The notes below the pieces were generated by a model. That model had not been told where the DNA came from. It ran no database searches and was given only the letters and a program-made list of their open reading frames with translations. From Nitrospira sp. (lineage in GTDB: Bacteria; Nitrospirota; Nitrospiria; Nitrospirales; Nitrospiraceae), in NCBI GenBank assembly GCA_024998625.1, contig JACOEL010000006.1:62001-126000 (forward strand): a DNA stretch of 64,000 bases, in the 5' to 3' direction. Below, in pieces: positions 1 to 64,000 of the stretch. The translations under genes were made by a program, and so were the position numbers. Each line of letters begins with the position of its first letter. Position 1 is the first letter of the stretch.

Positions 1-477
1 AAATCCTGCATCGAGCTATGTCCCGATGCGCTCATCCTCGGCAGTGACACCCTGATCAGCCTTGGTTCGGAGGTGCTGGGAAAGCCGGCCGATTTGGCCG
101 ATGCTGACTCCATGCTCAGACGTATGGCCGGACAGATGCACCAGATTTTCACTGCCGTCGCTCTGGTGGGCCCCGGTCCTGAGCCCTGTGAGGTTCAGGT
201 CGCCAGGGTATCGGTCGCAATGAAACCCTTGAATGAAGAGGCCTTGGCCGCCTACTTGCGAACCGGGGATAGTCTAGGGAAGGCCGGCGCCTATTCTATT
301 CAGGGTGGAGGGGCCGCACTGATTGAGGGGATCGAGGGCGATTACACGGCGGCCGTGGGCTTACCGCTTCGCACCGTCGCCGACATGTTGCGCCGACGCG
401 GGATGCCCTGTCCGGCTGATGTCGATCAACTCTATGTTCGCAAGCCCTATCCCAACTGGGCTCGATTCAATCCCTAG
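1..477 (+). CDS. maf: Maf-family nucleotide pyrophosphatase, 5' end cut by window edge
   Basis: The open frame runs in from base 1 and ends at TAG 475-477, giving 158 visible residues of a family normally about 190-200 long, so roughly 35-40 N-terminal residues lie outside the window. Visible Maf hallmarks are the GSDT motif with its catalytic Asp, LGKPAD shortly after it, the KAGAY-IQG-GA stretch, and IEGDYTAAVGLPL near the C-terminus. Maf proteins hydrolyse dTTP/UTP or modified nucleotides to monophosphates in the cytoplasm, a house-cleaning role also linked to septum control. Family assignment is secure; which nucleotide subfamily it belongs to cannot be decided without the N-terminus. The stop codon touches the left arm of the repeat element that follows. 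Confidence 0.9.
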   Translation, partial: KSCIELCPDALILGSDTLISLGSEVLGKPADLADADSMLRRMAGQMHQIFTAVALVGPGPEPCEVQVARVSVAMKPLNEEALAAYLRTGDSLGKAGAYSIQGGGAALIEGIEGDYTAAVGLPLRTVADMLRRRGMPCPADVDQLYVRKPYPNWARFNP

Positions 478-659
478 CAGGCTGTTGAGAAAGTCCGCCG
501 GCGGCGTTCTCGCGTTGTTGAAGACTCGACGTATCGCACGCGGGGAAAGAGCCTGTCCCGGCGGGCTCGGGGTGGGCGGGTAAGAAAGATGTGGCTTCAC
601 CTCCTCGCTTGCTGCGGTCTTGCCGGATATGGTCCAGACGGTCTTTCTGAACAGCCTGC
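477..659. repeat. MITE-like inverted-repeat element, copy 1 (family A)
   Basis: The ends are near-perfect terminal inverted repeats: GCAGGCTGTTGAGAAAG at 477-493 and the complement of GCAGGCTGTTCAGAAAG at 643-659 (16 of 17 match). The roughly 150 bp between them hold no convincing gene. The left arm begins on the last base of the maf stop codon. Parts of the interior (around 505-535) resemble the element at 5727-5851. There is no transposase, so it is either a non-autonomous mobile element or a repeated 3'-end processing or termination element. Confidence 0.65.
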
Positions 660-699
660 AAGTTCGGATCGTCCACGTACAGTTCGGCTGCCTGTGAGA

Positions 700-729
700 T
701 TGAAAAGGCCTCCGCAATCCTTTTACAAT
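700..729 (+). promoter_or_regulatory. Sigma-70-type promoter for the secreted protein gene
   Basis: TTGAAA (700-705), an 18-bp spacer, then TACAAT (724-729). Transcription would start near 736 and give a leader of about 30 nt with the Shine-Dalgarno AGGGAGGT just before the ATG at 765. Confidence 0.55.
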
Positions 730-764
730 GCGCCTTTGTTCAGTGACGCGTCAGGGAGGTACTC

Positions 765-1436
765 ATGCGCGCGAATCATGGCAGTGCAGGTCGGCATCGT
801 CGGTCCCATGGAGTCATCGGGGTCGTAGTCGGAGCAATGGTGGCGGTCGGCAGTCCCGCGTGGGCGATCGACGTCAAGTTGTCTCCTGAAGAGGCGAAGA
901 AGGCCCTGGAAGCGGGGCGGGCACCAATGGAAAAGGCCAATTCCCCGGAGGACGTGAAGAAGGTGTTGCAGCAGGCCTCGCTGGTCACGCGGGTGGGGGC
1001 GGATCCCGAGAAAGATCAATGCGGCGCGAGTGCCATCCTGCGCACCAAGCGGTATCGGCTGGAAGCGTTCGGCCGACAGGAGGCAGCGGAGTCGAAGAAG
1101 CAGAAGAAAGACGTGCGCATGCCCGAAGAGTTCATCCAGAAAGTTGTGGACATGCCGAATATGGAAGTGGAAGTGCAACTCTGCGGGGACGATGAGTACT
1201 TCGCCGAGAAGGCCGACATCGTGTTCCAGCAAAAGGGAAAGAATATCCGGCCGGTAGATATCAGCCCGGCCGACCGGGGCAGGAAAAACGAGGGCGCAGG
1301 TCCGGCTTATCGGTCGCGCTTCACGGCCCGGTTTGGATACGAGTCGTTTGATCCCAACGCCAAGACCACGGTGATCGTCACGTTGCAGGACGGGCAGACT
1401 ATGCAGTTCGATGCCGACTTCTCCAAAGTGAAATAG
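765..1436 (+). CDS. Secreted protein of unknown function
   Basis: A 223-residue protein whose ATG is preceded by a strong AGGGAGGT Shine-Dalgarno (753-760). Residues 1-34 look like a signal peptide: a basic histidine/arginine-rich start, a hydrophobic core VIGVVVGAMVAV, and a cleavage site after PAWA. The mature protein is charged and lysine-rich with only two cysteines (in DQCGAS and QLCGDD), which could pair as a disulphide. The C-terminal third looks beta-rich. I do not recognise a family. It sits alone between its own promoter and a strong hairpin at 1446-1474, so it is probably monocistronic and located in the periplasm. Confidence 0.75.
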   Translation: MRANHGSAGRHRRSHGVIGVVVGAMVAVGSPAWAIDVKLSPEEAKKALEAGRAPMEKANSPEDVKKVLQQASLVTRVGADPEKDQCGASAILRTKRYRLEAFGRQEAAESKKQKKDVRMPEEFIQKVVDMPNMEVEVQLCGDDEYFAEKADIVFQQKGKNIRPVDISPADRGRKNEGAGPAYRSRFTARFGYESFDPNAKTTVIVTLQDGQTMQFDADFSKVK

Positions 1437-1445
1437 ACGGCAGGC

Positions 1446-1474
1446 TCCGGTGCGGGCATCGCGCCCGCACCGGA
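1446..1474 (+). terminator. GC-rich hairpin after the secreted protein gene
   Basis: TCCGGTGCGGGC (1446-1457) pairs perfectly over 12 bp with GCCCGCACCGGA (1463-1474) around a 5-nt loop. It starts 9 nt past the stop codon. No long U-run follows, so it may act as a Rho-assisted or 3'-end stability hairpin rather than a classical intrinsic terminator. Confidence 0.7.
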
Positions 1475-1582
1475 AACGACTATGTTCGTACCTGTGTTTC
1501 CCTTCCGTGTGTTCATTCCATATTCTTCCCAGTGCCGACCTCCGAACATCCCGGTTGAGTCGTCTTGTCGTAGACATGCATA

Positions 1583-2560
1583 ATGACCGACATGGACAGG
1601 GACGATCTGCTTTCCCTCTATCGTCAGATGTTGCTGATTCGTCGGTTTGAAGAAAAGTCGGCGGAGATGTATGCGCTCGCCAAGATTGCTGGGTTTCTCC
1701 ATCTCTACATCGGCGAAGAGGCGATTGCTGTTGGTGCGATTGCGGCGCTGAGGCCGGACGATTATGCGATCAGCGCCTATCGCGACCATGGACATTGCCT
1801 GGCCCGCGGCTCTGATCCCGGTAAAGTGATGGCCGAACTCTTCGGCAAAGCAACCGGGTTGTGTCAGGGCAAGGGCGGCTCTATGCATCTGGTGGATCTC
1901 GCCCACCGGTTCATGGGCGGCTACGCCATCGTCGGCGGGCATATTCCATTAGCGACAGGGCTGGCCTTTGCGACGAAATATCAGAAGCAGGATCTGGTGA
2001 CCGTCTGTTTCTTCGGGGAAGGCGCCGTACCGAGCGGCCAGGCGCATGAAGCCTTCAATCTGGCAGCCCTGTGGAAACTCCCGGTGATCTTCATCTGTGA
2101 AAATAATCGATACGGGATGGGGACGCCTGTGCATCGGGCGGTGGCCTTGTATGAAAACGTGGCGGAGGCAGCGCGCTCCTACGGCATCATGGCTGAACGT
2201 GTGGACGGTATGGATGTGCTCGCGGTGCGGGCGCTGATGCGGACGGTGGTGGATCAGGTGCGCGTCGGGCATGGCCCGTTTTTCATCGAGGCGATGACCT
2301 ATCGATTCATGGGCCATTCGATGGCCGATCCCTCGCATGGCCATTACCGGACTAAGGACGAAGTCGAGGAACATCGCAAGCGAGACCCGCTGGTGTTACT
2401 GCGGGAGACGATTCTCGGCAAAAACCTGTGCGGCGAGTCGGATTTCAAACGTGTGGAGCAAGAGGTGAATGATGTGGTTGCCGCTGCGGTGAAATTCGCC
2501 GATCAGAGCCCATTCCCGGCGCCCTCGGCCTTGCATCGCGATGTGATGGTGGAGGACTAG
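1583..2560 (+). CDS. pdhA: Pyruvate dehydrogenase E1 component, alpha subunit
   Basis: A 325-residue thiamine-diphosphate enzyme subunit, the usual length for a separate E1-alpha. Visible landmarks are RRFEEKSAEMYA at the start, GKGGSMH, the TPP/Mg motif beginning FGEGAVPSGQAHEAFN and ending ENN, and the phosphorylation-loop-like YRFMGHSMADP. With E1-beta it decarboxylates pyruvate and reductively acetylates the E2 lipoyl group, feeding acetyl-CoA to central metabolism. The gene leads the cluster pdhA-pdhB-pdhC-lipA, and the next ATG is only 7 nt beyond its stop. A second in-frame Met lies at 1592. A branched-chain or acetoin substrate cannot be wholly excluded from sequence alone. Confidence 0.93.
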   Translation: MTDMDRDDLLSLYRQMLLIRRFEEKSAEMYALAKIAGFLHLYIGEEAIAVGAIAALRPDDYAISAYRDHGHCLARGSDPGKVMAELFGKATGLCQGKGGSMHLVDLAHRFMGGYAIVGGHIPLATGLAFATKYQKQDLVTVCFFGEGAVPSGQAHEAFNLAALWKLPVIFICENNRYGMGTPVHRAVALYENVAEAARSYGIMAERVDGMDVLAVRALMRTVVDQVRVGHGPFFIEAMTYRFMGHSMADPSHGHYRTKDEVEEHRKRDPLVLLRETILGKNLCGESDFKRVEQEVNDVVAAAVKFADQSPFPAPSALHRDVMVED

Positions 2561-2567
2561 CATCACG

Positions 2568-3545
2568 ATGCTGTTGTCCTATCGGGAAGCCCTCAACCAG
2601 GCCATGCGGGAAGAAATGCGCCGCGACACGCGCATTTTTTTGATCGGTGAAGAGGTGGGCTATTACCAGGGCGCCTTCAAGGTCAGTAAGGGATTCGTCG
2701 AGGAATTCGGGCCGCAGCGGGTGGTCGATACGCCGATTACCGAAGCGGGCTTCACCGGTTTGGCCATCGGCGCGGCTATGGCGGGATTACAGCCGATCGT
2801 CGAGTTGATGACCATGAATTTCGGCATCGTGGCGTTGGATCAGATCGTCAACAACGCGGCGAAGATTCGTTACATGTCGGGCGGGCAACTGTCCGTTCCC
2901 ATCGTGATTCGTGGCCCCGGCAGCGCGGCGCATCAACTGGGGGCCCAACATTCACAAAGCCTCGAAGCCTGGTTTTGCCATGTGCCGGGATTGAAGGTGG
3001 TCGCGCCGTCGACACCCCGGGATGCGAAGGGGTTGCTGAAGAGCGCGATCCGTGATCAGAATCCAGTCATCTTTATCGAAGCGCAACTATTGTATGGGAC
3101 GAAGGGCGAAGTGGCGGAAGGGGAGTACACGATTCCGCTTGGTCAGGCCGAGGTGAAGCGGGCCGGAGCGGATGTGACCGTCGTGGCCTATTCCAAGATG
3201 TTGCTGGTGGCGATGGCGGCGGCGGAACAGCTGAGTCGTGACGGGTTCGATGTCGAGGTGATCGATCCACGCACCCTCAAGCCCTTGGACCTCGACACCA
3301 TCGTCACTTCGACCAAAAAGACCGGGCGCCTGGTGATCGTCGAAGAAGGCTGGCGCTTTTGCGGGCTTGGTGCGCAGATTGCCGACAGCATCTATACGGC
3401 GGCCTTCGATTACCTGGACGGCCCCATCGTTCGCGTGACCGGCGAAGAGGTGCCGATGCCGTACAGCCGTCCGCTGGAAGACGCGGCCATCCCGGATGTG
3501 CCGCGTGTGGTCGCTGCCGTCAAATCTGTCTGTGGTGCAGTATGA
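2568..3545 (+). CDS. pdhB: Pyruvate dehydrogenase E1 component, beta subunit
   Basis: 325 residues, matching the E1-beta family length. The N-terminus (YREALNQAMREEM, then GEEVGYYQGAFKVSKGF) and the DTPITEAGFTGLAIGAA stretch are characteristic of the pyrimidine-binding domain; the C-terminal transketolase domain ends with EEGWRFCGLGAQIA. It forms the alpha2-beta2 E1 with the upstream product and docks on E2. It starts 7 nt after pdhA, consistent with one transcript and translational coupling. The family call is secure; pyruvate as substrate is inferred from the linked E2 and lipA. Confidence 0.93.
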   Translation: MLLSYREALNQAMREEMRRDTRIFLIGEEVGYYQGAFKVSKGFVEEFGPQRVVDTPITEAGFTGLAIGAAMAGLQPIVELMTMNFGIVALDQIVNNAAKIRYMSGGQLSVPIVIRGPGSAAHQLGAQHSQSLEAWFCHVPGLKVVAPSTPRDAKGLLKSAIRDQNPVIFIEAQLLYGTKGEVAEGEYTIPLGQAEVKRAGADVTVVAYSKMLLVAMAAAEQLSRDGFDVEVIDPRTLKPLDLDTIVTSTKKTGRLVIVEEGWRFCGLGAQIADSIYTAAFDYLDGPIVRVTGEEVPMPYSRPLEDAAIPDVPRVVAAVKSVCGAV

Positions 3546-3608
3546 GGAGCGGTCGCCGTCTGGTCCGTGCCGGACTTCGAAGGTGGTCTGCATCCTGGAG
3601 GGGAATTC

Positions 3609-4811
3609 ATGGCTAGTCGTGTGGTCATGCCCAAATTGACGGATACGATGGAAGAGGGAGTGCTGCTGGCCTGGAAGAAGCGCGAAGGTGATCAGGTGCA
3701 CGCGGGCGAAGTGATCGCGGAGATCGAAACCGATAAGGCCGTCATGGATCTGGAAGCCTTTGCGCCCGGCATCCTGCGCAAGATTCTCGCTCGAGATGGT
3801 GAGACCGTGCAGTCCGGCACGTTGATCGCGGTCATCGCCGAGGCTGATGAAGACATTACGTCGGCCTTATCCGACGGCGTGGCGGCTGCGCCGTCGATCG
3901 GCAATGGCGCCAAAACCGGTGCCGCGCCGGGAGCGGCCCCTGCTCCACCTGCAGCGGCGCGTCCGGAGGGTACGCGTCCGTTCGCTTCTCCGCGGGCAAA
4001 AACTCTGGCCGCTGAACGGGGCATCGATCTGAGCGCCCTGGCCGGCAGCGGTCCGGGCGGGCGAATTGTCGAAGACGATGTGATCCAGGCGGCTGCTCAG
4101 CCCGCGCAGGCATTGCCTGCCGGAACCGATCAGCCGTTGAGCCAGATGCGAAAAGCCATCGCCCGGGCGACGGTGCAGAGCAAGTCACCGGTCCCCCATT
4201 TTTATCTGACTGTCGAAATCGACATGGAGCAGGCGGAACGGGTCCGCGATCAGTTTAAGCAGAACCGGCAGACGCATCCATCTATTACCGATCTGCTCAT
4301 CAAGGCTTCGGCGCTGGCGTTGGGTCGGCACCCGGAGATCAACGTGTCCTTTGTCGGCGAATCGATCAGGCGGTTCGAGCAGATTGATATCGGTGTGGCC
4401 GTCGGCATGGAGGATGGTCTGATTACACCGGTGATTCGAGACTGCGGGGCGAAAACGCTAACCGAGATTTCGACGGAGACCAAGTCGATGATCGAACGGG
4501 CCAGGCAGAAGCGCTTGCAACCGCAGGAATATACGGGGGCGACGTTTGCCATCTCCAATCTGGGGATGTTCGACGTGGACAACTTTATCGCCCTGCTCAT
4601 GCCGCTCCAGGCCGCTGCGATCGCTGTGGGTGCGATTCGGGATGTGCCGGTTGTGACCAAGGGGGTTGTGACGGCCGGGCGGCGGATGAAGGTCACGTTG
4701 TCTTGCGATCATCGGGCGCTCGATGGATTGATGGGCGCGCAGTTTCTGAAAGAGTTCAAGCGTGTGCTGGAGCATCCACAGGAACTGGTGGCGCCGGTGG
4801 TGAAACCATGA
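3609..4811 (+). CDS. pdhC: Dihydrolipoamide acetyltransferase (E2) of pyruvate dehydrogenase
   Basis: The 400-residue product has a single lipoyl domain (residues 1-80, with the lipoylated Lys43 in IETDKAVMD), a Pro/Ala-rich linker, a peripheral-subunit-binding domain around 120-155 ([18 protein letters not shown]), a second linker, and a catalytic acyltransferase domain ending with the active-site DHRALDG motif. I chose the ATG at 3609 because GGAGGGG precedes it and the lipoyl fold begins right there; the frame stays open upstream to a GTG at 3567. The stop overlaps the lipA start (ATGA), so the lipoyl acceptor and a lipoyl-making enzyme are co-translated. No E3 gene lies nearby. Confidence 0.93.
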
Positions 4812-5737
4812 GCTTTATACGCATCGACCCGCGGTCATCATCTGGAAAGGACCAGCCATCGGCCGTCTGCGATCAGCCCGCCGCTTCACAATCCCGCCGC
4901 CTGCCGCCCTGGTTCAAGGTGAAGCTTCAGACCGGTCCGGATTATCAAGACATTCGCAAGACCATGGATCGGCTCAACCTCCATACGATCTGCGAAGAGG
5001 CGCGTTGCCCGAACATGTGGGAATGTTGGAACGCCCGCACCGCGACCTTTCTGATTCTCGGCGACATCTGCACGAGGCGATGCCACTATTGCTCGGTGGC
5101 CACCGGTCGGCCGCATGAGGTGGATCGCGAAGAGCCGTTACGGGTCGCGGAAGCAGTCCAGGCCCTCAACCTGAGACATGCCGTGATTACGTCGGTGAAC
5201 CGCGATGAATTGGATGACGGCGGCGCGTTGGTGTTTGCCGAGACGATCGGCCATATCCGGCGATTGATTCCGAGCTGCACGATCGAAGTGCTTATTCCGG
5301 ACTTTGAAGGAAACGAAGCGGCGCTGGCGGTTGTCGCTGCGGCAAAGCCGAACATCCTCAACCACAATATTGAAACGGTGCGACGGCTGTTCCCGTCGAT
5401 CCGTCCGCAGGGGAAATATCAGCGGTCGATTGAATTACTGGGCCGGGCCAAGCAGATGGGGATGACGACCAAGTCGGGATTGATCGTCGGCATGGGCGAA
5501 ACGACAGACGAGGCCCGCGAGGTTATGCGTGACTTGCGTTCGGTCGATTGCGACATCATGACCATCGGCCAATATTTGCAGCCGACAAAAGAGCACCTCC
5601 CTGTGGCGCGTTTCTACCACCCCGACGAATTCGCTGTTCTGAAAGAAGAAGGCCTTGCCCTCGGCTTCCGCCACGTCGAATCGGGCCCGCTCGTCCGCAG
5701 CTCTTACCACGCGGAACAACAGGTGTCAGGACGTTGA
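4808..5737 (+). CDS. lipA: Lipoyl synthase
   Basis: A 309-residue radical-SAM enzyme that inserts two sulfur atoms into octanoyl groups on E2 and H-protein domains. It has both expected iron-sulfur sites: Cys62, Cys67 and Cys73 in [12 protein letters not shown] for the auxiliary sacrificial cluster, and Cys88, Cys92 and Cys95 in CTRRCHYC for the SAM cluster. The family-typical NHNIETV and RSSYHAEQQ stretches are present. Its ATG overlaps the E2 stop by 4 nt, a functional pairing of lipoyl maker and lipoyl protein. The last codons and stop lie inside the left arm of a family A repeat element. Confidence 0.95.
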
Positions 5738-5851
5738 AAATCACCTCCGGCGTCGCTCTCGCATCGTTCAAGCCCTCAACGTACCGATCACTTGTACGTC
5801 TCGGCCTTCCGTTCGCTGCTGCCTAGCTGGGCGACCGTTTCGAACATCCTG
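5727..5851. repeat. Inverted-repeat element, copy 2 (family A), overlapping the lipA 3' end
   Basis: Imperfect terminal inverted repeats: CAGGACGTTGAAAA at 5727-5740 against the complement of 5838-5851 (11 of 14 match). The interior TCTCGCATCGTTCAAG, then CTCAACGTACCG, lines up with the interior of copy 1, and CGTAC/GTACG form an inner stem. The lipA stop codon (5735-5737) lies inside the left arm. The element sits between convergent genes (lipA and the permease). Confidence 0.5.
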
Positions 5852-5919
5852 CCCAGTACCAAGCATCCACTCATACGCTATTTGCTACATGCCATAAGCT
5901 CCTAGCAAAGCCCCCTTGC

Positions 5920-7152
5920 CTACTCATAATGCAGCGCCTCAATCGGATTCATCCGCGAGGCTTTGTTGGCGGGGTAGAGGCCGAAGAAGATACCCACGGC
6001 GAGAGAGAAGAGGAAGGCCACGGCCACGGCTTTCGACGAGATGATCGTGGGCCAGCCGATAAGGCGGGTCAGGAGCCGAGCGCCGGCGATTCCGAATATT
6101 ACCCCGGCCACTCCGCCGATCGCCGTAAGGATGATCGCCTCGACGAGAAACTGGAGCAGGATGTGTGCGCGTTTCGCGCCGACCGCCATTCGGATGCCGA
6201 TTTCCCTGGTTCGCTCCGTCACCGAGACCAATAGGATGTTCATGATCCCGATTCCGCCGACCACAAGCGAAATGGAAGCGATGCTGAGTAGCATCACCAT
6301 CATGGTCCGGCTGGCTCCGGCCACGGTCTTGGCGACATCCTCCATGGTGCGGATCGTAAAGTCGTTCTCTTCGGCCGGATGAATCCGGTGTCGCGCCCGC
6401 AAGAGTTCTTTGATCTCCTCCACGGCAGCCGGGATGCTGTAGCGGTGCTGGGTGGCGACCATGATGATGCCGACGGTGCCCATGAATTTCGTGCCCAGCA
6501 CTTTTCGCTCTGCGGTCGTGAAGGGAAGCACGACGATATCGTCCTGGTCCTGTCCCGAGAGGGATTGGCCCTTGGACGAAAGAATGCCGATCACACGCAG
6601 CGGCACATTCTTGACCCGGATCTGCGCCCCGATGACTTCCTCTCCGCGCTCGAACAGGTTGTCCGAGACGGTTTTCCCGAGCACCACGACTTTGGCGGCG
6701 GCGTCTTCATCCGCCTGGGTGAAGAAATTGCCGTCGGCTACCGGCCAGTTGCGAAGATCGGGAAAGGCGGCGGTGGTGCCGAGCGCGATGGTGTTCCAGT
6801 TCTTATGTTCGTGAATGACCTGAAGGACCGATCGAGAGGCATAGGTGACGAGGCTGATGTCGCCGATGCGTTTTTCGATGTCGCGTGCATCGTCCACGGT
6901 GAGCGTCGAGACTGTGCCGAGTCCGCCGCGGACGCCGCCCGTCGTGGTGGCGCCGGGAATGATAATGAGCACATTGGTGCCGAGGCTGGCGATCTCGCGT
7001 TGGACCGAGGCAGTCGCGCCCTGTCCTAGACTCACCATGCCGACGACGGCGCCGACGCCGATGACGATGCCGAGCATGGTCAATCCTGCGCGTAGTGGAT
7101 TACGCCGGAGGACGCGCAGGGCGGATTGAATGGTCAGCCAGAGAAAGCTCAT
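5920..7152 (-). CDS. MacB-type ABC transporter permease (no fused ATPase)
   Basis: A 410-residue FtsX/MacB-type permease: one N-terminal membrane helix (LRAGLTMLGIVIGVGAVVGM), a large periplasmic domain of about 220 residues, then three C-terminal helices with the family motif ERTREIGIRMAVGAK and the terminal PANKASRMNPIEALHYE. E. coli MacB carries an N-terminal ATPase in the same chain; here the protein starts directly at the first membrane helix, so ATP hydrolysis must come from a separate LolD-like subunit. The start at 7152 is 10 nt downstream of the adaptor stop. The frame is open further upstream, but that part is antisense to nothing and overlaps the adaptor. Likely exports a lipophilic or peptide substrate. 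Confidence 0.88.
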   Translation of the reverse strand: MSFLWLTIQSALRVLRRNPLRAGLTMLGIVIGVGAVVGMVSLGQGATASVQREIASLGTNVLIIIPGATTTGGVRGGLGTVSTLTVDDARDIEKRIGDISLVTYASRSVLQVIHEHKNWNTIALGTTAAFPDLRNWPVADGNFFTQADEDAAAKVVVLGKTVSDNLFERGEEVIGAQIRVKNVPLRVIGILSSKGQSLSGQDQDDIVVLPFTTAERKVLGTKFMGTVGIIMVATQHRYSIPAAVEEIKELLRARHRIHPAEENDFTIRTMEDVAKTVAGASRTMMVMLLSIASISLVVGGIGIMNILLVSVTERTREIGIRMAVGAKRAHILLQFLVEAIILTAIGGVAGVIFGIAGARLLTRLIGWPTIISSKAVAVAFLFSLAVGIFFGLYPANKASRMNPIEALHYE

Positions 7153-7162
7153 ATCAGGTTCG

Positions 7163-8482
7163 TCACCGTATCTTCGGTCCGAACTCAAAGCCAGGCGGAA
7201 GTTTTTCCTGGGCGCTGTCTTCCGCTGAGGTAATCCCCACGACGGCAGCATCGCCCACGCGCGCCTCGCCGGTCGTAATTTCCGTAAACAGCGAGTCGAC
7301 AATTCCCGTGGTGACCGGTGCCGCCCGTACACGGCCTGTGGGCTCGAGTATCCAGAGTTGCGCCGTCTTGCGATCCACCGGCACGCCTGGCATCCGGAAC
7401 CGCAAGGCCGCATTGGGCGCGCGGAGCGCATCTTCGTTGCGCGCCGTGACGATGGTGATGTTGGCTGTCATGCCGGGCTTGAGCTTCAATTCGGGGTTTT
7501 CGACGGAGATGATCACGTCGTAGGTGACGACATTCTGGATGCTGACCGGGGCGTTCCGGACCTGCGTCACGACCCCGTGAAAAAACTCACGCGGGTACGC
7601 ATCCACACGAAAGTCGGCGGAGGTGCCCTCGGTGACGCCGCCGATATCAGATTCGCTGACATTGGCGATGACCTGCATGCGGGTGAGGTCCTGCGCGATC
7701 ACGAAGAGGGTCGGAGTTTGAAAGCTGGCGACGACCGTCTGCCCTTCCTCCACGTTACGGGAGACGACGGTCCCGTTGACCGGCGAAATAATGGTGGTGT
7801 AACCCAGGTCCAATTCCGCAGACGACAGGGTGGCCTTGGCCTGGTCGACCTGTGCCTGAGACAGATCCACTTGTGCTTCGGCATCGCGATAGTTGGTTCT
7901 CGACAGATCCAGATCCGATTGGGCGACGAACTGCTGTGCCCGCAGCGCGGCGATACGATCCAGTTCCAATGTTTTTTGCGCGAGCATGTTCCGGGCTTTG
8001 GCCAATGTGGCTTTGGCGCTTTTGAGTGCGGCTTTGGCCTGGCTGACCTTGGCTTGATAGGGTTTCTGGTCAATGGAGGCGAGAACCTGGCCTTCCCGCA
8101 CGATGGAGTTAAAGTCGGCGTAGATTTTCGCGATCTTTCCGGAGACCTGACTGCCGACCTGCACGGAGATGACGGGGTTCACGGCTCCCGTGGCTGTGAC
8201 CAGTGAGGTGATCGGGCCGCGGTCGACAGGGAGGGTCTTATAGTGACCGGCAACCGGGTCGTTGGACCACCAATGCCACAATCCGAGAGCCAGGATCGCC
8301 AGAAGTCCCACCGCCGCGAGTAGAAGCGGCATCCGTCGCTTTCCGCCAGGAGGGGGGCTCGCGCCGACTCTGACAGGAACCTGATCATGGCCCTGACCTT
8401 GCACTACCGGGACAGGAGCCAGCACGACCGGTGCCGGGCGGGTGGTCTGCCGCGGGTCCTGTTCCGAGTGATCTGCCGCCAT
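7163..8482 (-). CDS. MacA-type periplasmic adaptor (HlyD/RND membrane-fusion family)
   Basis: A 439-residue membrane-fusion protein. It has a Pro-rich cytoplasmic N-terminus, one membrane anchor at about residues 55-72 (MPLLLAAVGLLAILALGLWHWW), a biotinyl-lipoyl half motif (PVISVQVGSQVSGKIAKI), a long alpha-helical hairpin rich in KAALKSAKATLAKA-type heptads, the second lipoyl half (SPVNGTVVSRNVEEGQ), then beta-barrel domains. The GTG/ATG choice is settled by GGGAGGT just ahead of the ATG at 8482. It shares an operon with the permease, and together they make two of the three parts of a MacAB-TolC-like pump. It is divergent from the response-regulator gene at 8747. Confidence 0.88.
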   Translation of the reverse strand: MAADHSEQDPRQTTRPAPVVLAPVPVVQGQGHDQVPVRVGASPPPGGKRRMPLLLAAVGLLAILALGLWHWWSNDPVAGHYKTLPVDRGPITSLVTATGAVNPVISVQVGSQVSGKIAKIYADFNSIVREGQVLASIDQKPYQAKVSQAKAALKSAKATLAKARNMLAQKTLELDRIAALRAQQFVAQSDLDLSRTNYRDAEAQVDLSQAQVDQAKATLSSAELDLGYTTIISPVNGTVVSRNVEEGQTVVASFQTPTLFVIAQDLTRMQVIANVSESDIGGVTEGTSADFRVDAYPREFFHGVVTQVRNAPVSIQNVVTYDVIISVENPELKLKPGMTANITIVTARNEDALRAPNAALRFRMPGVPVDRKTAQLWILEPTGRVRAAPVTTGIVDSLFTEITTGEARVGDAAVVGITSAEDSAQEKLPPGFEFGPKIR

Positions 8483-8746
8483 ACATGACCTCCCGTCTCG
8501 CCAGGGAAGACGCAAGAGAAGTGCCGTTGCGGGAGGATGGGTTCGCAACTCGATGAAGAGGCGTACTCACCTCACGGGCTTGACGGCTCGAAGGTTGGTC
8601 TGCGAGTGATGCTGGGGCATTTCGCGACAGCAGGCGGCAATGACCTGCGGCAGGACGCCCCTTGACCGCTTGGGCGTAAGCCGATTAGGCTGTGCGCGCA
8701 CTCGTTGGAGGGCCGGTCCGATGAGAAGAGCACGCGAAGGAGCTGT

Positions 8747-10126
8747 ATGACTGAGGAATGGGGCGCGGTCTTGGTGGTCGACGATGATGCCGACATGCGC
8801 AGCTTGCTGTGCGATGTCTTGCAGGGCCGTGGGCATCAATGTACGGGTGTCGGGAGCGGTGACGACGCGCTTCAGCGGCTGAGCGAGGAAGACTACGCCG
8901 TGGTCCTGACCGACCTCCGCATGAAAGGTATGTTAGGCACCGAGCTGTTGGCGGAGGTGAAACAACGGTACCCCGACATCGGCGTGATCCTGATGACGGC
9001 CTTCGGTTCCGTGGAGACCGCGGTCGAGGCGATCCGGCATGGCGCCAGCGATTATCTGACCAAACCGGTGAAAACCGAGGAACTGGTGCGGGTGGTCGAG
9101 CGCGCGATACGGGAGGCGGCCCTCCGGCGAGAAGTCAGTCGGCTACGGAAAGAGGTGCACAAGGAGTACAGCTTTCATCAGATTCTCGGGAAGAGCAAGC
9201 CGATGCAGGCGGTCTTCGATCTGATTCGACGCGTGGCCGACAGTCCGACCAACGTGTTGATCACGGGGGAAAGCGGAACGGGAAAAGAACTGGTCGCCAA
9301 GGCCATTCATTACAACAGCGACAGGCGGGATGCGCCGTTTGTCCCAGTGAACTGCGCTGCGATCCCTGAACAATTGTTGGAAAGTGAACTCTTCGGGCAC
9401 ATGCGCGGCTCGTTTACAGACGCCAAAATGGATAAGCGCGGGCTCTTTGAGGAGGCGCAAAAGGGGACGTTGTTTCTGGATGAAATCAGCGAACTTCCGC
9501 TCATGCTCCAGGCCAAACTCCTGCGCGCAATTCAGGAACGGGAAATTCGCCGCGTGGGGGCGACCAAATCCATTCCCGTGGACGTGCGTATCATTGCCGC
9601 CACGAACTTGAACCTTGCCGAAGAAGTGAAGAATAAGCGATTCCGCGAAGATTTTTACTATCGCCTCAATGTGATCGAGTTGCGGCTTCCCCCGCTACGG
9701 GAACGCCGGGAGGATATTCCGATTCTGGTGGATGCCTTTCTGAAGAAGTGCGCCGACAGCAGGGGCAAGCAGGTCAAGGGCCTCAGCGAAGCCGCCCTCG
9801 CCATGCTGGCCGACTATGCCTGGCCGGGGAATGTGCGGGAGTTGGAGAACGTGATTGAGCGGGCCGTGACGCTAAGTCATGGGGACATGATCGGCGCGGA
9901 TGATTTGCCGGTGCAGGTGCAAGGATCCAGAGGCGATCGTCGGATTCTCGATGAGGCCGCGGAACGCACCCTGCCGCTGCACGAAGTAGAAAAAGAGTAC
10001 ATCGTGAAAATTTTGGAAAAGACGGGCGGCAACAAGTATCAGGCCGCGCATGTCCTGGGTATCGACCGGAAGACTTTGTATCGGAAGCTTGCCGAAATCG
10101 AAGGCAAACCACACTCAGACGCGTAG
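8747..10126 (+). CDS. NtrC-family sigma-54 response regulator (receiver-AAA-Fis)
   Basis: 459 residues in three domains. The receiver (about 1-120) has the acidic pair in VVDDDAD, the phospho-acceptor in LTDLRM and the Lys in TKPVK. The AAA+ domain (about 140-375) has Walker A GESGTGKE and Walker B TLFLDEI. A Fis-type helix-turn-helix occupies about 420-455 (GGNKYQAAHVLGIDRKTLYRKL). The sigma-54-contacting loop reads GSFTDA at residues 221-226 instead of GAFTGA, an altered version. The start at 8747 follows CGAAGGAG; the frame also extends up to a TTG at 8705. The histidine kinase 37 nt downstream is its likely partner. Confidence 0.92.
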   Translation: MTEEWGAVLVVDDDADMRSLLCDVLQGRGHQCTGVGSGDDALQRLSEEDYAVVLTDLRMKGMLGTELLAEVKQRYPDIGVILMTAFGSVETAVEAIRHGASDYLTKPVKTEELVRVVERAIREAALRREVSRLRKEVHKEYSFHQILGKSKPMQAVFDLIRRVADSPTNVLITGESGTGKELVAKAIHYNSDRRDAPFVPVNCAAIPEQLLESELFGHMRGSFTDAKMDKRGLFEEAQKGTLFLDEISELPLMLQAKLLRAIQEREIRRVGATKSIPVDVRIIAATNLNLAEEVKNKRFREDFYYRLNVIELRLPPLRERREDIPILVDAFLKKCADSRGKQVKGLSEAALAMLADYAWPGNVRELENVIERAVTLSHGDMIGADDLPVQVQGSRGDRRILDEAAERTLPLHEVEKEYIVKILEKTGGNKYQAAHVLGIDRKTLYRKLAEIEGKPHSDA

Positions 10127-10162
10127 ATTCACCGTCTCACCTTCGCGCTGGGAGCCATCGGC

Positions 10163-12859
10163 GTGCAGCCCCTTCATCAGAAACCCCCGCGGTTCGAATA
10201 TAGCGTTCCATTGCTGCTGACGGTCGGGATCTTCGTCCTGGATCTGTCGGCGCCCGCCGGGCTCGACCTGTGGCTGCTCTATGCGCTTCCGTTCACTCTG
10301 ATCGCGGCTTCCTCACTTGGGCAGGTTCGTCGCTATTGTATGGGGCTGGTGGCGTTGCTGGCGCTGATCGGCCCTCTTGCGTCATCCGCCGGGTCTCCGC
10401 CGTTTTCCATATGGCTCAATCGTCTGCTGGGCGTCGGAATCATGGGGGCCGTGGTCGCGCTGGTTGCCGGCCGTCGGTCTTCTCCTGCGAGCCCCGGCCT
10501 GTCGTCCCAGGCGTTCACGACGGCGCAGGCTGAGCGGCATCAACCAGAGGCAGTCGGGGCTCCGGACGCAGAAGCGCGGGCCCGGGCTGAAGCGGCGGTG
10601 GTCGGTGCGGTGGCCGGACAACGTCGTGCCGAAGCAGAACTGCATCAGGATAAACTCCGCTTCGAAGGCATCGTGCACTCGGCGATGGACGCGATCATTA
10701 CGGTCGATGAAGCGCACAAGATCGTGCTGTTCAACCAGGCGGCGGAAACGATGTTTCAGTGGGGCGCCGAGGAAGTAGTGGGGCGGCCGCTGGATCGACT
10801 GCTTCCCGAGCGTTTCCGAAGCACCCATGATGAGCATATCCGGGAGTTCGGCCGTTCCGGTATCACGACGCGACAAATGGGCGCACTGGGCATGGTGATG
10901 GGGGTTCGGGCCAACGGTGAGGAATTTCCGATCGAAGCCGCGATCTCGCAGATCGGCGTGGAAGGGACGCGGTATTACACCGTCATCCTCCGCGATATTA
11001 CCGAACGCAAACGGCTCGAACAGGAGCTGGCGGAACGCGAGGCCCTGTTACGGGCGATTATTGAGACCGAGCCCGAATGCGTGAAGCTGCTCAACCTGGA
11101 TGGAACCATCCGGACCATCAATGCTGCAGGCCTTGCCATGATCGAGGCGACCAGCAGTGCCGACGTCATCGGCCGGGATGCATGCCACCTGGTCACCGAC
11201 GAATTTCGATCGCGCTTTCGTGAACTGGTCGGCAAGGCCGGGCGGGGGGAAGCGGGACGATTGGAGTTTCAGATGGTCGGTCTCCTGGGGACTCACCGGT
11301 GGCTGGATACGCATGTGGTGCCTCTGCGATCAGCCGATGGCACTATTACGGCGGTCTTGGGTGTGACACGCGATGTCACCGACTGGAAAAAGACCGAGGC
11401 GCTACTGCGCCAAAGCGAAGACCGGTATCGCCGGCTCCTGGCGGTCTTGCCGGATGCCATCCTGGTCAATCGAGAGAACCGGATCATCTTTACCAATGAA
11501 CAGGGGGTTCGGTTGTTCGGGGCCAGGTCGGAAGGGGAGATTCTCGGCAAGTCGCTGTACGATCTGGCGCATCCCGACTACCACGAGTTGATCGATGAAC
11601 GGATTCGGCATCTCCTGGGGCCCGGTAACACGGTGCCTGAGGTCGAGGAAAAGATCGTGCGCTTCGACGGGGTGAGTCTGGATGTGGCTGTCAGGGCCGC
11701 TCGGTTCCAGGATGAAGAGGGGTTCGGCATACTGGTCGTCTTGCGGGATATTTCGCTGCGCAAAGCGGCCGAGCAGAAGTTGCGGGAGAGCGAAGAGCGG
11801 CTTCAAAGTTTATTGGGAGCGATGGAGGATGTGATCTGGTCGTCGTCGCTGGATTTATCTACGATGTTTTATGTCAGTCCGTCCGTGATGGAGATCTATG
11901 GCCGCCCGGCCGAAGCGTTTTTGGCCCGGCCCTCGTTATGGCTGGAGGTCGTTCATCCTGACGATCGCGTGATTGCGGAACAGGCTCGGCAGGCCCTCTC
12001 GATAATGGGGGAGTTCGATGTGGAGTATCGCATCGTCAGGCTTGACGGCGACCAGCGCTGGCTGCACGACCGCAGGCGGGTCATCAAGGATGCCGAAGGC
12101 CGTTCGTTGCGTATCGACGGCATTGCCAGCGACATCACGGAGCGGAAGCGGTTGCAGGCGCAACTTCGTCGGACGGAGCGCGTGGCCGAACTGGGAACGG
12201 TGGCATCCGGCATGGCGCACGAGATCGGCACGCCGATGAACGTCATTCTGGGCCGGGCCGAATATCTGATGGAGCGAACGAAGGAGGAGCCGGTCAGGAA
12301 GGGACTCCAAACCATCGTCAGTCAGGTCGAACGAATTACACGGGTGATGAATCAGTTGCTGGCGTTTGCCCGACGACGTCCGGTCGAACACCGTGCCTTG
12401 GACTTGCGCCAGACCATCGAGGACAACCTGGAAATTTTCCAGGAACGCCTGTCGCACAGCAACATCAGCGTGGAGATCTCGTTTGCGGACGCCTGTCCGT
12501 TGGTGCATGCCGATGCCGATCAGATGAGCCAGGTCTTGATCAACCTGGTGATGAATGCGATCCACTCAATGCCTGGCGGAGGGGTCTTGAAGCTGGCGCT
12601 GGCGCCGGACCGTGACATGGTCCGGTTGACGGTGGCGGATACCGGCCATGGGATCCCCCGGGACGTGATCGCCAAGGTCTTCGACCCGTTTTTCACCACC
12701 AAGGAGTTCGGCAAGGGAACCGGGTTAGGTTTGACAGTGGTGAAGGGCATCATTGAGGAACACAGCGGAACGATTGAGGTGGAGAGTGAGCCTGAGCAGG
12801 GGACCACCTTCACCATCTGCCTACCGGTGCACAATGACGCGTGCGTCATCCGTCAATAG
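10163..12859 (+). CDS. Multi-PAS membrane sensor histidine kinase
   Basis: 898 residues beginning at GTG. Residues 1 to about 105 hold three or four membrane helices, followed by an Ala/Glu coiled segment. Four PAS domains follow at roughly 170-290, 295-415, 425-540 and 550-670, each closed by a DITERK or DISLRK-type linker. The HisKA domain has His686 in MAHEIGTPMN. The ATPase domain shows the N-box NLVMNAI, G1 DTGHGIP and G2 GTGLGL. It is a cytoplasmic-facing kinase with probable small-molecule or redox sensing by the PAS domains. Placement between two regulator genes suggests it phosphorylates the 8747 regulator, the 13137 receiver, or both. Confidence 0.92.
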   Translation: MQPLHQKPPRFEYSVPLLLTVGIFVLDLSAPAGLDLWLLYALPFTLIAASSLGQVRRYCMGLVALLALIGPLASSAGSPPFSIWLNRLLGVGIMGAVVALVAGRRSSPASPGLSSQAFTTAQAERHQPEAVGAPDAEARARAEAAVVGAVAGQRRAEAELHQDKLRFEGIVHSAMDAIITVDEAHKIVLFNQAAETMFQWGAEEVVGRPLDRLLPERFRSTHDEHIREFGRSGITTRQMGALGMVMGVRANGEEFPIEAAISQIGVEGTRYYTVILRDITERKRLEQELAEREALLRAIIETEPECVKLLNLDGTIRTINAAGLAMIEATSSADVIGRDACHLVTDEFRSRFRELVGKAGRGEAGRLEFQMVGLLGTHRWLDTHVVPLRSADGTITAVLGVTRDVTDWKKTEALLRQSEDRYRRLLAVLPDAILVNRENRIIFTNEQGVRLFGARSEGEILGKSLYDLAHPDYHELIDERIRHLLGPGNTVPEVEEKIVRFDGVSLDVAVRAARFQDEEGFGILVVLRDISLRKAAEQKLRESEERLQSLLGAMEDVIWSSSLDLSTMFYVSPSVMEIYGRPAEAFLARPSLWLEVVHPDDRVIAEQARQALSIMGEFDVEYRIVRLDGDQRWLHDRRRVIKDAEGRSLRIDGIASDITERKRLQAQLRRTERVAELGTVASGMAHEIGTPMNVILGRAEYLMERTKEEPVRKGLQTIVSQVERITRVMNQLLAFARRRPVEHRALDLRQTIEDNLEIFQERLSHSNISVEISFADACPLVHADADQMSQVLINLVMNAIHSMPGGGVLKLALAPDRDMVRLTVADTGHGIPRDVIAKVFDPFFTTKEFGKGTGLGLTVVKGIIEEHSGTIEVESEPEQGTTFTICLPVHNDACVIRQ

Positions 12860-13080
12860 TCAAGCGCAAGAGCACCGGATACCCAGGTTTCTTATCGGTA
12901 GGGATTGGCGGTGGTCGTTTAACGGGTTGTTCTTTGCTGTGGCGCTTCGGGACAGGGCTTTTCTGAGGGTGGGGTCTTTCTCGCCAGAGGGCGATGCATA
13001 CGCCGTCTAGTTGCAAGAACATTCGCGGATAGTTGTCCAGTAAATACAAAGAGTTGTTCGCGGTCACGCGCTGGCGTGAG

Positions 13081-13096
13081 TGGCACATGGTTTGCG
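13081..13096 (+). promoter_or_regulatory. Sigma-54 promoter upstream of the lone receiver gene
   Basis: TGGCAC-ATGGT-TTGC fits the -24/-12 consensus exactly, with GG and GC 12 bp apart. Transcription would start near 13106. This favours the GTG at 13137, which has GAGGG 7 nt upstream, over the ATG at 13110, which would lie almost on the transcript start. Confidence 0.7.
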
Positions 13097-13136
13097 TTGT
13101 GTTGTCCCCATGGTGACCTATTCCGAGGGTTCGAAC

Positions 13137-13541
13137 GTGGACGGTCAAACACCAGCCGTATTATTGGTGGTGGAAGACGACAAGGACATGCGAAGCCTGC
13201 TCTGCGATGAGTTGTGGGGAGAGGGATATCAATTGCGAGAGGCCAGCAACGGGGAAGAGGGGCTGGCAGCGGTCATGCGAGCGGCTCCCGATCTGATCGT
13301 GACCGACCTGAAAATGCCGGCCGGCGGTTTCGACTATGTGCATCGATTGAGACGCTGTGTGCCGGGCTGTCCGATTATCGTCATGACCGCCTTTGGTGAT
13401 GCCCAGACCAAGGACGAGGCGATGAAAAGCGGCGCGACGGCCTACTTCGACAAGCCGGTCAGGCTGTCGGAACTGAAGGCGACGGTCAAGCAACTCCTGC
13501 AACATCCCGGAGGCCGGTCCGAGGATGAACTGCTGCACTGA
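13137..13541 (+). CDS. Stand-alone receiver-domain response regulator (CheY-like)
   Basis: 134 residues forming one receiver domain with nothing attached. It has the acidic pocket VVEDDKD, phospho-acceptor Asp in VTDLKMP, the switch Thr in MTAFG and the conserved Lys in DKPVRL. It resembles the receiver of the regulator at 8747 (both read DMRSLLCDEL or similar) and may be a duplicated receiver serving as a phosphate sink or relay for the preceding kinase. The start is the GTG preceded by GAGGG; an ATG at 13110 is the alternative. A sigma-54 promoter lies about 40 bp upstream, so its expression probably depends on one of the flanking activators. Confidence 0.85.
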   Translation: MDGQTPAVLLVVEDDKDMRSLLCDELWGEGYQLREASNGEEGLAAVMRAAPDLIVTDLKMPAGGFDYVHRLRRCVPGCPIIVMTAFGDAQTKDEAMKSGATAYFDKPVRLSELKATVKQLLQHPGGRSEDELLH

Positions 13542-13573
13542 ACAGAAGTGGTGGATACGTGTTTTCGCGAGGT

Positions 13574-13590
13574 CTCCCCCAAGGGGGGAG
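13574..13590 (+). terminator. Hairpin after the receiver gene
   Basis: CTCCCCC (13574-13580) pairs with GGGGGAG (13584-13590) around a 3-nt loop, 32 nt past the stop codon and followed by GGTTGTCTTC. It probably ends the sigma-54 transcript or separates it from the next gene. Confidence 0.5.
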
Positions 13591-13682
13591 GGTTGTCTTC
13601 GTAGTTGCGGGCGTAGTACAAATAGGGCCTCTACGGTGCAGAAAGGCCCCTCTTGGTTCCTATAGAAACGAGGAGTGATGAG

Positions 13683-15086
13683 ATGGCCGGATCTCACTCA
13701 CAGGTAACGCCCCCTTCTCCCTTTACCGATCCGATTCTGGCCGCTCGTTTGGAAGCTTTGAAGCAGTTGGCTGACGGGCTGACGGACCGCGTCGCCGTGA
13801 TGGATCGGGAACTCAATGTGGTCTATGCCAATGAGGCCGCTTGGGCGAAGTCCGGCGAGCCGACTCCGGTCGCCAAGCCGGCCAAGTGCTTTCAATCCTT
13901 CGTTCAGATGACAGACCCCTGCGGGACTTGTCCTGCTGAGTCGGTCTTTAAGACGGGGGAAGTGCTCACGGTCTCCTGTACCACGTCTGGCGATGGGACT
14001 GCTTGCGGTATGCACCAGGCGTTTCCGCTCGTCTCCTCGGCAGGAGAAGTGGCCTCGGTTCTCGTGCTGTTTCACAAGCGGACGGAGCCGCTGAGCATGC
14101 CAGCGTCGCTGTCGCAGCAAAGGCTCGGCCGGTCACGTCCGGAACGGACCGAATCGAGATTGGGCGATCTGGTCGGCGCGAGTCCGGCCATGAATCAGCT
14201 GTTTGAAATGATCCGGTTGGTGGCCGACAGTTCGGCCACGGTGTTGATCCAGGGTGAAAGCGGCACGGGAAAGGAACTCGTGGCGCGAACTATTCACCAG
14301 ACGAGCTATCGTCGCGACAAGCCTTTTGTGGTGGTCGATTGCGGGGCACTCCCGGAAACGTTGCTGGAGAGTGAGCTGTTCGGCCATGTCAAAGGCGCTT
14401 TTACCGGAGCAGCCGGGGCGAAGCCCGGGCTGTTTGAAGAGGCCGACGGCGGCACGATCTTCCTGGATGAGATTGCCGACACCTCTCCGACCTTCCAGGC
14501 CAAACTTCTTCGAGTCTTGCAAGAAGGCGAGATCAAGCGAGTCGGCGGGACGCAGCCGGTCAAGATTGATGTCCGTGTCATTTCTGCTACCAACAAAGAT
14601 CTGACCGATCTGGTCAAGGCGAAGGCGTTTCGTCAGGACCTCTACTATCGGCTGGCCGTCTTGCCCGTTCATTTGCCGCCGCTGCGTGACCGGAGGATGG
14701 ACATTCCCCTGCTGGTCGCAAAATTTATTGCCGATTCCTGCCAGCGGCATCGGCAGGACGTTCGCCAGGTGAGCGAAGAGGCCATGCGTGCCTTGACCGC
14801 TGCGCCTTGGCCCGGGAATGTTCGCGAGCTGCAGCATTATATCGAGCGAGCCGTGGTGACCACGACTTATACGGAGTTGACCTGTGCGGATCTGGTCGAA
14901 CTGGGGAGTCCCCCTCAGGAGACCGACCTCAGGACGGTCGGCCGGGGTGCGGCGCGACAGGCTGAGCGGGCTCGTATCCTTCAGGCATTGCAGCAGACCT
15001 CCGGGAATCGAGTGCAGGCGGCCCGTGTGCTCAAAATCAGCCGGGCCAGCCTCTACAACAAGCTGCACGAACTCGGCATTCAGTAG
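13683..15086 (+). CDS. Sigma-54 activator with cysteine-rich PAS sensor (PAS-AAA-Fis)
   Basis: 467 residues from an ATG with GAGGAG ahead of it; there is no receiver domain. Residues about 20-135 form a PAS-like sensor with four clustered cysteines: one in AKCFQSF, two in DPCGTCP, and a further pair in VSCTT and TACGMHQ. The AAA+ core (about 160-395) has Walker A GESGTGKE, an intact GAFTGA loop (from residue 238) and Walker B TIFLDEI. A Fis-type helix-turn-helix is at the C-terminus ([21 protein letters not shown]). Such proteins sense directly rather than through phosphorylation. It lies just upstream of the multicopper oxidase, whose leader has a -24/-12 promoter, so it is the prime candidate activator of that gene. 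Confidence 0.92.
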
Positions 15087-15097
15087 CTCAGACAAGA

Positions 15098-15115
15098 GAG
15101 CCTGGCTTCAGGCTC
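15098..15115 (+). terminator. Hairpin after the sigma-54 activator gene
   Basis: GAGCCTG (15098-15104) and CAGGCTC (15109-15115) form a perfect 7-bp stem with a GCTT tetraloop, 11 nt past the stop codon. What follows is pyrimidine-rich, not a clean U-run. Confidence 0.6.
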
Positions 15116-15243
15116 CTCACTCACCTGCTTCCTACATCTATTCATACCCTTCATACCCTCTTCAGAATCAATCCGATTGCTCTTCTTTTTGCAACTGTTG
15201 AACGAGATGACTGTCCCGTATTGCCCCAAAACTCATGATTTGA

Positions 15244-15261
15244 TGTCCAGCGGCTTGGACA
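15244..15261. promoter_or_regulatory. Dyad symmetric site, candidate enhancer for the sigma-54 activator
   Basis: TGTCCA-GCGGCT-TGGACA is a perfect 6+6 inverted repeat with a 6-bp centre. It lies in a locally AT-rich, non-coding stretch about 160 bp upstream of the -24 element at 15423, the usual distance for a bacterial enhancer-binding protein. No second exact copy was seen in the window, so binding is an inference. Confidence 0.45.
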
Positions 15262-15422
15262 GTCTAAGTAATTGTATTTTAAGCGTTCATCTCGGTGTCG
15301 AAGTGTGTTGTCTAATCGTCTGGAAAACTGTGGCATTTCACGCCGGTTCAAAAGTTCCTACGCGACTCTCTAACACCTTAAAAATATAGACCATTTTAGT
15401 CAGGATGGGAGTGCCACTAGTG

Positions 15423-15438
15423 GGGCACATCAATTGCG
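15423..15438 (+). promoter_or_regulatory. Sigma-54-like promoter of the multicopper oxidase gene
   Basis: GGGCAC-ATCAA-TTGC has the invariant GG and GC at the correct 12-bp separation and one mismatch to TGGCAC-N5-TTGC. A palindrome, CCACTAGTGG (15414-15423), abuts it. The rest of the 589-bp gap from 15087 to 15675 contains the hairpin at 15098, the AT-rich stretch with the dyad, and a leader of roughly 225 nt; I see no gene in it. Confidence 0.6.
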
Positions 15439-15632
15439 ATGGAGGGCAGTGCTGGTGAAGGTGCGGGTGATTAGGACCGGCCTCCGAATGACCTGCTCCC
15501 TCGAACTTTGAGGACATCCTTCACCAGCCCTTTTTCCCTTTGGGAGCATTTCGTGGAGGGAGAAAGGAGAGGCCGGAGCAGCCGGGGTCCTGCCTGACGG
15601 AGGCCGGTCACACGACCACGTTTTTTAACCAC

Positions 15633-15665
15633 TCCCGCGGAAGGGCGCGGGATTATAAAGGAGGG
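15633..15665 (+). promoter_or_regulatory. Leader hairpin and strong ribosome-binding site of the oxidase gene
   Basis: TCCCGCG (15633-15639) pairs with CGCGGGA (15646-15652), and the Shine-Dalgarno AAAGGAGGG follows immediately, about 11 nt before the ATG at 15676. A stable hairpin next to so strong a ribosome site may protect the transcript or tune initiation. No known riboswitch fold was recognised in the leader. Confidence 0.4.
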
Positions 15666-15675
15666 AGGCCGACAT

Positions 15676-18600
15676 ATGAGGTCTTCAGTGCAGTCAAAAC
15701 GCAGGCGCATCAGTCGCAAAGCGATGCGCAGCCTGCAGGCGGCGCTGCTCTCGGGCAGTTTGCTCGCGGCGCCGTGGGTATTTGCGGCCGGGCCGGGTGA
15801 TCAGTCGCATGAGGGGCATGCGACACCGGTCGCCATGCCGGGCTGGACACAGACCCTGAAGGGTCAGACCGTGGTGGAGAACGCCATGGAGGGTCGCGCC
15901 GGCAATGCAGAGAAGATGGAGATGCAGCATCACCGTCTGATGGAGAAGTTGGAACAGCAGGCGCAGACCGATGCGAAGGCGCAGCAGACCTCCGGTGCAT
16001 TCAACGAAATGTCGATGATGCACCAGTACATGGGGCAGGACGGGAGCAGCTTCCTGCTGGCGTCCGATTCGTCTAAGGGCGAACCGGTGATGACGTCAGG
16101 GGGGAAATGTCCTGCCAACGCGCCGGTGAAGAAGTACGATGTGTCGATGATCAACATCGAAATCAGTTTGAATCGGTGGCTCGACTTCTATCCCGGATAT
16201 ATGTACGTCCATACCGGGGATATCGACAAGGTGCGCGCTGAGGAAACCAAGAACAAGGAAGCGCGCGAAAAGGACGGATTTGATCCTGGTGCGGTGACGA
16301 CCGGAAACCAGGGCGACGCGATTCAGCCGTTGGTCCTTCGTGCCAACCAGGGTGACTGCGTCAAGATGACGCTGCGCAATCAGATGGAGGGTGAGGACGG
16401 CAGCTTGGTCATCCAGGCCTCCAGCATGATTGTGAGCGCCACGGGCAAGCCTGCCACGACGACCAACCCGGATACGGTGGTTTCGCCGGGCAAGTCGCAG
16501 GAGTTCGAATGGTACATCCATCCGCAGATGCAGGAAGGTGTGCGTCAGTTCCACTCATGGAGCCATGATCGCGAGTTGACGGTGTTGGGTCTCTTCGGTG
16601 CCTTCATCGTCGAGCCGAAGGGTTCCAAGTACCTCGATCCGCTCGGGACGGGCGCCGCGCCCGATACGAACAGCGGGTGGCAGGTCATGATCGACAACGG
16701 GTCGGGACCGGACTTCCGCGAGTTCGTGTTGTTCTATCACGAGATCGGCGACGAAGCCTTCCGTCCGCTGAACAAGAAGGGTGACTTCTTGCCGCAGCGC
16801 GATCCGTTGACCGATGCCTATCGTCCGGGTGGCCGTGCGATCAACTATCGCAGCGAGCCGTTCGGCATCGATCAGATGCATTTGCAGCATGAATATTTCG
16901 GGTTCGAAGATGAGTCGCTGGCCTACAGCGCCTACACCTTCGGTGACCCACCCACCACGGTGGCCCGCGGTTATTTGGGCGATCCGGTGAAGTGGCGTCT
17001 CGTGCATGGTGGATCGGAAGTGTTCCACTCGCACCATCCGCACAGCGGAACCATCCGTTGGCAGCGGAGCCCGGGGACCGAGCTGAACAACCTCTGGGCG
17101 GCGGGACAGGATGGTCCGGTGAAGTATCCGGTCGTCCGAACGAAGTCTGATCGGGTGGACGTGGAAGTCGTAGGTCCGTCCGAAGCGCTTGATCTGGAGC
17201 CGGAATGCGGCGGCGGTGGCTGTCAGCACCTAGCCGGCGAGTTCCTCTATCACTGCCACGTCGCGCACCACTATGTGGCGGGCATGTGGGGGTACGGCCG
17301 GTTCTACAATACGCTGCAGGTCGGCAACGCGCACACCGACACGATGCCGGATATGCGTGAGTTGCCCGATCGTCAAGGCCGTATGAAGCAGGGTGTCTCG
17401 TCGGACAAGTTGATCGGCACCACCGTCGACTGGTTCGGCAAGACCTTCAAGATCGTCGACAAGAGCCAGAAGACGAACTGGAAGTCCGATCCCGTGATCG
17501 TGAACATCAAGGATTGGGTCGAGATGTTCGTCCCGGCCCAGGGTCAACCAGGCCACACGAATGATGAGAAAGGCCAGATCATGGCCTACGATTCGACGGT
17601 GTGGGACTGGAAGTGGGACGGCAACATCGCTCGCGGCGAGCGGGAGAGCACTGCTCCGAATCCAAAGTATCAGTGGGCGGCGAAGTGGGATGACAGCACC
17701 AGGCCGGCGATCCTGTTCGATCCGACGACAGGGAAAATGGCCTGGCCACTGTTCAAGCCGCACTTCGGCAAGCGCGTGCCGTTCTCGGCGAACCACAGCG
17801 GTGCGCCATGGTTGGAGCCGATTCACCAGGATGCGAATGGTGAGCGGACCTCCGAGCCAGCGTTGCCGGGCGAACAGGGCCGTTGGAGCCTGTGCCCTGA
17901 TAACGCCAATCGGAAGCATTACAACATCCACTTTGTCCGCATGCCGATCACCCTGGCTAAGAAGCAGGGGAAAGAGCCGGCCATGGTGGACAAGGACGGT
18001 CTGATCTACGTCCTTCACGAAGAAGAGCGTTTGACCAGAGCCAATGACGATCTGAAACTGCCCGCCGTCATCCGCGCCAACGTGTATGACTGCGTGGACT
18101 TGTTGTTGACCAGCGAATGGGACGACGACGATTACACGAACTTCCAGTCGTCCAAGATCAACATCCATCCCCACTTCTTCCAGTTCGACACCGGGAACTC
18201 GGACGGTGTGATCTCCGGGATGGAGTACGAAATGTCGGTCCGGCCGTTCACCATGTGGGGGAAGAAGACCAAGCATGGATTGCCGGCACCGATGGTCGCG
18301 AAGCTGACCGGCGAAGCCAAGGCCGGGGCCGCATCCATTAAGTTCCAGATGGCGCCAGGCGCCACGCCGTTCCACGTCAACACCGAGTTGATGGTCGGCA
18401 TGGATTGCTTGGAGAAGGGCAACGATCCGGCGGCGTCACTGCCGCGGGATAAGAGCTGTCAGGAAGTGGCACGTGTGAAAGAGATCAAGGGCGATGTCAT
18501 CACGTTCTTCAAGCCGCTGAAGCACAATCATCCGGCGGGCGACCTCGTGTCCCCGGAGTTCGTGCGCTACCGGTGGTGGGTTGACGTGGACATGGGGACC

Positions 18601-20613
18601 GTGTTCTGGCATGACCACGCGTTCGGCGCGACGACCTGGCCCCATGGCGGGTTCGGCGTGACGATCGTGGAGCCATACGGATCCACCTATCATGATCCGA
18701 AGAACGGCAAGTTGGTGTATAGCGGTCCGATCGCGGACATTCACAGCAACGAGCCGATCGGTGCCGGTGTCAGCGGCAGCTTCCGTGAGTTGATGGTCTC
18801 CATCCACGACACGGTCCCGCACACCGTCAACGTCATCGAAGCCGGCAATCCTCCCGGACAGCCGATCGAAGTGGCGTTGGAAGCAGGAAAAACGGTGTCG
18901 TTCCAGATGCCGGACAAGATCCTGAATGCGCCGAACAAGTACATCAACGGCGGGACGCATACGACCGGCAGCGGCTTCAACTTCCGCGCGGCCCCGTTTG
19001 CGCAACGTCTGTCCAACAATCCGGACACCTCGAAGCTGTTCAGCAGCGCGATCCATGGCGATCCGGGTACTCCGCTCCTGCGGGCGTACACGGGCGACAC
19101 CATGGTGTTCCGCCTGTTGCACCAGCTGATGAACGAATCGCACGTCTGGACGATCGCCGGACATACCTTCCTGACGGAACGGTATGCGTCGGATGCCAAC
19201 CGGAAGAACTCGATTCACGTCGGGATCGCCGAGCGGTATGACCTCGTCACCAAGGCGGGAGGATTCCAGGGTATGCCGGGTGACTACATCCACTTCAACG
19301 GCAGAACGTCACACTTCGCCGAAGGTGGATGGGGCATCATCCGCGTGCTCGATAAGGAAGTGGCGGATTTGAAGCCGCTGCCCAGGGGGACCAATCCTCT
19401 CGGGATTCCAGCGACTCCCAATTCCGTCTGTCCGTCGGATGCCCCGGTGAAGAGCTTCAATGTTGTGGCGTTGGATCGCCCGATGAAGCTCAACCCGAAG
19501 GCCCCGGATGCGATCGAGGTGGACTTCGAGCGGAAGATCGAAATGACCATGCCGGAAGGCAAGATCTTCGCGCTGGAAGAGGAAGCGACGACAGTGGCCA
19601 GCGGAGTGACCCCGAACCCGTTGACCCTGCGCGTCAACCTTGGTGACTGCATCAAGGTGAATCTGAAGAACAAGATGAAGGCGAGCCGGGCGTCGTTCTT
19701 TGCGCCGGGCCTGGCCTTCGATCCGAAAGACAGCCAGGGCTTGAATGTCGGCAACAATGCCGGCGATCAGACTGTGGCTCCGGGCGAGAGCCGCACCTAC
19801 ACCTATTACGCGCATCCTTCCAACAAGGAAACGACGTCGTTGGTGTGGGACGGTGGCAACATCGTCGTCAATCCGCGTAACGGATTGTACGGCGCGATCG
19901 TCATCGGTCCGAAGGGATCGCAGTATCGTGATCCAGTCACCGGTGCCGATGTGTCGCAGAAGAACGTGTGGCGGGCCGACGTCATCGTCGATGCCAGCCT
20001 TCCTGAAAACGTCGGCAAGCGGAACTACCGTGACGTGGCCCTCTTCTTCCAAGATGAGGACAACATCATCGGAACCGCGTTCATGCCCTATGTGCAGAAT
20101 GTGGCCGGTTTGACGTCGGTGAATTACCGCGCTGAACCGTACAAGTTCCGTGAAGAACAAGGCTGCTCGCTGGGCAAGATCTTCCAGCCCTGCGCGGTGG
20201 ACAAGCCCGAAGATCCCGTCACGCCTCTGATCGAGGCGCATGCGGGTGATGCGATCCGTATTCACGTGATCGGGGCGAACAGTGAGCAGAACGGTATGTT
20301 CAGCGTCGAGGGCCACGAGTGGCCGATCGAACCGTACATGCCGGGTGCCGACATGATCAGCGTGGTGGAATACGCCGGGTCTGAGACCCTCGACGTCTTC
20401 ATCCGTGGCGGTGCGGGCGGACCGTATCGTCAGGTGGGTGACTTCGTATGGTCGAATGCGCGGCTGCCCTACACGCAGTCCGGACAGTGGGGCTATCTGC
20501 GCGTGTTGCCGACCGGCGATGCGCGAATTCAGCCTCTGAGCGCCAGCGGATCGGGTGCACGTCAAGCCGAGGTGCAGCCTGATGTGCAAGCGATTCCGAC
20601 GGCCATGAAGTAA
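15676..20613 (+). CDS. Giant secreted multicopper oxidase (MofA-like length)
   Basis: 1645 residues, far longer than laccases (about 500) and close to the MofA-type manganese oxidase of Leptothrix (about 1660). A signal peptide ends near residue 38 (WVFA-AG). Copper-ligand clusters are spread over several cupredoxin domains: H293 (HSWSHD), HSHHPH at 451-456, HCHVAHHYVAGM at 526-537 (type 1/type 3 signature with a Met axial ligand), HPH at 831-833, WHDHAF with H979, and HVWTIAGH from H1156. The chain therefore looks like two fused oxidase units plus a C-terminal cupredoxin part. It should oxidise a metal or organic donor and reduce O2 in the periplasm or outside the cell. Start: ATG after AAAGGAGGG. 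The natural substrate is not deducible; Mn(II) oxidation is a hypothesis. Confidence 0.9.
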   Translation: MRSSVQSKRRRISRKAMRSLQAALLSGSLLAAPWVFAAGPGDQSHEGHATPVAMPGWTQTLKGQTVVENAMEGRAGNAEKMEMQHHRLMEKLEQQAQTDAKAQQTSGAFNEMSMMHQYMGQDGSSFLLASDSSKGEPVMTSGGKCPANAPVKKYDVSMINIEISLNRWLDFYPGYMYVHTGDIDKVRAEETKNKEAREKDGFDPGAVTTGNQGDAIQPLVLRANQGDCVKMTLRNQMEGEDGSLVIQASSMIVSATGKPATTTNPDTVVSPGKSQEFEWYIHPQMQEGVRQFHSWSHDRELTVLGLFGAFIVEPKGSKYLDPLGTGAAPDTNSGWQVMIDNGSGPDFREFVLFYHEIGDEAFRPLNKKGDFLPQRDPLTDAYRPGGRAINYRSEPFGIDQMHLQHEYFGFEDESLAYSAYTFGDPPTTVARGYLGDPVKWRLVHGGSEVFHSHHPHSGTIRWQRSPGTELNNLWAAGQDGPVKYPVVRTKSDRVDVEVVGPSEALDLEPECGGGGCQHLAGEFLYHCHVAHHYVAGMWGYGRFYNTLQVGNAHTDTMPDMRELPDRQGRMKQGVSSDKLIGTTVDWFGKTFKIVDKSQKTNWKSDPVIVNIKDWVEMFVPAQGQPGHTNDEKGQIMAYDSTVWDWKWDGNIARGERESTAPNPKYQWAAKWDDSTRPAILFDPTTGKMAWPLFKPHFGKRVPFSANHSGAPWLEPIHQDANGERTSEPALPGEQGRWSLCPDNANRKHYNIHFVRMPITLAKKQGKEPAMVDKDGLIYVLHEEERLTRANDDLKLPAVIRANVYDCVDLLLTSEWDDDDYTNFQSSKINIHPHFFQFDTGNSDGVISGMEYEMSVRPFTMWGKKTKHGLPAPMVAKLTGEAKAGAASIKFQMAPGATPFHVNTELMVGMDCLEKGNDPAASLPRDKSCQEVARVKEIKGDVITFFKPLKHNHPAGDLVSPEFVRYRWWVDVDMGTVFWHDHAFGATTWPHGGFGVTIVEPYGSTYHDPKNGKLVYSGPIADIHSNEPIGAGVSGSFRELMVSIHDTVPHTVNVIEAGNPPGQPIEVALEAGKTVSFQMPDKILNAPNKYINGGTHTTGSGFNFRAAPFAQRLSNNPDTSKLFSSAIHGDPGTPLLRAYTGDTMVFRLLHQLMNESHVWTIAGHTFLTERYASDANRKNSIHVGIAERYDLVTKAGGFQGMPGDYIHFNGRTSHFAEGGWGIIRVLDKEVADLKPLPRGTNPLGIPATPNSVCPSDAPVKSFNVVALDRPMKLNPKAPDAIEVDFERKIEMTMPEGKIFALEEEATTVASGVTPNPLTLRVNLGDCIKVNLKNKMKASRASFFAPGLAFDPKDSQGLNVGNNAGDQTVAPGESRTYTYYAHPSNKETTSLVWDGGNIVVNPRNGLYGAIVIGPKGSQYRDPVTGADVSQKNVWRADVIVDASLPENVGKRNYRDVALFFQDEDNIIGTAFMPYVQNVAGLTSVNYRAEPYKFREEQGCSLGKIFQPCAVDKPEDPVTPLIEAHAGDAIRIHVIGANSEQNGMFSVEGHEWPIEPYMPGADMISVVEYAGSETLDVFIRGGAGGPYRQVGDFVWSNARLPYTQSGQWGYLRVLPTGDARIQPLSASGSGARQAEVQPDVQAIPTAMK

Positions 20614-20641
20614 GTAGGACCGTCATGGCGTAACACCGGAT

Positions 20642-20682
20642 GGGGGAGCTGCCTGTATCACGCAGCTCCCCCATCTGTGTTT
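20642..20682 (+). terminator. Intrinsic terminator after the oxidase gene
   Basis: GGGGGAGCTGC (20642-20652) pairs perfectly with GCAGCTCCCCC (20662-20672) over 11 bp, followed by ATCTGTGTTTT. It is the strongest terminator in the window and separates the oxidase transcript from the blue-copper gene. Confidence 0.85.
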
Positions 20683-20775
20683 TGAGTCCCGAGAGAGGAA
20701 TTAGGTGATGGGTTCACTGTATGATCGAGGACATCGGTCGATCGCATCATGAACCAATCACAGAGGAGGCCGGAC

Positions 20776-21765
20776 GTGACACTGGGTACCACAATTCAGA
20801 GTGAGCAGCTGGCGATGAAGAGGCATTGTTTCGGATGGATTTTGGGGTTGGCTACGGTTGCCCTCGCATCGTCCCTCGCGAGCAGTCCTGTGTCAGCCTA
20901 TGAAGAAGTCACCGTATCGGATGGCGGGACACTGACGGGGATCGTGAAGTTGGAGGGGACAGTCCCGAAACCGAAAGGGTACAACCTCACGACGCTGCCG
21001 GACCCCTTCTATTGCGGGCGCATTTCAGACGGGGAAGGCTGGCGCATTCTGCAACCGTTCAACGTCGGACCGGGGGGCGAGTTTCGTGAAGTCGTCGTGT
21101 ATCTAGAGGGTGTTGAGAAGGGAAAACCGTTCGCTGAAAAAGAGGTGCCGCAAATAGAGGCGAAGGATTGCCTGTTCCTGCCGTTTACGACCGTCGTGCG
21201 GGACGATCAGTCGGTTACGGTCGTCAACATGGACCCGGTGATGCACGACATTCAGGCTTATGAAACGTCGAATTTAGGCGCACGAGTATTGTTCAACGTT
21301 CCCTTGCCGATGAATCCGCAGCACCCGCGCAATTTCAAGGATCGCACCGAGGCTGGGATGTATCACAAACACATGGCCGGTCCGCCGATGAAAGAGTTGG
21401 TGAAGCTCAGCAAAGGCCGTCGGATCTTTGTCATGCAATGCGGTTTCCATGCCTACATGGAGAGCTGGGGGGTGGCCATCACGAATCCCTACTTTGCCAA
21501 AACGGACCAAGAGGGCCGGTTTACCATGACCGATGTGCCGCCGGGCACCTATAAGTTGGTCGTCTGGCATCCCTATATCAGAACGGCGACGGAACAAACC
21601 GTCACCATCGGTCCGAAGGGCGCCGTTGAGGCTACGATCGGAGTCCCGGCGCCGACAGGGCGGCTCTATGCCAACGAGGTCCTGGACCATGCGTATACCC
21701 GCTATAACGTGACCGAGGAAGCGAAGAAGGAAATCGATCCGCTGGTCCAAAAACAGGGGCACTGA
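20776..21765 (+). CDS. Exported blue-copper (cupredoxin-like) protein with carboxypeptidase-regulatory-like domain
   Basis: 329 residues from a GTG preceded by GAGGAGG; an ATG at 20749 is also in frame but lacks a ribosome site. A signal peptide ends near VSA-YEE. The middle part has a type 1 copper pattern: a His in VMHDIQAYE, then Cys222, His225 and Met228 in CGFHAYM. It runs into ITNPYFAKT and a beta-sandwich (GRFTMTDVPPGTYKLVVWHP) typical of carboxypeptidase-regulatory-like domains. This architecture is common in exported electron-transfer or metal-handling proteins. Its position directly after the oxidase suggests it passes electrons to or from that enzyme, or delivers copper; neither is proven. 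Confidence 0.8.
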   Translation: MTLGTTIQSEQLAMKRHCFGWILGLATVALASSLASSPVSAYEEVTVSDGGTLTGIVKLEGTVPKPKGYNLTTLPDPFYCGRISDGEGWRILQPFNVGPGGEFREVVVYLEGVEKGKPFAEKEVPQIEAKDCLFLPFTTVVRDDQSVTVVNMDPVMHDIQAYETSNLGARVLFNVPLPMNPQHPRNFKDRTEAGMYHKHMAGPPMKELVKLSKGRRIFVMQCGFHAYMESWGVAITNPYFAKTDQEGRFTMTDVPPGTYKLVVWHPYIRTATEQTVTIGPKGAVEATIGVPAPTGRLYANEVLDHAYTRYNVTEEAKKEIDPLVQKQGH

Positions 21766-21774
21766 GCGGAGGAA

Positions 21775-21843
21775 CGTCATACGTCAAGGGTCAACTGTCA
21801 TTCGGCAAACCCATCTCTTGCGGTTGACGTATCACGTATGACG
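21775..21843. repeat. Short palindromic spacer repeat (family B)
   Basis: CGTCATACGTCAA (21775-21787) is complementary to TTGACGTATCACGTATGACG (21824-21843), apart from an inserted TGATACG unit. A further GTCAATGACGAGTGACG stretch follows up to the next start codon. This ACGT-rich repeat style recurs at 33745-33775 and inside the RND gene at 34733-34787. Confidence 0.45.
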
Positions 21844-21881
21844 ATCGACGGGCTTTCCGGTTGGTCAATGACGAGTGACGC

Positions 21882-22817
21882 ATGACGCGCATAAATCGGC
21901 TGGTAAAAATGACGGCGGTGGCAGCGGCGATAGGCGTATTGGCCTGGCTTGCATTGGCTGACGTGACCTCTGCCGATCACGAATTGCCGAAGCCGCCACC
22001 GCTCTGGTCCCCGCTTGATGATGTGGAGCGGCTGGCGTTGATTGAAGTGCCGGACGGGATGGTGCCGGTGCCGGCCGGTGCATTCCTCATGGGAAGCGAC
22101 CCGAAGTTTGATCGGGCCGCAGGGCCGCAGGAATTGCCTCAGCACCAGGTCTATGTAGATGCGTTCAGCATCGACCGGTATGAGGTCAGCAACGTGAACT
22201 ATCTCCGTTACGTGCTGGCGACCGGTGCAGCCTGGCCCCACTACTGGCGAGCCCAGCCGTTTCCGGACAAGATGGCCAAACATCCGGTGATCGGCGTCTC
22301 CTGGCGGGAAGCCGATGCCTATTGTCGGTGGCGCGGGGCACGTTTGCCGACCGAAGCCGAGTGGGAAAAGGCGGCGCGCGGTGAAGACGGACGGATGTTT
22401 CCCTGGGGCAATGAGCCGGCCGGGTGGATCAAGAGCAATATCGCCCATCCGGGTTCGAAACGCGGGGCCAAGTATCCGCCGCTGGCGAATGTCGATCGCT
22501 ACGACAATGGTGTGAGCCCGTATGGCGTGCATCAATTAGCCGGCAATGTGAGCGAGTGGGTCTCAGACTGGTTCGATCCGGAATATTACCGGCATCAGGA
22601 GAATCGCAACCCCCAGGGGCCTCCGTCGGGTCAGGACAAAGTGTTTCGGGGAGGTTCATGGAATGAAGATCCCGAGGTGGCCCGTTCAGCCGGACGCAAC
22701 TCGGGAGGGCTGGATCACTGGAGTTATTTAACAGGGTTTCGTTGCGCAACATCGGGCGAGAGTGGTCGTCAACTTTCGTCCGTCGATCCGGGCATGCTGC
22801 GGAATGCCGATCGCTGA
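21882..22817 (+). CDS. Exported SUMF1/FGE-sulfatase-fold protein, first of a pair
   Basis: 311 residues. An N-terminal hydrophobic segment (TAVAAAIGVLAWLALADVTSA) should export it. The rest is a formylglycine-generating-enzyme fold: MVPVPAGAFLMGSD, the ELPQHQVYVDAFSIDRYEVS strand pattern, RLPTEAEWEKAARG, FPWGNE, GNVSEWVSDW, FRGGSWN and GFRCA. The fold occurs in enzymes that oxidise cysteine or histidine-type substrates with copper or iron, and in non-enzymatic partners. The only cysteines I see are in DAYCRW and FRCA, so the paired-Cys copper site of true FGE is not evident. No sulfatase gene is near. It lies between the blue-copper gene and a paralogue. Confidence 0.85.
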   Translation: MTRINRLVKMTAVAAAIGVLAWLALADVTSADHELPKPPPLWSPLDDVERLALIEVPDGMVPVPAGAFLMGSDPKFDRAAGPQELPQHQVYVDAFSIDRYEVSNVNYLRYVLATGAAWPHYWRAQPFPDKMAKHPVIGVSWREADAYCRWRGARLPTEAEWEKAARGEDGRMFPWGNEPAGWIKSNIAHPGSKRGAKYPPLANVDRYDNGVSPYGVHQLAGNVSEWVSDWFDPEYYRHQENRNPQGPPSGQDKVFRGGSWNEDPEVARSAGRNSGGLDHWSYLTGFRCATSGESGRQLSSVDPGMLRNADR

Positions 22818-22849
22818 GTTTTGACGGCAGGACAGCGAGGAGGCCAAAC

Positions 22850-23812
22850 ATGAAAAGACCACGAACGGGCATCATAAGGAAACGAACCAGGTTGGCACAG
22901 GCGCTCGTGATCGGAGCGGTGCTGTTCGCGCTGGCCCCTGCCGCACGGGCGTTGGATACGCAAGACATCGTGATCGAGTGGACCGAGGAAGGGAAGAAGG
23001 TCGCGCAGGAGCGGGTCGCAAAGTGGAAGACCAAGGAAGAAATGGTCTTCATTCCGGCCGGCGAATTCCTCATGGGCAGCGATAAGAAGACGGACCGGTT
23101 GGCCTACCGAAGTGAGATTCCGCAGCGGTCGGTGTATCTGGATGCGTTCTTGATCGGCAAGTACGAAGTCACGGCGCTCGAGTACCTCAAGTTTGTCCTG
23201 GCGACGGATCGTCTGCCGCAGCTGGATTGGCGGTACGACGGAGGAAATTTCCAGGACACGATGGCGCATCATCCGATCATGCACGTGAGCTGGTACGACG
23301 CGGACGCCTATTGCAAATGGGCCGGCAAGCGGTTGCCGACGGAGGCCGAGTGGGAGAAGGCGGCGCGTGGCGTCGATGGACGGCTGTTCCCGTGGGGAAG
23401 TGAATATGCCGGTCCGACCCGAGCGAATTTCGGCAGAACCGGATTGTCCGGGCCGGTGCGTGATCGTCCCGAGCGGTTGCTGCTCTATCCGCCGATCATT
23501 TCCGTCGACAAGTACGAGAATGCGCTGAGCCCCTACGGGCTGTATCAAACCATCGGCAACGTGGCCGAGTGGGTCTCCGATTGGTACGACCAGGACTATT
23601 ACAAGACCGCGCCGCTCCGCAACCCGAAGGGGCCGGAGACCGGTACGCAGAAAGCATTCCGCGGCGGTGGGTGGATGGATAGCACCACCACGATGCGGGC
23701 CGCGATGCGGAACGGCACCGACCCGAAGACCAAAATCAATTGGATGGGATTCCGTTGCGCGCAGGATGCCCGGGAGGACGCGGGAGCGAAGATCTCACTG
23801 ACGAAGGAGTAG
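22850..23812 (+). CDS. Exported SUMF1/FGE-sulfatase-fold protein, second of a pair
   Basis: 320 residues from the ATG that follows GCGAGGAGG. A signal peptide (LVIGAVLFALAPAARA) is followed by a linker of about 35 charged residues and the same FGE-like fold as its neighbour: MVFIPAGEFLMGSD, KRLPTEAEWEKAARG, FPWGSE, GNVAEWVSDW, FRGGGWMD and GFRCA. It is clearly paralogous to the preceding product but carries a different insert (RDRPERLLLYPP). The gap between the two genes is 32 nt, so they form one operon. Both probably act in the periplasm next to the oxidase and the blue-copper protein. Confidence 0.85.
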   Translation: MKRPRTGIIRKRTRLAQALVIGAVLFALAPAARALDTQDIVIEWTEEGKKVAQERVAKWKTKEEMVFIPAGEFLMGSDKKTDRLAYRSEIPQRSVYLDAFLIGKYEVTALEYLKFVLATDRLPQLDWRYDGGNFQDTMAHHPIMHVSWYDADAYCKWAGKRLPTEAEWEKAARGVDGRLFPWGSEYAGPTRANFGRTGLSGPVRDRPERLLLYPPIISVDKYENALSPYGLYQTIGNVAEWVSDWYDQDYYKTAPLRNPKGPETGTQKAFRGGGWMDSTTTMRAAMRNGTDPKTKINWMGFRCAQDAREDAGAKISLTKE

Positions 23813-24146
23813 GATGGGGAGAGGGGGGGAGGGAAGGTATTCCTCTCCGTCAAGCCTAGGGGCCGGTTCGTTCCAACTGGATCGGGGGACGACCGGCTTC
23901 CCGTCGATCCGCTTGTTCGTCCTGATGTCGCGTCGGCCAATGGCGGGCCGCTCAGGAAGCGCGGAGATGCCCCATCCTTTAGCGCTGGCAGGCCGAAGAA
24001 ATCCTGGCAAACAGGAAAGGCCGACCGGAGGCGGACGGCCGGGAATGAAGAGTTCATCTGAATTCGGTGTGAAAGGGCCTGTTTCACCGTGTTTCGAGTA
24101 GTTTTTGATAGCACGGTGTTGGACTAGCGCCAGGAATCGGCAAGTC
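23813..24146. other. Non-coding gap after the oxidase cluster
   Basis: 334 bp with no convincing gene. It holds purine-rich and GGCC-rich stretches and, at 24065-24089, a bulged hairpin CGGTGTGAAA/TTTCACCG followed by T-rich sequence that may terminate the SUMF1 transcript. The upstream signals of the Crp/Fnr gene must also lie here, but I cannot point to a clear -10/-35. Confidence 0.5.
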
Positions 24147-24857
24147 GTGAAACGGAAGCCCTGCCTCATCGAGAATTGCGACACCTGCACGCTTCGCGAG
24201 AAGGTCGTGCTGTGCGATATTGCAGGAAGCGATCTCGCTGAATTTCAAAAAATCAAACGCACTCTCGATTACGCGCCTCACCAGACCGTTTTCTATGAAG
24301 GTCATTTGTGCTTGGGCCTCTATTTGTTATGCTCGGGCAAGGTCAAGCTGACTCGCTCTTCGACGCGAGGCCGGCGGCAGATCGTCCGGATCTTGGGCCC
24401 TGGTGAGTTGATCGAGAAGCACGTATTCGGCGAGAGAGCCCTTCATGAAGTGACGTGCGAGACATTGGAACCCTCTCAAGTCTGCGTCATCGACAAGGAA
24501 CGCTACCTCGCGGTCATCCATAGAAATCCTCAACTGGCGATCAAGCTGATCCAGCTCCTCAGTAATGAAGTCGGGGTCAACATGGATCATCTCGATCAAT
24601 TCACGTTCAAGACTGCCCGCGAGCGATTAGCCGGCCTGCTGCTGGAACTCGGCGATCGATTCGGTAAAAAAAATGACGATCATGTTCGGGTTGGACTTAC
24701 GCTCAAACGGGAAGAAGTAGCCGAGATGGCTGGAATCACGGTTGAAACCGCCATCCGCCTGCTGGGCGTCTTTCGCGATGAGGGGGTCCTCACCATCGAT
24801 GGAAGAACCATCACCTTGCTGAATCCAGACCGCCTCTCCAGAATTGCCCAGCGCTGA
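24147..24857 (+). CDS. Crp/Fnr-family regulator with N-terminal cysteine cluster
   Basis: 236 residues from a GTG with AGGAA upstream; a TTG at 24105 is the alternative. The N-terminus has four cysteines (KPCLIENCDTC and VVLC), a pattern reminiscent of the iron-sulfur ligands of Fnr though the spacing differs. Then come a cyclic-nucleotide-binding-like beta-roll (GLYLLCSGKVKL, RILGPGEL), the long dimerisation helix, and a winged helix (LKREEVAEMAGITVETAIRLLGVF). It should bind DNA as a dimer and respond to oxygen, NO or redox. It is the nearest transcription factor downstream of the oxidase module and could connect that module to oxygen supply. Confidence 0.88.
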   Translation: MKRKPCLIENCDTCTLREKVVLCDIAGSDLAEFQKIKRTLDYAPHQTVFYEGHLCLGLYLLCSGKVKLTRSSTRGRRQIVRILGPGELIEKHVFGERALHEVTCETLEPSQVCVIDKERYLAVIHRNPQLAIKLIQLLSNEVGVNMDHLDQFTFKTARERLAGLLLELGDRFGKKNDDHVRVGLTLKREEVAEMAGITVETAIRLLGVFRDEGVLTIDGRTITLLNPDRLSRIAQR

Positions 24858-25163
24858 ACGACCCCGTCAAACGTTATTCGTGAAGCGCGACAGGCGCGAC
24901 GCGAAATTCAAGGTCCCAGGTTCGACATTCCGAACGCCTCGGGCTTTCTCCCATCTCGCTGTTCTCGTAAGTTTCGCTCCTCTTTCCCCTTGTCGCGTCA
25001 TTGCAGGCATAGGTCCAATGGCCTATCCAAAACCTTGAGATAAATCATGGGTCGGACCGGCCGATCCCAGTGTGAGCCCCTCTCCCTGTCGGTACAGTGC
25101 GCAGGGCATAACGCTGCCGCGTTGCTCGCACGTAGGAGCTTCCGTACATGGGATCCTGGAGCG

Positions 25164-25712
25164 ATGGTGTCTCGAGATAGCAGGCGAACAAGTATCACCG
25201 TCGATCCGGTGGCCCTGCTCAAGCGGGAGCACGGAATGATTCTGGACCGACTGGCCATGGTCGAAACGGCGATGAGTCCTCGCTCCGTCAGGAGTGGTGG
25301 GGTGAAGGGAACGAACCGGGATACGCTGCGAGAACTGCTCCAATTCTTTACCGGCCCCGTGGACGTACATTTCAAACGGGAGGAGGTGCTGGTCGGCGAT
25401 CTCCGGCGAATCCTCGGCCGGACGCAGGATGGGCAAGAGCAGTTCCAGAGCTTCTTGGACGAACACCAGGCGCTGAAAGCCGACGCGACAGCGGTTATGA
25501 GGCAGCTTGAGGGAAGGCGGGCCGACGGCCAAGACGCAGCGGCGTCAAAAACATTCGGCCGATTGCGGACGCTGACTGTGGAGCTTCACGCGCTGATTCG
25601 TCGCTATCGTGGACACATCGCCTGTGAGGAGCGGTTGTTGTTCGCTTTAGCCGAGATGCGGTTGACCGCCGTGCAGAGACGGCGAATCAGCCGGCGCATG
25701 CTGCAAGTGTGA
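25164..25712 (+). CDS. Hemerythrin-like domain protein
   Basis: 182 residues. A helical bundle with the hemerythrin HHE pattern: LLKREHGMILDRL, VDVHFKREEVLVG, FLDEHQALKADA and RGHIACEERLLFALAEMRL supply His/Glu ligands for a di-iron site that binds oxygen, NO or peroxide. The ATG at 25164 has GGAG close by and starts just before the domain; the frame is open back to 25047 but that part does not look like protein. Likely cytoplasmic. It follows an Fnr-like gene, so control by oxygen or nitrosative stress is plausible. Confidence 0.78.
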   Translation: MVSRDSRRTSITVDPVALLKREHGMILDRLAMVETAMSPRSVRSGGVKGTNRDTLRELLQFFTGPVDVHFKREEVLVGDLRRILGRTQDGQEQFQSFLDEHQALKADATAVMRQLEGRRADGQDAAASKTFGRLRTLTVELHALIRRYRGHIACEERLLFALAEMRLTAVQRRRISRRMLQV

Positions 25713-25954
25713 AGTCGCGCATGAGCGGCAACGGGCGCGGGACTAATGAGGAGCGCGAATCGTTGGTGTGAGGCCGGCACGAGCGTCGCCGATGCGTTCG
25801 ATGATCGAAGTAGGGCCAAGACGAGGAATGTTCATGCTGTTCAGGAGAGTCAACCACATGCTTACGCTGCTCCTGCCTCAGGCCGGCGAGGACAAGACGG
25901 GAAGCCAACCCGGGCGCCAGTCAGGCGCTTCGGAGACACATCAAGGAGGGGAAC

Positions 25955-26656
25955 ATGATGCGGGTTCGGAGAGTCGCGCGGAACATTGGAATGTGGGCTG
26001 TGGGGGTTGCGATCGCCGCGGTGCTCGGTGTTTCTTATGCGCAGCCGGCATCGGCTGAGGAAGGCACCGGAAACATGGTGTTCTTCAAAGGCGGGTTCAT
26101 GAACTTAAACCAGGACCGGAGCGGGCAGATTTTTACAGATACGGCCGGGATCGCGGGCGCGAACGGAGGCAATGCCGGGTGGTATGCCGGCGCGGGCTTG
26201 GATCTGGTGATGTCGAAGGATGTCTGGGGAGGAATGGACAAGACGTGGGTGGTCGGTGAAATCGGACTGCAATTCAACAGCATCAATTCAAACCGTGTGA
26301 ACAATGCAGCCGGGAGTATTGCCACCCGGACATTGACGGACACCCTGGCCACCGACCCGCAGAAGGTGCAGCTCACGATGGTGACGATCGACGTGGCGCC
26401 GAAGATCAAATTCATGGAAGGCAGCGCGTTCAGGCCCTGGGTCATTCCGATCGGGCTGGACATCCATGTGATCAGTCCCCCGTCGAATCGGACGCAGTAT
26501 CTCGATCTCGGGGTGCAGTTCGGCGGTGGATTCGAATATGCGGTGTGGAAGGCCTTTAAGGTCGGCGTCGACGCCCGCTATCACCTGACGGCGCGACTGA
26601 CCAACACCAACAACGATTACTTCCAGGTCGGGCCGTATGTCGGGATTTCGTTCTAG
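25955..26656 (+). CDS. Outer-membrane beta-barrel-like protein
   Basis: 233 residues from tandem ATGs after AAGGAGGGG. A signal peptide ends at PASA-EEG. The mature part alternates hydrophobic and polar residues and ends in an aromatic (VGPYVGISF), the hallmark of outer-membrane barrels; GFEYAVWKAFKVGVDARYHLT near the end looks like paired strands. It is probably an eight-stranded OmpW/OmpA-like barrel. Function unknown. The 242-bp gap upstream (25713-25954) holds no gene that I can support. Confidence 0.75.
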   Translation: MMRVRRVARNIGMWAVGVAIAAVLGVSYAQPASAEEGTGNMVFFKGGFMNLNQDRSGQIFTDTAGIAGANGGNAGWYAGAGLDLVMSKDVWGGMDKTWVVGEIGLQFNSINSNRVNNAAGSIATRTLTDTLATDPQKVQLTMVTIDVAPKIKFMEGSAFRPWVIPIGLDIHVISPPSNRTQYLDLGVQFGGGFEYAVWKAFKVGVDARYHLTARLTNTNNDYFQVGPYVGISF

Positions 26657-26810
26657 GAGGGTCTAAAGGCGGTCAGTCCGACGCCCTGTTCAAGATCGCG
26701 AATTCGACTGTAGGCAACAAGGAGTACGACGCTGCCATGCCGGTCGGTGCCGAGAGGCCGGGTCGGCATGGCGGCGGTCCTGAACACAGGACCTATGAGG
26801 GCGAGCCTTG

Positions 26811-27314
26811 GTGCAGATCGCGGTGTATCTTCCGGACGACGGTTCCGTGCCGCAGCCGCTGGGTGAGGCGTCATCGCGACATGCGTTTACTCATTGCATC
26901 CAAGACTACGGGTCCTACCGCGTCCAAGTCGTTTCCGTGGCGAATCTATCGCAGCACATCGATGTGGCGATGCAGCTCATCGGGGAATCCGTGCGGATCG
27001 CAGGATCCTGGGCGACGGTGAACGGACAACGGATGTCCAGCCTGGTGGCCTTGTGGAATCGATTGGATTGTTATCGACAGAGCCTCGACGCCCCTGATCC
27101 GCAGGTGTTTTGCGCGAGCAAGGCGGCCGCTCTCCGGGCCAGGCTGGGGTGCAGGGGGGAATCCTGCTGGGCGCCTTGTCAGTTTCTGTGCCGCCAATGT
27201 ACCCTCGTCGGCAGTCATCCACTTACCGCAATCGTCCAGCCCGAGACACAGATGTTGGCCGTATTGGGTGAAATCGAATGGTGCCCGAATCTGCGCCGTC
27301 CCTCTCTCCTCTAG
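26811..27314 (+). CDS. Hypothetical protein with C-terminal cysteine cluster
   Basis: 167 residues from a GTG with GAGGGCGAG upstream; a TTG sits one codon earlier. I recognise no family. The N-terminal half (QIAVYLPDDGSVPQPLGEAS) resembles a small alpha/beta fold, while residues about 130-147 carry a dense cluster, CRGESCWAPCQFLCRQC, with spacings 4, 3, 3 and 2, suited to binding zinc or an iron-sulfur cluster. No signal peptide or membrane segment is seen, so it is likely cytoplasmic. Codon usage resembles the neighbours, which supports a real gene, but confidence is moderate. Confidence 0.5.
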   Translation: MQIAVYLPDDGSVPQPLGEASSRHAFTHCIQDYGSYRVQVVSVANLSQHIDVAMQLIGESVRIAGSWATVNGQRMSSLVALWNRLDCYRQSLDAPDPQVFCASKAAALRARLGCRGESCWAPCQFLCRQCTLVGSHPLTAIVQPETQMLAVLGEIEWCPNLRRPSLL

Positions 27315-27391
27315 GAGATACTCTCCTCCTCATCCCTCCATTCACCTCCTGGTCATGGTAGGCTGCTTTGCCGGATAGAAAGGAAGGTCTT

Positions 27392-27865
27392 GTGTTGGCA
27401 CTGGTCTGGATTCACTTGCTGGCGGCTATGGTATGGATCGGGGGGATGGTATTCTTGTCCGTGGTGCTGGTGCCGGTGCTGAAGCGGGATGGGGCATTTG
27501 CTCAGTACGCCCTGCTGTTCCGAACGGTTGCCTATCGGTTTAGAGCCGTGGTTTGGGGGGCGATGGGGATCCTCGTGGCGACCGGACTCACGCTGGCTAC
27601 AGGTCGATCGATTCCGCTGATGGAACCATCCCGCTGGCCCACGATTTTTGCCGCGAAGATCGGATTGGTGACGCTGCTGTTCACCCTGACGCTGCTGCAT
27701 GATCTCGTGGTCGGACCGCGTGTGCGACGGAGCTTGGGAATTCCTGAAGCAGAGCGATCCGCGAGGGATCGGGTGCTATTACGTTACTCGGTGCTCGTCC
27801 CGCGTATTTCGTTACTGGTCGCGCTGTTGGTGCTGTTGCTCGCCGTCGTTCTGGTCCGCACCTAG
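27392..27865 (+). CDS. CopD-like four-helix membrane protein
   Basis: 157 residues from a GTG with AAGGAAGG upstream; a TTG at 27368 is the longer option. Four membrane helices: LVWIHLLAAMVWIGGMVFLSVV, then VVWGAMGILVATGLTLATG, FAAKIGLVTLLFTLTLLHDLVV, and ISLLVALLVLLLAVVLV. The first helix has the His and WIGGMVF pattern of the CopD/HemJ-like group, members of which bind haem or handle copper. With the copper oxidase 7 kb away a copper role is possible but not shown. Confidence 0.75.
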   Translation: MLALVWIHLLAAMVWIGGMVFLSVVLVPVLKRDGAFAQYALLFRTVAYRFRAVVWGAMGILVATGLTLATGRSIPLMEPSRWPTIFAAKIGLVTLLFTLTLLHDLVVGPRVRRSLGIPEAERSARDRVLLRYSVLVPRISLLVALLVLLLAVVLVRT

Positions 27866-27915
27866 GCATTTGTCCGGGTCATGCCATTCTCCTGCGGCAA
27901 ATGATTTGCAACCAT

Positions 27916-27995
27916 CTGCGTTGTTCTCGGCCCGAAAAAATCCTCAACCCATTTCAGCGAATAGGCTTCCGGTTTTTTCGCGCCTGCGGCCTCGC
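27916..27995. repeat. Inverted-repeat element between convergent genes (family A, diverged copy 3)
   Basis: CGAAAAAA (27933-27940) pairs with TTTTTTCG (27973-27980); the core CTCAACCCATTTCAGCGAATAGGC aligns with the CTCAACGTACC core of the 5727 copy. With an A-run on one side and a T-run on the other it would work as a two-way terminator for the converging CopD-like and CHASE3 genes. Relation to copies 1 and 2 is weaker than theirs to each other. Confidence 0.4.
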
Positions 27996-28033
27996 ATCTC
28001 CCAGCAGCTCCTTCGCTCGCAACGAAGAATTAC

Positions 28034-28726
28034 TCAGACAGACTCCTGGTGGCGTTGGAGCGAGTGCAGGAGGCGTTCAGCCTGTGCCTGGCTGGTGAGG
28101 GCCATTTTGATCACAATGCCGCAAAGAGTGAACACCACCGCATTCAGGAGGAAGAATACGGCGGCGAACGAGCCGGTCGTAAAGGCCCAGGTCTCGGAGT
28201 CTGCCCGATGGCGTTGCAGGACCCTGGTTTCCTCTTCCCTGATCTGCGCGGAGATATCCTGGATGGTCTCCATCGTCCGATTTTGCTGATTGACGGCCAC
28301 GACCGACTTGGCATAGGGCAGCCCCTTGGTACGGCGTGTCACGATGGCCTGGTCCAATTCTTCCGAACGTTGTTCGACCTGTGTGGCAAGATAGGCCACC
28401 CGGTCCTGCTGAACGGCATTGTCCCTGGTCAGTCCGCCGATTTTCCGAATCTGCGCTTCCAGGGTCGTGACCGCTTCGCGATAGGGGGGGAGGTAGTCCT
28501 CGGCTCCGGTAATAATGTAGCCCCGCTGGCTGGTCTCAGCTCCCGCCACCGTACTCATCATCCGCTCCAACTCCAGCAGCACCTGCTCGCTCCTCGTGGC
28601 CCAATTGTTGGCAGTCTTGAAGTGCACTAAGCTGAGAAAGCAGGCTGCGACGATGGACTCAACCGCTATAAATCCCACGGCAAGGGTGATGAGAAGGCCT
28701 TTGCCGGAAAAAAGACGATGGAGCAT
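28034..28726 (-). CDS. Stand-alone CHASE3-domain membrane protein
   Basis: 230 residues on the minus strand; the ATG at 28726 has GGAGGG ahead of it. One membrane helix (LLITLAVGFIAVESIVAACFL), a periplasmic all-helical CHASE3 sensor domain of about 140 residues with the family signature ETSQRGYIITG, a second membrane helix (FAAVFFLLNAVVFTLCGIVI), and a short cytoplasmic tail ending QRHQESV. CHASE3 normally sits at the front of a kinase, cyclase or chemoreceptor, but here the output domain is missing and the tail is under 20 residues. It could be a truncated receptor or a partner that signals through another protein. Confidence 0.8.
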   Translation of the reverse strand: MLHRLFSGKGLLITLAVGFIAVESIVAACFLSLVHFKTANNWATRSEQVLLELERMMSTVAGAETSQRGYIITGAEDYLPPYREAVTTLEAQIRKIGGLTRDNAVQQDRVAYLATQVEQRSEELDQAIVTRRTKGLPYAKSVVAVNQQNRTMETIQDISAQIREEETRVLQRHRADSETWAFTTGSFAAVFFLLNAVVFTLCGIVIKMALTSQAQAERLLHSLQRHQESV

Positions 28727-29085
28727 GGGGAACCCTCCTGGAGAATACGTCCATACTAGGAGTACCGGCCCGTCAGCGGCTATGTCAACCCGACAAATCC
28801 CATTAGGTATCCTAAGATCTGTCGAAGTGTTCGTTCGAGACACGATTGAATGATGGGTCTCTACTCCTGCCTCGGTCTTGCGGCCGGGCCTACAATTCCC
28901 CGCCCACGGACTTATATCTACTTCTGCCGAATCCAAATGACTTGTGATGGCTCTTAACAACAGGAGTGGGAACGGACCGTGCATGGATGGTCCAAGGTTA
29001 GGAGCAGAACGGGTTACTCGCGGGAGGAACGGGAGCACGCAGCGAGATAAAGACGGTAGAACTCTACTTTGAGGGGAGGTGGATC
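28727..29085. other. Divergent intergenic region between CHASE3 gene and SQR gene
   Basis: 359 bp with no gene. It must hold promoters in both directions. The stretch 28785-28940 is AT-richer than the surroundings (CTAAGATCTGTC, TTATATCTAC), fitting promoter DNA, but I see no clear consensus. A strong ribosome site, GAGGGGAGG, precedes the SQR start. Confidence 0.45.
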
Positions 29086-30333
29086 ATGGCGAAGGTCGTC
29101 ATCATCGGTGCGTCCATCGGCGGGCTGCCGGCAGCCTATGAAGCCCGGGAATTATTGGCGAAGAAACACAAGGTGACGGTGATCTCCAATGTGGACTCGT
29201 TCCACTTCGTCCCTTCCAATCCCTGGGTGGCCGTCGGCTGGCGAACGAGGAAAGACATCAGTTTCGCCCTGGGTCCGGTGCTGGAGAAAAAAGGCGTGGA
29301 ATACATTCATGCCATGGCTGAGCGGATTGAGCCTGAACAGAATCGCGTCATCACCTCGAAGGGCGAAGTCCCCTATGATTACCTGATTATCGCCACCGGG
29401 CCGAAGCTGAATTTCGGCGCGGTGCCAGGGCTCGGGCCCAGCGGGTACACGCAGTCGGTCTGCAATGTGGACCATGCCGAACAGGCCTGGGGCACCTACC
29501 AGGCGTTCCTGAAAGACCCCGGCCCCATCGTGGTAGGGGCAGCGCAAGGCGCCTCCTGTTTCGGACCGGCCTACGAAATGGCGTTTATTCTGGATGCCGA
29601 TCTCCGCAAGAAGAAACTCCGGAAGAAGGTGCCGATCTATTTCGTGACCCCGGAACCTTATATCGGCCATATGGGGCTCGCAGGTGTGGGCGCCTCCCGC
29701 CGCTTGATGGAAGATGAGTTTGCCGATCATTCGATGACGCCCATCTGCAATACGGCGATCAAAGAAGTCCAGCCGGGCAAACTCTTGCTCGACGGCGGGC
29801 AGGAGATTCCGTTCCGCTACTCGATGATCATTCCGCCGTTTGCCGGCGTGGATGCAGTGGCCGGGACGCCGGGGCTCTGCAACCCCAAGGGGTTTGTGAA
29901 TATCGATGCCTATCAGGCCAATCCGAAGTATAAAAACATCTATTCGGTCGGCGTCTGCGTGGCCATTCCGCCGGTGGAGCAGACTCCGATTCCGACCGGA
30001 GCGCCCAAGACCGGCTACATGATCGAATCGATGGTGTCGGCGGCGGTGCACAACATCAAGGCCGATATCGACAACGATTCGAAACGCGAGACCGCGACCT
30101 GGAATGCGATCTGTCTCGCCGACATGGGGGACACAGGCATGGCCTTTGTGGCGTTGCCGCAAATGGCACCGCGGAATGTCACCTGGGCGAAGAAGGGCAA
30201 GTGGGTGCACCTTGCCAAAATTGCGCTGGAGAAGTATTTCTTGCGCAAGATGAAAAAGGGCGTGAGCGAGCCCTACTACGAGAAGGTGATTTTGAAGGCC
30301 ATGGGGATTGCTAAGTTGGAAGGACCGGCCTAA
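29086..30333 (+). CDS. sqr: Sulfide:quinone oxidoreductase
   Basis: 415 residues, an FAD-dependent disulfide-oxidoreductase fold with the N-terminal dinucleotide motif VVIIGASIGGLPAA. The three redox cysteines of genuine SQR are present at the expected spacing: Cys126 (SVCNVD), Cys158 (GASCFGPAYE) and Cys343 (AICLADMGDTG), close to positions 124/156/347 in the Aquifex enzyme. It should oxidise sulfide at the cytoplasmic membrane and pass electrons to the quinone pool; the C-terminal amphipathic helices (KYFLRKMKKG) fit peripheral membrane binding. It is followed by a TauE/SafE exporter, consistent with sulfide oxidation or detoxification. Confidence 0.9.
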   Translation: MAKVVIIGASIGGLPAAYEARELLAKKHKVTVISNVDSFHFVPSNPWVAVGWRTRKDISFALGPVLEKKGVEYIHAMAERIEPEQNRVITSKGEVPYDYLIIATGPKLNFGAVPGLGPSGYTQSVCNVDHAEQAWGTYQAFLKDPGPIVVGAAQGASCFGPAYEMAFILDADLRKKKLRKKVPIYFVTPEPYIGHMGLAGVGASRRLMEDEFADHSMTPICNTAIKEVQPGKLLLDGGQEIPFRYSMIIPPFAGVDAVAGTPGLCNPKGFVNIDAYQANPKYKNIYSVGVCVAIPPVEQTPIPTGAPKTGYMIESMVSAAVHNIKADIDNDSKRETATWNAICLADMGDTGMAFVALPQMAPRNVTWAKKGKWVHLAKIALEKYFLRKMKKGVSEPYYEKVILKAMGIAKLEGPA

Positions 30334-30382
30334 ACGACATGGGGACGGGGCATCGCGTGGCGACGATCGAGAAGGAACCGGC

Positions 30383-31180
30383 ATGATCGACCAGGCGCTG
30401 CGTTCCCTGCTGGCGGGCATCCCCATCGGTTTGCAACTCGGCGCGACGGGGACGGGTGGTGCGATTCTGGGCCTCCCCCTCATGGTCTACCTCGCCGGGA
30501 TTCCCATGCAGCAGGCGGCGGCGATGTCGTTGATCATCGTGGCGACCTCGTCGCTGTTGGGCGCGTGGGAATACGGGCGGCAGGGACAGGTCAAGGTCAC
30601 AGCCGCCCTGGCGTTCAGTTGGACCGGCGCGATCGGTTCGTGGGCGGGCGCGTTCGGACATCGCCTGGTTCGCGAGGAAATCCTCCTGGTGCTGTTCGGG
30701 CTCCTGCTGCTGCTGGTCAGAGGGGCGATGACTCGCCATCGCCACATGCCGTCCGGACCTGACGGGGAAGAAAGTTGTGCGACCCGCTTTCCCCGCACCT
30801 GTTGGCTGAAGGTCGGCGGCATCGGACTGGCGGTGGGAACCATGAACGGTTTGTTCGGAGTCGGTGGCGGATTCATGGTGGTCCCGGCCCTGATCCTCAT
30901 CCTCGGGTTCCCGACCAGGCTGGCGATCGGAACGTCTCTCAGCATCATCGCCTGTATCTCCATCGGCGGGGTGGTCGGCCATCTCCAATTCGGGCGGATC
31001 AACTGGCCGCTGACGGCATGGGTATTGGCAGGGAGTCTGGCGGGGATGTTTCTGGGGGTGCGGGTCGGCACCTGGCTTTCTCCGGCCACGATGGGTCGCG
31101 TCACGGCCTTCATCACGGTTTCGATCGCAGTCAGCATGATCGTGGTGAATCTGGTGAAGTTATGGGGGGCGCAAATATGA
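30383..31180 (+). CDS. TauE/SafE-family sulfite/anion exporter
   Basis: 265 residues with about eight membrane helices arranged as two similar halves. The repeated family signatures are present: GATGTGGAILGLPLMVY early, and MNGLFGVGGGFMVVPALILILGF in the second half. The ATG at 30383 follows GAGAAGGAA; the frame reaches back to 30308. Family members carry sulfite, sulfoacetate or similar organosulfur anions across the inner membrane. Forty-nine bases after SQR and on the same strand, it most likely removes or takes up a sulfur compound linked to sulfide oxidation. Confidence 0.88.
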   Translation: MIDQALRSLLAGIPIGLQLGATGTGGAILGLPLMVYLAGIPMQQAAAMSLIIVATSSLLGAWEYGRQGQVKVTAALAFSWTGAIGSWAGAFGHRLVREEILLVLFGLLLLLVRGAMTRHRHMPSGPDGEESCATRFPRTCWLKVGGIGLAVGTMNGLFGVGGGFMVVPALILILGFPTRLAIGTSLSIIACISIGGVVGHLQFGRINWPLTAWVLAGSLAGMFLGVRVGTWLSPATMGRVTAFITVSIAVSMIVVNLVKLWGAQI

Positions 31181-31315
31181 ACTCTGTTGACAGGAGGCAT
31201 GTTCTATCGGACGCTCAGCGACAGGCTCTCGTGGGATGGTCCCTGTTCCGCGACGGCGCGCGAAACTGACGGGGATGTGTTCCCCATTCCATGCTCCTGT
31301 GGGCCACACGAATCG

Positions 31316-32341
31316 ATGATGCGGTACCCGCATGCTCTCCTGTTCACCCTGTGCCGCGCCGCCTTGTGGGGAGGGCTGGCGAGTCTGATGTGGGGGCCGG
31401 ACCGGCTGGCGCAAGCTGAGTGGTCGGCCGTCGCGGAACAGAAGACCAGCTATACCTCCGATGCCTTTCAGTTTTCTTCCGCGCGCCGGCTCCGCCTGAC
31501 AGAAGATCCTTCGCAACCGACGGTGGTCTCCGCCGACAAGCCGGAGGATGTGATTTGGGAGCCGGCGCTGGAGGTGACGCACTCAACGCCCACGGCGCAG
31601 GGGAAGAATGAACTCTCGGTGAAGGCCCAGGGGGCGATCTACACCAATAACCCCATCTTCACCCATGCCGACTACCGCATCCAGGACCGATTTTCGCTCG
31701 ACCGGGCGACCTCGGTGTTGGTGCGGTATCGGTATGTGCCCAATCTCTTCCTGGGACCCAATTTTGAGCGGCGCACCGGCACTCGGTCTATTCAGGAAGA
31801 GCGGGTCAGCTCGCACCATTGGCGCGCCGAAATCGAACGCCGTTTGACGGACAGCGTCACCGGCACGCTGATTACCCGGTACGGGCTCAGGCGGTACAAT
31901 GACTCATTTGCGGAACGGGACACGAACTTTTTTACCCTCGGTCCCCGCGTCGACTACCGTGCCATGGATTGGCTCACAGTGACGCTGACCTATCTGTACG
32001 AACGGGGGCTGGCCGATGGTCATAAGGACACGCAGTTTGCGGACGACGTGTCCTACTACCTCCATATGGTGTCGGCCGGTACGGAGTTTCGACTCAATCG
32101 GCAGTGGGATCTCGGCTTCACTTATATTCATCGGCGGAAAACATTTACCAGCGGACTCGCGGGCGATACGCACGTGGGCCGGTTCGATGCTACGCACCAG
32201 GGCATCGCGGAACTGCGGTATCACATGTCCGAGGCCGCGACGGTGATACTGTCCTTTCAATACGGCAAACGTACCTCGACGAATGCGCTGCGTGACTTTC
32301 AGGACTCGATTCTTTCCATCGGCGGGCAATATCGCTTTTGA
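31316..32341 (+). CDS. Outer-membrane beta-barrel protein of unknown function
   Basis: 341 residues when started at the tandem ATG that opens a signal peptide (ALLFTLCRAALWGGLASLM, cleaved after RLAQA). The frame is open upstream to an ATG at 31199 with AGGAGG only 1 nt away, but that extension would bury the signal peptide. The mature protein is rich in alternating strands (VLVRYRYVPNLF, LTVTLTYLYERG) and ends ILSIGGQYRF, a typical barrel terminus. It is probably a 12-16-stranded barrel. It follows SQR and TauE on the same strand and may be co-transcribed. Confidence 0.72.
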   Translation: MMRYPHALLFTLCRAALWGGLASLMWGPDRLAQAEWSAVAEQKTSYTSDAFQFSSARRLRLTEDPSQPTVVSADKPEDVIWEPALEVTHSTPTAQGKNELSVKAQGAIYTNNPIFTHADYRIQDRFSLDRATSVLVRYRYVPNLFLGPNFERRTGTRSIQEERVSSHHWRAEIERRLTDSVTGTLITRYGLRRYNDSFAERDTNFFTLGPRVDYRAMDWLTVTLTYLYERGLADGHKDTQFADDVSYYLHMVSAGTEFRLNRQWDLGFTYIHRRKTFTSGLAGDTHVGRFDATHQGIAELRYHMSEAATVILSFQYGKRTSTNALRDFQDSILSIGGQYRF

Positions 32342-32455
32342 TCGTGTGCGTCCGGGAGGGCGGCGCTCAAGCTGGTGCCAGGGTGAGAAGAGAGTTTGTG
32401 CCGAATCCTTTTTCCCTCCGGTTACTCATATGGTGTAAGAAAGGGGGTGTGGCAC

Positions 32456-32644
32456 ATGAAACTCAATGAATGGCTTCGTTTGATCGCCGGGGTGTTTGTC
32501 CTTGGCGCGGTGGTGCTGGGCGCGACCGTGCATCCCTACTATAATTACTTCGCCGCGTTCGTTGCGGCGAATCTGATCCAGTCGTCATTCAGCGGCTGGT
32601 GTCCGATGATGGCTCTCTTGCGGAGGTTGGGTGTTCAGGAATAA
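32456..32644 (+). CDS. Small DUF2892/YgaP-like membrane protein
   Basis: 62 residues from the ATG after AAGGGGG. Two membrane helices (LIAGVFVLGAVVLGATVH and YFAAFVAANLIQSSFSG) followed by CPMMALLRRLGV, the classic end of the YgaP transmembrane domain. In YgaP this is fused to a rhodanese; here it stands alone. Its last 14 bases overlap the start of the RND adaptor gene, implying translational coupling and perhaps a role in that efflux system. Confidence 0.8.
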   Translation: MKLNEWLRLIAGVFVLGAVVLGATVHPYYNYFAAFVAANLIQSSFSGWCPMMALLRRLGVQE

Positions 32645-33719
32645 CGACGCGTCCGTGAAGGCGGGATGGTTGGTGGTCGCTCTCCTGGTAGCGGCTGGCT
32701 GTGGGCAGTCCGAGCAGCCGCCCCGGAGCGGAGAGGCTCCGTCGGTGACAGCCGTTCAGCCTGCCCTCCAGCTGGCGGTGATTGAGGTGAAGACCAGCCA
32801 GGTCCCGGTGACGATCGAAGTAACCGGGCAAGTCACGGCGGTCTATCAGGCGACGTTGGCCAGCCGCATACAGGGCACCATCGACAATTTGCTGGTCCGT
32901 GAAGGCAGTGTCGTACGCAAGGGGCAGACCCTGATGGTGCTCGACAATCGTGATTTGCAGGCCGAGTTATCCCGGGTGACCGCGGAACTCGACAACGCCA
33001 AAGCTCACCAGACTCGGATGGAAGACCTCTACCGGAAGGATGCGGTATCCAAGCAGGAGTTGGAGAACGCCACGCGCGGGCTACGGGTGGCCGAGGCCGC
33101 TCGGAAAGCTGTCCTCGCGCAGTTGAGCTACACGATCGTGAAAGCGCCGTTCGATGGCGTCATCACGGAGAAGAAAGTTGAAATCGGGGAACTGGCCTCA
33201 CCCGGGCAGCCGTTGCTCAAGATGGAAGATCCCGAACGACTCCGGCTGGAGGCGACCGTGGCCGAGAGCGATGTGCGGGTGGTGTCGGTCGGGTCACCGG
33301 TGCCGGTCGTCATCGATGCGCTCGGCGCCGATCCCCTCAAGGGGAAGGTGTCGCAGATTCTGCCTGCGGGCGATCCGCAAACCCATACCTTCATCATGAA
33401 GGTAGATCTTCCGAAGACGGGCGGGCTCAAGTCGGGAATGTTCGGTCGGCTCCGTCTTGAAAAGGGGATGAACGCGACGCTGCTCCTCCCGAAGTCGGCC
33501 TTCGTCGAGCGGGGCGAGCTGGCCAGTCTATTCGTCGTCGGAAGCGACGGGGTGGCACGTCTTCGATGGGTCAAGATCGGCCGTACGCTGGAGCAGGGAG
33601 TTGAAGTCCTCTCCGGCGTGGATGCCGGTGAGCGAGTCGTCGTGGACGGGAGCAAGGGCCGGGACGGTACGTTGGTGCAAGACATGACGGCGGTGGCATC
33701 GCCGTCGCAGGCGCCATGA
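32631..33719 (+). CDS. RND efflux periplasmic adaptor lipoprotein
   Basis: 362 residues from GTG with CGGAGG upstream. A lipoprotein signal, LVVALLVAAGC, places Cys24 as the lipidated residue. Then come the membrane-fusion halves (QATLASRIQGTIDNLLVREG and KAPFDGVITEKKVEIGELA), a short helical hairpin, a beta-barrel domain and a membrane-proximal domain. Together with the RND pump 138 nt downstream it forms the inner part of a tripartite exporter. No TolC partner is in this operon, though the next operon has one. Confidence 0.9.
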   Translation: MFRNNDASVKAGWLVVALLVAAGCGQSEQPPRSGEAPSVTAVQPALQLAVIEVKTSQVPVTIEVTGQVTAVYQATLASRIQGTIDNLLVREGSVVRKGQTLMVLDNRDLQAELSRVTAELDNAKAHQTRMEDLYRKDAVSKQELENATRGLRVAEAARKAVLAQLSYTIVKAPFDGVITEKKVEIGELASPGQPLLKMEDPERLRLEATVAESDVRVVSVGSPVPVVIDALGADPLKGKVSQILPAGDPQTHTFIMKVDLPKTGGLKSGMFGRLRLEKGMNATLLLPKSAFVERGELASLFVVGSDGVARLRWVKIGRTLEQGVEVLSGVDAGERVVVDGSKGRDGTLVQDMTAVASPSQAP

Positions 33720-33744
33720 AGCGGATTTGGGAAGCTGCGTATCT

Positions 33745-33775
33745 CGTGAAACGTGAAAAGTAAAACGTGAAACGT
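33745..33775. repeat. CGTGAAAC-type short direct repeats (family B)
   Basis: CGTGAAACGTGAAA, then AAACGTGAAACGT: three CGTGAAA units within about 30 bp in the spacer between adaptor and pump genes. The same ACGTGAA motif makes up the arms of the insertion inside the pump gene 1 kb downstream. Confidence 0.45.
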
Positions 33776-33857
33776 CGCTTGTCGGAGAACCAGATTGGGG
33801 GAGAAATACGAGCGATGCTCCGCGAGAGACGAACGCCATGCGTATGACGGTTGGCGA

Positions 33858-36800
33858 ATGACGAACCCACGCCTTGGCGTCAGCGGCCGGCTGGCCGCGC
33901 TGTTCGTCGGCAGCAAACTCACCCCGTTGATCATCATCGCCAGCCTCCTGCTCGGGCTGTTCGCGGTGCTCCTCACGCCGCGCGAAGAAGAGCCGCAGAT
34001 CGTCGTGCCCATGGCCGACGTCTGGCTCTCGTTCCCGGGGGCCTCCGCAAAGGTGGTCGAAGAGCAGCTCACCAAGCCCATCGAACGCAAGCTGTCCGAA
34101 ATCAAGACCGTCGAATATGTCTACTCCATCTCCCGTCCCGGCGGGGCGTTGATCATCGTCCGCTTTTATGTCGGCGAGCCGATGGAACAGAGTCTGGTGG
34201 ATCTCTACGACAAATTGATGTCGAACCAGGATCTGCTGCCGCCGGGCGCTCAGCCGTTTCAAGTCAAACCGAGGGATGTGAACGATGTGCCGATCGTCAC
34301 CTTGACGCTGTCCAGTGAGCGGTATACGGATTTCCAGTTGCGACAACTGGGCGATCAAGTCCTGGAAGATGCGAAGAAGGTTCCCGGCACTGCAGCTGGT
34401 TTCGTGGTGGGTGGTCGCGGCCGCGAGTTGCGGGTGCAGATCGATCCCTCACGCCTGAAGGCCTATGGCCTCACACCGCTGCGGGTCGCCGGCGTCATTC
34501 AGGGCGAAAATCTCGCGTTGCCCACAGGCCGGTTCGAAAGCCGGAATGAAAGTTTTCTGGTGGAGACCGGCCGGTTCATCCGTTCGAAAGAGGATCTGGA
34601 AGGGGTGGTTGTCGGCGTCAATGAACAACGGCCGGTGTACCTTCGTCAGGTGGCCGAAGTGACCGATGGACCGACCGAAGCGACCAGTTATGTGTGGCAT
34701 GGCGAGGGTCCAGGCGGTGCGCATGACACGTTAGACGTGAACGGTGAACCGAATACGTCCGCGTCTCGCCTTGTACCGTTCACGTCTCCAGAAAATCCGG
34801 CGGTCACCGTGGCGATTGCTAAACAGGCCGGGACCAACGCTGTGACGATTGCGCAGGGCGTCATTCGAAAAGTCGAGGAACTCAAAGGAACCCTGATTCC
34901 CGACGATGTGCGGGTGACGGTGACGCGGGATTACGGAGAAACCGCCGATGAAAAAGCCAACGAGTTGCTCTGGCATCTCCTGATCGCCGTGGTCGCCGTC
35001 GTGGTGTTTCTCGGACTGACACTGGGGCTGCGCCCCGCACTGGTGGTCTCAATCGCGATTCCACTCACGCTGGCCCTGACCCTGTTCATTTCCATGCTCA
35101 TCGGCTACAGCATCAACCGCGTCACGCTGTTCGCGCTGATCTTTTCCATCGGCATACTCGTGGATGACGCCATCGTGGTGGTGGAGAACACCTACCGGCA
35201 TCTCACGCTGCGGATCCGCCCGCACCGGGAGGCCTCGCTGTTTGCCGTCGACGAGGTCGGCAACCCGACGATTCTTGCCACCCTCACGGTGATTGCCGCG
35301 CTCCTGCCCATGGCGTTTGTCTCGGGCTTGATGGGGCCCTACATGCGGCCCATCCCGGTGAATGCCTCGATTGCCATGTTCGTCTCCCTGCTGGTGGCGT
35401 TCATCGTCATCCCCTGGTTCTGCCAGACCTGCTACCGGCCCGGTGTGCACATGGCCGGGGTCGATCACGAATCGTTCGAGGGCAGCCGCAGTTATCGCTT
35501 GTATCAGCGGCTGCTGTCCCCGGTGTTGTCCCATCCGGTCGTGGCCTACCTTGTGTTGGCGGTCATTGCGCTCTTGCTGGTCGGGTCGGTGGCGCTGTTC
35601 TACACCCGGGCGGTGGTGGTGAAGATGCTGCCGTTCGACAACAAGAGCGAATTGCAGCTGGTGATCGATATGCCGGAAGGCACGACGCTGGAGGAAACGG
35701 CCCGGGTAACGAAGGCTTTGACGCAGTACGTGCGAACGATTCCGGAGACCCGCGATTACCAGGCCTATGTCGGCACGGCTTCGCCGTTCAATTTCAACGG
35801 ACTGGTTCGGCATTATTATCTGCGCGACCAGCCGTACGAGGCCGACATTCAAATCAATCTGGTCGCCAAGGAACAACGGAAGGCGCAAAGTCATGACATC
35901 GCGCAACGGATTCGTTCCGCGGTGCAGGACATCGGGCGGCCCTTCGGAGCGAACGTGAAAGTGCTGGAGGTGCCGCCCGGCCCGCCGGTGCAATCTGTGC
36001 TGGTGGCGGAGATCTATGGGCCCGACTATGAGCGGCAGAGGGCGATAGCGCGGGAGGTCCGTGGACTGTTTGAAACGGCGCCGGGCGTCGTCGATGTCGA
36101 TGACTACCTCGAAGCCGACCAGGTGAAGTATGTGTTCAGTGTGGATCGCGCGAAGGCGGCGCTGGCCGGGATTCCATCGGAGGAAATCGTCCGGACGTTA
36201 CGACTGGCATTGGAAGGCGCCGATGTCGGACTGGTGCACCTTCCCAAAGAAAATCGTCCGGTGCAGGTGCGGCTGCGCCTGCCGATCATCGAGCGGACCG
36301 GCCTGGAGCATCTCGGCGAGATTTCGTTGCGAACCCCTGCGGGCCACATGGTGCCCTTGTCCGAACTGATTCGAGTGGAACAGACCGTGCGGGAGAAGGC
36401 GATCTATCACAAGAACCAGAAACCGGTCGTCTATGTCATTGCGGATGTGGGAGGAGTCGGCCCCGACAAAGGTGAGAGTCCTGTCTATGGTGTGATGGGC
36501 ATCGGGCGGAAACTGGAGCAGCTGGTGTTGCCGGAAGGGTATGCGTTGACGCAGCACTATGCCGTGCAGCCCTGGTCGGAACAGCGGTTTGCGATGAAGT
36601 GGGACGGCGAGTGGCATATCACCTATGAAACATTTCGAGACATGGGGATCGCCTTTGCGGCAGCGTTGCTGTTGATCTATTTGCTGATCGTGGCGCAGTT
36701 CCAATCGTTTCTCACGCCGGTGGTCATCATGGCACCCATTCCGCTCACCTTGATCGGGATTCTTCCCGGCCACTGGCTCACCGGGTCCTATTTCACGGCC

Positions 36801-37187
36801 ACATCGATGATCGGCTTTATCGCCCTCGCCGGTATCATCGTGCGCAATTCGATTCTGCTGGTCGATTTCATTCAACATCAAGAGGCGGAGGGTGTTTCGC
36901 TGTTGGAGGCCGTCATTCGCGCGGGCGCGATCCGTACCCGTCCCATTCTGTTGACGGCCGCAGCACTGATGGTCGGGGCGTTCGTGATTATTCTCGACCC
37001 GATTTTCCAAGGACTGGCCGTCTCGCTGTTGTTCGGCGTCGGTGCCTCGACGGTGCTGACGCTGGTCGTCATTCCCGTGCTGTACTATCTGTGGATCGGC
37101 GGCCCTAGAAATTCACCTGCCGGCCTGATACCGAAACCACAGAACACAGAGTTGCCACAGCCGGTCGCGGGAAGCCAACCGGGATGA
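33858..37187 (+). CDS. RND-family efflux pump (inner membrane)
   Basis: 1109 residues, the usual length for AcrB/CzcA relatives, with twelve membrane helices: one near residue 25, a block around 360-530, one near 570, and a block around 930-1090. The proton-relay pair is present in IGILVDDAIVVVENTYR (TM4). Duplicated periplasmic porter domains lie between. Sequence details such as GTLIPDDVRVTVTRDYGETADEKANELL fit the HAE/CzcA-like bacterial group; the substrate is not deducible. The ATG at 33858 is chosen because the first helix begins soon after; a TTG at 33795 extends the frame. A palindromic insertion of about 22 codons lies around residues 290-312 (34725-34790). Confidence 0.9.
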   Translation: MTNPRLGVSGRLAALFVGSKLTPLIIIASLLLGLFAVLLTPREEEPQIVVPMADVWLSFPGASAKVVEEQLTKPIERKLSEIKTVEYVYSISRPGGALIIVRFYVGEPMEQSLVDLYDKLMSNQDLLPPGAQPFQVKPRDVNDVPIVTLTLSSERYTDFQLRQLGDQVLEDAKKVPGTAAGFVVGGRGRELRVQIDPSRLKAYGLTPLRVAGVIQGENLALPTGRFESRNESFLVETGRFIRSKEDLEGVVVGVNEQRPVYLRQVAEVTDGPTEATSYVWHGEGPGGAHDTLDVNGEPNTSASRLVPFTSPENPAVTVAIAKQAGTNAVTIAQGVIRKVEELKGTLIPDDVRVTVTRDYGETADEKANELLWHLLIAVVAVVVFLGLTLGLRPALVVSIAIPLTLALTLFISMLIGYSINRVTLFALIFSIGILVDDAIVVVENTYRHLTLRIRPHREASLFAVDEVGNPTILATLTVIAALLPMAFVSGLMGPYMRPIPVNASIAMFVSLLVAFIVIPWFCQTCYRPGVHMAGVDHESFEGSRSYRLYQRLLSPVLSHPVVAYLVLAVIALLLVGSVALFYTRAVVVKMLPFDNKSELQLVIDMPEGTTLEETARVTKALTQYVRTIPETRDYQAYVGTASPFNFNGLVRHYYLRDQPYEADIQINLVAKEQRKAQSHDIAQRIRSAVQDIGRPFGANVKVLEVPPGPPVQSVLVAEIYGPDYERQRAIAREVRGLFETAPGVVDVDDYLEADQVKYVFSVDRAKAALAGIPSEEIVRTLRLALEGADVGLVHLPKENRPVQVRLRLPIIERTGLEHLGEISLRTPAGHMVPLSELIRVEQTVREKAIYHKNQKPVVYVIADVGGVGPDKGESPVYGVMGIGRKLEQLVLPEGYALTQHYAVQPWSEQRFAMKWDGEWHITYETFRDMGIAFAAALLLIYLLIVAQFQSFLTPVVIMAPIPLTLIGILPGHWLTGSYFTATSMIGFIALAGIIVRNSILLVDFIQHQEAEGVSLLEAVIRAGAIRTRPILLTAAALMVGAFVIILDPIFQGLAVSLLFGVGASTVLTLVVIPVLYYLWIGGPRNSPAGLIPKPQNTELPQPVAGSQPG
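34733..34787. repeat. Palindromic repeat inserted in frame in the RND gene (family B)
   Basis: AGACGTGAACGGT (34733-34745) and ACCGTTCACGTCT (34775-34787) are an exact 13-bp inverted repeat with a 29-bp centre. The stretch encodes roughly DVNGEPNTSASRLVPFTS, which interrupts the otherwise family-like sequence between a Gly-rich loop and PAVTVAIAKQ. Confidence 0.65.
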
Positions 37188-37316
37188 GCCGTCCCTGATT
37201 CCGTCCCGCCGGTCTGCCGCCTTCCGCTACAGACTCTTGGCCGGGGTTGTAGCAAGATACCCCTGCTTCGCACGCAGCCGCCTAATTCCGTCTTGGATAT
37301 GCCGTAGGTGCTCCCA

Positions 37317-37363
37317 TTGACAACATGACGCTCTGGAAGATAGTAATTAATTACTTTCTATCT
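37317..37363 (+). promoter_or_regulatory. Promoter and palindromic operator of the TetR gene
   Basis: A consensus -35 TTGACA (37317-37322) is followed 17-18 bp later by an AT-rich -10 region. Overlapping it is the perfect palindrome GTAATTAATTAC (37343-37354), flanked by AGATAG (37338-37343) and CTATCT (37358-37363). The placement suits repression of the whole exporter operon by its own first product. The preceding spacer (37188-37316) shows nothing else. Confidence 0.6.
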
Positions 37364-37376
37364 TGATGGAGGCGGT

Positions 37377-38054
37377 ATGGCTCATCCTAAGCACCTTCCA
37401 GCGGAACAACGCCGAAATGACACGGTGCGAGCATTGATTGCATTGGCGGCGGAACAGAATCCGACCGATATCACCACCGCCGCCGTTGCCAAGCGGATGG
37501 GACTGACCCAGGGCGCTCTGTTCAGGCACTTTCCCAGCAAAGACGCTATCTTGGAGGCGGTCATGGAATGGGTGGCGGAACGCTTGCTCGCACGAATCGA
37601 CAAAGCCGCGCAAACTGCTTCCTCGCCCCTCACGGCTGTCGAAGCCATCTTTCTCACCCATATCGAGTTTGTGATCAAGCATCCTGGGGTGCCTCGGATG
37701 CTGATCGGTGAACTGCAGCGATCCGAAAACACTGTCGCCAAGGGAATGGTGCGGACCTTGCTCCGTTGTTACACCGAGCGATTGATTCGACTCATGGAGG
37801 AAGGCAAGAAGCAGGGCCAGCTCGATGCGGACCTCGATTCATCTGCTGCCGCCACGCTATTTGTCGGAACCATTCAGGGGCTGGTCATGCAGTCGTTGCT
37901 CACGGGAAATGTGTCGCACATTCGTCGCCAAGCGCCAGGTGCGTTTGCCATCTATCGACGAGGCATTGCATCAGGACAATTGTCGACGCAAGAAAGCGGC
38001 GTTGGCCACGATCACCGCCACCCTGTAGAACGCAAAAAATGGAGCGACCGATGA
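37377..38054 (+). CDS. TetR-family repressor of the downstream exporter
   Basis: 225 residues from an ATG with GGAGGC upstream. The N-terminal helix-turn-helix is clear (ITTAAVAKRMGLTQGALFRHFPSKDAILEAVM); the C-terminal ligand domain resembles the CecR (YbiH) group. It leads an operon with TolC, HlyD, two ABC ATPases and two permeases, and its stop overlaps the TolC start. CecR in E. coli controls the homologous ybhGFSR exporter, so the same logic is inferred here: an inducer releases the repressor from the palindrome overlapping its promoter. Confidence 0.9.
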   Translation: MAHPKHLPAEQRRNDTVRALIALAAEQNPTDITTAAVAKRMGLTQGALFRHFPSKDAILEAVMEWVAERLLARIDKAAQTASSPLTAVEAIFLTHIEFVIKHPGVPRMLIGELQRSENTVAKGMVRTLLRCYTERLIRLMEEGKKQGQLDADLDSSAAATLFVGTIQGLVMQSLLTGNVSHIRRQAPGAFAIYRRGIASGQLSTQESGVGHDHRHPVERKKWSDR

Positions 38055-39391
38055 TGAATCGAACACTGGGCATCGCGATACTCGCCACATTCTGGATGAT
38101 GAGTCTGGTGAGGGCTGAGTCATCGTTGCCTCCCCCTGAGTTGCGCCTGAGCCTGCACGATGCGATTCAGGCGGCCATCGACAATAACGCCAATGTGCGG
38201 TTGTTGAAGGAGCGGATCGTGGCGGCCCAATCGGCGGCCAGTACGAGTTTGGGCGCGTTATTGCCGAACGTATCCGGGTTCATGAGCGGGAGCAATCAAA
38301 CGGTCAATCTCGCCGCCTTCGGACTTCCTCCCGACAGACTTTCCGGCTTGGGACTGCAGAGACCCGTGACGGAACCGTTCGATGTGTACAACGCGCGGGC
38401 CAACCTCGTTCAGAATATTTTCAGCCTGAGCCTGATCCAGCGCTGGCGGGCGGCAAAAACCGGCGTTGATGTGGCGGGGCTTGAGGCCGAAGTGACCAAG
38501 CGCGATGTCATGGCCACGGCGGGGCTTCTGTACATGGAGGCTTCCCGAGCGGAGGCAGCCGTGAAAGCCCGACAGGCGGACCTCGAACTCAGCCAACAAT
38601 TGTTGAAGCTCGCGCAGGATCGAAAGCAGGCCGGTGTGGCGACGGGCCTCGATGTGACCCGCGAAGAAGTCCAGGTTGAGAATACTCGCCAGCGACTGCT
38701 CGTCGCTCAAAACGATCACGAAAGCGCGAAGTTGAACCTCATTCGCACCTTGGGCATCGATTTCAATGTGTCCGTGATACTGACCGACGAACTCTCGTCG
38801 GCGAAGGTCGAATTCCAAACCCCCGACACGGCCCTCGCCGTCGCGCGGGAGAATCGCGCAGAACTCAAGGCGCAGATCACCCGCCAAAAGCTCGCCTCAC
38901 TCAGCCTGAGTTCCGTAACTAGTGAGCGGATTCCTTCTCTATCCTTGAACGGCGACTATGGATGGATCGGCCTGAAACCGGATGAGGCCTTAGCAACCAG
39001 GTCGGTCGGTCTTATGCTCTCGGTGCCCATTTTCGACGGGGGACAACGGGAGGGACGCATTTCGGAGAGTCGGAGTCGCGTGCGGCAGGAATTGATCCGA
39101 ATGAAGGACGTGTCCGATCAGGTGACGCTGGAAGTGCGAAACGCGCTGTTGACCCTTGATTCCTCTACGCAACAAGTCACCGTCGCCGAGAAGGGGCTGG
39201 AATTGGCGCTGAAAGAACTCACGTTTGCGCGGGACCGGTTTGCGGCGGGGCTGGCGACCAACATCGAGGTGACGAACGCGCAGACCTCGGTGGCGCGCGC
39301 GCGCGACAACATCATCGAAGCACTCTTTCGATTCAATGCTTCACGCATCAATCTGGCCAGGGCGAAGGGCGAAATCGAGCAACTATTCTGA
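38051..39391 (+). CDS. TolC-family outer-membrane efflux channel
   Basis: 446 residues starting at the ATGATG overlapping the TetR stop by 4 nt; the frame is open further upstream inside tetR but is not used. A signal peptide ends at SLVRA-ESS. Two repeats of long coiled-coil helices follow, with family motifs LSLHDAIQAAIDNNANVRLLKERI, LDVTREEVQVENTRQRL and the second-half FDGGQREGRISESRSRV. It supplies the outer-membrane duct for the exporter encoded by the next five genes. Confidence 0.9.
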   Translation: MMNRTLGIAILATFWMMSLVRAESSLPPPELRLSLHDAIQAAIDNNANVRLLKERIVAAQSAASTSLGALLPNVSGFMSGSNQTVNLAAFGLPPDRLSGLGLQRPVTEPFDVYNARANLVQNIFSLSLIQRWRAAKTGVDVAGLEAEVTKRDVMATAGLLYMEASRAEAAVKARQADLELSQQLLKLAQDRKQAGVATGLDVTREEVQVENTRQRLLVAQNDHESAKLNLIRTLGIDFNVSVILTDELSSAKVEFQTPDTALAVARENRAELKAQITRQKLASLSLSSVTSERIPSLSLNGDYGWIGLKPDEALATRSVGLMLSVPIFDGGQREGRISESRSRVRQELIRMKDVSDQVTLEVRNALLTLDSSTQQVTVAEKGLELALKELTFARDRFAAGLATNIEVTNAQTSVARARDNIIEALFRFNASRINLARAKGEIEQLF

Positions 39392-39462
39392 ATCTGCGGC
39401 CGGCAGGCGCCTTGTCGTGTTCGGAGTCTGTGATAGCAAAGATGTGAAGGATGAGGACGGTC

Positions 39463-40590
39463 ATGGGTGGAGACAGGAGTGCGATTCCTTCCCGAACCGG
39501 TGACTCCGGGCCGGCTGACCAGGGAGTTTCGCCGCCGGGTGCCGCGGCGCCCGCCGCACGGCGCGCGAGCCCCCGCGCGTGGATGCGGGTGCTGCTGAGC
39601 GTCGCCGCGGCGGTGTCTGCTGTCGTCGCCGGCCTGTATGTTCAGTCACGAACGGCGCCGGACTGGGGCGCGCTGCGGGTGTCGGGCAATATCGAGATGA
39701 CCGACGCGGAGGTGAGCTTCAAGATAGCGGGCCGGGTAGTGGAACGTTTGGTGTCGGAAGGGGAATCGGTCAAGGCGGAGCAGTCGGTGGCTCGTCTGGA
39801 TACCAGTGAGTTGGCGCAGGAGGTGGCGCTGCGCAGCGCAGAGGTTCGGGCCGCCGAAGCCGCGCTCGCCGAATTAGTGACCGGCTCTCGTCCGGAGGAA
39901 ATCGCGCAAGCGGAAGCCGTAGTCCGGCGGATGCAGGCGGATGTAGCACGCGCCAGGGCGGATTTTAAGCGCTTCAAGACGCTCTATGAGCAGGACAATG
40001 TCTCGGTGCAGGACTACGATGCGGCCAAGACCGCCGTGGAGGTGACTGCCGCCAAACTCGGCGAGGCGCAGGAGCAATTACGGCTCGTCCAGAAGGGCCC
40101 GCGCATCGAAAAGATCGAGCGGTCGAGGGCACAGCTGCAGCAGACCAAAGAAGCGCTGGCTTTGGCCGAAACGCGGTTGAGCTATGCCACCCTGACCTCG
40201 CCGTTGACCGGTGTGGTCCTCTCCCACAACATCGAACCGGGAGAGTTCGTCGCTCCCGGCACGCCGATCGTGACGGTCGGTGATCTGGAACATGTCTGGC
40301 TGCGGGCCTACGTCGATGAGACGGATCTGGGGCGCGTAAAGGTGGGCCAAGCGGCACAGGTCACAGCCGACACCTATCCGGACAAGGTCTACGAAGGCCG
40401 CCTGTCCTTCATTGCTTCTCAGGCCGAGTTCACGCCCAAGAGTGTTCAGACCAAGAAGGAGCGCGTGAAGCTGGTCTACCGCATCAAGATCACTATTGCC
40501 AACCCTGATATGGAACTCAAGGCCGGTATGCCGGCCGACGCGAGGATCATCCTGGCGGACCGCACTGAGGCATCTCATGGAAGCCATTAA
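39463..40590 (+). CDS. HlyD/YbhG-type membrane-fusion adaptor
   Basis: 375 residues. An alternative ATG lies at 39451; I prefer 39463 because GAGGACGG sits just ahead of it. It has a disordered Pro/Ala-rich N-terminus, one membrane helix (VLLSVAAAVSAVVAGLYVQS), lipoyl half SFKIAGRVVERLVSEGESV, a long helical hairpin (from about residue 100 to 225), lipoyl half LTSPLTGVVLSHNIEPGEFV, and a beta-barrel part. It bridges the inner-membrane ABC permeases to the TolC channel. Its end overlaps the first ATPase start by 14 nt. Confidence 0.88.
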   Translation: MGGDRSAIPSRTGDSGPADQGVSPPGAAAPAARRASPRAWMRVLLSVAAAVSAVVAGLYVQSRTAPDWGALRVSGNIEMTDAEVSFKIAGRVVERLVSEGESVKAEQSVARLDTSELAQEVALRSAEVRAAEAALAELVTGSRPEEIAQAEAVVRRMQADVARARADFKRFKTLYEQDNVSVQDYDAAKTAVEVTAAKLGEAQEQLRLVQKGPRIEKIERSRAQLQQTKEALALAETRLSYATLTSPLTGVVLSHNIEPGEFVAPGTPIVTVGDLEHVWLRAYVDETDLGRVKVGQAAQVTADTYPDKVYEGRLSFIASQAEFTPKSVQTKKERVKLVYRIKITIANPDMELKAGMPADARIILADRTEASHGSH

Positions 40591-41536
40591 ACTCGTCCAG
40601 TTGAGCCGGTCGTTCGGAACGGTCCGCGCGGTGGACAACCTGACCTTCGGCGTGGCGCAGGGGGAAATTTTCGGCCTCGTCGGTCCGGACGGCGCCGGGA
40701 AGACGACGACGATGCGGCTGTTGACCGGCGTGATGGAGCCGACCGGGGGCGAGGCCTGGGTCATGGGAAGGCATGTCGTGCGGGAAGCGGAGGCGGTCAA
40801 GGACGACATCGGGTACATGAGCCAGCGATTCGGGCTCTATCCGGATCTCACGGTGGACGAGAACATCCATTTCTATGCCGATCTCTACGGGGTTCCCACG
40901 AGAGGCCGTGAGCAGAAAATTCACGAACTGCTCTCGTTCAGCAATCTCACTCCTTTCAAGAAGCGGCAGGCCGGCCGATTGTCCGGCGGCATGAAGCAGA
41001 AATTGGGTCTGGCCTGCGCGCTGATCCATACGCCGAAAGTCTTGTTCCTGGACGAGCCGACGAACGGGGTGGATCCGGTTTCGCGGCGCGACTTCTGGCG
41101 GATTCTCTATTCCCTCCTCAAGAAAGGCGTCACGATCTTTGTCTCCACCGCCTATCTGGACGAGGCCGAACGGTGTCACCGCGTGGCGCTGCTGCATCAG
41201 GGCCGACTGCTGGCTTGCGACACACCGGACCGGGTCAAAACCCTGATGCGGGGCACGATCCTGGAAATCAGGGTCAGCCGGGCTCGCGAGGCCGCAGCCC
41301 TGCTCAAGCGGCGGGTGAACGCCGAATCGGTCGGCCTCTTCGGTGATCGTATCCATGTCGTGACAATGGATCGGGCGCAGACCGAACAGGAGGTGCCGGT
41401 TGTGCTGCAGGCCGAAGGGTTGACTCTGCAGGGGCTGCGTCGGATCGAGCCCTCGTTGGAAGATGTCTTTATCTCGGTGTTGACGAGCGAAGGGGCCGGC
41501 CCACAACAGGAACCGATCGATGCGTTCCAATCGTGA
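40577..41536 (+). CDS. ABC exporter ATPase, first of two (YbhF N-half-like)
   Basis: 319 residues with Walker A GPDGAGKTTT, the Q-loop YMSQRFGLYPDLT, signature LSGGMKQKLGLACALI, and Walker B VLFLDEPTNGVDP. The D of GPDGAGKTTT replaces the usual N, which is tolerated in this subfamily. The C-terminal tail (from about 225) is a DrrA-like extension. In E. coli both ATPase domains are fused in YbhF; here they are separate genes overlapping by 17 nt. Likely powers multidrug or lipid export with its partner. Confidence 0.9.
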   Translation: MEAIKLVQLSRSFGTVRAVDNLTFGVAQGEIFGLVGPDGAGKTTTMRLLTGVMEPTGGEAWVMGRHVVREAEAVKDDIGYMSQRFGLYPDLTVDENIHFYADLYGVPTRGREQKIHELLSFSNLTPFKKRQAGRLSGGMKQKLGLACALIHTPKVLFLDEPTNGVDPVSRRDFWRILYSLLKKGVTIFVSTAYLDEAERCHRVALLHQGRLLACDTPDRVKTLMRGTILEIRVSRAREAAALLKRRVNAESVGLFGDRIHVVTMDRAQTEQEVPVVLQAEGLTLQGLRRIEPSLEDVFISVLTSEGAGPQQEPIDAFQS

Positions 41537-42497
41537 ACCCTACGCGGTCGTCGTCCATGATCTGGAAAAGCGGTTCGGATCGTTCGTCGCGGTCAACCGG
41601 ATTAGCCTGCAAGTCAAAAGTGGACAGATCTTCGGCTTTCTCGGGCCGAACGGGGCAGGCAAGTCCACGACTATCCGGATGCTGTGCGGGCTGCTGACCC
41701 CGACAGCCGGAACCGGGACCGTCGCAGGCTTCGATGTCATGCGGGAGGCTGAGCGGATCAAGGCCCACATCGGATACATGAGCCAGAAGTTCTCGCTCTA
41801 TGAGGACTTGACGGTCGAGGAGAACATCGACTTCTACAGCGGCATCTACCGAATTCCCAAGGGAAAAAAAGCGGAGCGGAAAGAATGGGTCATCGGTATG
41901 GCGGGCTTGTCCGAGCATCGTAGCTCACGCACCGCCGTGCTCTCCGGGGGCTGGAAACAACGGCTCGCGCTGGGCTGCGCCATCCTGCATGAGCCGCCGA
42001 TCATCTTTCTCGACGAGCCAACCTCTGGAGTAGACCCGATCAGCCGCCGCAGCTTCTGGGATCTCATTTACGAGTTGGCCGGACGGGGCGTGACAGTCTT
42101 TGTCACGACGCACTACATGGAAGAGGCGGAATATTGTGACCGGCTGGGGTTGATCTATCGTGGGGAATTGATCGCTGCCGGGACGCCGGACGAGTTGAAG
42201 ACGCGCTTCATGCAAGACGACATCATCGAGGTGCTGTGTGAGCAGCCACAGGCTGCGATGCAGGTCATTGAGACGATCGAGGGAGTCAAAGAGGCGGCCT
42301 TGTTCGGCAAGGGCCTGCACGTGGTGGTCGATCGAGAGGCGGTGGGCGTGATCCCTGCGATCAAGGAACGGCTGACGGAACGACACCTCACGGTATCGCG
42401 GGCGGAGCGGATCGTGCCGTCGATGGAGGACGTGTTCGTCTCGTTGATCGAGGCGCGGGACCGCCTGGAGCGTCCTCAGACGGAGGTGGCAGGATGA
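41520..42497 (+). CDS. ABC exporter ATPase, second of two (YbhF C-half-like)
   Basis: 325 residues with the standard Walker A GPNGAGKSTT, Q-loop YMSQKFSLYEDLT, Walker B IIFLDEPTSGVDP and H-loop VTTHYMEEAEYCD. The signature reads LSGGWKQRLALGCAI. The sequence parallels the preceding ATPase along its length, consistent with an old duplication. It overlaps its neighbours at both ends (17 nt before, ATGA after). It should pair with the first ATPase as a heterodimer beneath the two permeases. Confidence 0.9.
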   Translation: MRSNREPYAVVVHDLEKRFGSFVAVNRISLQVKSGQIFGFLGPNGAGKSTTIRMLCGLLTPTAGTGTVAGFDVMREAERIKAHIGYMSQKFSLYEDLTVEENIDFYSGIYRIPKGKKAERKEWVIGMAGLSEHRSSRTAVLSGGWKQRLALGCAILHEPPIIFLDEPTSGVDPISRRSFWDLIYELAGRGVTVFVTTHYMEEAEYCDRLGLIYRGELIAAGTPDELKTRFMQDDIIEVLCEQPQAAMQVIETIEGVKEAALFGKGLHVVVDREAVGVIPAIKERLTERHLTVSRAERIVPSMEDVFVSLIEARDRLERPQTEVAG

Positions 42498-43627
42498 ACG
42501 CCCGCCGCATGTGGGCGGTCGCCCGCAAAGAGGGCCTCCATATTATCCGGGACTGGCGCAGCCTGGTCATGGGGATTGCCATCCCCATCCTGCTGTTGAT
42601 CCTGTTCGGCTATGCGCTGACTCTAGATGTGGATGAGGTGCCGCTCGTCGTTTGGGATCAGAGCGGCACACAAGCCAGCCGCGACTTCATCAGTCATTTC
42701 GAGGGATCACCCTATTTTTCGCTCCGCCGTGCTGTGCAGACCTATGCGGAGATTGAGCGCGTCATTGATACAGGGGAGGCTCTGGTGGCCCTGGTCATCC
42801 CAGTCGATTTCGCGATGGACGTGGAATCGCGCCGGGTTGCGCGGGCCCAGGGGATTGTGGACGGCAGCGATTCCAACACGGCGACCATTGTGCTGGGCTA
42901 TTTGGAAACCATCGCGCGGACTTACAATCAGGACTTAGCGATCGAACAGGCTGCTCGGACGAGCGGCCGAACCGTGACGGTCCCACTCGATCTGCGCCCG
43001 CGTGTCTGGTTCAACGCCGATATGGAATCCAAGAACTACATCATTCCTGGGCTGATCGCCGTGATCATGATGGTCATCGCCGCGATGCTGACCTCGCTGA
43101 CCGTGGCGCGTGAGTGGGAAACGGGCACGATGGAGCAGGTGATTTCCACGCCGTTGAAAGGCCCCGAGCTGATTTTCGGCAAACTGCTGCCGTACTTCGG
43201 CATCGGGATGCTGGATGTCCTCGTCGCCGTGTTGATGGGCGAGTTCCTGTTTGAGGTGCCGCTGCGCGGCAACGTCGCGCTCTTATTCGGCATGGCCGCT
43301 GTCTTTCTGGCTGGCGCGCTCTCGCTCGGCATGCTGATCAGCATCGTCACCAGAGCGCAGCTGCTGGCCAGCCAACTGGCCATGGTCGTCACGTTCCTGC
43401 CGGCATTCCTGCTCTCCGGGTTTATGTACGACATCAGCAACATGCCGACGGTGATTCAGGCCATTACCCATGTGGTGCCGGCCCGGTATTTCGTCTCGCT
43501 GTTGAAGGGCATCTATCTCAAAGGGATCGGATTGGAGCTGCTGATGATGGAGGCCGTGCTGCTGACCGTCTTCGGCCTGGTCGTGCTCCTGGCCGCGAAT
43601 CTGGTCTTCAAGAAAAAGATGGCGTGA
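42494..43627 (+). CDS. ybhS: ABC-2 type permease (YbhS-like)
   Basis: 377 residues: one N-terminal membrane helix (SLVMGIAIPILLLILFGYALT), a periplasmic domain of about 150 residues, then five helices in the C-terminal half with the family motif REWETGTMEQVISTPLKGPELIFGKLLPY. It starts with ATGA overlap on the ATPase stop, and the next permease starts 4 nt after its end. The two permeases make the membrane path of the exporter. Confidence 0.9.
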   Translation: MNARRMWAVARKEGLHIIRDWRSLVMGIAIPILLLILFGYALTLDVDEVPLVVWDQSGTQASRDFISHFEGSPYFSLRRAVQTYAEIERVIDTGEALVALVIPVDFAMDVESRRVARAQGIVDGSDSNTATIVLGYLETIARTYNQDLAIEQAARTSGRTVTVPLDLRPRVWFNADMESKNYIIPGLIAVIMMVIAAMLTSLTVAREWETGTMEQVISTPLKGPELIFGKLLPYFGIGMLDVLVAVLMGEFLFEVPLRGNVALLFGMAAVFLAGALSLGMLISIVTRAQLLASQLAMVVTFLPAFLLSGFMYDISNMPTVIQAITHVVPARYFVSLLKGIYLKGIGLELLMMEAVLLTVFGLVVLLAANLVFKKKMA

Positions 43628-43631
43628 GAAC

Positions 43632-44765
43632 ATGATGTTTGAACGGATCACGCACATGCTGATCAAGGAATTCATCCAGATCTTTCGCGATCCGCGGATG
43701 AGGACTGTGATTTTCGTCATGCCGCTGGTGCAGACGCTGGTCTTCGGCTATGCGGTCACCACGGACGTCACCCACATCCCGACCGCGATCTTTGACTTGG
43801 ACAACAGCCGGGCCAGCCGCGAGCTCACCGCCCGGTTCACCGGGTCCGGCTACTTCGACGTGGTGGCGTATGTCGATGGGGAAAAAGAGGCCCGCCGTCT
43901 CGTCGATCGGGGTATGGTGAAAGCCGTCCTGCGGATGAACAAGGGGTTCGGGGACGATCTCCGGGCTGGCCGGCCGGCGCCGCTGCAGATGATTGTGGAC
44001 GGGACGGACTCCAACACGGCGGGCATCGTGCTCAACTATGCCGGTCAGATCGCCGGCCGGTTCAGCGAGAAGGTGCTGCAGACTCGTTTCGTCCGAGCGA
44101 CGGGGCAGCCTGCCACCCCGGCTCATGTAGTGCTGGAGACCCGTGCCTGGTTCAACGAGAATCTCGAGTCGCGAAATTTTTACGTCCCCGGCGTGATCGT
44201 GCTGATCGTCACGCTGGTCACCCTCATGCTATCCAGCATGGCGGTGGTACGGGAAAAGGAAATCGGCACGATCGAGCAGATCATGGTCACTCCCATCAGA
44301 CAGGCGGAGTTCATTCTGGGGAAGACCTTGCCGTTCGCGTTGATCGGCTTCGCCGATGTCGTGCTGGTCACCGTGATCGCTGCCTATTGGTTCGACGTCC
44401 CGATCAGAGGCAGCCTACTGCTGCTCTTAGGGGCCACAAGTCTGTATCTGATGAGCACGCTCGGGATCGGCCTGCTGATCTCTACCATCAGCCGGACGCA
44501 ACAGCAGGCGATGATGAGCGCCTTTTTCTACTACTTCCCCGCCATGCTGCTCTCCGGCTTTGTGTTTCCGATCGTGAACATGCCCGACGCCGTGCAATGG
44601 CTGACCTACTTCAACCCGCTGCGCTACTTCCTCGTGATCATCCGCGGGATATTCCTGAAAGGTGTGGGGCCTGACATTCTCTGGCCTCAAATGGCAGCGC
44701 TGTTGATGTTAGGGGCGGCCACGCTCTGGGTCGCGACGAGGCGTTTTCAAAAAACCATCGGCTAG
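43632..44765 (+). CDS. ybhR: ABC-2 type permease (YbhR-like)
   Basis: 377 residues, the same length and layout as the preceding permease: an N-terminal helix (TVIFVMPLVQTLVFGYAVT), a periplasmic domain containing DGTDSNTAGIVLNYAGQI, and five C-terminal helices with REKEIGTIEQIMVTPIRQAEFILGKTLPF. It is the last gene of the TetR-led exporter operon. The substrate is unknown; relatives confer resistance to drugs such as cefoperazone and chloramphenicol in E. coli. Confidence 0.9.
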   Translation: MMFERITHMLIKEFIQIFRDPRMRTVIFVMPLVQTLVFGYAVTTDVTHIPTAIFDLDNSRASRELTARFTGSGYFDVVAYVDGEKEARRLVDRGMVKAVLRMNKGFGDDLRAGRPAPLQMIVDGTDSNTAGIVLNYAGQIAGRFSEKVLQTRFVRATGQPATPAHVVLETRAWFNENLESRNFYVPGVIVLIVTLVTLMLSSMAVVREKEIGTIEQIMVTPIRQAEFILGKTLPFALIGFADVVLVTVIAAYWFDVPIRGSLLLLLGATSLYLMSTLGIGLLISTISRTQQQAMMSAFFYYFPAMLLSGFVFPIVNMPDAVQWLTYFNPLRYFLVIIRGIFLKGVGPDILWPQMAALLMLGAATLWVATRRFQKTIG

Positions 44766-44778
44766 GCTGGACCTGGAT

Positions 44779-45723
44779 ATGTTCTGGAAGACGATGATCG
44801 GGGTGATCGGTTTGACGGCCCTGACGGTGGGCGAAGTCCGGGCCCAAGAAGCGCCGGACATGAAGAACGGCGAGGTGATCGACTGCCGGTACGAGCAGAG
44901 CGACAGTGGAACGAGTAGTTCGGCGTTCCCAAGCGATGATGTATTCCGGCCGTTGATGGCGGATCCGAAGCAGCCGCAGTTCTTCGCCACCTATCAGTCC
45001 GTTCAACGCAGAGAACCCACGAGTACTGTGACAGGGGTGGGGAAGTCCGTCAATGTCGGTTCGGTAGGGTTCGGCGAAAATTTCGGTTTTTACTCCAAGC
45101 GGCAAGGCTGTAATGGGTGGCAGGTGGGCTTACTGGCAGGAGTCTTTTCGCAATTCAATCTGGATGCTCCGTCGTCGGACTTGATTAACGCCGATTATAT
45201 TGTGGGGATTCCCCTTTCCTGGCGGCATGGAGCCTGGTCCACGCGGGTTCGCCTCTATCATCAAAGCAGCCACGTCGGGGATGAATTTCTTCTCGAGAAT
45301 CCCGGATTCAATCGAGTAAATCTCAGTTTTGAGGAAGTTGAGGCGATCGTCTCCTATGAACACCGGTGGATTCGGCTGTATGCAGGCGGGGGCTACTTGA
45401 TTCATCGCGAACCGGCGCAGCTGGATCGGCACCGAGTGCAATGGGGGATGGAGCTGCGAGGGCCGACGGTTCACTCGCCGTTCCTCGGGAGCATGATGCC
45501 GGGGCTCCAGCTCACGCCGGTGCTGGGGGCCGACTTCAAGACCTTCGAAGAGCTGCGATGGATCGTCAACCACAATGTCATTGGCGGATTCGAGTGGTCC
45601 AGGCCCGGCGCGAAGCGTCGGTTTCGGTTCCTCGTGAATTATTATCGCGGCTTCTATCCCTATGGGCAGTTCTTTAGCGAGAAGGTCGAGAGTATCGGAT
45701 TTGGATTCTATTTGGCATTCTAG
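44779..45723 (+). CDS. DUF1207-family envelope protein
   Basis: 314 residues. A signal peptide (MIGVIGLTALTVGEVRAQ) leads into a family-typical start, FRPLMADPKQPQFFATYQS. The rest is strand-rich, with GFYSKRQGCNGWQVGLLAGV and a terminal GFGFYLAF, so an outer-membrane barrel is likely. Thirteen nucleotides after the last permease and on the same strand, so it could be read through from the exporter operon. Function unknown. Residues Cys36 and Cys114 are the only two cysteines I see in the mature part. Confidence 0.8.
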   Translation: MFWKTMIGVIGLTALTVGEVRAQEAPDMKNGEVIDCRYEQSDSGTSSSAFPSDDVFRPLMADPKQPQFFATYQSVQRREPTSTVTGVGKSVNVGSVGFGENFGFYSKRQGCNGWQVGLLAGVFSQFNLDAPSSDLINADYIVGIPLSWRHGAWSTRVRLYHQSSHVGDEFLLENPGFNRVNLSFEEVEAIVSYEHRWIRLYAGGGYLIHREPAQLDRHRVQWGMELRGPTVHSPFLGSMMPGLQLTPVLGADFKTFEELRWIVNHNVIGGFEWSRPGAKRRFRFLVNYYRGFYPYGQFFSEKVESIGFGFYLAF

Positions 45724-45951
45724 GCCACTCACAGAAGGGGCACGACGGGTTTCGTGCGCGTGGACCCATCTTCCCGGGGCCTCCCCTAAGACCGCCTCAC
45801 AAGGCTAGACACGTTCTGCCATAACTCAGCATTGTCCAGGGCCCTCGGTTCAGGCCGGCCGATCTAGAGTGAAACGCCGGACAGGCTGCTGAACGGTGAA
45901 TCCTTCCGGACGGATCCTGCTCTTACCGGAAAGAGAGAGTTTCATTGATAG

Positions 45952-45966
45952 TCGAACGTCGTTCGA
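45952..45966. promoter_or_regulatory. 15-nt perfect palindrome upstream of a cytochrome gene
   Basis: TCGAACG-T-CGTTCGA is a perfect 7+7 inverted repeat lying about 15 nt before the cytochrome start at 45982. It could be an operator. The remaining spacer (45724-45951) has no gene that I can support. Confidence 0.35.
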
Positions 45967-45981
45967 GGAGAGAGGGAGTTT

Positions 45982-46479
45982 GTGCGGTACAAGAGGTCAC
46001 CGATGGGCAGCCAGGGACACACACTGTGCCGGGTCATGGTTGGGCTCTGGATCGTCACGCTGGCCGTCGCCGGGTGGGTGTTTGTAGCTGGGTGGACGAA
46101 ACCGGGCATGGATGGACGACAGGAGATCAGTCTGGCACCGGCGGAGCGGGACCAAATCCTGGCTGAAATGCGACAACTCTTCAAATCGGTGGATGGAGTC
46201 GTCAGAGGGCTCGGCGAATTCCAACCGGATCTTAACGCAATGGAAACAGCCGCAAGAGCGGCCGGGATGAAGGCGGCGGCAGATACGGAACCGGCCATCA
46301 TGGCAAAGCTGCCGTTGCCGTTCAAACAGATGGGCATGTCAATTCATAAGGACATGGATGCCCTGGCTGATGCGATCGTGCAGCAGGAAACTCCGCAACA
46401 GATTCTTCAGCGGTTGTCGAGCATGACGGCGCGGTGCGCGACTTGTCACGATCTCTATCGATTGGGAGTCAACCAATAG
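45982..46479 (+). CDS. Membrane-anchored c-type cytochrome (c'-like, C-terminal CxxCH)
   Basis: 165 residues from a GTG with AGAGGGAG upstream (ATG at 46003 is the alternative). An N-terminal hydrophobic helix (VGLWIVTLAVAGWVFVAGW) anchors or exports it. The body is helical, and a single haem motif, CATCH, sits near the very C-terminus, as in cytochrome c' and related four-helix cytochromes. It is a clear paralogue of the truncated gene at 63610: both have LAPAERD-ILAEMRQL-KSV and LPLPFKQMGMSIHKDMD. Likely periplasmic; NO, CO or electron-transfer roles are possible. Confidence 0.82.
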   Translation: MRYKRSPMGSQGHTLCRVMVGLWIVTLAVAGWVFVAGWTKPGMDGRQEISLAPAERDQILAEMRQLFKSVDGVVRGLGEFQPDLNAMETAARAAGMKAAADTEPAIMAKLPLPFKQMGMSIHKDMDALADAIVQQETPQQILQRLSSMTARCATCHDLYRLGVNQ

Positions 46480-46647
46480 CACTCAGTGTGGGAATGCGCA
46501 TGCAGAAGGCGGAGTCCCTGTGATGCGCGATGAGATGACCTCGAATGTGGCGGGTGTGGCCGGACGTGGAGCGTAACGGAGCGGACGTGCCACCCGCTTC
46601 TGCCGTGAGCAATGTCGCTCATGGCGATGTGCGCAAGGAGGTGCCCC

Positions 46648-46932
46648 ATGAAGCTCAGGAAAATGCTTTCCATCGCGGTGGTGGTTGCCCTGTCGTTCCC
46701 GGTAGGAAACGTGATCATTGCGTCGGCACAGGATCGCGATCGCGACCAGCTCAAAACGCAGCAGCAAATTCAGGATAAGGACAAGCTGCAGACGAAGGAT
46801 CAGCTGAAAGAAAAGGAGCAACTCAAGGAGCAGGAACGAACGCGCGAGCGGACGCGGGAACAGACTCGTACGGACCGTCCGGAGAGACCGCAGCATGAGA
46901 AGGCTGAGCGGACCGAACGCGGCGGCCGTTGA
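46648..46932 (+). CDS. Secreted, highly charged low-complexity protein
   Basis: 94 residues from an ATG after CAAGGAGGTG. A signal peptide (MLSIAVVVALSFPVGNVIIASA) is followed by about 66 residues made almost only of K, E, R, D, Q and T, in repeats such as LKEKEQLKEQERTRERTRE. This should form a charged single helix or stay disordered in the periplasm. Function unknown. Its stop overlaps or abuts the next reading frame. The 168-bp gap before it shows GCGGGTG/CACCCGC arms but no gene. Confidence 0.65.
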   Translation: MKLRKMLSIAVVVALSFPVGNVIIASAQDRDRDQLKTQQQIQDKDKLQTKDQLKEKEQLKEQERTRERTREQTRTDRPERPQHEKAERTERGGR

Positions 46933-46949
46933 CTGCGGCGGGGAATCTG

Positions 46950-47870
46950 ATGCGGTATCGCGCGATCCTTGCGGCAAGGGAGTGTTGCACCGGTGTGAGT
47001 CTGGTAGCGGTTTTCTTAGGGATGGGTTTCTTTCTGCTCGGCGCAGGGACGGTTGACTGGGCGGCGGCTGAAATCGAAGGGCCGCCCCAGCCAACCTCTC
47101 AATGGCGGGTCAGCACGACCGTCAACTATTCGAGCGGTTCCTACGGGACGGATTCCAGGACGAACATTCTCTATGCGCCCATGACGGTGCGGCGGGTGTT
47201 TCGTGACGGAGATATCAGCCTGACGATTCCATTTGTCAGCATCTCAGGGACCGGAGCTGTTCGACTCGTGGGGGGAATGCCGACGCGAACAGGCAGTGCC
47301 ACGGCCAGTCCGACGGCGGCGCCCGCTGGCGGGACAGGGAGGGGCAAAGGGCCCGGCGCCACCCCGTTATCCAGCGCTACGACCGACAGCGGCCTTGGCG
47401 ATCTGATTCTGCGTGGTCGGTATTACCTGGTCGAGGAGAACGCTGTCATGCCGCTTGTGGCGGTGACGGGGCGGGTCAAATTACCAACTGCGGATGCCGA
47501 TCTCGGGCTCGGCACGGGCGAGTTCGACGAGGGAGCAGGATTGGAATTGACCAAAAGCCTCGGTGATCGATGGCTGGCCTATCTTGACGGAGGGTATAAC
47601 CTGATTGGCGATGCGCCGGGCACGAATTTCAATAATCAGTGGTGGTATGACATCGGCATCGGTTACGACGTCACGGCTAATCTCCACATGAGTGTTTTTT
47701 ATGAAGAGTATCGCGCATTGGTCAATACCGTGAACAACGCCCGCGACCTCTTAGCCCTCGCGAGCTACATGGTGAACGACACCGTTCATCTGACCGGATC
47801 CTTGCTTGTCGGATTGTCGAACGGCGCGCCGAACTACGGGTTCGGCGGAGGGATCAGATTCCGGTTTTAA
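46950..47870 (+). CDS. Outer-membrane transporter-like barrel protein
   Basis: 306 residues. ATG at 46950 has GGCGGGG upstream; a TTG at 46929 overlaps the preceding stop. A hydrophobic export segment (VSLVAVFLGMGFFLLGAG) is followed by a mature domain with GSYGTDSRTNILYAPM, a Gly/Ala/Thr-rich low-complexity loop around residues 115-140, and barrel strands ending GFGGGIRFRF. It resembles the group of putative outer-membrane transporters often annotated as meta-pathway phenol degradation proteins (PF13557-like). Substrate unknown. Confidence 0.7.
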   Translation: MRYRAILAARECCTGVSLVAVFLGMGFFLLGAGTVDWAAAEIEGPPQPTSQWRVSTTVNYSSGSYGTDSRTNILYAPMTVRRVFRDGDISLTIPFVSISGTGAVRLVGGMPTRTGSATASPTAAPAGGTGRGKGPGATPLSSATTDSGLGDLILRGRYYLVEENAVMPLVAVTGRVKLPTADADLGLGTGEFDEGAGLELTKSLGDRWLAYLDGGYNLIGDAPGTNFNNQWWYDIGIGYDVTANLHMSVFYEEYRALVNTVNNARDLLALASYMVNDTVHLTGSLLVGLSNGAPNYGFGGGIRFRF

Positions 47871-47949
47871 TGCGAGGCAGCAGAGGCCACGCGACAGTCG
47901 AGCGCCGCTTTACGTACGTCGCGCATTGTAGAGGCAAGAGAGGTGAAGC

Positions 47950-48288
47950 ATGGAAGTGGTCAACGCACGAGAGGCCGATGTCACTCAGAATCCGCATCAG
48001 GTCAAGGCGAGTCGGTTGTACGACACCGAGCATGCTCAGGTCGTTCACGTCACGTTAGAACCGGGTGAATCTCTCAAGAAGCACGTGACGCCCGTCGATG
48101 TCTTTTTCTATGTCCTGGAAGGGAGAGGAATCGTCGAGATCGGAGAGGACACGAAGGAAGTCGGGCCGGACATGCTCATTCCCAGCCCCGCCCGCATTCC
48201 GCACAGGTGGTCCAACCGGAGCGACAAGCCGTTTCGCCTCTTGGTCGTCAAGGTCCCGCGCCCGGCCGAGGCTACGAAGTTACTGTGA
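47950..48288 (+). CDS. Small cupin-domain protein
   Basis: 112 residues from an ATG after GAGAGGTGAAGC. One cupin beta-barrel: motif 1 is VTLEPGESLKKHVTPVDVFFYVLEG and motif 2 is PSPARIPHRWSN. The metal-binding set looks thin (His in KKHVTP and PHRW), so it may bind a ligand without catalysis. Such proteins are often small-molecule sensors or isomerases. No fused DNA-binding domain and no evident operon partner. Confidence 0.82.
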   Translation: MEVVNAREADVTQNPHQVKASRLYDTEHAQVVHVTLEPGESLKKHVTPVDVFFYVLEGRGIVEIGEDTKEVGPDMLIPSPARIPHRWSNRSDKPFRLLVVKVPRPAEATKLL

Positions 48289-48622
48289 GAGATGGATCAC
48301 GTCATTTGTGACACGCAACTGGGATCCCATCTCATCATTCTTCTGTGTCGTTCAGAGAAACCGTGTGAGAGGCGCGTGACGAATTTTGCGTCAGAGCGCC
48401 GCCCGCGCTCTGGCTATTTACCTGTCGGTCTGGCATGCTTTCTGGCCGATCGAAGCGCCGGCTTCCATGCCTGGTGCATCATTTTGCGCAGACGAAGAAA
48501 CCCGTCCCATACGTCGTGCGACAGGAGCGTCTTTTTCGGGAGGCGCCTGTGACGGAACAGCCGTGACGTGCGTGGGCATATCCGATAGCGGGGGGAGTAC
48601 TGAGGTGTTGGTCGAACGGGTG
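48289..48622. other. Intergenic region before the glycosyltransferase gene
   Basis: 334 bp. An open frame in phase with the downstream gene runs through most of it, starting at 48386, but the sequence (EETRPIRRATGASFSGGACD) looks unlike protein and contains no ribosome site, so I treat it as untranslated. No terminator hairpin of note was found. Confidence 0.45.
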
Positions 48623-50314
48623 ATGAACCAGGAACGCGCGGATGAACGTCCGCAGTCGAATGCCGCCATTCGTCGGTACGTTGAAATTGCGCTGCTGGCG
48701 CTGGTCGGCGGCTGGGCCTATTTTGCCAATCTCCATCTGTCGTTATTGGAAGGCAGCGAAGGACTGTATGCCGGTATTGCGGGAGAAATGGGGCGCCGGC
48801 GTGAATTTTTCGACCTGACCTATCACGATGTGCCGTACTTCAATAAGCCGCCGCTGTTTTTTTGGCTGCTCAATCTCTCGACATCCATATGGGGCGACAA
48901 CGAGATCGCGTTGCGCCTGCCCGGCTCGCTTGCCGCAGTGGGCACCATCGTTCTGACCTATGTGCTTGGAGTCAGGCTAGTGTCTCCGACCGCGGGATTC
49001 TGGGCGGCGCTGGTCGTTGCCACCAGCCATGTGTTTCTCTGGTACGGGCGTCGCGTGCTGTTCGATTCGACACTCACATTTCTGGTTACACTCGCGCTGT
49101 TCGCATGGATTCAGGTCCAATTGCTGGGGCGAAGCTCACGCTGGTATCTGCTCGCCTTCGTCAGCATGGCCCTCGGTGCGATGTTGAAAGAGATGCATGG
49201 GTTCTTTCTGCCGTTGCTCGTGATGGCGCTGTATGCCGCCATTCAGCGCGACACGCGGATGCTGAAAGATGGATACTTCTGGGCTGGGTTCGCGCTGGCT
49301 GTCGCGATGATGGGGGCATACGCGCAGATGCTGGGACCCGGGTATCAACACCATTTTCGAATCGGTAAAGCCATCGAGTCGACTTGGAATACCGGATTCA
49401 TCGGCAAAACCGGCCCGGCCACCGACGGGCACCCGCTCTATTGGTATCTGGGTATGATGTGGGCCGACTTTTTCCCCTGGTGCGCGGTGCTTCCGTCGGC
49501 GCTCCTGTTGCTCTGGGCGCAACGACCGTTTCGGGCTCATCCGACCGAGTTGCTCTTACTCGTCTGGGTGTTGGGCCTCTTCACGGCCTTCAGCCTGGCG
49601 ACCCTCAAACGTGAGCCCTATCTCACGACGGTCGTGCCCGGGATCGGTTTGATGATCGGATACTACTATCACCGGGTCTTTTCCTCGACCGAAGGGACCG
49701 GCCCGATGGCTCCGCTCCTCAGAATTCTGCTCGCAGTGCTGGCGGTGACCTTTGCCGCCGGGATGTTCTTCGGCGCAGCCCCGCTTCGCCGACGCTGGCT
49801 GGTATCCTCCGCCGTGGTGTCTCCGATGTTCATCGTGACGATCGTTTCACTGGCCGGTCTGCTCCTTTATGGCGTGGTCCGATCCCGCGTACGCCTGGCG
49901 CTCGGCATGGTCGGAGCTCTTGCGGTCGCCTACGTGGTGCTGGTGGTGAACTACGTGTTTCCCGCGATCGATCAGGCCGCGTCGCCACGGAAGGCCGTGG
50001 AGGAAATCAAAACCCTGGCGCTGGGCACTCAGCCCGCCCTGTTCATGTATATCCCCGGGTGGCCGAAGAATGAAGATGCTCTCTATTATCTGAAGCGGGA
50101 CAATGTGGTGCCGGATCTGCCGAGTCAGGATGCGGTGCGGGAGGCGGTGCGCAAACATGGGACCATTCGGGTGGTGACCGAAGAGCAACATGCCGCTGCG
50201 CTGCAAGCGCAAACGGGGTTGGTGGTTGGAACCCTTCAGGAGTTTCGGCAACCGGGCCGCAAACATCTGTTCCTGCTTTCTGTGCAGGCGCAGACCTCAG
50301 CTCGGGTGCTGTGA
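48623..50314 (+). CDS. ArnT/PMT-like GT39-family membrane glycosyltransferase
   Basis: 563 residues, about eleven to twelve membrane helices and a soluble C-terminal domain of about 100 residues. The family pattern SEGLYAGIAGEM followed by DVPYFNKPPLFFWLLNLS in the first periplasmic loop is diagnostic of the ArnT/dolichol-mannosyltransferase fold; the acidic residue before GLYA is the catalytic base position. Such enzymes move a lipid-linked sugar onto lipid A, proteins or polysaccharide in the inner membrane. I chose the ATG at 48623; a GTG and a TTG lie just upstream. The acceptor is unknown. Confidence 0.8.
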   Translation: MNQERADERPQSNAAIRRYVEIALLALVGGWAYFANLHLSLLEGSEGLYAGIAGEMGRRREFFDLTYHDVPYFNKPPLFFWLLNLSTSIWGDNEIALRLPGSLAAVGTIVLTYVLGVRLVSPTAGFWAALVVATSHVFLWYGRRVLFDSTLTFLVTLALFAWIQVQLLGRSSRWYLLAFVSMALGAMLKEMHGFFLPLLVMALYAAIQRDTRMLKDGYFWAGFALAVAMMGAYAQMLGPGYQHHFRIGKAIESTWNTGFIGKTGPATDGHPLYWYLGMMWADFFPWCAVLPSALLLLWAQRPFRAHPTELLLLVWVLGLFTAFSLATLKREPYLTTVVPGIGLMIGYYYHRVFSSTEGTGPMAPLLRILLAVLAVTFAAGMFFGAAPLRRRWLVSSAVVSPMFIVTIVSLAGLLLYGVVRSRVRLALGMVGALAVAYVVLVVNYVFPAIDQAASPRKAVEEIKTLALGTQPALFMYIPGWPKNEDALYYLKRDNVVPDLPSQDAVREAVRKHGTIRVVTEEQHAAALQAQTGLVVGTLQEFRQPGRKHLFLLSVQAQTSARVL

Positions 50315-50626
50315 CCGGAGCGACCGGCGAGCCGTTCACTGCGAAGACAGCCTCTGTGTCTAGTTCTGATCCCTCGACTCTGTTGCATTCTGCCACAGGG
50401 CCAAGGAGTCGCTCTGTAGCAGTCCTCCCCGATCTGCCTCGCCTTCTGGAACTCCCGCCTCTCCTGCTCCGGTCTTGCCGTAAGCTTTTGCATGCTAGTG
50501 AGCCGGGAAGGAGTAGGGCTCCATCCTTGCACTTCTGATCTGGAAGGCGCCGAGGAGGGGGCGTCTGTGCCGTGGCGATTCCGGATGAGCCCCGGCTGGT
50601 TCACCCGGTTAAGAGAAGGAGCGAAC
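50315..50626. other. Intergenic region before the DUF2231 gene
   Basis: 312 bp with no gene that I can support. GGGCTC-CATCC-TTGC at 50516-50530 has sigma-54-like spacing but two mismatches in the -24 half, so it is not called. The ribosome site AGAAGGAG precedes the GTG at 50627. Confidence 0.4.
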
Positions 50627-51052
50627 GTGCATCCGATCCATCCGATGGTCGTCCATTTTCCGATCGCATTGTTGTTGGCGAGCACCCTGTTTGACGCATT
50701 GGCGTTTCGATGGCGGAGTCGACAGTTTCGGGACACCAGCTTGTCTCTGCTGGTGCTCGGCATCCTGGCGGCCGGAGCGGCAGTGCTGACCGGACATTTT
50801 GCCGAAGAGGCCGCGGAGCGCAGCGGGATCCCGAAACAGGCCATCGAAATTCATGAAGAGCTGGGCGGCTCCGTGTTCTGGGTATTTCTCGGCCTGCTCG
50901 GGCTGCGTCTGGCCTCCTTATTGGGCTGGATGCGAGAACAGCCGACGCTGGTGCTGATCATCGGCCTCAGTGGCGGCTTGTTGCTGTTGATTGCGAGTTA
51001 TTTCGGAGGGGATCTGGTGTATCGATTCGGTGCCGGCGTCCTGCCGCGATGA
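50627..51052 (+). CDS. DUF2231-family membrane protein
   Basis: 141 residues from a GTG directly after AGAAGGAG; the frame is open upstream to 50492 without a comparable ribosome site. The start HPIHPMVVHFPIALLLAST is the family signature, followed by four membrane helices and the IEIHEELGG stretch between helices 2 and 3. The conserved histidines (HPIHP, HF, IHEE) are thought to bind haem in this family. Role unknown; possibly redox-linked at the inner membrane. Confidence 0.82.
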   Translation: MHPIHPMVVHFPIALLLASTLFDALAFRWRSRQFRDTSLSLLVLGILAAGAAVLTGHFAEEAAERSGIPKQAIEIHEELGGSVFWVFLGLLGLRLASLLGWMREQPTLVLIIGLSGGLLLLIASYFGGDLVYRFGAGVLPR

Positions 51053-51103
51053 GCGCGGTTCGAGGGCCGGGTGTGGTCTGCGGCGCTTTCGGAGGGAACG
51101 CAT

Positions 51104-52258
51104 ATGACGACACGTATGGCGATGTTGTTGATCCTCTGCATGCTGCCTGCCACTGTCCAGGCCGATGAACCGTTGTCTCACGCGCCGTGGAAGGAGCGGG
51201 TCGTCCTGCGTGCGGGACAGGTCGTGCAAGGGGACTATTTCGCCTTCGGCCCGCATGTGGAAATTTCCGGCATCGTCAATGGTGATCTGTATGCCGCCGG
51301 TGGGGAGGTGCTTATCGATGGAGTGGTCAATGGAGATGTGATTGTAGCGGGCGCCAAAGTGATCCTGTCCGGCACCGTAGCACAGGATGCCAGAGTCGTA
51401 GGCGCGCAGGTGACCGTGAGTGGAACCATCGGGAGAAGTGCTGCCCTGGGCGGCGCAGATGTGCATTTGACCGAGACGGCAAAGGTGCGGGACAACCTCC
51501 TCGCCGGCGGCGGCCATGTGCAACTTGCCGGGTCTGTCGGTCGGGATGCGAGAATCGGTGCCTGGAAAGCGACGCTCTCAAACCAGATTGAGCGCGATTT
51601 GATCGTGGCTGCGAGGTCGGTGCGTCTCACCTCGAAGGCGGCAGTCGGAGGCAGGCTGAGGTACTGGGGGGAAGCGGCCCCCTCAATCGACGAAGAGGCG
51701 ACCGTTCGGGGCGCGATTACACAACGGCGGTTGCCCGAAGGTTGGAGCATGGAACGAGTGCGCCAGGGGCTCGTCGGCATCCGGATCACGGCTGCGTTCA
51801 TCGGATTCGTTTCGACGTTGATCCTGGGATTGGTGCTCCTGCGGGTCTACCCGACGTTCGCCAGGCGGGTTACCGCGACGATTCGTGAACGTCCGACAGC
51901 GGCTCTTGGCTGGGGCACGGTGGCCCTGGTCGCCACGCCCATCGTAGCGCTGAGTTTCGTCGTCACCTTGTTCGCGCTTCCGATCGGCCTGTTTCTGATC
52001 GCCCTGTATGGCGCGACGGTGTATTTGGCGAGAGTGTATGCCATCACCTATGTGGGACAAATCCTGATTCGCCGGCAGGAGGATTCGTCGTCGCTTGCCT
52101 GGCCCTTCGTGGCGGGGCTGGTCCTGTATTCGGTGCTGTCGCTCATTCCGGTGGTCGGAGGGCTGTTGACGTTGTTGACGGTGCTGTTCGGACTGGGAGC
52201 GCTGCTGGTCAGTAAGAAGGAACTGATTACGACGTTGCGCGAGCAGAATCAGGTGTAA
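51104..52258 (+). CDS. Bactofilin-like beta-helix protein with membrane domain
   Basis: 384 residues from an ATG after GGAGGG. A signal peptide ends at TVQA-DEP. Residues about 35-200 form a repetitive right-handed beta-helix of polymer-forming type, with units such as EISGIVNGDLYAAGGEVLIDG repeating every 18-20 residues. The C-terminal half has four membrane helices (IGFVSTLILGLVLL, VALVATPIVALSFVVTLFALPIGLFLIALYG, AGLVLYSVLSLIPVVGGLLTLLTVLFGLGAL). Probably a membrane-tethered scaffold or mechanosensing protein of the envelope. It is followed 20 nt later by the Mla operon and may belong to it. Confidence 0.78.
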   Translation: MTTRMAMLLILCMLPATVQADEPLSHAPWKERVVLRAGQVVQGDYFAFGPHVEISGIVNGDLYAAGGEVLIDGVVNGDVIVAGAKVILSGTVAQDARVVGAQVTVSGTIGRSAALGGADVHLTETAKVRDNLLAGGGHVQLAGSVGRDARIGAWKATLSNQIERDLIVAARSVRLTSKAAVGGRLRYWGEAAPSIDEEATVRGAITQRRLPEGWSMERVRQGLVGIRITAAFIGFVSTLILGLVLLRVYPTFARRVTATIRERPTAALGWGTVALVATPIVALSFVVTLFALPIGLFLIALYGATVYLARVYAITYVGQILIRRQEDSSSLAWPFVAGLVLYSVLSLIPVVGGLLTLLTVLFGLGALLVSKKELITTLREQNQV

Positions 52259-52278
52259 CGTACGAGTCGAAGCGGCGG

Positions 52279-53418
52279 ATGAAGCGCGGTCAATCAATGG
52301 CTAACCAGCAGCAGTCGGCGGGTGTGACATGGCTGGATGGCCGGACCCTTCGTTGTCGAGGTGCCTGGACCATGCCCGATGTGGCGCCGGTCGAACGTAC
52401 GCTCAGAGAAATGGCCTGGCCCGCTCGAAGCGCGCTGGTCTTTGAGACGAGCGGCATTGAGGCCTTCGATACCGGCGGGGCGGTCGTGTTATATCGCGCC
52501 ATCATGGAAGCCAGAGGCCGGGGCTGCGAGGTCTCGATCGAAGGCCTCCGGTCGGACTATGCGCGGCTGATGAGCCTGGTGTCGTCTAATTGGGACTCGA
52601 TTGTAGCCGAGGTCGCCTCGCGTCCGAACGGGAGTGAGCGGTTTCGGGCGTTGATTCGGAATCGTGTCGCCCAGGGCGCCCGGGCGCTGGAGTTTCTCGG
52701 GGAGAGTGCAACGGCGCTGATTCGTTTGGTGGCGTCGCCCCGTCGCATGCGTTGGCGCAGTTGCCTGAATAGCCTCCGGCTGGACGGGGTCAATGCGCTG
52801 CCGATCACCGGGCTGCTGACGTTTCTCATCGGTGTGGTGATTGCCTATCAGGGCGCCGAACAGCTCCGGAAGTTCGGGACGAATATTTTTATCGTGGATT
52901 TGGTGGGCATCTCGCTGTTGCGGGAAATCGCCCCGCTGATTGCGGCGATTCTGATCGCCGGGCGGTCCGGGTCGGCCTATGCGGCGCAGATCGGCACGAT
53001 GAAGGTCACTGAGGAGCTGGATGCGCTGCAAACCTTCGGTCTGTCGCCGATCGAGCTGTTGGTGTTGCCACGGGTCTTGGCGTTGGTCGTGGCGCTGCCG
53101 CTTCTGACGGCCTACGCCGATGTGTTGGGTGTCTTCGGCGGCATGTTGATCGCGTCGAATCAGCTCAATGTGAGTTTCACCGCCTTTCTCTCGCGCTTCG
53201 AGGAGGCCGTGGCGCTACGGCATATGCTCATTGGTCTCGGCAAGGCGCCCTTCTTTGCCGTCATCATTGCGCTGGTCGGCTGTTATCAGGGGTTCCAGAT
53301 TCGCGGCGGGGTGGATGATGTGGGGCGGCATACGACGATCAGTGTGGTGCAAAGTATTTTTCTCGTCATCATTTTTGATGCCATCTGCAGCATTCTCTTG
53401 AACTGGTGGAACCTGTAG
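52279..53418 (+). CDS. mlaE: MlaE-family ABC permease with N-terminal STAS-like domain
   Basis: 379 residues. Residues 1 to about 110 resemble a STAS domain (TLRCRGAWTMPDVAPVERTL, SGIEAFDTGGAVVLYRAIME). The permease part begins near residue 165 with the DUF140/MlaE signature: LPITGLLTFLIGVVIAYQGAEQLRKFG, LREIAPLIAAILIAGRSGSAYAAQIGTMKVTEELDAL, and five membrane helices. It belongs to the intermembrane phospholipid transport complex with the next three genes. Classical E. coli MlaE has no STAS; there MlaB is a separate protein, so this is an MlaB-MlaE fusion. An alternative ATG at 52297 shortens it by 6 residues. Confidence 0.88.
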   Translation: MKRGQSMANQQQSAGVTWLDGRTLRCRGAWTMPDVAPVERTLREMAWPARSALVFETSGIEAFDTGGAVVLYRAIMEARGRGCEVSIEGLRSDYARLMSLVSSNWDSIVAEVASRPNGSERFRALIRNRVAQGARALEFLGESATALIRLVASPRRMRWRSCLNSLRLDGVNALPITGLLTFLIGVVIAYQGAEQLRKFGTNIFIVDLVGISLLREIAPLIAAILIAGRSGSAYAAQIGTMKVTEELDALQTFGLSPIELLVLPRVLALVVALPLLTAYADVLGVFGGMLIASNQLNVSFTAFLSRFEEAVALRHMLIGLGKAPFFAVIIALVGCYQGFQIRGGVDDVGRHTTISVVQSIFLVIIFDAICSILLNWWNL

Positions 53419-53505
53419 CCCGGATTATTCATGAGTAATCCGGGCTGCCAAGATGTTTGAAACCTGTTCTCCGGCCCGACCTAATCTTGGGGAGTGGCAG
53501 GTGTC

Positions 53506-54312
53506 ATGTCTGTAGCTGTGCAAACTGAGACGCCCGTGATCGAGGTCAGCCATGTCTCGACGCAGTTCGGCGCGGCGGTCGTGCATCGGGATGTGAGCCT
53601 CACGGTCGTGCGTGGCGAGGTGTTCGCCATTGCGGGCGGGAATGGTTGCGGGAAATCGACGCTGTTGCGGGAAATCATCGGGTTGCTGACTCCGACGACG
53701 GGGACGATTCGTCTGTTGGGCAAGGACAGCCGCGAGCTGACCCATTTGAATGGCCGTCCGCTGCATCGCCGGTTCGGTGTGATGTTTCAGCATGGCGCCC
53801 TGTTCAGTTCCATGACCCTGGCGGAAAACGTGGCGGTGCCGCTTCGTGAGCATACGCCGCTGAGCGCTGAAGCGATTCGGGATATCGTGGCGCTCAAAAT
53901 CGCCCTGGTCGGATTGCCTCCGGACAGCGCGATCAAATTTCCTAGTGAGCTCAGCGGCGGGATGAGGAGACGCGCGGCGCTGGCCCGTGCGATCGTCATG
54001 GATCCGGAGCTGCTGTTTCTCGACGAACCGACGGCCGGACTCGACCCGATGATCGCCGCCGGATTCGACGATCTGGTCCTGGAGTTGAAACGATTGTTGG
54101 GTCTGACCGTCGTGATGGTGACGCACGATCTGGATTCGTTGTGGCGCATTGCGGATCGGGTAGCGGTGCTGGGCGAAGGGCAGGTGCTTGGGTTAGGAAC
54201 GATGGAAGCGCTGGCCCGCTCGGACGATCCCGTTATCCGGAGCTACTTCCACGGTCCCCGCGGGCGTGCGGCTCATCTGAATCATTTCGGGACAGGACTG
54301 CACCGGGATTGA
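53506..54312 (+). CDS. mlaF: MlaF-type phospholipid transport ATPase
   Basis: 268 residues. Walker A is GGNGCGKST, the Q-loop VMFQHGALFSSMTL, signature LSGGMRRRAALARAI, Walker B LLFLDEPTAGLDP, H-loop VMVTHDLDSL. The sequence matches MlaF (Mkl) better than other ABC ATPases, in line with its position next to mlaE and mlaD. It energises lipid movement between the inner and outer membranes. A GTG at 53494 gives four extra residues; the spacer before it carries GATTATTCATGAGTAATC, a short dyad. Confidence 0.88.
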   Translation: MSVAVQTETPVIEVSHVSTQFGAAVVHRDVSLTVVRGEVFAIAGGNGCGKSTLLREIIGLLTPTTGTIRLLGKDSRELTHLNGRPLHRRFGVMFQHGALFSSMTLAENVAVPLREHTPLSAEAIRDIVALKIALVGLPPDSAIKFPSELSGGMRRRAALARAIVMDPELLFLDEPTAGLDPMIAAGFDDLVLELKRLLGLTVVMVTHDLDSLWRIADRVAVLGEGQVLGLGTMEALARSDDPVIRSYFHGPRGRAAHLNHFGTGLHRD

Positions 54313-54322
54313 GAGGTGGCGG

Positions 54323-55285
54323 ATGGAACCGAAGGTCAACTATCTCCTGGTCGGCGCGTTCGTCGTCCTCCTTGGCGCCACGATCCTCGGTGCGATTTTC
54401 TGGTTGGGCAAGACAGATTATCGCGGGATCTATGATCGGTATTATGTCTTTACGCGAGAATCCGTTGCCGGACTCAGCGTCGATTCGACCGTGAAGTATC
54501 GCGGGGTGGATGTCGGGCGCGTGAAACAAGTCATCCTCAACCCTGAGAATACCGAAGAGGTGCGGGTGACTCTGGACATCGTCGTCGGGACACCCGTCAA
54601 GACCGATACGCAGGCTGTGCTGGTCACGCAAGGGCTCACGGGTTTGGTCACCCTCAATTTGACCGGTGGTTCCCGGGAGGCGCCTCTCCTGACGCCGGTT
54701 GCCGGGCAGGACTATCCGGTCATCAAAAGCGTGCCCTCGTTATTCGGACGCCTGGACGGGACGCTGGCGAAACTGCTGTCGGACCAAGGCCTGTCGACCC
54801 TCGTGGCCAATCTGAACGGGCTGGCTCAAAATGCTTCTTCTGCGCTGGATGAAGACAATCGTACGGTCCTGAAGCAGATCCTGAAAGATCTGTCGGAGGT
54901 CACAAAAGTGCTGGCGGAACGCAGCGGCCAGATGGACCGCGGAGTTCAGCAGGCGGTGCAGGCGGCCGATCAGTCGGCGCGTGTGACGGAGCAACTCGGT
55001 AAACAGCTTCCCGCATTGATGGAGCGTCTGAGCAGAAGCGCGGTAGGATTGCAGCAGATGACGGAGGACCTATCGCGGACAAGCCGCTCGGTCGGAGAGA
55101 TGGTCGGCGCCAGTCGGCCCGGTATCGAGCAATTTTCGCGGCAGACGCTGGCCGATACGGGGTTGCTCGTCACGGAGCTCCGGCAACTGACCGCCACCTT
55201 GAATCGTGTGGCGCAGCAGGTCGAACGGCAACCGAATGTGCTGGTCCTGGGCCGATCCGCCCAAACGAAGGGGCCCGGCGAGTGA
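54323..55285 (+). CDS. mlaD: MlaD/MCE-domain substrate-binding protein
   Basis: 320 residues. One N-terminal membrane helix (LLVGAFVVLLGATILGAIFWLG) is followed by an MCE domain (residues about 35-120; VKYRGVDVGRVKQVILNPEN, GLTGLVTLNLTGGS) and then a long helical tail of about 190 residues, much longer than in E. coli MlaD (183 residues total). The tail is Gln/Ser/Leu rich and probably coiled, as in longer MCE proteins that form a tunnel or bridge across the periplasm. It starts 10 nt after mlaF. Confidence 0.88.
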   Translation: MEPKVNYLLVGAFVVLLGATILGAIFWLGKTDYRGIYDRYYVFTRESVAGLSVDSTVKYRGVDVGRVKQVILNPENTEEVRVTLDIVVGTPVKTDTQAVLVTQGLTGLVTLNLTGGSREAPLLTPVAGQDYPVIKSVPSLFGRLDGTLAKLLSDQGLSTLVANLNGLAQNASSALDEDNRTVLKQILKDLSEVTKVLAERSGQMDRGVQQAVQAADQSARVTEQLGKQLPALMERLSRSAVGLQQMTEDLSRTSRSVGEMVGASRPGIEQFSRQTLADTGLLVTELRQLTATLNRVAQQVERQPNVLVLGRSAQTKGPGE

Positions 55286-55298
55286 GGGACATGTGGGT

Positions 55299-55943
55299 GT
55301 GAACCGGCGCGTCATGAACTGGGTCGGAGTCCTGGTGTGGTCCTGCGCGCTGACGGCCTGTGTCGTGCCGCGATCGGGAGACAATCCGGTCCATACGTTC
55401 GTGTTGGCGATGGACGAGGCAGTATCGGGGGCGAGCCCTCGAACGGGGCCGGCGGGCGTCCATGGCGTGCTGGTCCTGGGGGTGCCGCAGGCGGAAGCCG
55501 GATTCGAACAGCCGCGGATGGCCTACCTCCGACGGCCCTATGAAGTGAACTACTACGCAACCAATGTGTGGGTCGATACCCCGCCACGGATGTTGGCGCC
55601 CTTGCTGCTGCAGTCACTGGAGCGCACGAGCGCCTGGCGTGTGGTGGTGCCGATGCCGACGGCGGCCCGGGGAGACTACCGGCTGGACATTTCCGGCCTG
55701 GTCTTGCAACAGGAATTCTTACAGCGCCCGAGCGGCACCAGGATACGGCTGCGCGCCCAACTGACGGAAATGAAGGAGCAACGCATCATGGGTGCCAGGA
55801 GTTTTGACTCGTTCGAACCGGCTCCGAGTGAGGATGCCTATGGGGGTGTCCTGGCGGCCAATCGGGCGGTGACCCGCGTGCTTGAATCGCTGAATGACTG
55901 GATCTCATCCTGTTTGCGAGGCGCGGGGAAGGACGCCTGTTGA
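55299..55943 (+). CDS. ABC-type transport auxiliary lipoprotein (PqiC/MlaC-position)
   Basis: 214 residues from a GTG with GAGGG upstream (ATG 55314 is the alternative). A lipobox, SCALTAC, gives a lipid-modified Cys. The C-terminal half reads like the ABC_trans_aux/PqiC family: VDTPPRMLAPLLLQSLERTSAWRVV, YRLDISGLVLQQEFL. Such lipoproteins sit in the outer membrane and receive cargo from MCE tunnels. As the last gene of the Mla cluster it takes the place that mlaC holds elsewhere, giving a mixed Mla/Pqi arrangement. Confidence 0.75.
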   Translation: MNRRVMNWVGVLVWSCALTACVVPRSGDNPVHTFVLAMDEAVSGASPRTGPAGVHGVLVLGVPQAEAGFEQPRMAYLRRPYEVNYYATNVWVDTPPRMLAPLLLQSLERTSAWRVVVPMPTAARGDYRLDISGLVLQQEFLQRPSGTRIRLRAQLTEMKEQRIMGARSFDSFEPAPSEDAYGGVLAANRAVTRVLESLNDWISSCLRGAGKDAC

Positions 55944-55955
55944 TCCTCGACTCCC

Positions 55956-56432
55956 ATGCGCACCGCGTTGAAGATCGGGTTCAGCTTCGGACTCACCTCC
56001 GGCGTGATTACCACGTTGGGGTTGATGGTGGGACTGCATGCGGGCACCCATTCGAAGTCCGTGGTCCTGGGCGGGCTGCTCACCATCGCGGTCGCCGACG
56101 CCATGTCCGACGCCTTGGGCATCCACATTGCGGAAGAATCCAAGAACCATGGGAACACGAATGAGATTTGGGAATCGACGCTGGCGACCTTCGCGGCGAA
56201 ATTCGTGATTGCCGCGACCTTCGCGGTTCCGCTGTTGTTCATGCCGTTGGATCTGGCTGTGGCGGCCAGCCTCATCTGGGGGTTGTCGCTGCTGGCGGTG
56301 CTCAGTTATGCGCTGGCGCGTGCGCAACGGGTTCCGCCCTGGAAGGTGATCGGGGAGCATGTCGTGATCGGACTCTGCGTGGTCGCGATCACGCACTATC
56401 TCGGTGATTGGGTTCGCCTGACGTTCGGGTAG
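55956..56432 (+). CDS. VIT/CCC1-like membrane protein
   Basis: 158 residues, four membrane helices. The start IGFSFGLTSGVITTLGLMVGLHAGTHS and IAVADAMSDALGIHIAEES resemble half of a vacuolar iron transporter (VIT1/CCC1), whose helix 1 starts with GL-DG; members move Fe(II) or Mn(II). No cytoplasmic metal-binding ferritin-like insert is present, so it is a short version. The start is 12 nt after the lipoprotein, so it may be the last gene of that operon. Substrate is inferred only from the family. Confidence 0.65.
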   Translation: MRTALKIGFSFGLTSGVITTLGLMVGLHAGTHSKSVVLGGLLTIAVADAMSDALGIHIAEESKNHGNTNEIWESTLATFAAKFVIAATFAVPLLFMPLDLAVAASLIWGLSLLAVLSYALARAQRVPPWKVIGEHVVIGLCVVAITHYLGDWVRLTFG

Positions 56433-56484
56433 AAGAGGCGCGGTAGAAGTTCGGATAGAGATTCAGGAGGGAGATTCAGACACA

Positions 56485-57759
56485 ATGGATGTGACGACGC
56501 AGTTACCGAAAGTCGGCATCGGACGACGATGCGGAGCGATACAAGCCAATCTGGAGGGGTACCGCAAACTAATGAGCGAAGCGGCCTATGAGGAGTTGAG
56601 GACGCTCGCGAAAGAACTGCAGGGCGTCAAGGTCTGTCATGTGAACTCTACGGCGGCCGGCGGAGGTGTGGCGGAACTGCTGGCGCGGTATGTGCCGATG
56701 CTACAGGCGCTCGGTGTGCAGGCGGATTGGCGCTTGATCCATGGCGAACCGGAATTTTTTGCCATCACCAAGGCGTTCCATAACGCATTGCAAGGCGGGG
56801 ACTATGGATTGGGGAAAGCGGCGCAGGACCTGTACCTCAAGGTCAATGAGCGCAGCGCCAAGGCGCTCGGCAATGACTACGATGTGTATATCGTGCACGA
56901 CCCGCAGCCGGCGGCTATTCGGCACTTTGCCGGGCCCCGCGATGCCAAGTGGATCTGGCGGTGCCATATTGACAGCTCGGCGCCGGATGAGGCGGTCAGT
57001 CGGTTTTTGCGGCCGTTGCTCGAAGAGTATGAGGCGGTCGTTTTCACCATGAGCCAGTTCGTGCTGCCTCAGTTGGCGGCGAAGCGGGTTGCCTTCATCG
57101 CCCCGGCCATCGATCCTCTGGCCACGAAGAACATGGAATTGCCGGAAGACTTGTGTCGGCGCGTCATCGCGGACTCCGGGGTGGATCCGGCGAGGCCGTT
57201 GCTGCTGCAGGTCTCGCGGTTCGATCCCTGGAAAGATCCGCTCGGGGTCGTCCGGGCCTACCGCCTGGTGAAAGAGGCCATCCCGACCGTTCAATTGGTG
57301 CTTATCGGCGCGATGGCGGGCGACGATCCGGAGGGCTGGGAGATTCTGGATCGAGTCGAAGAAGAAGCCGCGCAGGACCCGGACCTGTTCGTTTTTACGA
57401 ATCTCGCCGGGGTGGGGAGCATGGAGGTCAACGCCTTCCAGCGTGGCTGTGATGTGGTGATCCAGAAGTCCTTGCGGGAGGGATTCGGGTTGGTCGTGTC
57501 CGAAGCGTTATGGAAGGAGAAGCCGGTGGTCGCCGGGAACACCGGAGGCATTCCCATGCAATTCCCCGAACCCTTTCAGAAGAATCTGGTCGACAGTGTG
57601 GAAGCCTGCGCGGAGCGGCTGCTCCATCTGCTGCAGCGACCGGGCGAACGTGGAGAGTGCGGTCGGGCCGGGCGTGAACATGTGCGCCGGCATTTTCTCA
57701 TGCCGCGGCTGGTGCGTGATGAACTTCGCCTGATCAAGCAGGTGCTGGAGGCCTCATGA
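56485..57759 (+). CDS. treT: Trehalose synthase, TreT-type GT4 glycosyltransferase
   Basis: 424 residues from an ATG after AGGAGGGAG. A two-Rossmann GT-B fold: N-terminal VCHVNSTAAGGGVAELLARYVP and IHGEPEFFAITKAFHNALQG, C-terminal donor site with LLQVSRFDPWKDPLGV and the retaining GT4 E-x7-E motif SLREGFGLVVSEALWKEKP. TreT joins a nucleotide-activated glucose with free glucose to make trehalose, an osmo- and stress protectant. The stop overlaps the glucan phosphorylase start (ATGA), pointing to a shared route between glycogen and trehalose. Confidence 0.85.
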   Translation: MDVTTQLPKVGIGRRCGAIQANLEGYRKLMSEAAYEELRTLAKELQGVKVCHVNSTAAGGGVAELLARYVPMLQALGVQADWRLIHGEPEFFAITKAFHNALQGGDYGLGKAAQDLYLKVNERSAKALGNDYDVYIVHDPQPAAIRHFAGPRDAKWIWRCHIDSSAPDEAVSRFLRPLLEEYEAVVFTMSQFVLPQLAAKRVAFIAPAIDPLATKNMELPEDLCRRVIADSGVDPARPLLLQVSRFDPWKDPLGVVRAYRLVKEAIPTVQLVLIGAMAGDDPEGWEILDRVEEEAAQDPDLFVFTNLAGVGSMEVNAFQRGCDVVIQKSLREGFGLVVSEALWKEKPVVAGNTGGIPMQFPEPFQKNLVDSVEACAERLLHLLQRPGERGECGRAGREHVRRHFLMPRLVRDELRLIKQVLEAS

Positions 57760-59477
57760 TCCAGGAGAACAGCCACACCCTCGTGGCGTACTTTTCCATG
57801 GAGATCGGACTGAATCCGCTGATGCCGACCTATGCGGGAGGACTCGGGGTCTTGGCCGGCGACACCCTCCGGTCTGCCGCCGATCTTGGCGTGCCGATGG
57901 TCGGCGTCACGCTGCTCCACCGACGAGGCTATTTTTATCAGCGCCTCGACCAGAAGGGATGGCAGTCGGAGGAGCCGGTGGCCTGGGCAGTGCGTGATTT
58001 CGCCGAGCCGATGGAGCCGCGAGTCTCTGTCGAAATCGAGGGCCGGACCGTGCACGTTCGTGCCTGGCGGCATCATGTCACCGGCATGTCTGGCCATACG
58101 GTTCCGGTGTATCTGCTCGATACCGATCTGCCCGAAAACAGTCCCTGGGATCGGACCATCACGGATACGCTCTACGGGGGAGATCCGCATTACCGCTTGT
58201 GCCAGGAAATGATCCTGGGGTTCGGCGGGTTCGTTCTTTTGCGCGCGTTGGGGCACGGGAACATCTTTCGTTATCACCTCAACGAAGGGCATGCGGCGCT
58301 GCTGGTCCTGGCGTTGATCGAGGCGGCCATCGGGACGGAACCGCGGAACGGAGATGTGCCGCCGGAGGTGATTGAGCAGGTGCGGGAGCAATGCGTCTTC
58401 ACCACGCACACTCCGGTGCCGGCGGGCCACGACCAGTTCCCGGTGGACCTCGCGCATCGAGTGCTGGGGAGTCGGCGTTGCGATCTCGTGCAGGCCTGCC
58501 AGCACCAGGGCGCGTTGAACATGACCTTGCTGGCCTTGCGGGGATCCCGGTTCGTCAACGGGGTCGCCATGCGGCACGGCGAGGTGTCTCACTCGCTCTA
58601 TCCCGGCTATCCGATCCATTCCATTACCAATGGCGTGCATGCCGTGACCTGGACCGCGCCCTCGTTTCAAAACCTCTATGACCGTCATTTGCCCGACTGG
58701 CGCTACGATCAATTATCGCTTCGTTACGCCATCAGTATTCCCGGCGCTGAAATCTGGAGGGCCCATCAGGAAGCCAAGTTGGCGTTGGTGGATGAAGTCA
58801 ACCGTCAGACCAACGCGGGATTCGATCGCGATGTCCTCACCATCGGCTTCGCCCGCCGTGCGACTGCGTATAAGCGAGGGACGCTGGTGTTTCACGATGT
58901 CGAACGGTTGCGACGGTTGTTGAGAGAGGCGGGCCCGATTCAATTCGTCTTTGCGGGGAAGGCGCACCCGCAGGATCAGGCGGGCAAAGACATGATCCAT
59001 CGCATTTATGGCATGCGCGGGCAGCTGTTGGTGGCCTATCTCGCCAATTACGACATGACGCTGGCACGCCTCCTCTGTGCCGGCGTCGATGTGTGGCTGA
59101 ATACGCCGCTCCCGCCCATGGAAGCCTCCGGCACGAGCGGCATGAAGGCGGCGATGAACGGGGTCCCCAGTTTGAGCGTCTTGGACGGCTGGTGGGTCGA
59201 GGGGCATATCGAAGGGGTGACGGGCTGGTCGATCGGTGAGAAGATCGAGGCCTGTGGTTCGCCGGCGGAGGACTTGGAGACCTGCCATGCCCGGGCGCTG
59301 TACGACAAGCTTGAGCAGAAGGTCCTGCCCTGTTTTTACAAGGACCGGGAAGGGTTCATCGAGATCATGAAGCATGCGATTGCCGTGAACGGGGCGTTCT
59401 TCAACACACAGCGCATGGTGGGCCAGTATCTGCGCAACGCCTATCGGCTGGTCGGACAAGACGTCAATGGAGCGTGA
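57756..59477 (+). CDS. glgP: Alpha-glucan (glycogen/maltodextrin) phosphorylase, short type
   Basis: 573 residues, the shortened bacterial/archaeal form of the GT35 family. Signatures: SMEIGLNPLMPTYAGGLGVLAGD at the N-terminus, THTPVPAGHDQFP, and the pyridoxal-phosphate site EASGTSGMKAAMNG with Lys464. It releases glucose-1-phosphate from glycogen-type glucans. Coupled by ATGA overlap to TreT, it suggests that stored glucan is broken down and its glucose turned into trehalose or used for energy. Family call is secure; preferred chain length is not deducible. Confidence 0.9.
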   Translation: MIQENSHTLVAYFSMEIGLNPLMPTYAGGLGVLAGDTLRSAADLGVPMVGVTLLHRRGYFYQRLDQKGWQSEEPVAWAVRDFAEPMEPRVSVEIEGRTVHVRAWRHHVTGMSGHTVPVYLLDTDLPENSPWDRTITDTLYGGDPHYRLCQEMILGFGGFVLLRALGHGNIFRYHLNEGHAALLVLALIEAAIGTEPRNGDVPPEVIEQVREQCVFTTHTPVPAGHDQFPVDLAHRVLGSRRCDLVQACQHQGALNMTLLALRGSRFVNGVAMRHGEVSHSLYPGYPIHSITNGVHAVTWTAPSFQNLYDRHLPDWRYDQLSLRYAISIPGAEIWRAHQEAKLALVDEVNRQTNAGFDRDVLTIGFARRATAYKRGTLVFHDVERLRRLLREAGPIQFVFAGKAHPQDQAGKDMIHRIYGMRGQLLVAYLANYDMTLARLLCAGVDVWLNTPLPPMEASGTSGMKAAMNGVPSLSVLDGWWVEGHIEGVTGWSIGEKIEACGSPAEDLETCHARALYDKLEQKVLPCFYKDREGFIEIMKHAIAVNGAFFNTQRMVGQYLRNAYRLVGQDVNGA

Positions 59478-59481
59478 GACG

Positions 59482-60024
59482 ATGGCCCAGGAACAAGATG
59501 GGTTACGATCCGATTATGCGCATCTGCTGACCTTGTGGACGTCCGGCGTGCGGGACTATCATACGATGTTGTCGGATTATCTGACCGCCAATTCGATTTT
59601 TGTCGCGGTGATCGGGTTGCTGGTCTCGCGAGAATCACTGGCGCTTCCATTTACCAGCATCATCGTGTTGTTCAGCATCATCGGGATCCTCATGAGTGTG
59701 CAGATGGCGATCGTGCTCGGGCGGTTCTCCGGGCAAAATGCGCTCTGGGAGTGGCAGCTGCGAGGGATCGAGAACATGCCGGACTGGGGGGAACGAAAGC
59801 CGGTGAGCAGTCTCTATCGGTTGCGTGAACATCGTGAAACGATCGTGGAAGAAAGCAACGAGCCGCGCTCCTTCGAGCCCTCCTGGGCGTTTAGGCAACA
59901 TCGTCAGTGGTGGGCGCATCGCGCGATCAGCTTTCCCTGGTTTTTTGGTACGGTCTACGGGCTGTTTCTGCTCTGGGGGCTGACCCAGGTCGTGCGCGTG
60001 AGCACGTTGTCGTGGGGGTACTAA
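59482..60024 (+). CDS. Membrane protein of unknown function
   Basis: 180 residues from the ATG after GGAGCGTGAG; an ATG at 59467 inside the glgP end is the alternative. Three membrane helices: NSIFVAVIGLLVS, SIIVLFSIIGILMSVQMAIVLG and FPWFFGTVYGLFLLWGLTQV. Between helices 2 and 3 lies a charged loop of about 75 residues with WQLRGIENMPDW and FRQHRQWWAHRA. I do not assign a family. It follows glgP directly and is probably co-transcribed. The region after it (60025-60254) shows no gene. Confidence 0.7.
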   Translation: MAQEQDGLRSDYAHLLTLWTSGVRDYHTMLSDYLTANSIFVAVIGLLVSRESLALPFTSIIVLFSIIGILMSVQMAIVLGRFSGQNALWEWQLRGIENMPDWGERKPVSSLYRLREHRETIVEESNEPRSFEPSWAFRQHRQWWAHRAISFPWFFGTVYGLFLLWGLTQVVRVSTLSWGY

Positions 60025-60254
60025 CAGGTCCTGCCTGATTGATGGTTTCTGAATGGCCGCTGGGCTCCTCGCAATCGGCTTCAGCCGTCAACTGATAGAG
60101 CCTTCCACTGTCGGTTTCAGGACCGCGAATCCGGTGATCGGCAGTATCACCGTGAACATCAGCAGCGCGTCACCGCCTGCTGTATCACGCCTTCCAAGCG
60201 GCTCACCGTCCGGCGCTTAATAACCGGCGAATGTGAAGTGCGGATGGAGCCTCG

Positions 60255-60419
60255 ATGAAGAAATATTCATGGAGAAATTCTTCACCCTCTCTTCATTGTC
60301 AATTCATGTTCTGCGGCTACAGTGACATCGTGCCGGTCACGCTGCTGCTGTTATTGGTCATTGGCGCAATGGGAGTCCTGGCCTTCTGGGCCTTGTCTCT
60401 GCTGAATCTATCCGAGTAA
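60255..60419 (+). CDS. Small single-pass membrane protein (54 or 37 residues)
   Basis: An unlisted small frame. From ATG 60255 (GGAG 6-9 nt upstream) it gives 54 residues; from ATG 60306 it gives 37. Both end in a clean hydrophobic segment, VTLLLLLVIGAMGVLAFWALSLL, then NLSE and TAA. The hydrophobic stretch with FWAL near its end is faintly like CcoS-type helices of cbb3 oxidase assembly, but that is too weak to name. A perfect 10-bp hairpin follows 5 nt after the stop. Confidence 0.5.
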   Translation: MKKYSWRNSSPSLHCQFMFCGYSDIVPVTLLLLLVIGAMGVLAFWALSLLNLSE

Positions 60420-60423
60420 GTGG

Positions 60424-60455
60424 CTCGCTCGGCCTTTGTGGAGGAGCCGAGCGAG
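60424..60455 (+). terminator. Hairpin directly after the small membrane protein
   Basis: CTCGCTCGGC (60424-60433) and GCCGAGCGAG (60446-60455) form a perfect 10-bp stem with a 12-nt loop, 5 nt after the TAA. No U-run follows. It supports the end of a short transcript here. Confidence 0.6.
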
Positions 60456-60847
60456 AAGGGGTGACGACATGCTTGTGCTGTCGGCGGGATCACCTGTGTG
60501 GTGTGAGGGACAATGCCGTGGCTGTCCTTCCTCGATGAAAAACAGGTCGGATTACCGGGGAGGCCTGTGAAGCGCGGCAAGAATGCCGTTCGAGGCGGAG
60601 GAGGCTGACCATCGGCCGACAGGGCTATCGTGAAGAAGAGGATGAAGCGCCGGTTGCGCGGGTCGGAATTGCACGCAGCGGCACAGTGCGGCCAGGTGAC
60701 GCTCTCTCGTCGTGTCGGGGTGTATTGCCTCATGGCGAGGAGGGCCTCTGCTGCAAATGGCAACAGTGGGGTGTTGGAATCGGAGCCTTCTGTCTTATAC
60801 CTGCCCAGAAAATAAGCGAGAGACCAAGTCCATGAACGGGTGAGTTG
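60456..60847. other. Gap before the universal stress protein promoter
   Basis: 392 bp. A 61-codon frame at 60630 (GTG, ending 60815) and a long minus-strand frame cross it, but neither has a ribosome site nor protein-like composition, so none is called. GGACA (60508-60512) and TGTCC (60523-60527) make a loose dyad that might bind a regulator. Confidence 0.4.
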
Positions 60848-60863
60848 TGGCACTTGTTTTGCT
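60848..60863 (+). promoter_or_regulatory. Sigma-54 promoter upstream of the universal stress protein gene
   Basis: TGGCAC-TTGTT-TTGCT matches the -24/-12 consensus in every key base with correct spacing. It lies about 147 nt upstream of the ATG at 61010. Its position rules out the longer reading frame that begins at 60845. Confidence 0.7.
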
Positions 60864-61009
60864 GGAGAAGGCGCTATCAGCCGTTGATCGTCCGCGTTCA
60901 AATTGCCATCACCCACGCGCACCGCTCCTTGATCGACCCTCCGGCGCCGCTCGTCGGAGACGGGTCGCCTCCATGGGAACAGTCGCCCAACCGTTTCAGA
61001 GGAGCTATC

Positions 61010-61987
61010 ATGACTAAGCCACTGATGACACAGATCCTCCTGGCGACCGATTTTTCAGATGGCGCAGCCCGTGCGCAGGACTATGCCATCTATCTCGCCT
61101 CCCATTGGGGAGCCACGTTGGAGGTCCTGCATGTGATCGAGGCGCCCCACCGGTTGAGCGCCGAGGCGGAATCCCTTGCCGCGGTTGTGCAGGCGCGAGC
61201 GGAGGCTGCGCGGCAGTTGGAACAGGTGCGTGACGATCTGGCGCGGCGTGGTGTCTCCGCCAAGGTGCGGCTGGTTTTGGGGAACCCGGCGGAGCACATT
61301 GGTCTGGCTGCCAAGGACAAGGGGGCAGAGCTTGTCGTGCTGGGCGTCCAGGGACGAACCAACTTGCTGTATGGGCTGATCGGCAGCACGGCGGAACGGG
61401 TCGTGACAGAAGGGCCCTGTCCGGTGCTCGCGATACCGGGGCTGCGTGAAGACGCGGGCAAGCCGTCTGCGGCAAGCAGGCAGGTGCAGATCCGGCATAT
61501 TCTGGCACCGCTGGATTTTTCGAGTCCCTCGCTGGATGCCGTCGAATATGCCATTCAACTCGCCAACGGCCTCGGCGCTGCAGTCACGTTGATGCATGTG
61601 TTGGAAGCGGTCGGCTATGACTTGGATTGCGGCCTGGGCGTAGTCGAACATGAGGCGCGAAAACGGGACCATTGGAACAGGCAACTGGCGGAACTCCAGA
61701 CCCTTGTTACCTCGTTCGGATTGGCGGCCGACGTCGAGATTTCAGGGGGCATTGCCTCCGATGCGATTCTCGCCTCTGCGTTGCGCCATCGATCCGATCT
61801 GATCGTGATGGGTACCCATGGCCGCCGCGGTGTCTCCGCGCAACGGTTCGGAAGCGTGGCAGAGGCGGTGTTGCGCCTGGCAACCTGTCCGGTCTTAACG
61901 GTCAAGACGCCGAAATTCGCCGCGGGCCACCGCCGGGTAGTGCCGCAAGCGATGAGCGAGACGGAAATTAAGGGAGTAGAGCCATGA
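61010..61987 (+). CDS. Tandem universal stress protein (two UspA domains)
   Basis: 325 residues from an ATG after AGAGGAG. Two UspA domains in tandem (about 1-150 and 160-305). Both have the ATP-binding pattern G-x2-G-x9-G-S: GVQGRTNLLYGLIGS in the first and GTHGRRGVSAQRFGS in the second. Cytoplasmic; such proteins help cells survive starvation or oxidative and respiratory stress. The sigma-54 promoter upstream would drive it together with the rnk-like gene, whose ATG overlaps the stop by 4 nt. The long 5' extension of the frame to 60845 is not used. Confidence 0.9.
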   Translation: MTKPLMTQILLATDFSDGAARAQDYAIYLASHWGATLEVLHVIEAPHRLSAEAESLAAVVQARAEAARQLEQVRDDLARRGVSAKVRLVLGNPAEHIGLAAKDKGAELVVLGVQGRTNLLYGLIGSTAERVVTEGPCPVLAIPGLREDAGKPSAASRQVQIRHILAPLDFSSPSLDAVEYAIQLANGLGAAVTLMHVLEAVGYDLDCGLGVVEHEARKRDHWNRQLAELQTLVTSFGLAADVEISGGIASDAILASALRHRSDLIVMGTHGRRGVSAQRFGSVAEAVLRLATCPVLTVKTPKFAAGHRRVVPQAMSETEIKGVEP

Positions 61988-62400
61988 ACCAGCGCGACAT
62001 CTATATAACCGAATTCGATTTGGCCCGTCTGAGAGATGTCCTGAGGACGCGTATCAGCGTCGGGGCGCGGGACCGGGATCATCTGGAGAGTTTGGAGAAT
62101 GAGCTCGATCGCGCCCATGTCGTTGATCCATCCGCCGTTCCCCATGATGTGGTCACGATGAATTCCCAAGTCCGGATCGAAGACGTCGAGACGGGGATGG
62201 AAAATGTCTATACGTTGGTGTTTCCTTCTGATGCCGGTATCCAGGAGCAGAAGCTGTCGATCCTTGCGCCGATCGGGACCGCTCTCTTGGGGGCACGGGC
62301 GGGCGAGACGGTGGATTGGCCCGTGCCGGCCGGGGTGCGAACCGTGCGCATCGAGGAAGTCCTGTACCAACCGGAAGCCGCCGGGCATTATCACCTCTAG
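61984..62400 (+). CDS. rnk: Rnk/GreA-family transcription-associated regulator
   Basis: 138 residues. A short N-terminal helical part (YITEFDLARLRDVLRTRI) and a C-terminal FKBP-like GreA/GreB domain with VVTMNSQVRIEDVETG, LSILAPIGTALLGARAGETVDWPVP. The N-terminal coiled coil is too short for transcript cleavage, as in Rnk, which binds RNA polymerase and was first described as affecting nucleoside diphosphate kinase. ATGA overlap with the USP gene means the two are co-translated, so the stress protein and a polymerase-binding factor are made together. Confidence 0.85.
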   Translation: MNQRDIYITEFDLARLRDVLRTRISVGARDRDHLESLENELDRAHVVDPSAVPHDVVTMNSQVRIEDVETGMENVYTLVFPSDAGIQEQKLSILAPIGTALLGARAGETVDWPVPAGVRTVRIEEVLYQPEAAGHYHL

Positions 62401-62567
62401 GGCAGGTGGTGATGAAGGCATCCGAACAAGGTGTGAGTGAGAAGGTCGATGATCAACGATTGCGCGGTGGGCTGCGCCAAGAATCTCCGGCTGTCCGATC
62501 GATCGCACGGACAGTGATAGAGTGGTAGGCTGTGGTACAAACATCATGAACCATACCGGAGGGGACG

Positions 62568-63002
62568 ATGGAAGTTCGCAGCAAGGTGTATACGTATCGT
62601 ACGGCAGTGAAATGGACGGATCAGAAAAAAGGAACGATTACCTGCGACGGCAAACCGGAGATTCAGGTCGCGACACCTCCGGAGTTCAAAGGACATGAGG
62701 GGATCTGGTCGCCGGAGGACTTGTATGTGGCGGCGGCCAACATCTGCCTGATGACGACATTTCTGGCGGTCGCCGAACGGGCCGGATTGGCCTTCACATC
62801 GTACCACTGCGAGGCCGAAGGACGCCTGGAACTCGTGGAGGGAAAATTTCAGGTCACGCTGATTACGTTGCGTCCGCGGATTACGCTTCGGTCGGGAAGC
62901 GATGCGGGGAAAGCCAAGGAACTCATCGAGAAGGCGGAAGCCAACTGCCTGATCTCGAATTCGATGAAAACACGCATTACCCTGGAACCTACCATTACTT
63001 AA
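62568..63002 (+). CDS. OsmC-family peroxiredoxin-like protein
   Basis: 144 residues from an ATG after GGAGGGG. The OsmC fold is evident from PPEFKGHEGIWSPEDLYVAAANICLMTTFL, which holds the first redox Cys, and EKAEANCLISNSMKT with the second. Two such cysteines reduce organic hydroperoxides in Ohr/OsmC. Cytoplasmic, stress-linked, in keeping with the USP/Rnk genes. The 167-bp gap ahead (62401-62567) holds CTGTCCG (62491-62497) and CGGACAG (62508-62514), an inverted repeat that may be an operator, and no gene. Confidence 0.85.
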   Translation: MEVRSKVYTYRTAVKWTDQKKGTITCDGKPEIQVATPPEFKGHEGIWSPEDLYVAAANICLMTTFLAVAERAGLAFTSYHCEAEGRLELVEGKFQVTLITLRPRITLRSGSDAGKAKELIEKAEANCLISNSMKTRITLEPTIT

Positions 63003-63144
63003 CGCTTCGGATTGGGGCATCTTGCGCCAGCCGGGATCGGGTGGTGGGGTGATTCTCTCCACGGCTTGCCCGGCTACGCGTCGGGTTCCTCCGCGAAGCG
63101 GCTACTCCTGGCGCGTTTCCCTTTATTATCCCTTCCTGCCCAAC

Positions 63145-63160
63145 TGGCACGAGGATCGCA
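63145..63160 (+). promoter_or_regulatory. Sigma-54-like promoter upstream of the cytochrome c gene
   Basis: TGGCAC-GAGGA-TCGCA keeps the full -24 half, the consensus G after it, and the essential GC of the -12 half; one base differs (TTGC to TCGC). It lies 60 nt before the ATG at 63220. Confidence 0.55.
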
Positions 63161-63219
63161 TTCTCATCATCGTATGTGGGGGAGCCATGGGTGTGCGGCA
63201 ACTCCTTGCAAGGGAGAAG

Positions 63220-63588
63220 ATGATGAACGCCAGAGTCACCGGTTCGGTCCTTCTGGCGATGCTCTTCGTTGCGGCGGTGGGCAGCGGCTCGTATGCGGCC
63301 GGGGGGAATGTGACCAAAGGCAAAGTGCTCTTTACCAATCTCTGTATCCGCTGCCACGGGGTCGATGGGAAGGGCGACGCCTATATGAAGTTTAATCCCC
63401 CGGTCGCCGATCTCAGCTCTCCGACCGTGCAAAGCAAGTTGGATGGAGCCCTCATGAAAGCGATTCACGACGGACGGAAGGATACTGCCATGGGAGCGTG
63501 GAAATTTGTCCTCTCCGACGAGGAGATTCGTGACGTGACGGCCTACGTACGGGTGCTCGGCAGCAGCGTGAGTCGTAAACTTCCCTAA
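63220..63588 (+). CDS. Periplasmic class I cytochrome c
   Basis: 122 residues from the first of two ATGs after AGGGAG; the frame is open back to 63022 but that part is not protein-like. A signal peptide ends at GSYA-AGG. The haem site is CIRCHGVDGKGD, and an axial Met is likely in DTAMGAWKF. The fold, with LSDEEIRDVTAYVRVL near the end, is that of small soluble electron carriers. It shares an operon with the following c'-like cytochrome (21 nt gap) and may belong to a respiratory branch switched on by sigma-54. Confidence 0.9.
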   Translation: MMNARVTGSVLLAMLFVAAVGSGSYAAGGNVTKGKVLFTNLCIRCHGVDGKGDAYMKFNPPVADLSSPTVQSKLDGALMKAIHDGRKDTAMGAWKFVLSDEEIRDVTAYVRVLGSSVSRKLP

Positions 63589-63609
63589 TCGAATGGAGTC
63601 GACTGTTAG

Positions 63610-64000
63610 ATGAGATGGCGTGTTCTTGGGTTGGGAACCGCGGTGCTATGGATGGTTACGGTGGGGGTGATTGTGGCGTTGTTCGTCCAAGGGCATACCA
63701 GGCCCGGGGTCGACGGGCGCACGGAAATTCTCCTGGCGCCGGCGGAGCGGGACCTGATCCTGGCGGAGATGCGGCAATTGCTCAAGTCGGTGCATGGGGT
63801 GGTGACGGTATTGGGAAGCCCGGACCAAAACCTGAAGGCTGCAGAAGCCGCAGCCCGTTCGGCAGGCATGGGGATGGCGGCGGACGTCAATCCCGCCGTC
63901 ATGCTGAAACTGCCGCTGCCGTTTAAACAAATGGGCATGTCGATTCATAAAGATATGGATCATCTGGCGGACGGCATTGCGCAGGGGGAATCCTCCGTGC
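63610..64000 (+). CDS. c'-like cytochrome, 3' end cut by window edge
   Basis: 130 residues are visible from ATG 63610 to the end of the window; the stop and the expected C-terminal CxxCH lie outside. An N-terminal membrane anchor (LGLGTAVLWMVTVGVIVALFVQG) is followed by RPGVDGRTEILLAPAERDLIL and LPLPFKQMGMSIHKDMD, matching the cytochrome at 45982 nearly residue by residue. That protein ends with a haem motif, so this one should too. It is the second cytochrome in the sigma-54-headed pair at the window's end. Confidence 0.8.
   Translation, partial: MRWRVLGLGTAVLWMVTVGVIVALFVQGHTRPGVDGRTEILLAPAERDLILAEMRQLLKSVHGVVTVLGSPDQNLKAAEAAARSAGMGMAADVNPAVMLKLPLPFKQMGMSIHKDMDHLADGIAQGESSV

Follow-up and report, generated by a model that had tools for sequence, protein, structure and literature searches.

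Our analysis of a Nitrospira sp. locus favours a model that we regard as reasonably probable, in which the gene for an MnxG-like multicopper oxidase (MCO) is driven from a sigma-54 promoter by an activator acting through upstream dyads, and in which the mRNA leader carries a structured RNA that would control translation by means of a loop complementary to the ribosome-binding site (RBS). Loci from named genomes put the source close to Ca. N. defluvii. All the evidence is comparative. Sequence elements, conservation, covariation, co-occurrence and complementarity were observed, whereas the binding of the activator, the start site, the pairing of loop and RBS, the direction of its effect and the signal are inferred.

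The oxidase gene (15676..20613, plus strand) encodes a protein of 1645 amino acids with the Pfam domains Cu-oxidase_3 and Cu-oxidase; coordinates refer to the window, which is the whole stretch of 64,000 nucleotides that was analysed. We call the protein MnxG-like only on account of a sequence match in the PDB (MnxG, 9bxa; E = 3.8e-86). Against the NCBIfam model MnxG it scored 108.5 bits, below the equivalog cut-off of 3100, and that criterion was not met. Judged by inspection of its N-terminal signal-like sequence, the enzyme is probably exported.

Promoter and enhancer-like elements upstream of the oxidase gene

An earlier note on this DNA had proposed enhancer-dependent control of the oxidase, a reading that is well supported as far as sequence comparison allows, since all the elements are conserved together: rpoN, present once in the genome (Sigma54_DBD, E = 1.7e-56), the promoter, two dyads and a co-inherited activator. 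The criteria for a sigma-54 promoter (rpoN, the spacing of GG and GC, an activator with GAFTGA and two dyads at conserved distances) were met. The dyad described in the earlier note, TGTCCA-GCGGCT-TGGACA (UAS1), is present at 15244..15261, and its separation from the -24/-12 element, given there as about 160 bp, is 163 bp. Upstream activator sites of sigma-54 promoters lie about 100-200 bp before the promoter. The exact sequence of UAS1 occurs in a single copy in the whole 4.4 Mb genome. A second, imperfect dyad, TGTCTA-N6-TGGAAA (UAS2; 15309..15326), had been missed, as had the structured RNA in the leader.

Scanning related genomes, a check that the earlier note had suggested, revealed that dyad and promoter element are both conserved. 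We compared 22 upstream regions orthologous to the oxidase promoter, in which the spacers that separate the leader from the activator gene showed 50-61% identity outside the conserved islands. The halves of UAS1 were 92-98% conserved around an N6 of 52%, those of UAS2 96-99%, and the -24/-12 element, found in 22/22 regions, was 93% identical. Two further islands lie on the plus strand: GTCTAAGTAATTGTATTTTA, adjoining UAS1 at 15262..15282 (84% mean identity, 22 orthologues), and ACTGTCCCGTATTGCCCCAAAA at 15210..15231, whose mean identity of 83% stands out from the 50-55% on either side and which may be a third site, or a half site, for the activator.

A wider set comprised 98 non-identical oxidase promoters from the Nitrospirales, selected by GG[CA]A[CT]-N5-TTGC at no more than 80 bp from the loop described below. 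The best dyad scored 10-12 of 12 in 86 of these 98 promoters, a level reached by less than 1% of dinucleotide shuffles. UAS1, in the form TGTCYA-N6-TRGACA, was located at -176 to -196 bp from the -24 GG in 85 promoters, with UAS2 64-67 bp 3' of UAS1 in 68; counting against the assignment, UAS1 was displaced or weak in the other 13. The two halves of the dyad also tend to vary symmetrically, TGTCTA/TAGACA replacing TGTCCA/TGGACA (Fisher p = 0.01 without correction for relatedness).

The -24/-12 element, GGCAC-ATCAA-TTGC, occupies 15424..15437 on the plus strand, with GG at 15424-15425, GC at 15436-15437 and 10 bp between them; the earlier note had recognized it, although the GGGCAC quoted there begins one base early. 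In the set of 98, 97 promoters carry GGCAC or GGCAT at -24. As the selection of this set favours the motif, its frequency is better judged from loci chosen by the oxidase alone, and GGCAY-N5-TTGC was present in nearly all of these. The string by itself is found at chance level (20 matches to GGCAC-N5-TTGC with one mismatch in the window, 19.3 expected), so the case for the promoter depends on conservation. By the -12 rule, transcription is predicted to start at about 15449 (plus strand), 12 nt past the GC, which leaves 2 nt to the first helix of the leader RNA. This predicted +1 gives a leader of about 227 nt up to the ATG at 15676, close to the 225 nt of the earlier estimate. The first helix, P1, begins 13-14 nt past TTGC in 85/98 loci, which would place the beginning of the RNA right at the 5' end of the transcript.

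The ease with which GGCAC-N5-TTGC arises by chance when one mismatch is allowed leaves room for the idea that the -24/-12 match is a coincidence and that another regulator, a repressor, uses the dyads as its operators. This idea we find scarcely credible, given the constant 13-14 nt that separate the element from P1, the absence of any sigma-70-like site when the oxidase upstream region was searched for one, and the co-occurrence with the leader RNA of an activator whose helix-turn-helix (HTH) is conserved. That a sigma-54 promoter with its upstream sites drives the oxidase is, in our judgement, very likely, although it has not been shown biochemically.

Other promoter-like strings were seen in the window. 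One conserved sigma-54 promoter, TGGCAY-N5-TTGC at 13081-13095 (15/15 close relatives), precedes a response-regulator gene that itself precedes the activator gene; its predicted start falls about 3 nt before the ATG at 13110, and use of that ATG would leave the transcript almost without a leader. On the minus strand, a match to GGCAC-N5-TTGC (8512-8525) stands just before an efflux gene of the HlyD/MacA type and in divergent orientation to an NtrC-type response regulator, and another exact match, TGGCACTTGTTTTGC, is found at 60849-60862.

The activator gene and its co-inheritance with the leader RNA

The gene just upstream of the oxidase (13683..15086, plus strand; 467 amino acids) encodes a sigma-54 activator with an intact GAFTGA, as the earlier note had read it, and Pfam identified the domains Sigma54_activat (1.8e-72), AAA lid and HTH_8. 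GAFTGA is also encoded upstream of the oxidase in relatives. The protein consists of a Cys-rich N-terminal sensor region, an AAA+ domain and a Fis-type HTH that is well conserved among orthologues. No Pfam match was obtained for the N-terminus (13683-14160), an unclassified sensor region with the conserved cysteines KC..DPCGTCP..SC..ACGM, which is a candidate for sensing metal or redox. Copper or redox as the signal is not a result but an inference that rests on the Cys cluster and on the oxidase being a copper enzyme.

The source genome contains 36 Sigma54_activat matches (34 strong). That this particular activator serves the oxidase promoter is best supported by its co-inheritance with the leader RNA without strict linkage. 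In a sample of 396 genomes of the phylum, an activator orthologue was found in 115 Nitrospirales genomes and the leader RNA in 114, both being present in 113; the RNA occurred without the activator in one genome and the activator without the RNA in two. The distance between them was below 3 kb in 66 of the 113 genomes and 3-25 kb in 17, while in the remaining 30 they were far apart or on other contigs (different contigs in 29). Ten genomes outside the Nitrospirales gave near-threshold activator matches, which may be paralogues, and lacked the RNA. Many genomes of the sample are metagenome assemblies and they are related to one another, hence the counts are not independent. With this caveat, we think it likely that the activator acts at the oxidase promoter, its binding to the dyads being inferred.

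The leader RNA, its loop and complementary ribosome-binding sites

No part of the region is more conserved, or less well explained, than the leader. It contains an RNA of about 80 nt (15451..15528, plus strand; 98% identity over 81 nt in orthologues; fold z = -4.3) that folds as a three-way junction composed of P1 (15451-15461 with 15518-15528), the hairpin P2 (15463-15496) and P3 (approximately 15499-15513). In 49 distinct sequences of this RNA, 99% of the pair cells were standard, 10/22 base pairs had changes on both sides, and 0/500 shuffles reached the covariation values. We hold it as virtually certain that this structure is real. Covariance-model matches were confined to the Nitrospirales (families f1 and f2) in the 396-genome phylum sample, and at the loci inspected the RNA was found only before MCO genes, identified by tblastn where the loop was exact or by reading the downstream start region where it varied.

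P2 bears an almost invariant loop of 12 nt, GGACCGGCCUCC (15474..15485, plus strand), which contains CCUCC. Other MCO leaders keep this loop although their stems differ. Six exact copies exist in the genome, of which two are loops of MCO leaders, one (on the other strand) is the RBS of a third MCO and three are in coding sequence; on this distribution we rejected the possibility that the loop is a genome-wide repeat. Nearer the oxidase gene, an almost invariant hairpin, CCCGCG-GAAGGG-CGCGGG (15634..15651, plus strand; 22 orthologues), lies just 5' of the RBS.

The loop is complementary to several RBSs. It matches over 8 nt the RBS of the oxidase, GGAGGCCG (15664..15671, plus strand), and it is also complementary to that of the second gene, GGAGGCCGGAC (20765..20775, plus strand), where GGAGGCC was conserved in 18/19 orthologues. 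An internal complement, GGAGGCCGGTC in the DNA, is present at 15599..15609 (plus strand), and roughly half of the leaders that we checked have one. Mean pairing energies with the loop were -16.8 kcal/mol for the RBSs of MCOs, versus -11.2 for background genes with a Shine-Dalgarno sequence and -12.8 for genes with GGAGG; the oxidase sequences are mutually related and these tests are not independent.

The genome encodes two further oxidases of the same family, located on C17 and C16. The gene for the C17 oxidase is preceded by a separate activator, by a TGGAACG-N4-TTGC promoter and by a hairpin that carries this loop, whereas that for the C16 oxidase, of sigma-70 type, has a TTGACA-N17-TAATCT promoter and no loop hairpin, and its RBS, AAGGAGGCCGGTCC (AAGGAGGCCGGUCC-AUG), abuts the ATG and matches the reverse complement of the loop exactly. 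Within the genus, the exact 12-nt complement served as the RBS in 9/9 paralogues of the sigma-70 type examined, and in two diverged genomes it is the RBS of an oxidase, the RNA, UASs and promoter being found at another oxidase.

Leaders of the C17 type differ among loci. In three of them (L043, L044 and L047) two tandem hairpins, spaced by about 103 nt, both display the loop GGACCGGCCTCC, while the C17-type oxidases at L048, L155 and L157 have no loop hairpin and their RBS is GGAGGTAGCTC instead of GGAGGTAGGTC, which lowers its complementarity to the loop. At one locus (L020) six in-frame TGA codons break the oxidase orthologue, with no damage apparent in its promoter or leader RNA.

Preservation of the loop while the stems change fits a base-pairing seed. 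Covariation of loop and RBS cannot be demonstrated because the loop hardly varies; the variants that exist (GGACTGGCCTCC and others) lack a compensating change in the RBS, and some of these RBSs pair through GGAGG only. An apparent compensating change for the RBS GGAGGCCAGTCC was dropped, as no RNA element with a matching loop variant was identified in that genome. RBSs of the form GGAGGCCG also serve genes unrelated to oxidases, and a regulon defined by this form was set aside, with 48 pattern matches against 24 in the reversed control and a mixed gene set. From complementarity and conservation alone, we put pairing with RBSs as the function of the leader RNA at about an even chance; it is the leading explanation, remains unproven, and its action in cis cannot be separated from action in trans.

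Even if the promoter is read correctly, the RNA could be a riboswitch sensing a ligand such as copper or another metal, with the loop in its binding core or expression platform. A junction that is compact and covaries, placed at the start of the mRNA of a metalloenzyme, would suit such a device, and the alternative complements of the loop, at 15599-15609 and at the RBS, resemble an expression platform. However, the junction nucleotides outside the loop vary and the same loop sits on simple, unrelated stems, unlike a ligand pocket; moreover, no intrinsic terminator was found on the plus strand of the leader, and a search of Rfam with the RNA returned no family, riboswitch classes included. We consider a riboswitch improbable.

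A site for an RNA-binding protein, either CsrA or the oxidase itself in autogenous control, seems to us doubtful. The genome does encode CsrA, the loop contains GGA and is displayed in hairpins, in tandem in some leaders, and the restriction of the RNA to MCO genes would also suit such a site. CsrA requires only GGA within a loop. Yet all 12 bases of this loop are kept, and its GGA is predicted to pair with UCC, which may restrict the loop to six free bases, CCGGCC, a point that weighs against the pairing of loop and RBS as well. Autogenous control is disfavoured because the MCO is probably exported.

There is likewise only a small chance that the RNA is released by early termination or processing as a small RNA of about 85 nt that acts solely in trans on the RBSs of paralogues. 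The RNA does start at the predicted +1, the end of P1 is followed by a conserved UCUUU-like stretch, the RBS of the sigma-70 paralogue is a perfect complement, and the anti-Shine-Dalgarno hairpins of NfeR1, with their divergent stems, provide an analogy (PMC10746234). On the other hand, the U stretch is weak and variable with no terminator predicted, the conserved leader runs on to the RBS within the genus, and in most genomes a loop-complementary RBS is located in cis.

Proposed mechanism and relation to known systems

In the mechanism that we propose around loop-RBS pairing, the Cys-rich-sensor regulator would bind UAS1 and UAS2, and DNA looping would let it drive the sigma-54 polymerase at the -24/-12 promoter. 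Transcription from about 15449 would then yield an mRNA opening with the compact three-way junction, whose loop, as an anti-Shine-Dalgarno sequence, could pair with its own RBS or with the internal copy, GGAGGCCGGUC in the RNA. Further possible partners are the RBS of the second gene and, as a perfect match, that of the sigma-70-driven paralogue. The leader would most likely tune or delay translation of the induced oxidase operon, the direction of this effect being inferred, and repression of the constitutive paralogue in trans is possible too. Counting against the model, no Hfq was found when the genome was searched for it. A fully bifunctional leader, acting on its own RBS in cis and silencing the sigma-70 paralogue (possibly other genes as well) in trans without Hfq, is unlikely but not to be dismissed.

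The earlier note regarded this type of control as rare for a multicopper oxidase, a view that holds only in part. In Pseudomonas putida GB-1, sigma-54 promoters are predicted for mnxG and mcoA, which also have a response regulator of the sigma-54 type, MnxR, and Mn oxidation was lost when rpoN was mutated in a related strain (PMC11409713, PMC11930936). The Pseudomonas genes and the Nitrospira locus share a large MnxG-like oxidase, a sigma-54 promoter and an activator of the NtrC family. They differ in that Pseudomonas employs a two-component regulator (MnxS1/S2-MnxR) and a predicted IHF site, whereas the Nitrospira activator has a Cys-rich sensor and no receiver domain, and its locus has two TGTCCA dyads, a structured leader RNA and no known Mn phenotype. 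Sigma-54 control of MnxG-type oxidases is thus already known in Pseudomonas, and the Nitrospira locus adds a case with a different activator architecture.

With regard to the RNA, the closest likeness is to the alpha-r14 small RNAs of rhizobia, such as NfeR1, in which an ultraconserved unpaired anti-Shine-Dalgarno sequence is carried on differing stems and is predicted to pair at translation initiation regions (PMC10746234). The Nitrospira loop is similarly conserved and complementary to RBSs on variable stems. In contrast, the alpha-r14 RNAs are stand-alone molecules with the motif CCUCCUCCC, which is absent from the Nitrospira leader RNA, and in the latter the loop resides within the mRNA leaders of the target family itself; membership in the alpha-r14 family was not met, there being no Rfam match. 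The leader also resembles translational riboswitches and other RBS-sequestering leaders in its 5' structure and alternative complements, one of them overlapping the RBS, but it has no ligand or known aptamer, and its conservation is concentrated in one loop and not in a junction pocket. We found no literature on a leader RNA of Nitrospira oxidases, and no order-wide anti-Shine-Dalgarno loop within the mRNA leaders of one enzyme family was found in Rfam or in the papers searched; only openly licensed papers were covered, and for novelty this absence speaks only weakly.

Nitrospira are dominant nitrite oxidizers, and to our knowledge little is known of their gene regulation after the start of transcription. 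Our results add an uncatalogued RNA family with a base-pairing hypothesis and make the regulon of one sigma-54 activator testable. They indicate that MnxG-like oxidases are probably under sigma-54 control outside Pseudomonas as well, which may hint at the substrate or the signal of these uncharacterized enzymes. If the leader were indeed bifunctional, inducing one oxidase would swap out another. In summary, the activator, the two enhancer dyads, the promoter, the structured RNA and the oxidase define a regulatory unit that extends across the order Nitrospirales.

Follow-up and report, generated by a model that had tools for sequence, protein, structure and literature searches.

A palindrome read in frame in a Nitrospira RND pump gene as a probable coding member of a heptamer-array hairpin family

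The STRR of cyanobacteria are seven-base tandem repeats between genes, and in this they are like the arrays described here; unlike the arrays, they are known as direct repeats without an inverted partner. The nearest described case that we found is the TAACTGA heptamer, which forms direct repeats in marine Beggiatoaceae, some Cyanobacteria and Bacteroidetes (MacGregor 2015, PMC4679880). In the available portion of that article, these repeats share several traits with the arrays of the window (the whole 64-kb stretch of DNA analysed here): both are intergenic 7-bp words with stops in all frames in the forward direction, both have rare coding copies (at protein edges for TAACTGA), and both are patchy across lineages and have no known mechanism. 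The same portion describes the TAACTGA repeats as nearly all direct and near-perfect, with one indirect repeat reported and related heptamers rarely repeated (PMC4679880), whereas the arrays of the window's lineage have degenerate units, inverted pairs and several alphabets that replace one another at a given slot.

Rickettsia palindromic elements (RPEs) are palindromes read in frame within genes, like the insert described below, and appear in the accessible text of PMC10969869 as families of ~150 bp in many genes. Compared by description, the family of the window differs in its length of ~55–150 nt, its lack of a shared core, its mostly intergenic placement and its phylum; its members, unlike RPEs, have a word in common and not a sequence. 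Prokaryote MITEs, in the same text, are short, non-coding intergenic hairpins with inverted ends, present or absent between relatives (PMC10969869), as the arrays are, but the arrays have no conserved core and no sharp ends, and neither a target duplication nor a parent transposon was found for them. REP/BIME elements with RAYT also give many intergenic palindromes per genome and have a 20–40 bp consensus (PMC12306157, accessible text, in which the single mention of Nitrospira is a table row), whereas the arrays consist of heptamers and their number does not follow Y1 transposases. Four array strings were found in no paper's text, and literature searches for repeats, MITEs or palindromes in Nitrospira and for heptamer repeats listed no paper on these arrays.

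Table 1 Coordinates of the pump gene, its palindromic insert and the intergenic arrays discussed in the text
Feature	Position	Strand	Remarks
RND (AcrB/D/F-type) pump gene, likely start	33858..37187	+	Open reading frame open from 33795; Pfam match; matches solved RND pumps
In-frame insert, heptamer-array hairpin (probable)	34725..34790	+	Codes residues 290-311, modelled as a disordered turn
5' arm of inverted repeat	34733..34745	+	AGACGTGAACGGT
3' arm of inverted repeat	34775..34787	-	ACCGTTCACGTCT; ACGTGAA on minus strand
Intergenic ACGTGAA array, 5 imperfect units	33744..33778	+	Between membrane-fusion-type gene 32631-33719 and pump gene
Intergenic two-arm hairpin, ACGTCAA-type heptamers	21774..21837		Absent there in G012, G023, G001, G008

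The palindrome lies in a gene whose product is an AcrB/D/F-type RND protein (Pfam ACR_tran, 5.6e-166) that also matches solved RND pump structures (Table 1). The gene likely starts at the ATG at 33858, chosen from sequence reading and the starts of orthologues. A preliminary description had reported an exact 13-bp inverted repeat that keeps the frame, and both points held: the two arms are exact inverted copies over 13 bp with a 29-nt spacer between them, and the frame stays open across the segment. The 5' arm and the bases next to it form two heptamer units, ACGTGAA CGGTGAA (34735–34748). The 13-bp inverted repeat in the pump gene exceeds chance; exact inverted repeats of ≥13 bp with a spacer of ≤40 nt number two in the window, compared with a mean of 0.083 in its dinucleotide shuffles (n = 60), where any were seen in 4 of 60. 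The second of the two (20639–20675, GATGGGGGAGCTG, 11-nt spacer) lies directly after a gene ending at 20613 and is perhaps a terminator. The arm word of the pump has no other site in the window, even allowing two mismatches, and the 75-bp pump segment has no second good match in the 4.42-Mb genome (next best E 0.29); the genome search proposed earlier thus returned no second sequence copy, and the other members that it found belong to a motif family only.

The same description had the insert adding about 22 residues to a conserved region. The stretch in question, between Y-V-W and P-A-V-T motifs, is not conserved in length: most of the 81 pumps in an alignment of the window's sequence with 80 related loci of many phyla differ in it, and it covers 29–52 residues among 30 sequences from the genus and its near relatives. 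It has 33 residues in the usual short state and 51 in the window pump, so the gain is real but comes to ~18 residues, nearly all of which is explained because the palindrome spans 55 nt. Many sister species among the 30 close relatives have the short loop, and in their orthologues the insert is missing, as had been suggested, but related loops do occur beyond the genus (L012, L013, L014). In an AlphaFold2 model built from 37 aligned pumps (mean pLDDT 80.7), residues 291–309 have a pLDDT of <50 and lie between beta strands 278–283 and 313–322, which places the insert, as modelled, in a disordered turn between two beta strands that it extends.

The ACGTGAA direct repeats noted earlier 1 kb upstream of the insert are an imperfect array with a 7-bp period (Table 1), and arrays of this kind recur through the genome. 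Members consist of 2–6 imperfect 7-bp units, many with a second inverted array shortly downstream. Typically, two inverted ACGTGAA-type arrays surround an unrelated core of ~15–50 nt between neighbouring genes, and heptamer alphabets other than the ACGTGAA type sometimes occur. Self-similarity in 415 kb (N excluded, lowered thresholds) was in excess at lag 7 (20 versus 7 in shuffles) and lag 14 (26 versus 3) and showed no excess at lags 5, 8, 10, 11 and 13; lags at multiples of 3 were also raised, as coding DNA would give. Among 37 distinct clusters in the window's own genome, 30 are intergenic and 7 lie inside called open reading frames, one of these being the pump loop and two belonging to a portal-type gene; the other four are probably chance or start-site errors. 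The likeness to RPEs that the preliminary description had drawn thus survives in part, as an in-frame palindrome with kin in the upstream array and in a genome-wide motif family, set against the many in-gene insertions of RPEs (PMC10969869, accessible text). A strict RPE reading was rejected, with no second copy, mostly intergenic clusters and unshared cores.

Arrays are common in the window's family, which is probably of Nitrospira type by its nearest named matches, but in the rest of the phylum their numbers are close to background. The two-unit array ACGTGAAACGTGAA has 121 sites in the genome at ≤2 mismatches, compared with 11 for a reversed control, and at ≤1 mismatch 27 of 29 genomes of the genus contain array matches (479 in total versus 8 for the control). 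Across 245 genomes sampled from the phylum, matches were found in 61 of 62 genomes of the family (at most 155 in one genome), in 14 of 15 genomes of the order outside the family (mostly 1 to 4) and in 52 of the remaining 168, where they are mostly 1 or 2 and control-like. Within a further set of 49 genomes, reached via other loci, a clear excess was seen in G029, G030 and G031, which are Nitrospira or Nitrospirota MAGs, and in G049. The last of these, a Calditrichota MAG from outside the phylum (genome of L032), has 12 array matches versus 1 for the control, which may reflect a system of its own, transfer or contamination. An Armatimonadetes MAG (G036, genome of L019) has 95 matches to the reversed control and 1 to the true word, and perhaps harbours a separate heptamer family. 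Among IMG/VR viral contigs, 25 stretches (L323–L347) contain ACGTGAA arrays, some of which form hairpins with the arms in one order or the other; one has eight array clusters within 10.9 kb (L340), and two have a GTTTCAA-type alphabet besides the ACGTGAA arrays (L342, L343).

To relate the pump loop to this family, we used a 14-position matrix made from 114 intergenic array sites of another genus (G203). Run over each pump gene, the matrix had its best site in the loop in 15 of the 16 sequences with a long loop and in 1 of the 14 with a short one (L171); in the long-loop sequence L014, two positions outside the loop score as high. The window pump scores 19.9 bits in the loop and 12.1 bits at best outside it, with two units in the forward arm of the insert and one good unit (10.7 bits) in the reverse arm. 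We conclude that the insert is probably an old, in-frame coding member of the heptamer-array hairpin family that is tolerated in the loop. Points against this explanation are that no second sequence copy exists, that the stem is not conserved, that L014 and L171 are exceptions, that no mobilizing gene or target duplication was found for the arrays and that recombination alone could account for the exchange of slot alleles.

Coding copies of arrays are rare, comprising the pump loop and both tails of a portal gene of phage type. In a pure ACGTGAA array, TGA recurs at 21-nt intervals in each of the three frames, whereas the reverse array is open in every frame; because TGA recurs in this way, the longest open run in a pure forward array is six codons, N-V-K-R-E-T. 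The portal-type gene (L003, own genome C12:14327-17357) has a PHROG portal match over residues 87–482 and no Pfam match, and its arrays, read in frame, encode residues 15–23 and 504–525, both tails outside the conserved domain, with ACGTCAA units where TGA would fall. Long pump loops have two main forms, A (window, G012, G023 and G028) and B (G001, G014, G025, G020, G027, G005, G011 and G003), and the forward units of both lie in a frame giving V-K/N-G/R-E-T/S/P in most rows, as expected because TGA limits the open runs of ACGTGAA arrays. The pump copy would be an old, tolerated, coding descendant of an array hairpin, whose survival may be due to its place in a variable turn and to a forward arm of only two units. 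The protein would gain a longer floppy turn, and we claim no function for it.

On a quick pump tree built without the loop, in which several branches are weak, long and short loop states changed at least 7 times, and A, B, other and short states at least 10 times; the window pump (form A) clusters with G001 (form B). Loop type showed no correspondence with the similarity of the adjacent flanks within 600 nt, which would limit a transferred tract to a very short length, and joint recombination of loop and flanks was rejected on the same result.

Orthologous intergenic slots compared between sister species carry different alleles. At site158 (contig C27, 25 genomes), we found two-arm ACGTGAA hairpins in 7 genomes, one arm in 4, a MITE-like repeat in 6, a gap of <50 nt in 7 (among which G004 and G017 are uncertain, with poorly aligned flanks) and another state in 1; G002, which was not placeable, and duplicate rows of three genomes were left out. 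At site108 (contig C25, 28 of 29 genomes placed), 16 genomes have the ACGTGAA type, 9 a second alphabet, 2 another state and 1 a gap (44 nt), with at least 9 state changes on a tree built from the flanks of 26 rows (without L293, L311 and L313). The second alphabet consists of ATRGCNN units in the same inverted layout as the ACGTGAA arrays, with hairpins in site108 loci L290, L296, L300, L306, L308, L309 and L311 and also in L312. Presence/absence polymorphism was seen at both orthologous sites, and with shuffled slots 13 of 3800 trials and 20 of 5400 gave a match to any of the array expressions. By eye, the slot 5' of the pump holds the ACGTGAA array in the window, a CTCTCGTGAAGCGT hairpin in G001, GCYATNN heptamer hairpins in G012, G023, G025 and G028 and TCAGCNN units in G020, with nothing clear in G016 and G010.

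In the account that we favour, array-ended hairpins would be inserted or synthesized locally by a word-specific process to give the slot alleles, which would be shuffled between species through short recombination; later they may wear, or slippage and template switching may match their arms again. A more speculative reading, less likely than not, is that the hairpins form a class set by a grammar and not by a sequence, namely a period of 7, an inverted pair and a few permitted heptamer alphabets; each copy would be made anew by a word-specific machinery, alphabets would replace one another at intercistronic slots of fixed position, and some few copies would have become coding loops.

Alternatively, the hairpin could move as a unit by MITE- or RPE-like transposition, with the arrays serving as terminal inverted repeats for some transposase. 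The inverted arms, the contrast between occupied slots and empty ones of 4 nt (G008, G021, G022 and G026) and the true MITE-like family that sits at the array slot site158 in six sister genomes would all fit this reading, which we nevertheless consider unlikely: the cores are unshared, a 10-mer outside the arrays being common to one own-genome pair out of 91 and to none of 45 pairs in G203; no target duplication was evident by eye at site158, where the flanks have diverged; and the number of Y1 transposases does not track that of arrays. The window itself (27851–28050, 53406–53540 and 60051–60420) and orthologous slots in G001, G012, G023 and G025 have other intergenic MITE-like repeats with sharp inverted ends (CCCGGATTATTCATGA..., AGGAGTCTGTCCGAGTAA... 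and CAGGATGTTGAAAA...), whose presence differs between sister species.

Somewhat less probable still is an origin purely in situ, in which slippage builds the arrays and hairpin template switching builds the inverted copy without any element or factor. It would account for imperfect units, for arms that differ, for one arm having grown internally between the own genome and G001 in the slot 5' of the pump, and for a two-sided change between form A sisters, where 1 of 14 pairs changed on both sides in four sequences (C-G in the window genome and G012, A-T in G023 and G028). Slippage, however, would amplify arbitrary words, and here one word recurs in some ten genera of a single family, with counts close to background beyond the order; that one word is common to many members argues against slippage alone.

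We give the same low probability to a functional signal, an intercistronic RNA hairpin or heptamer-binding array regulating its neighbours, with the pump copy as a by-product or co-opted. Several array hairpins form much more stable folds than their shuffles (z as low as −5.3), one layout is retained with different alphabets, and of 28 two-arm hairpins the 24 between two called genes include 20 in tandem, 4 in convergent and 0 in divergent gaps, although divergent gaps make up 21% of intergenic bases in an own-genome sample, a rough comparison because several hairpins come from other genomes. Folding does not favour the sense over the antisense strand (11 versus 11 of 22, p 0.75), which argues against selection on RNA, the slot is empty in many sister species, and Rfam gave 0 matches in 9 sources, the window included. 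The pump insert itself folds with −25.6 kcal/mol (z = −3.3), but G012, G023 and G028 each have one broken stem pair. Conserved pairing in the pump loop was rejected on the single two-sided change and these broken pairs, and the lack of a conserved perfect stem counts against a structural role.

A chance palindrome in an ordinary variable loop would suit a loop that varies in all bacteria examined and a stem that is not conserved, but is very improbable given the rarity of such repeats in shuffles and the independent matrix result in 15 of 16 long loops. Hardly tenable is spread as REP elements by a RAYT (Y1) transposase, or production of arrays by reverse transcriptase: the hairpins do lie in intergenic DNA and 1 Y1 match was found in the own genome, but dependence on either enzyme was rejected because array counts in 76 genomes do not correlate with Y1 (rho 0.01) or RVT_1 (rho 0.10), reach 53 array matches without any Y1 and 115 without any RVT_1, while RVT_1 matches are absent from the own genome.

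With the pump insert read as a probable coding member of the array family, one odd palindrome leads to a lineage-wide repeat system in relatives of nitrifiers. Occupied, empty and exchanged slot states can be compared between sister species, so that the origin of heptamer repeats, likewise unexplained in Beggiatoaceae, becomes directly testable. The pump loop would also offer a case of a DNA repeat turned protein loop, in which TGA every 21 nt limits which copies can code.
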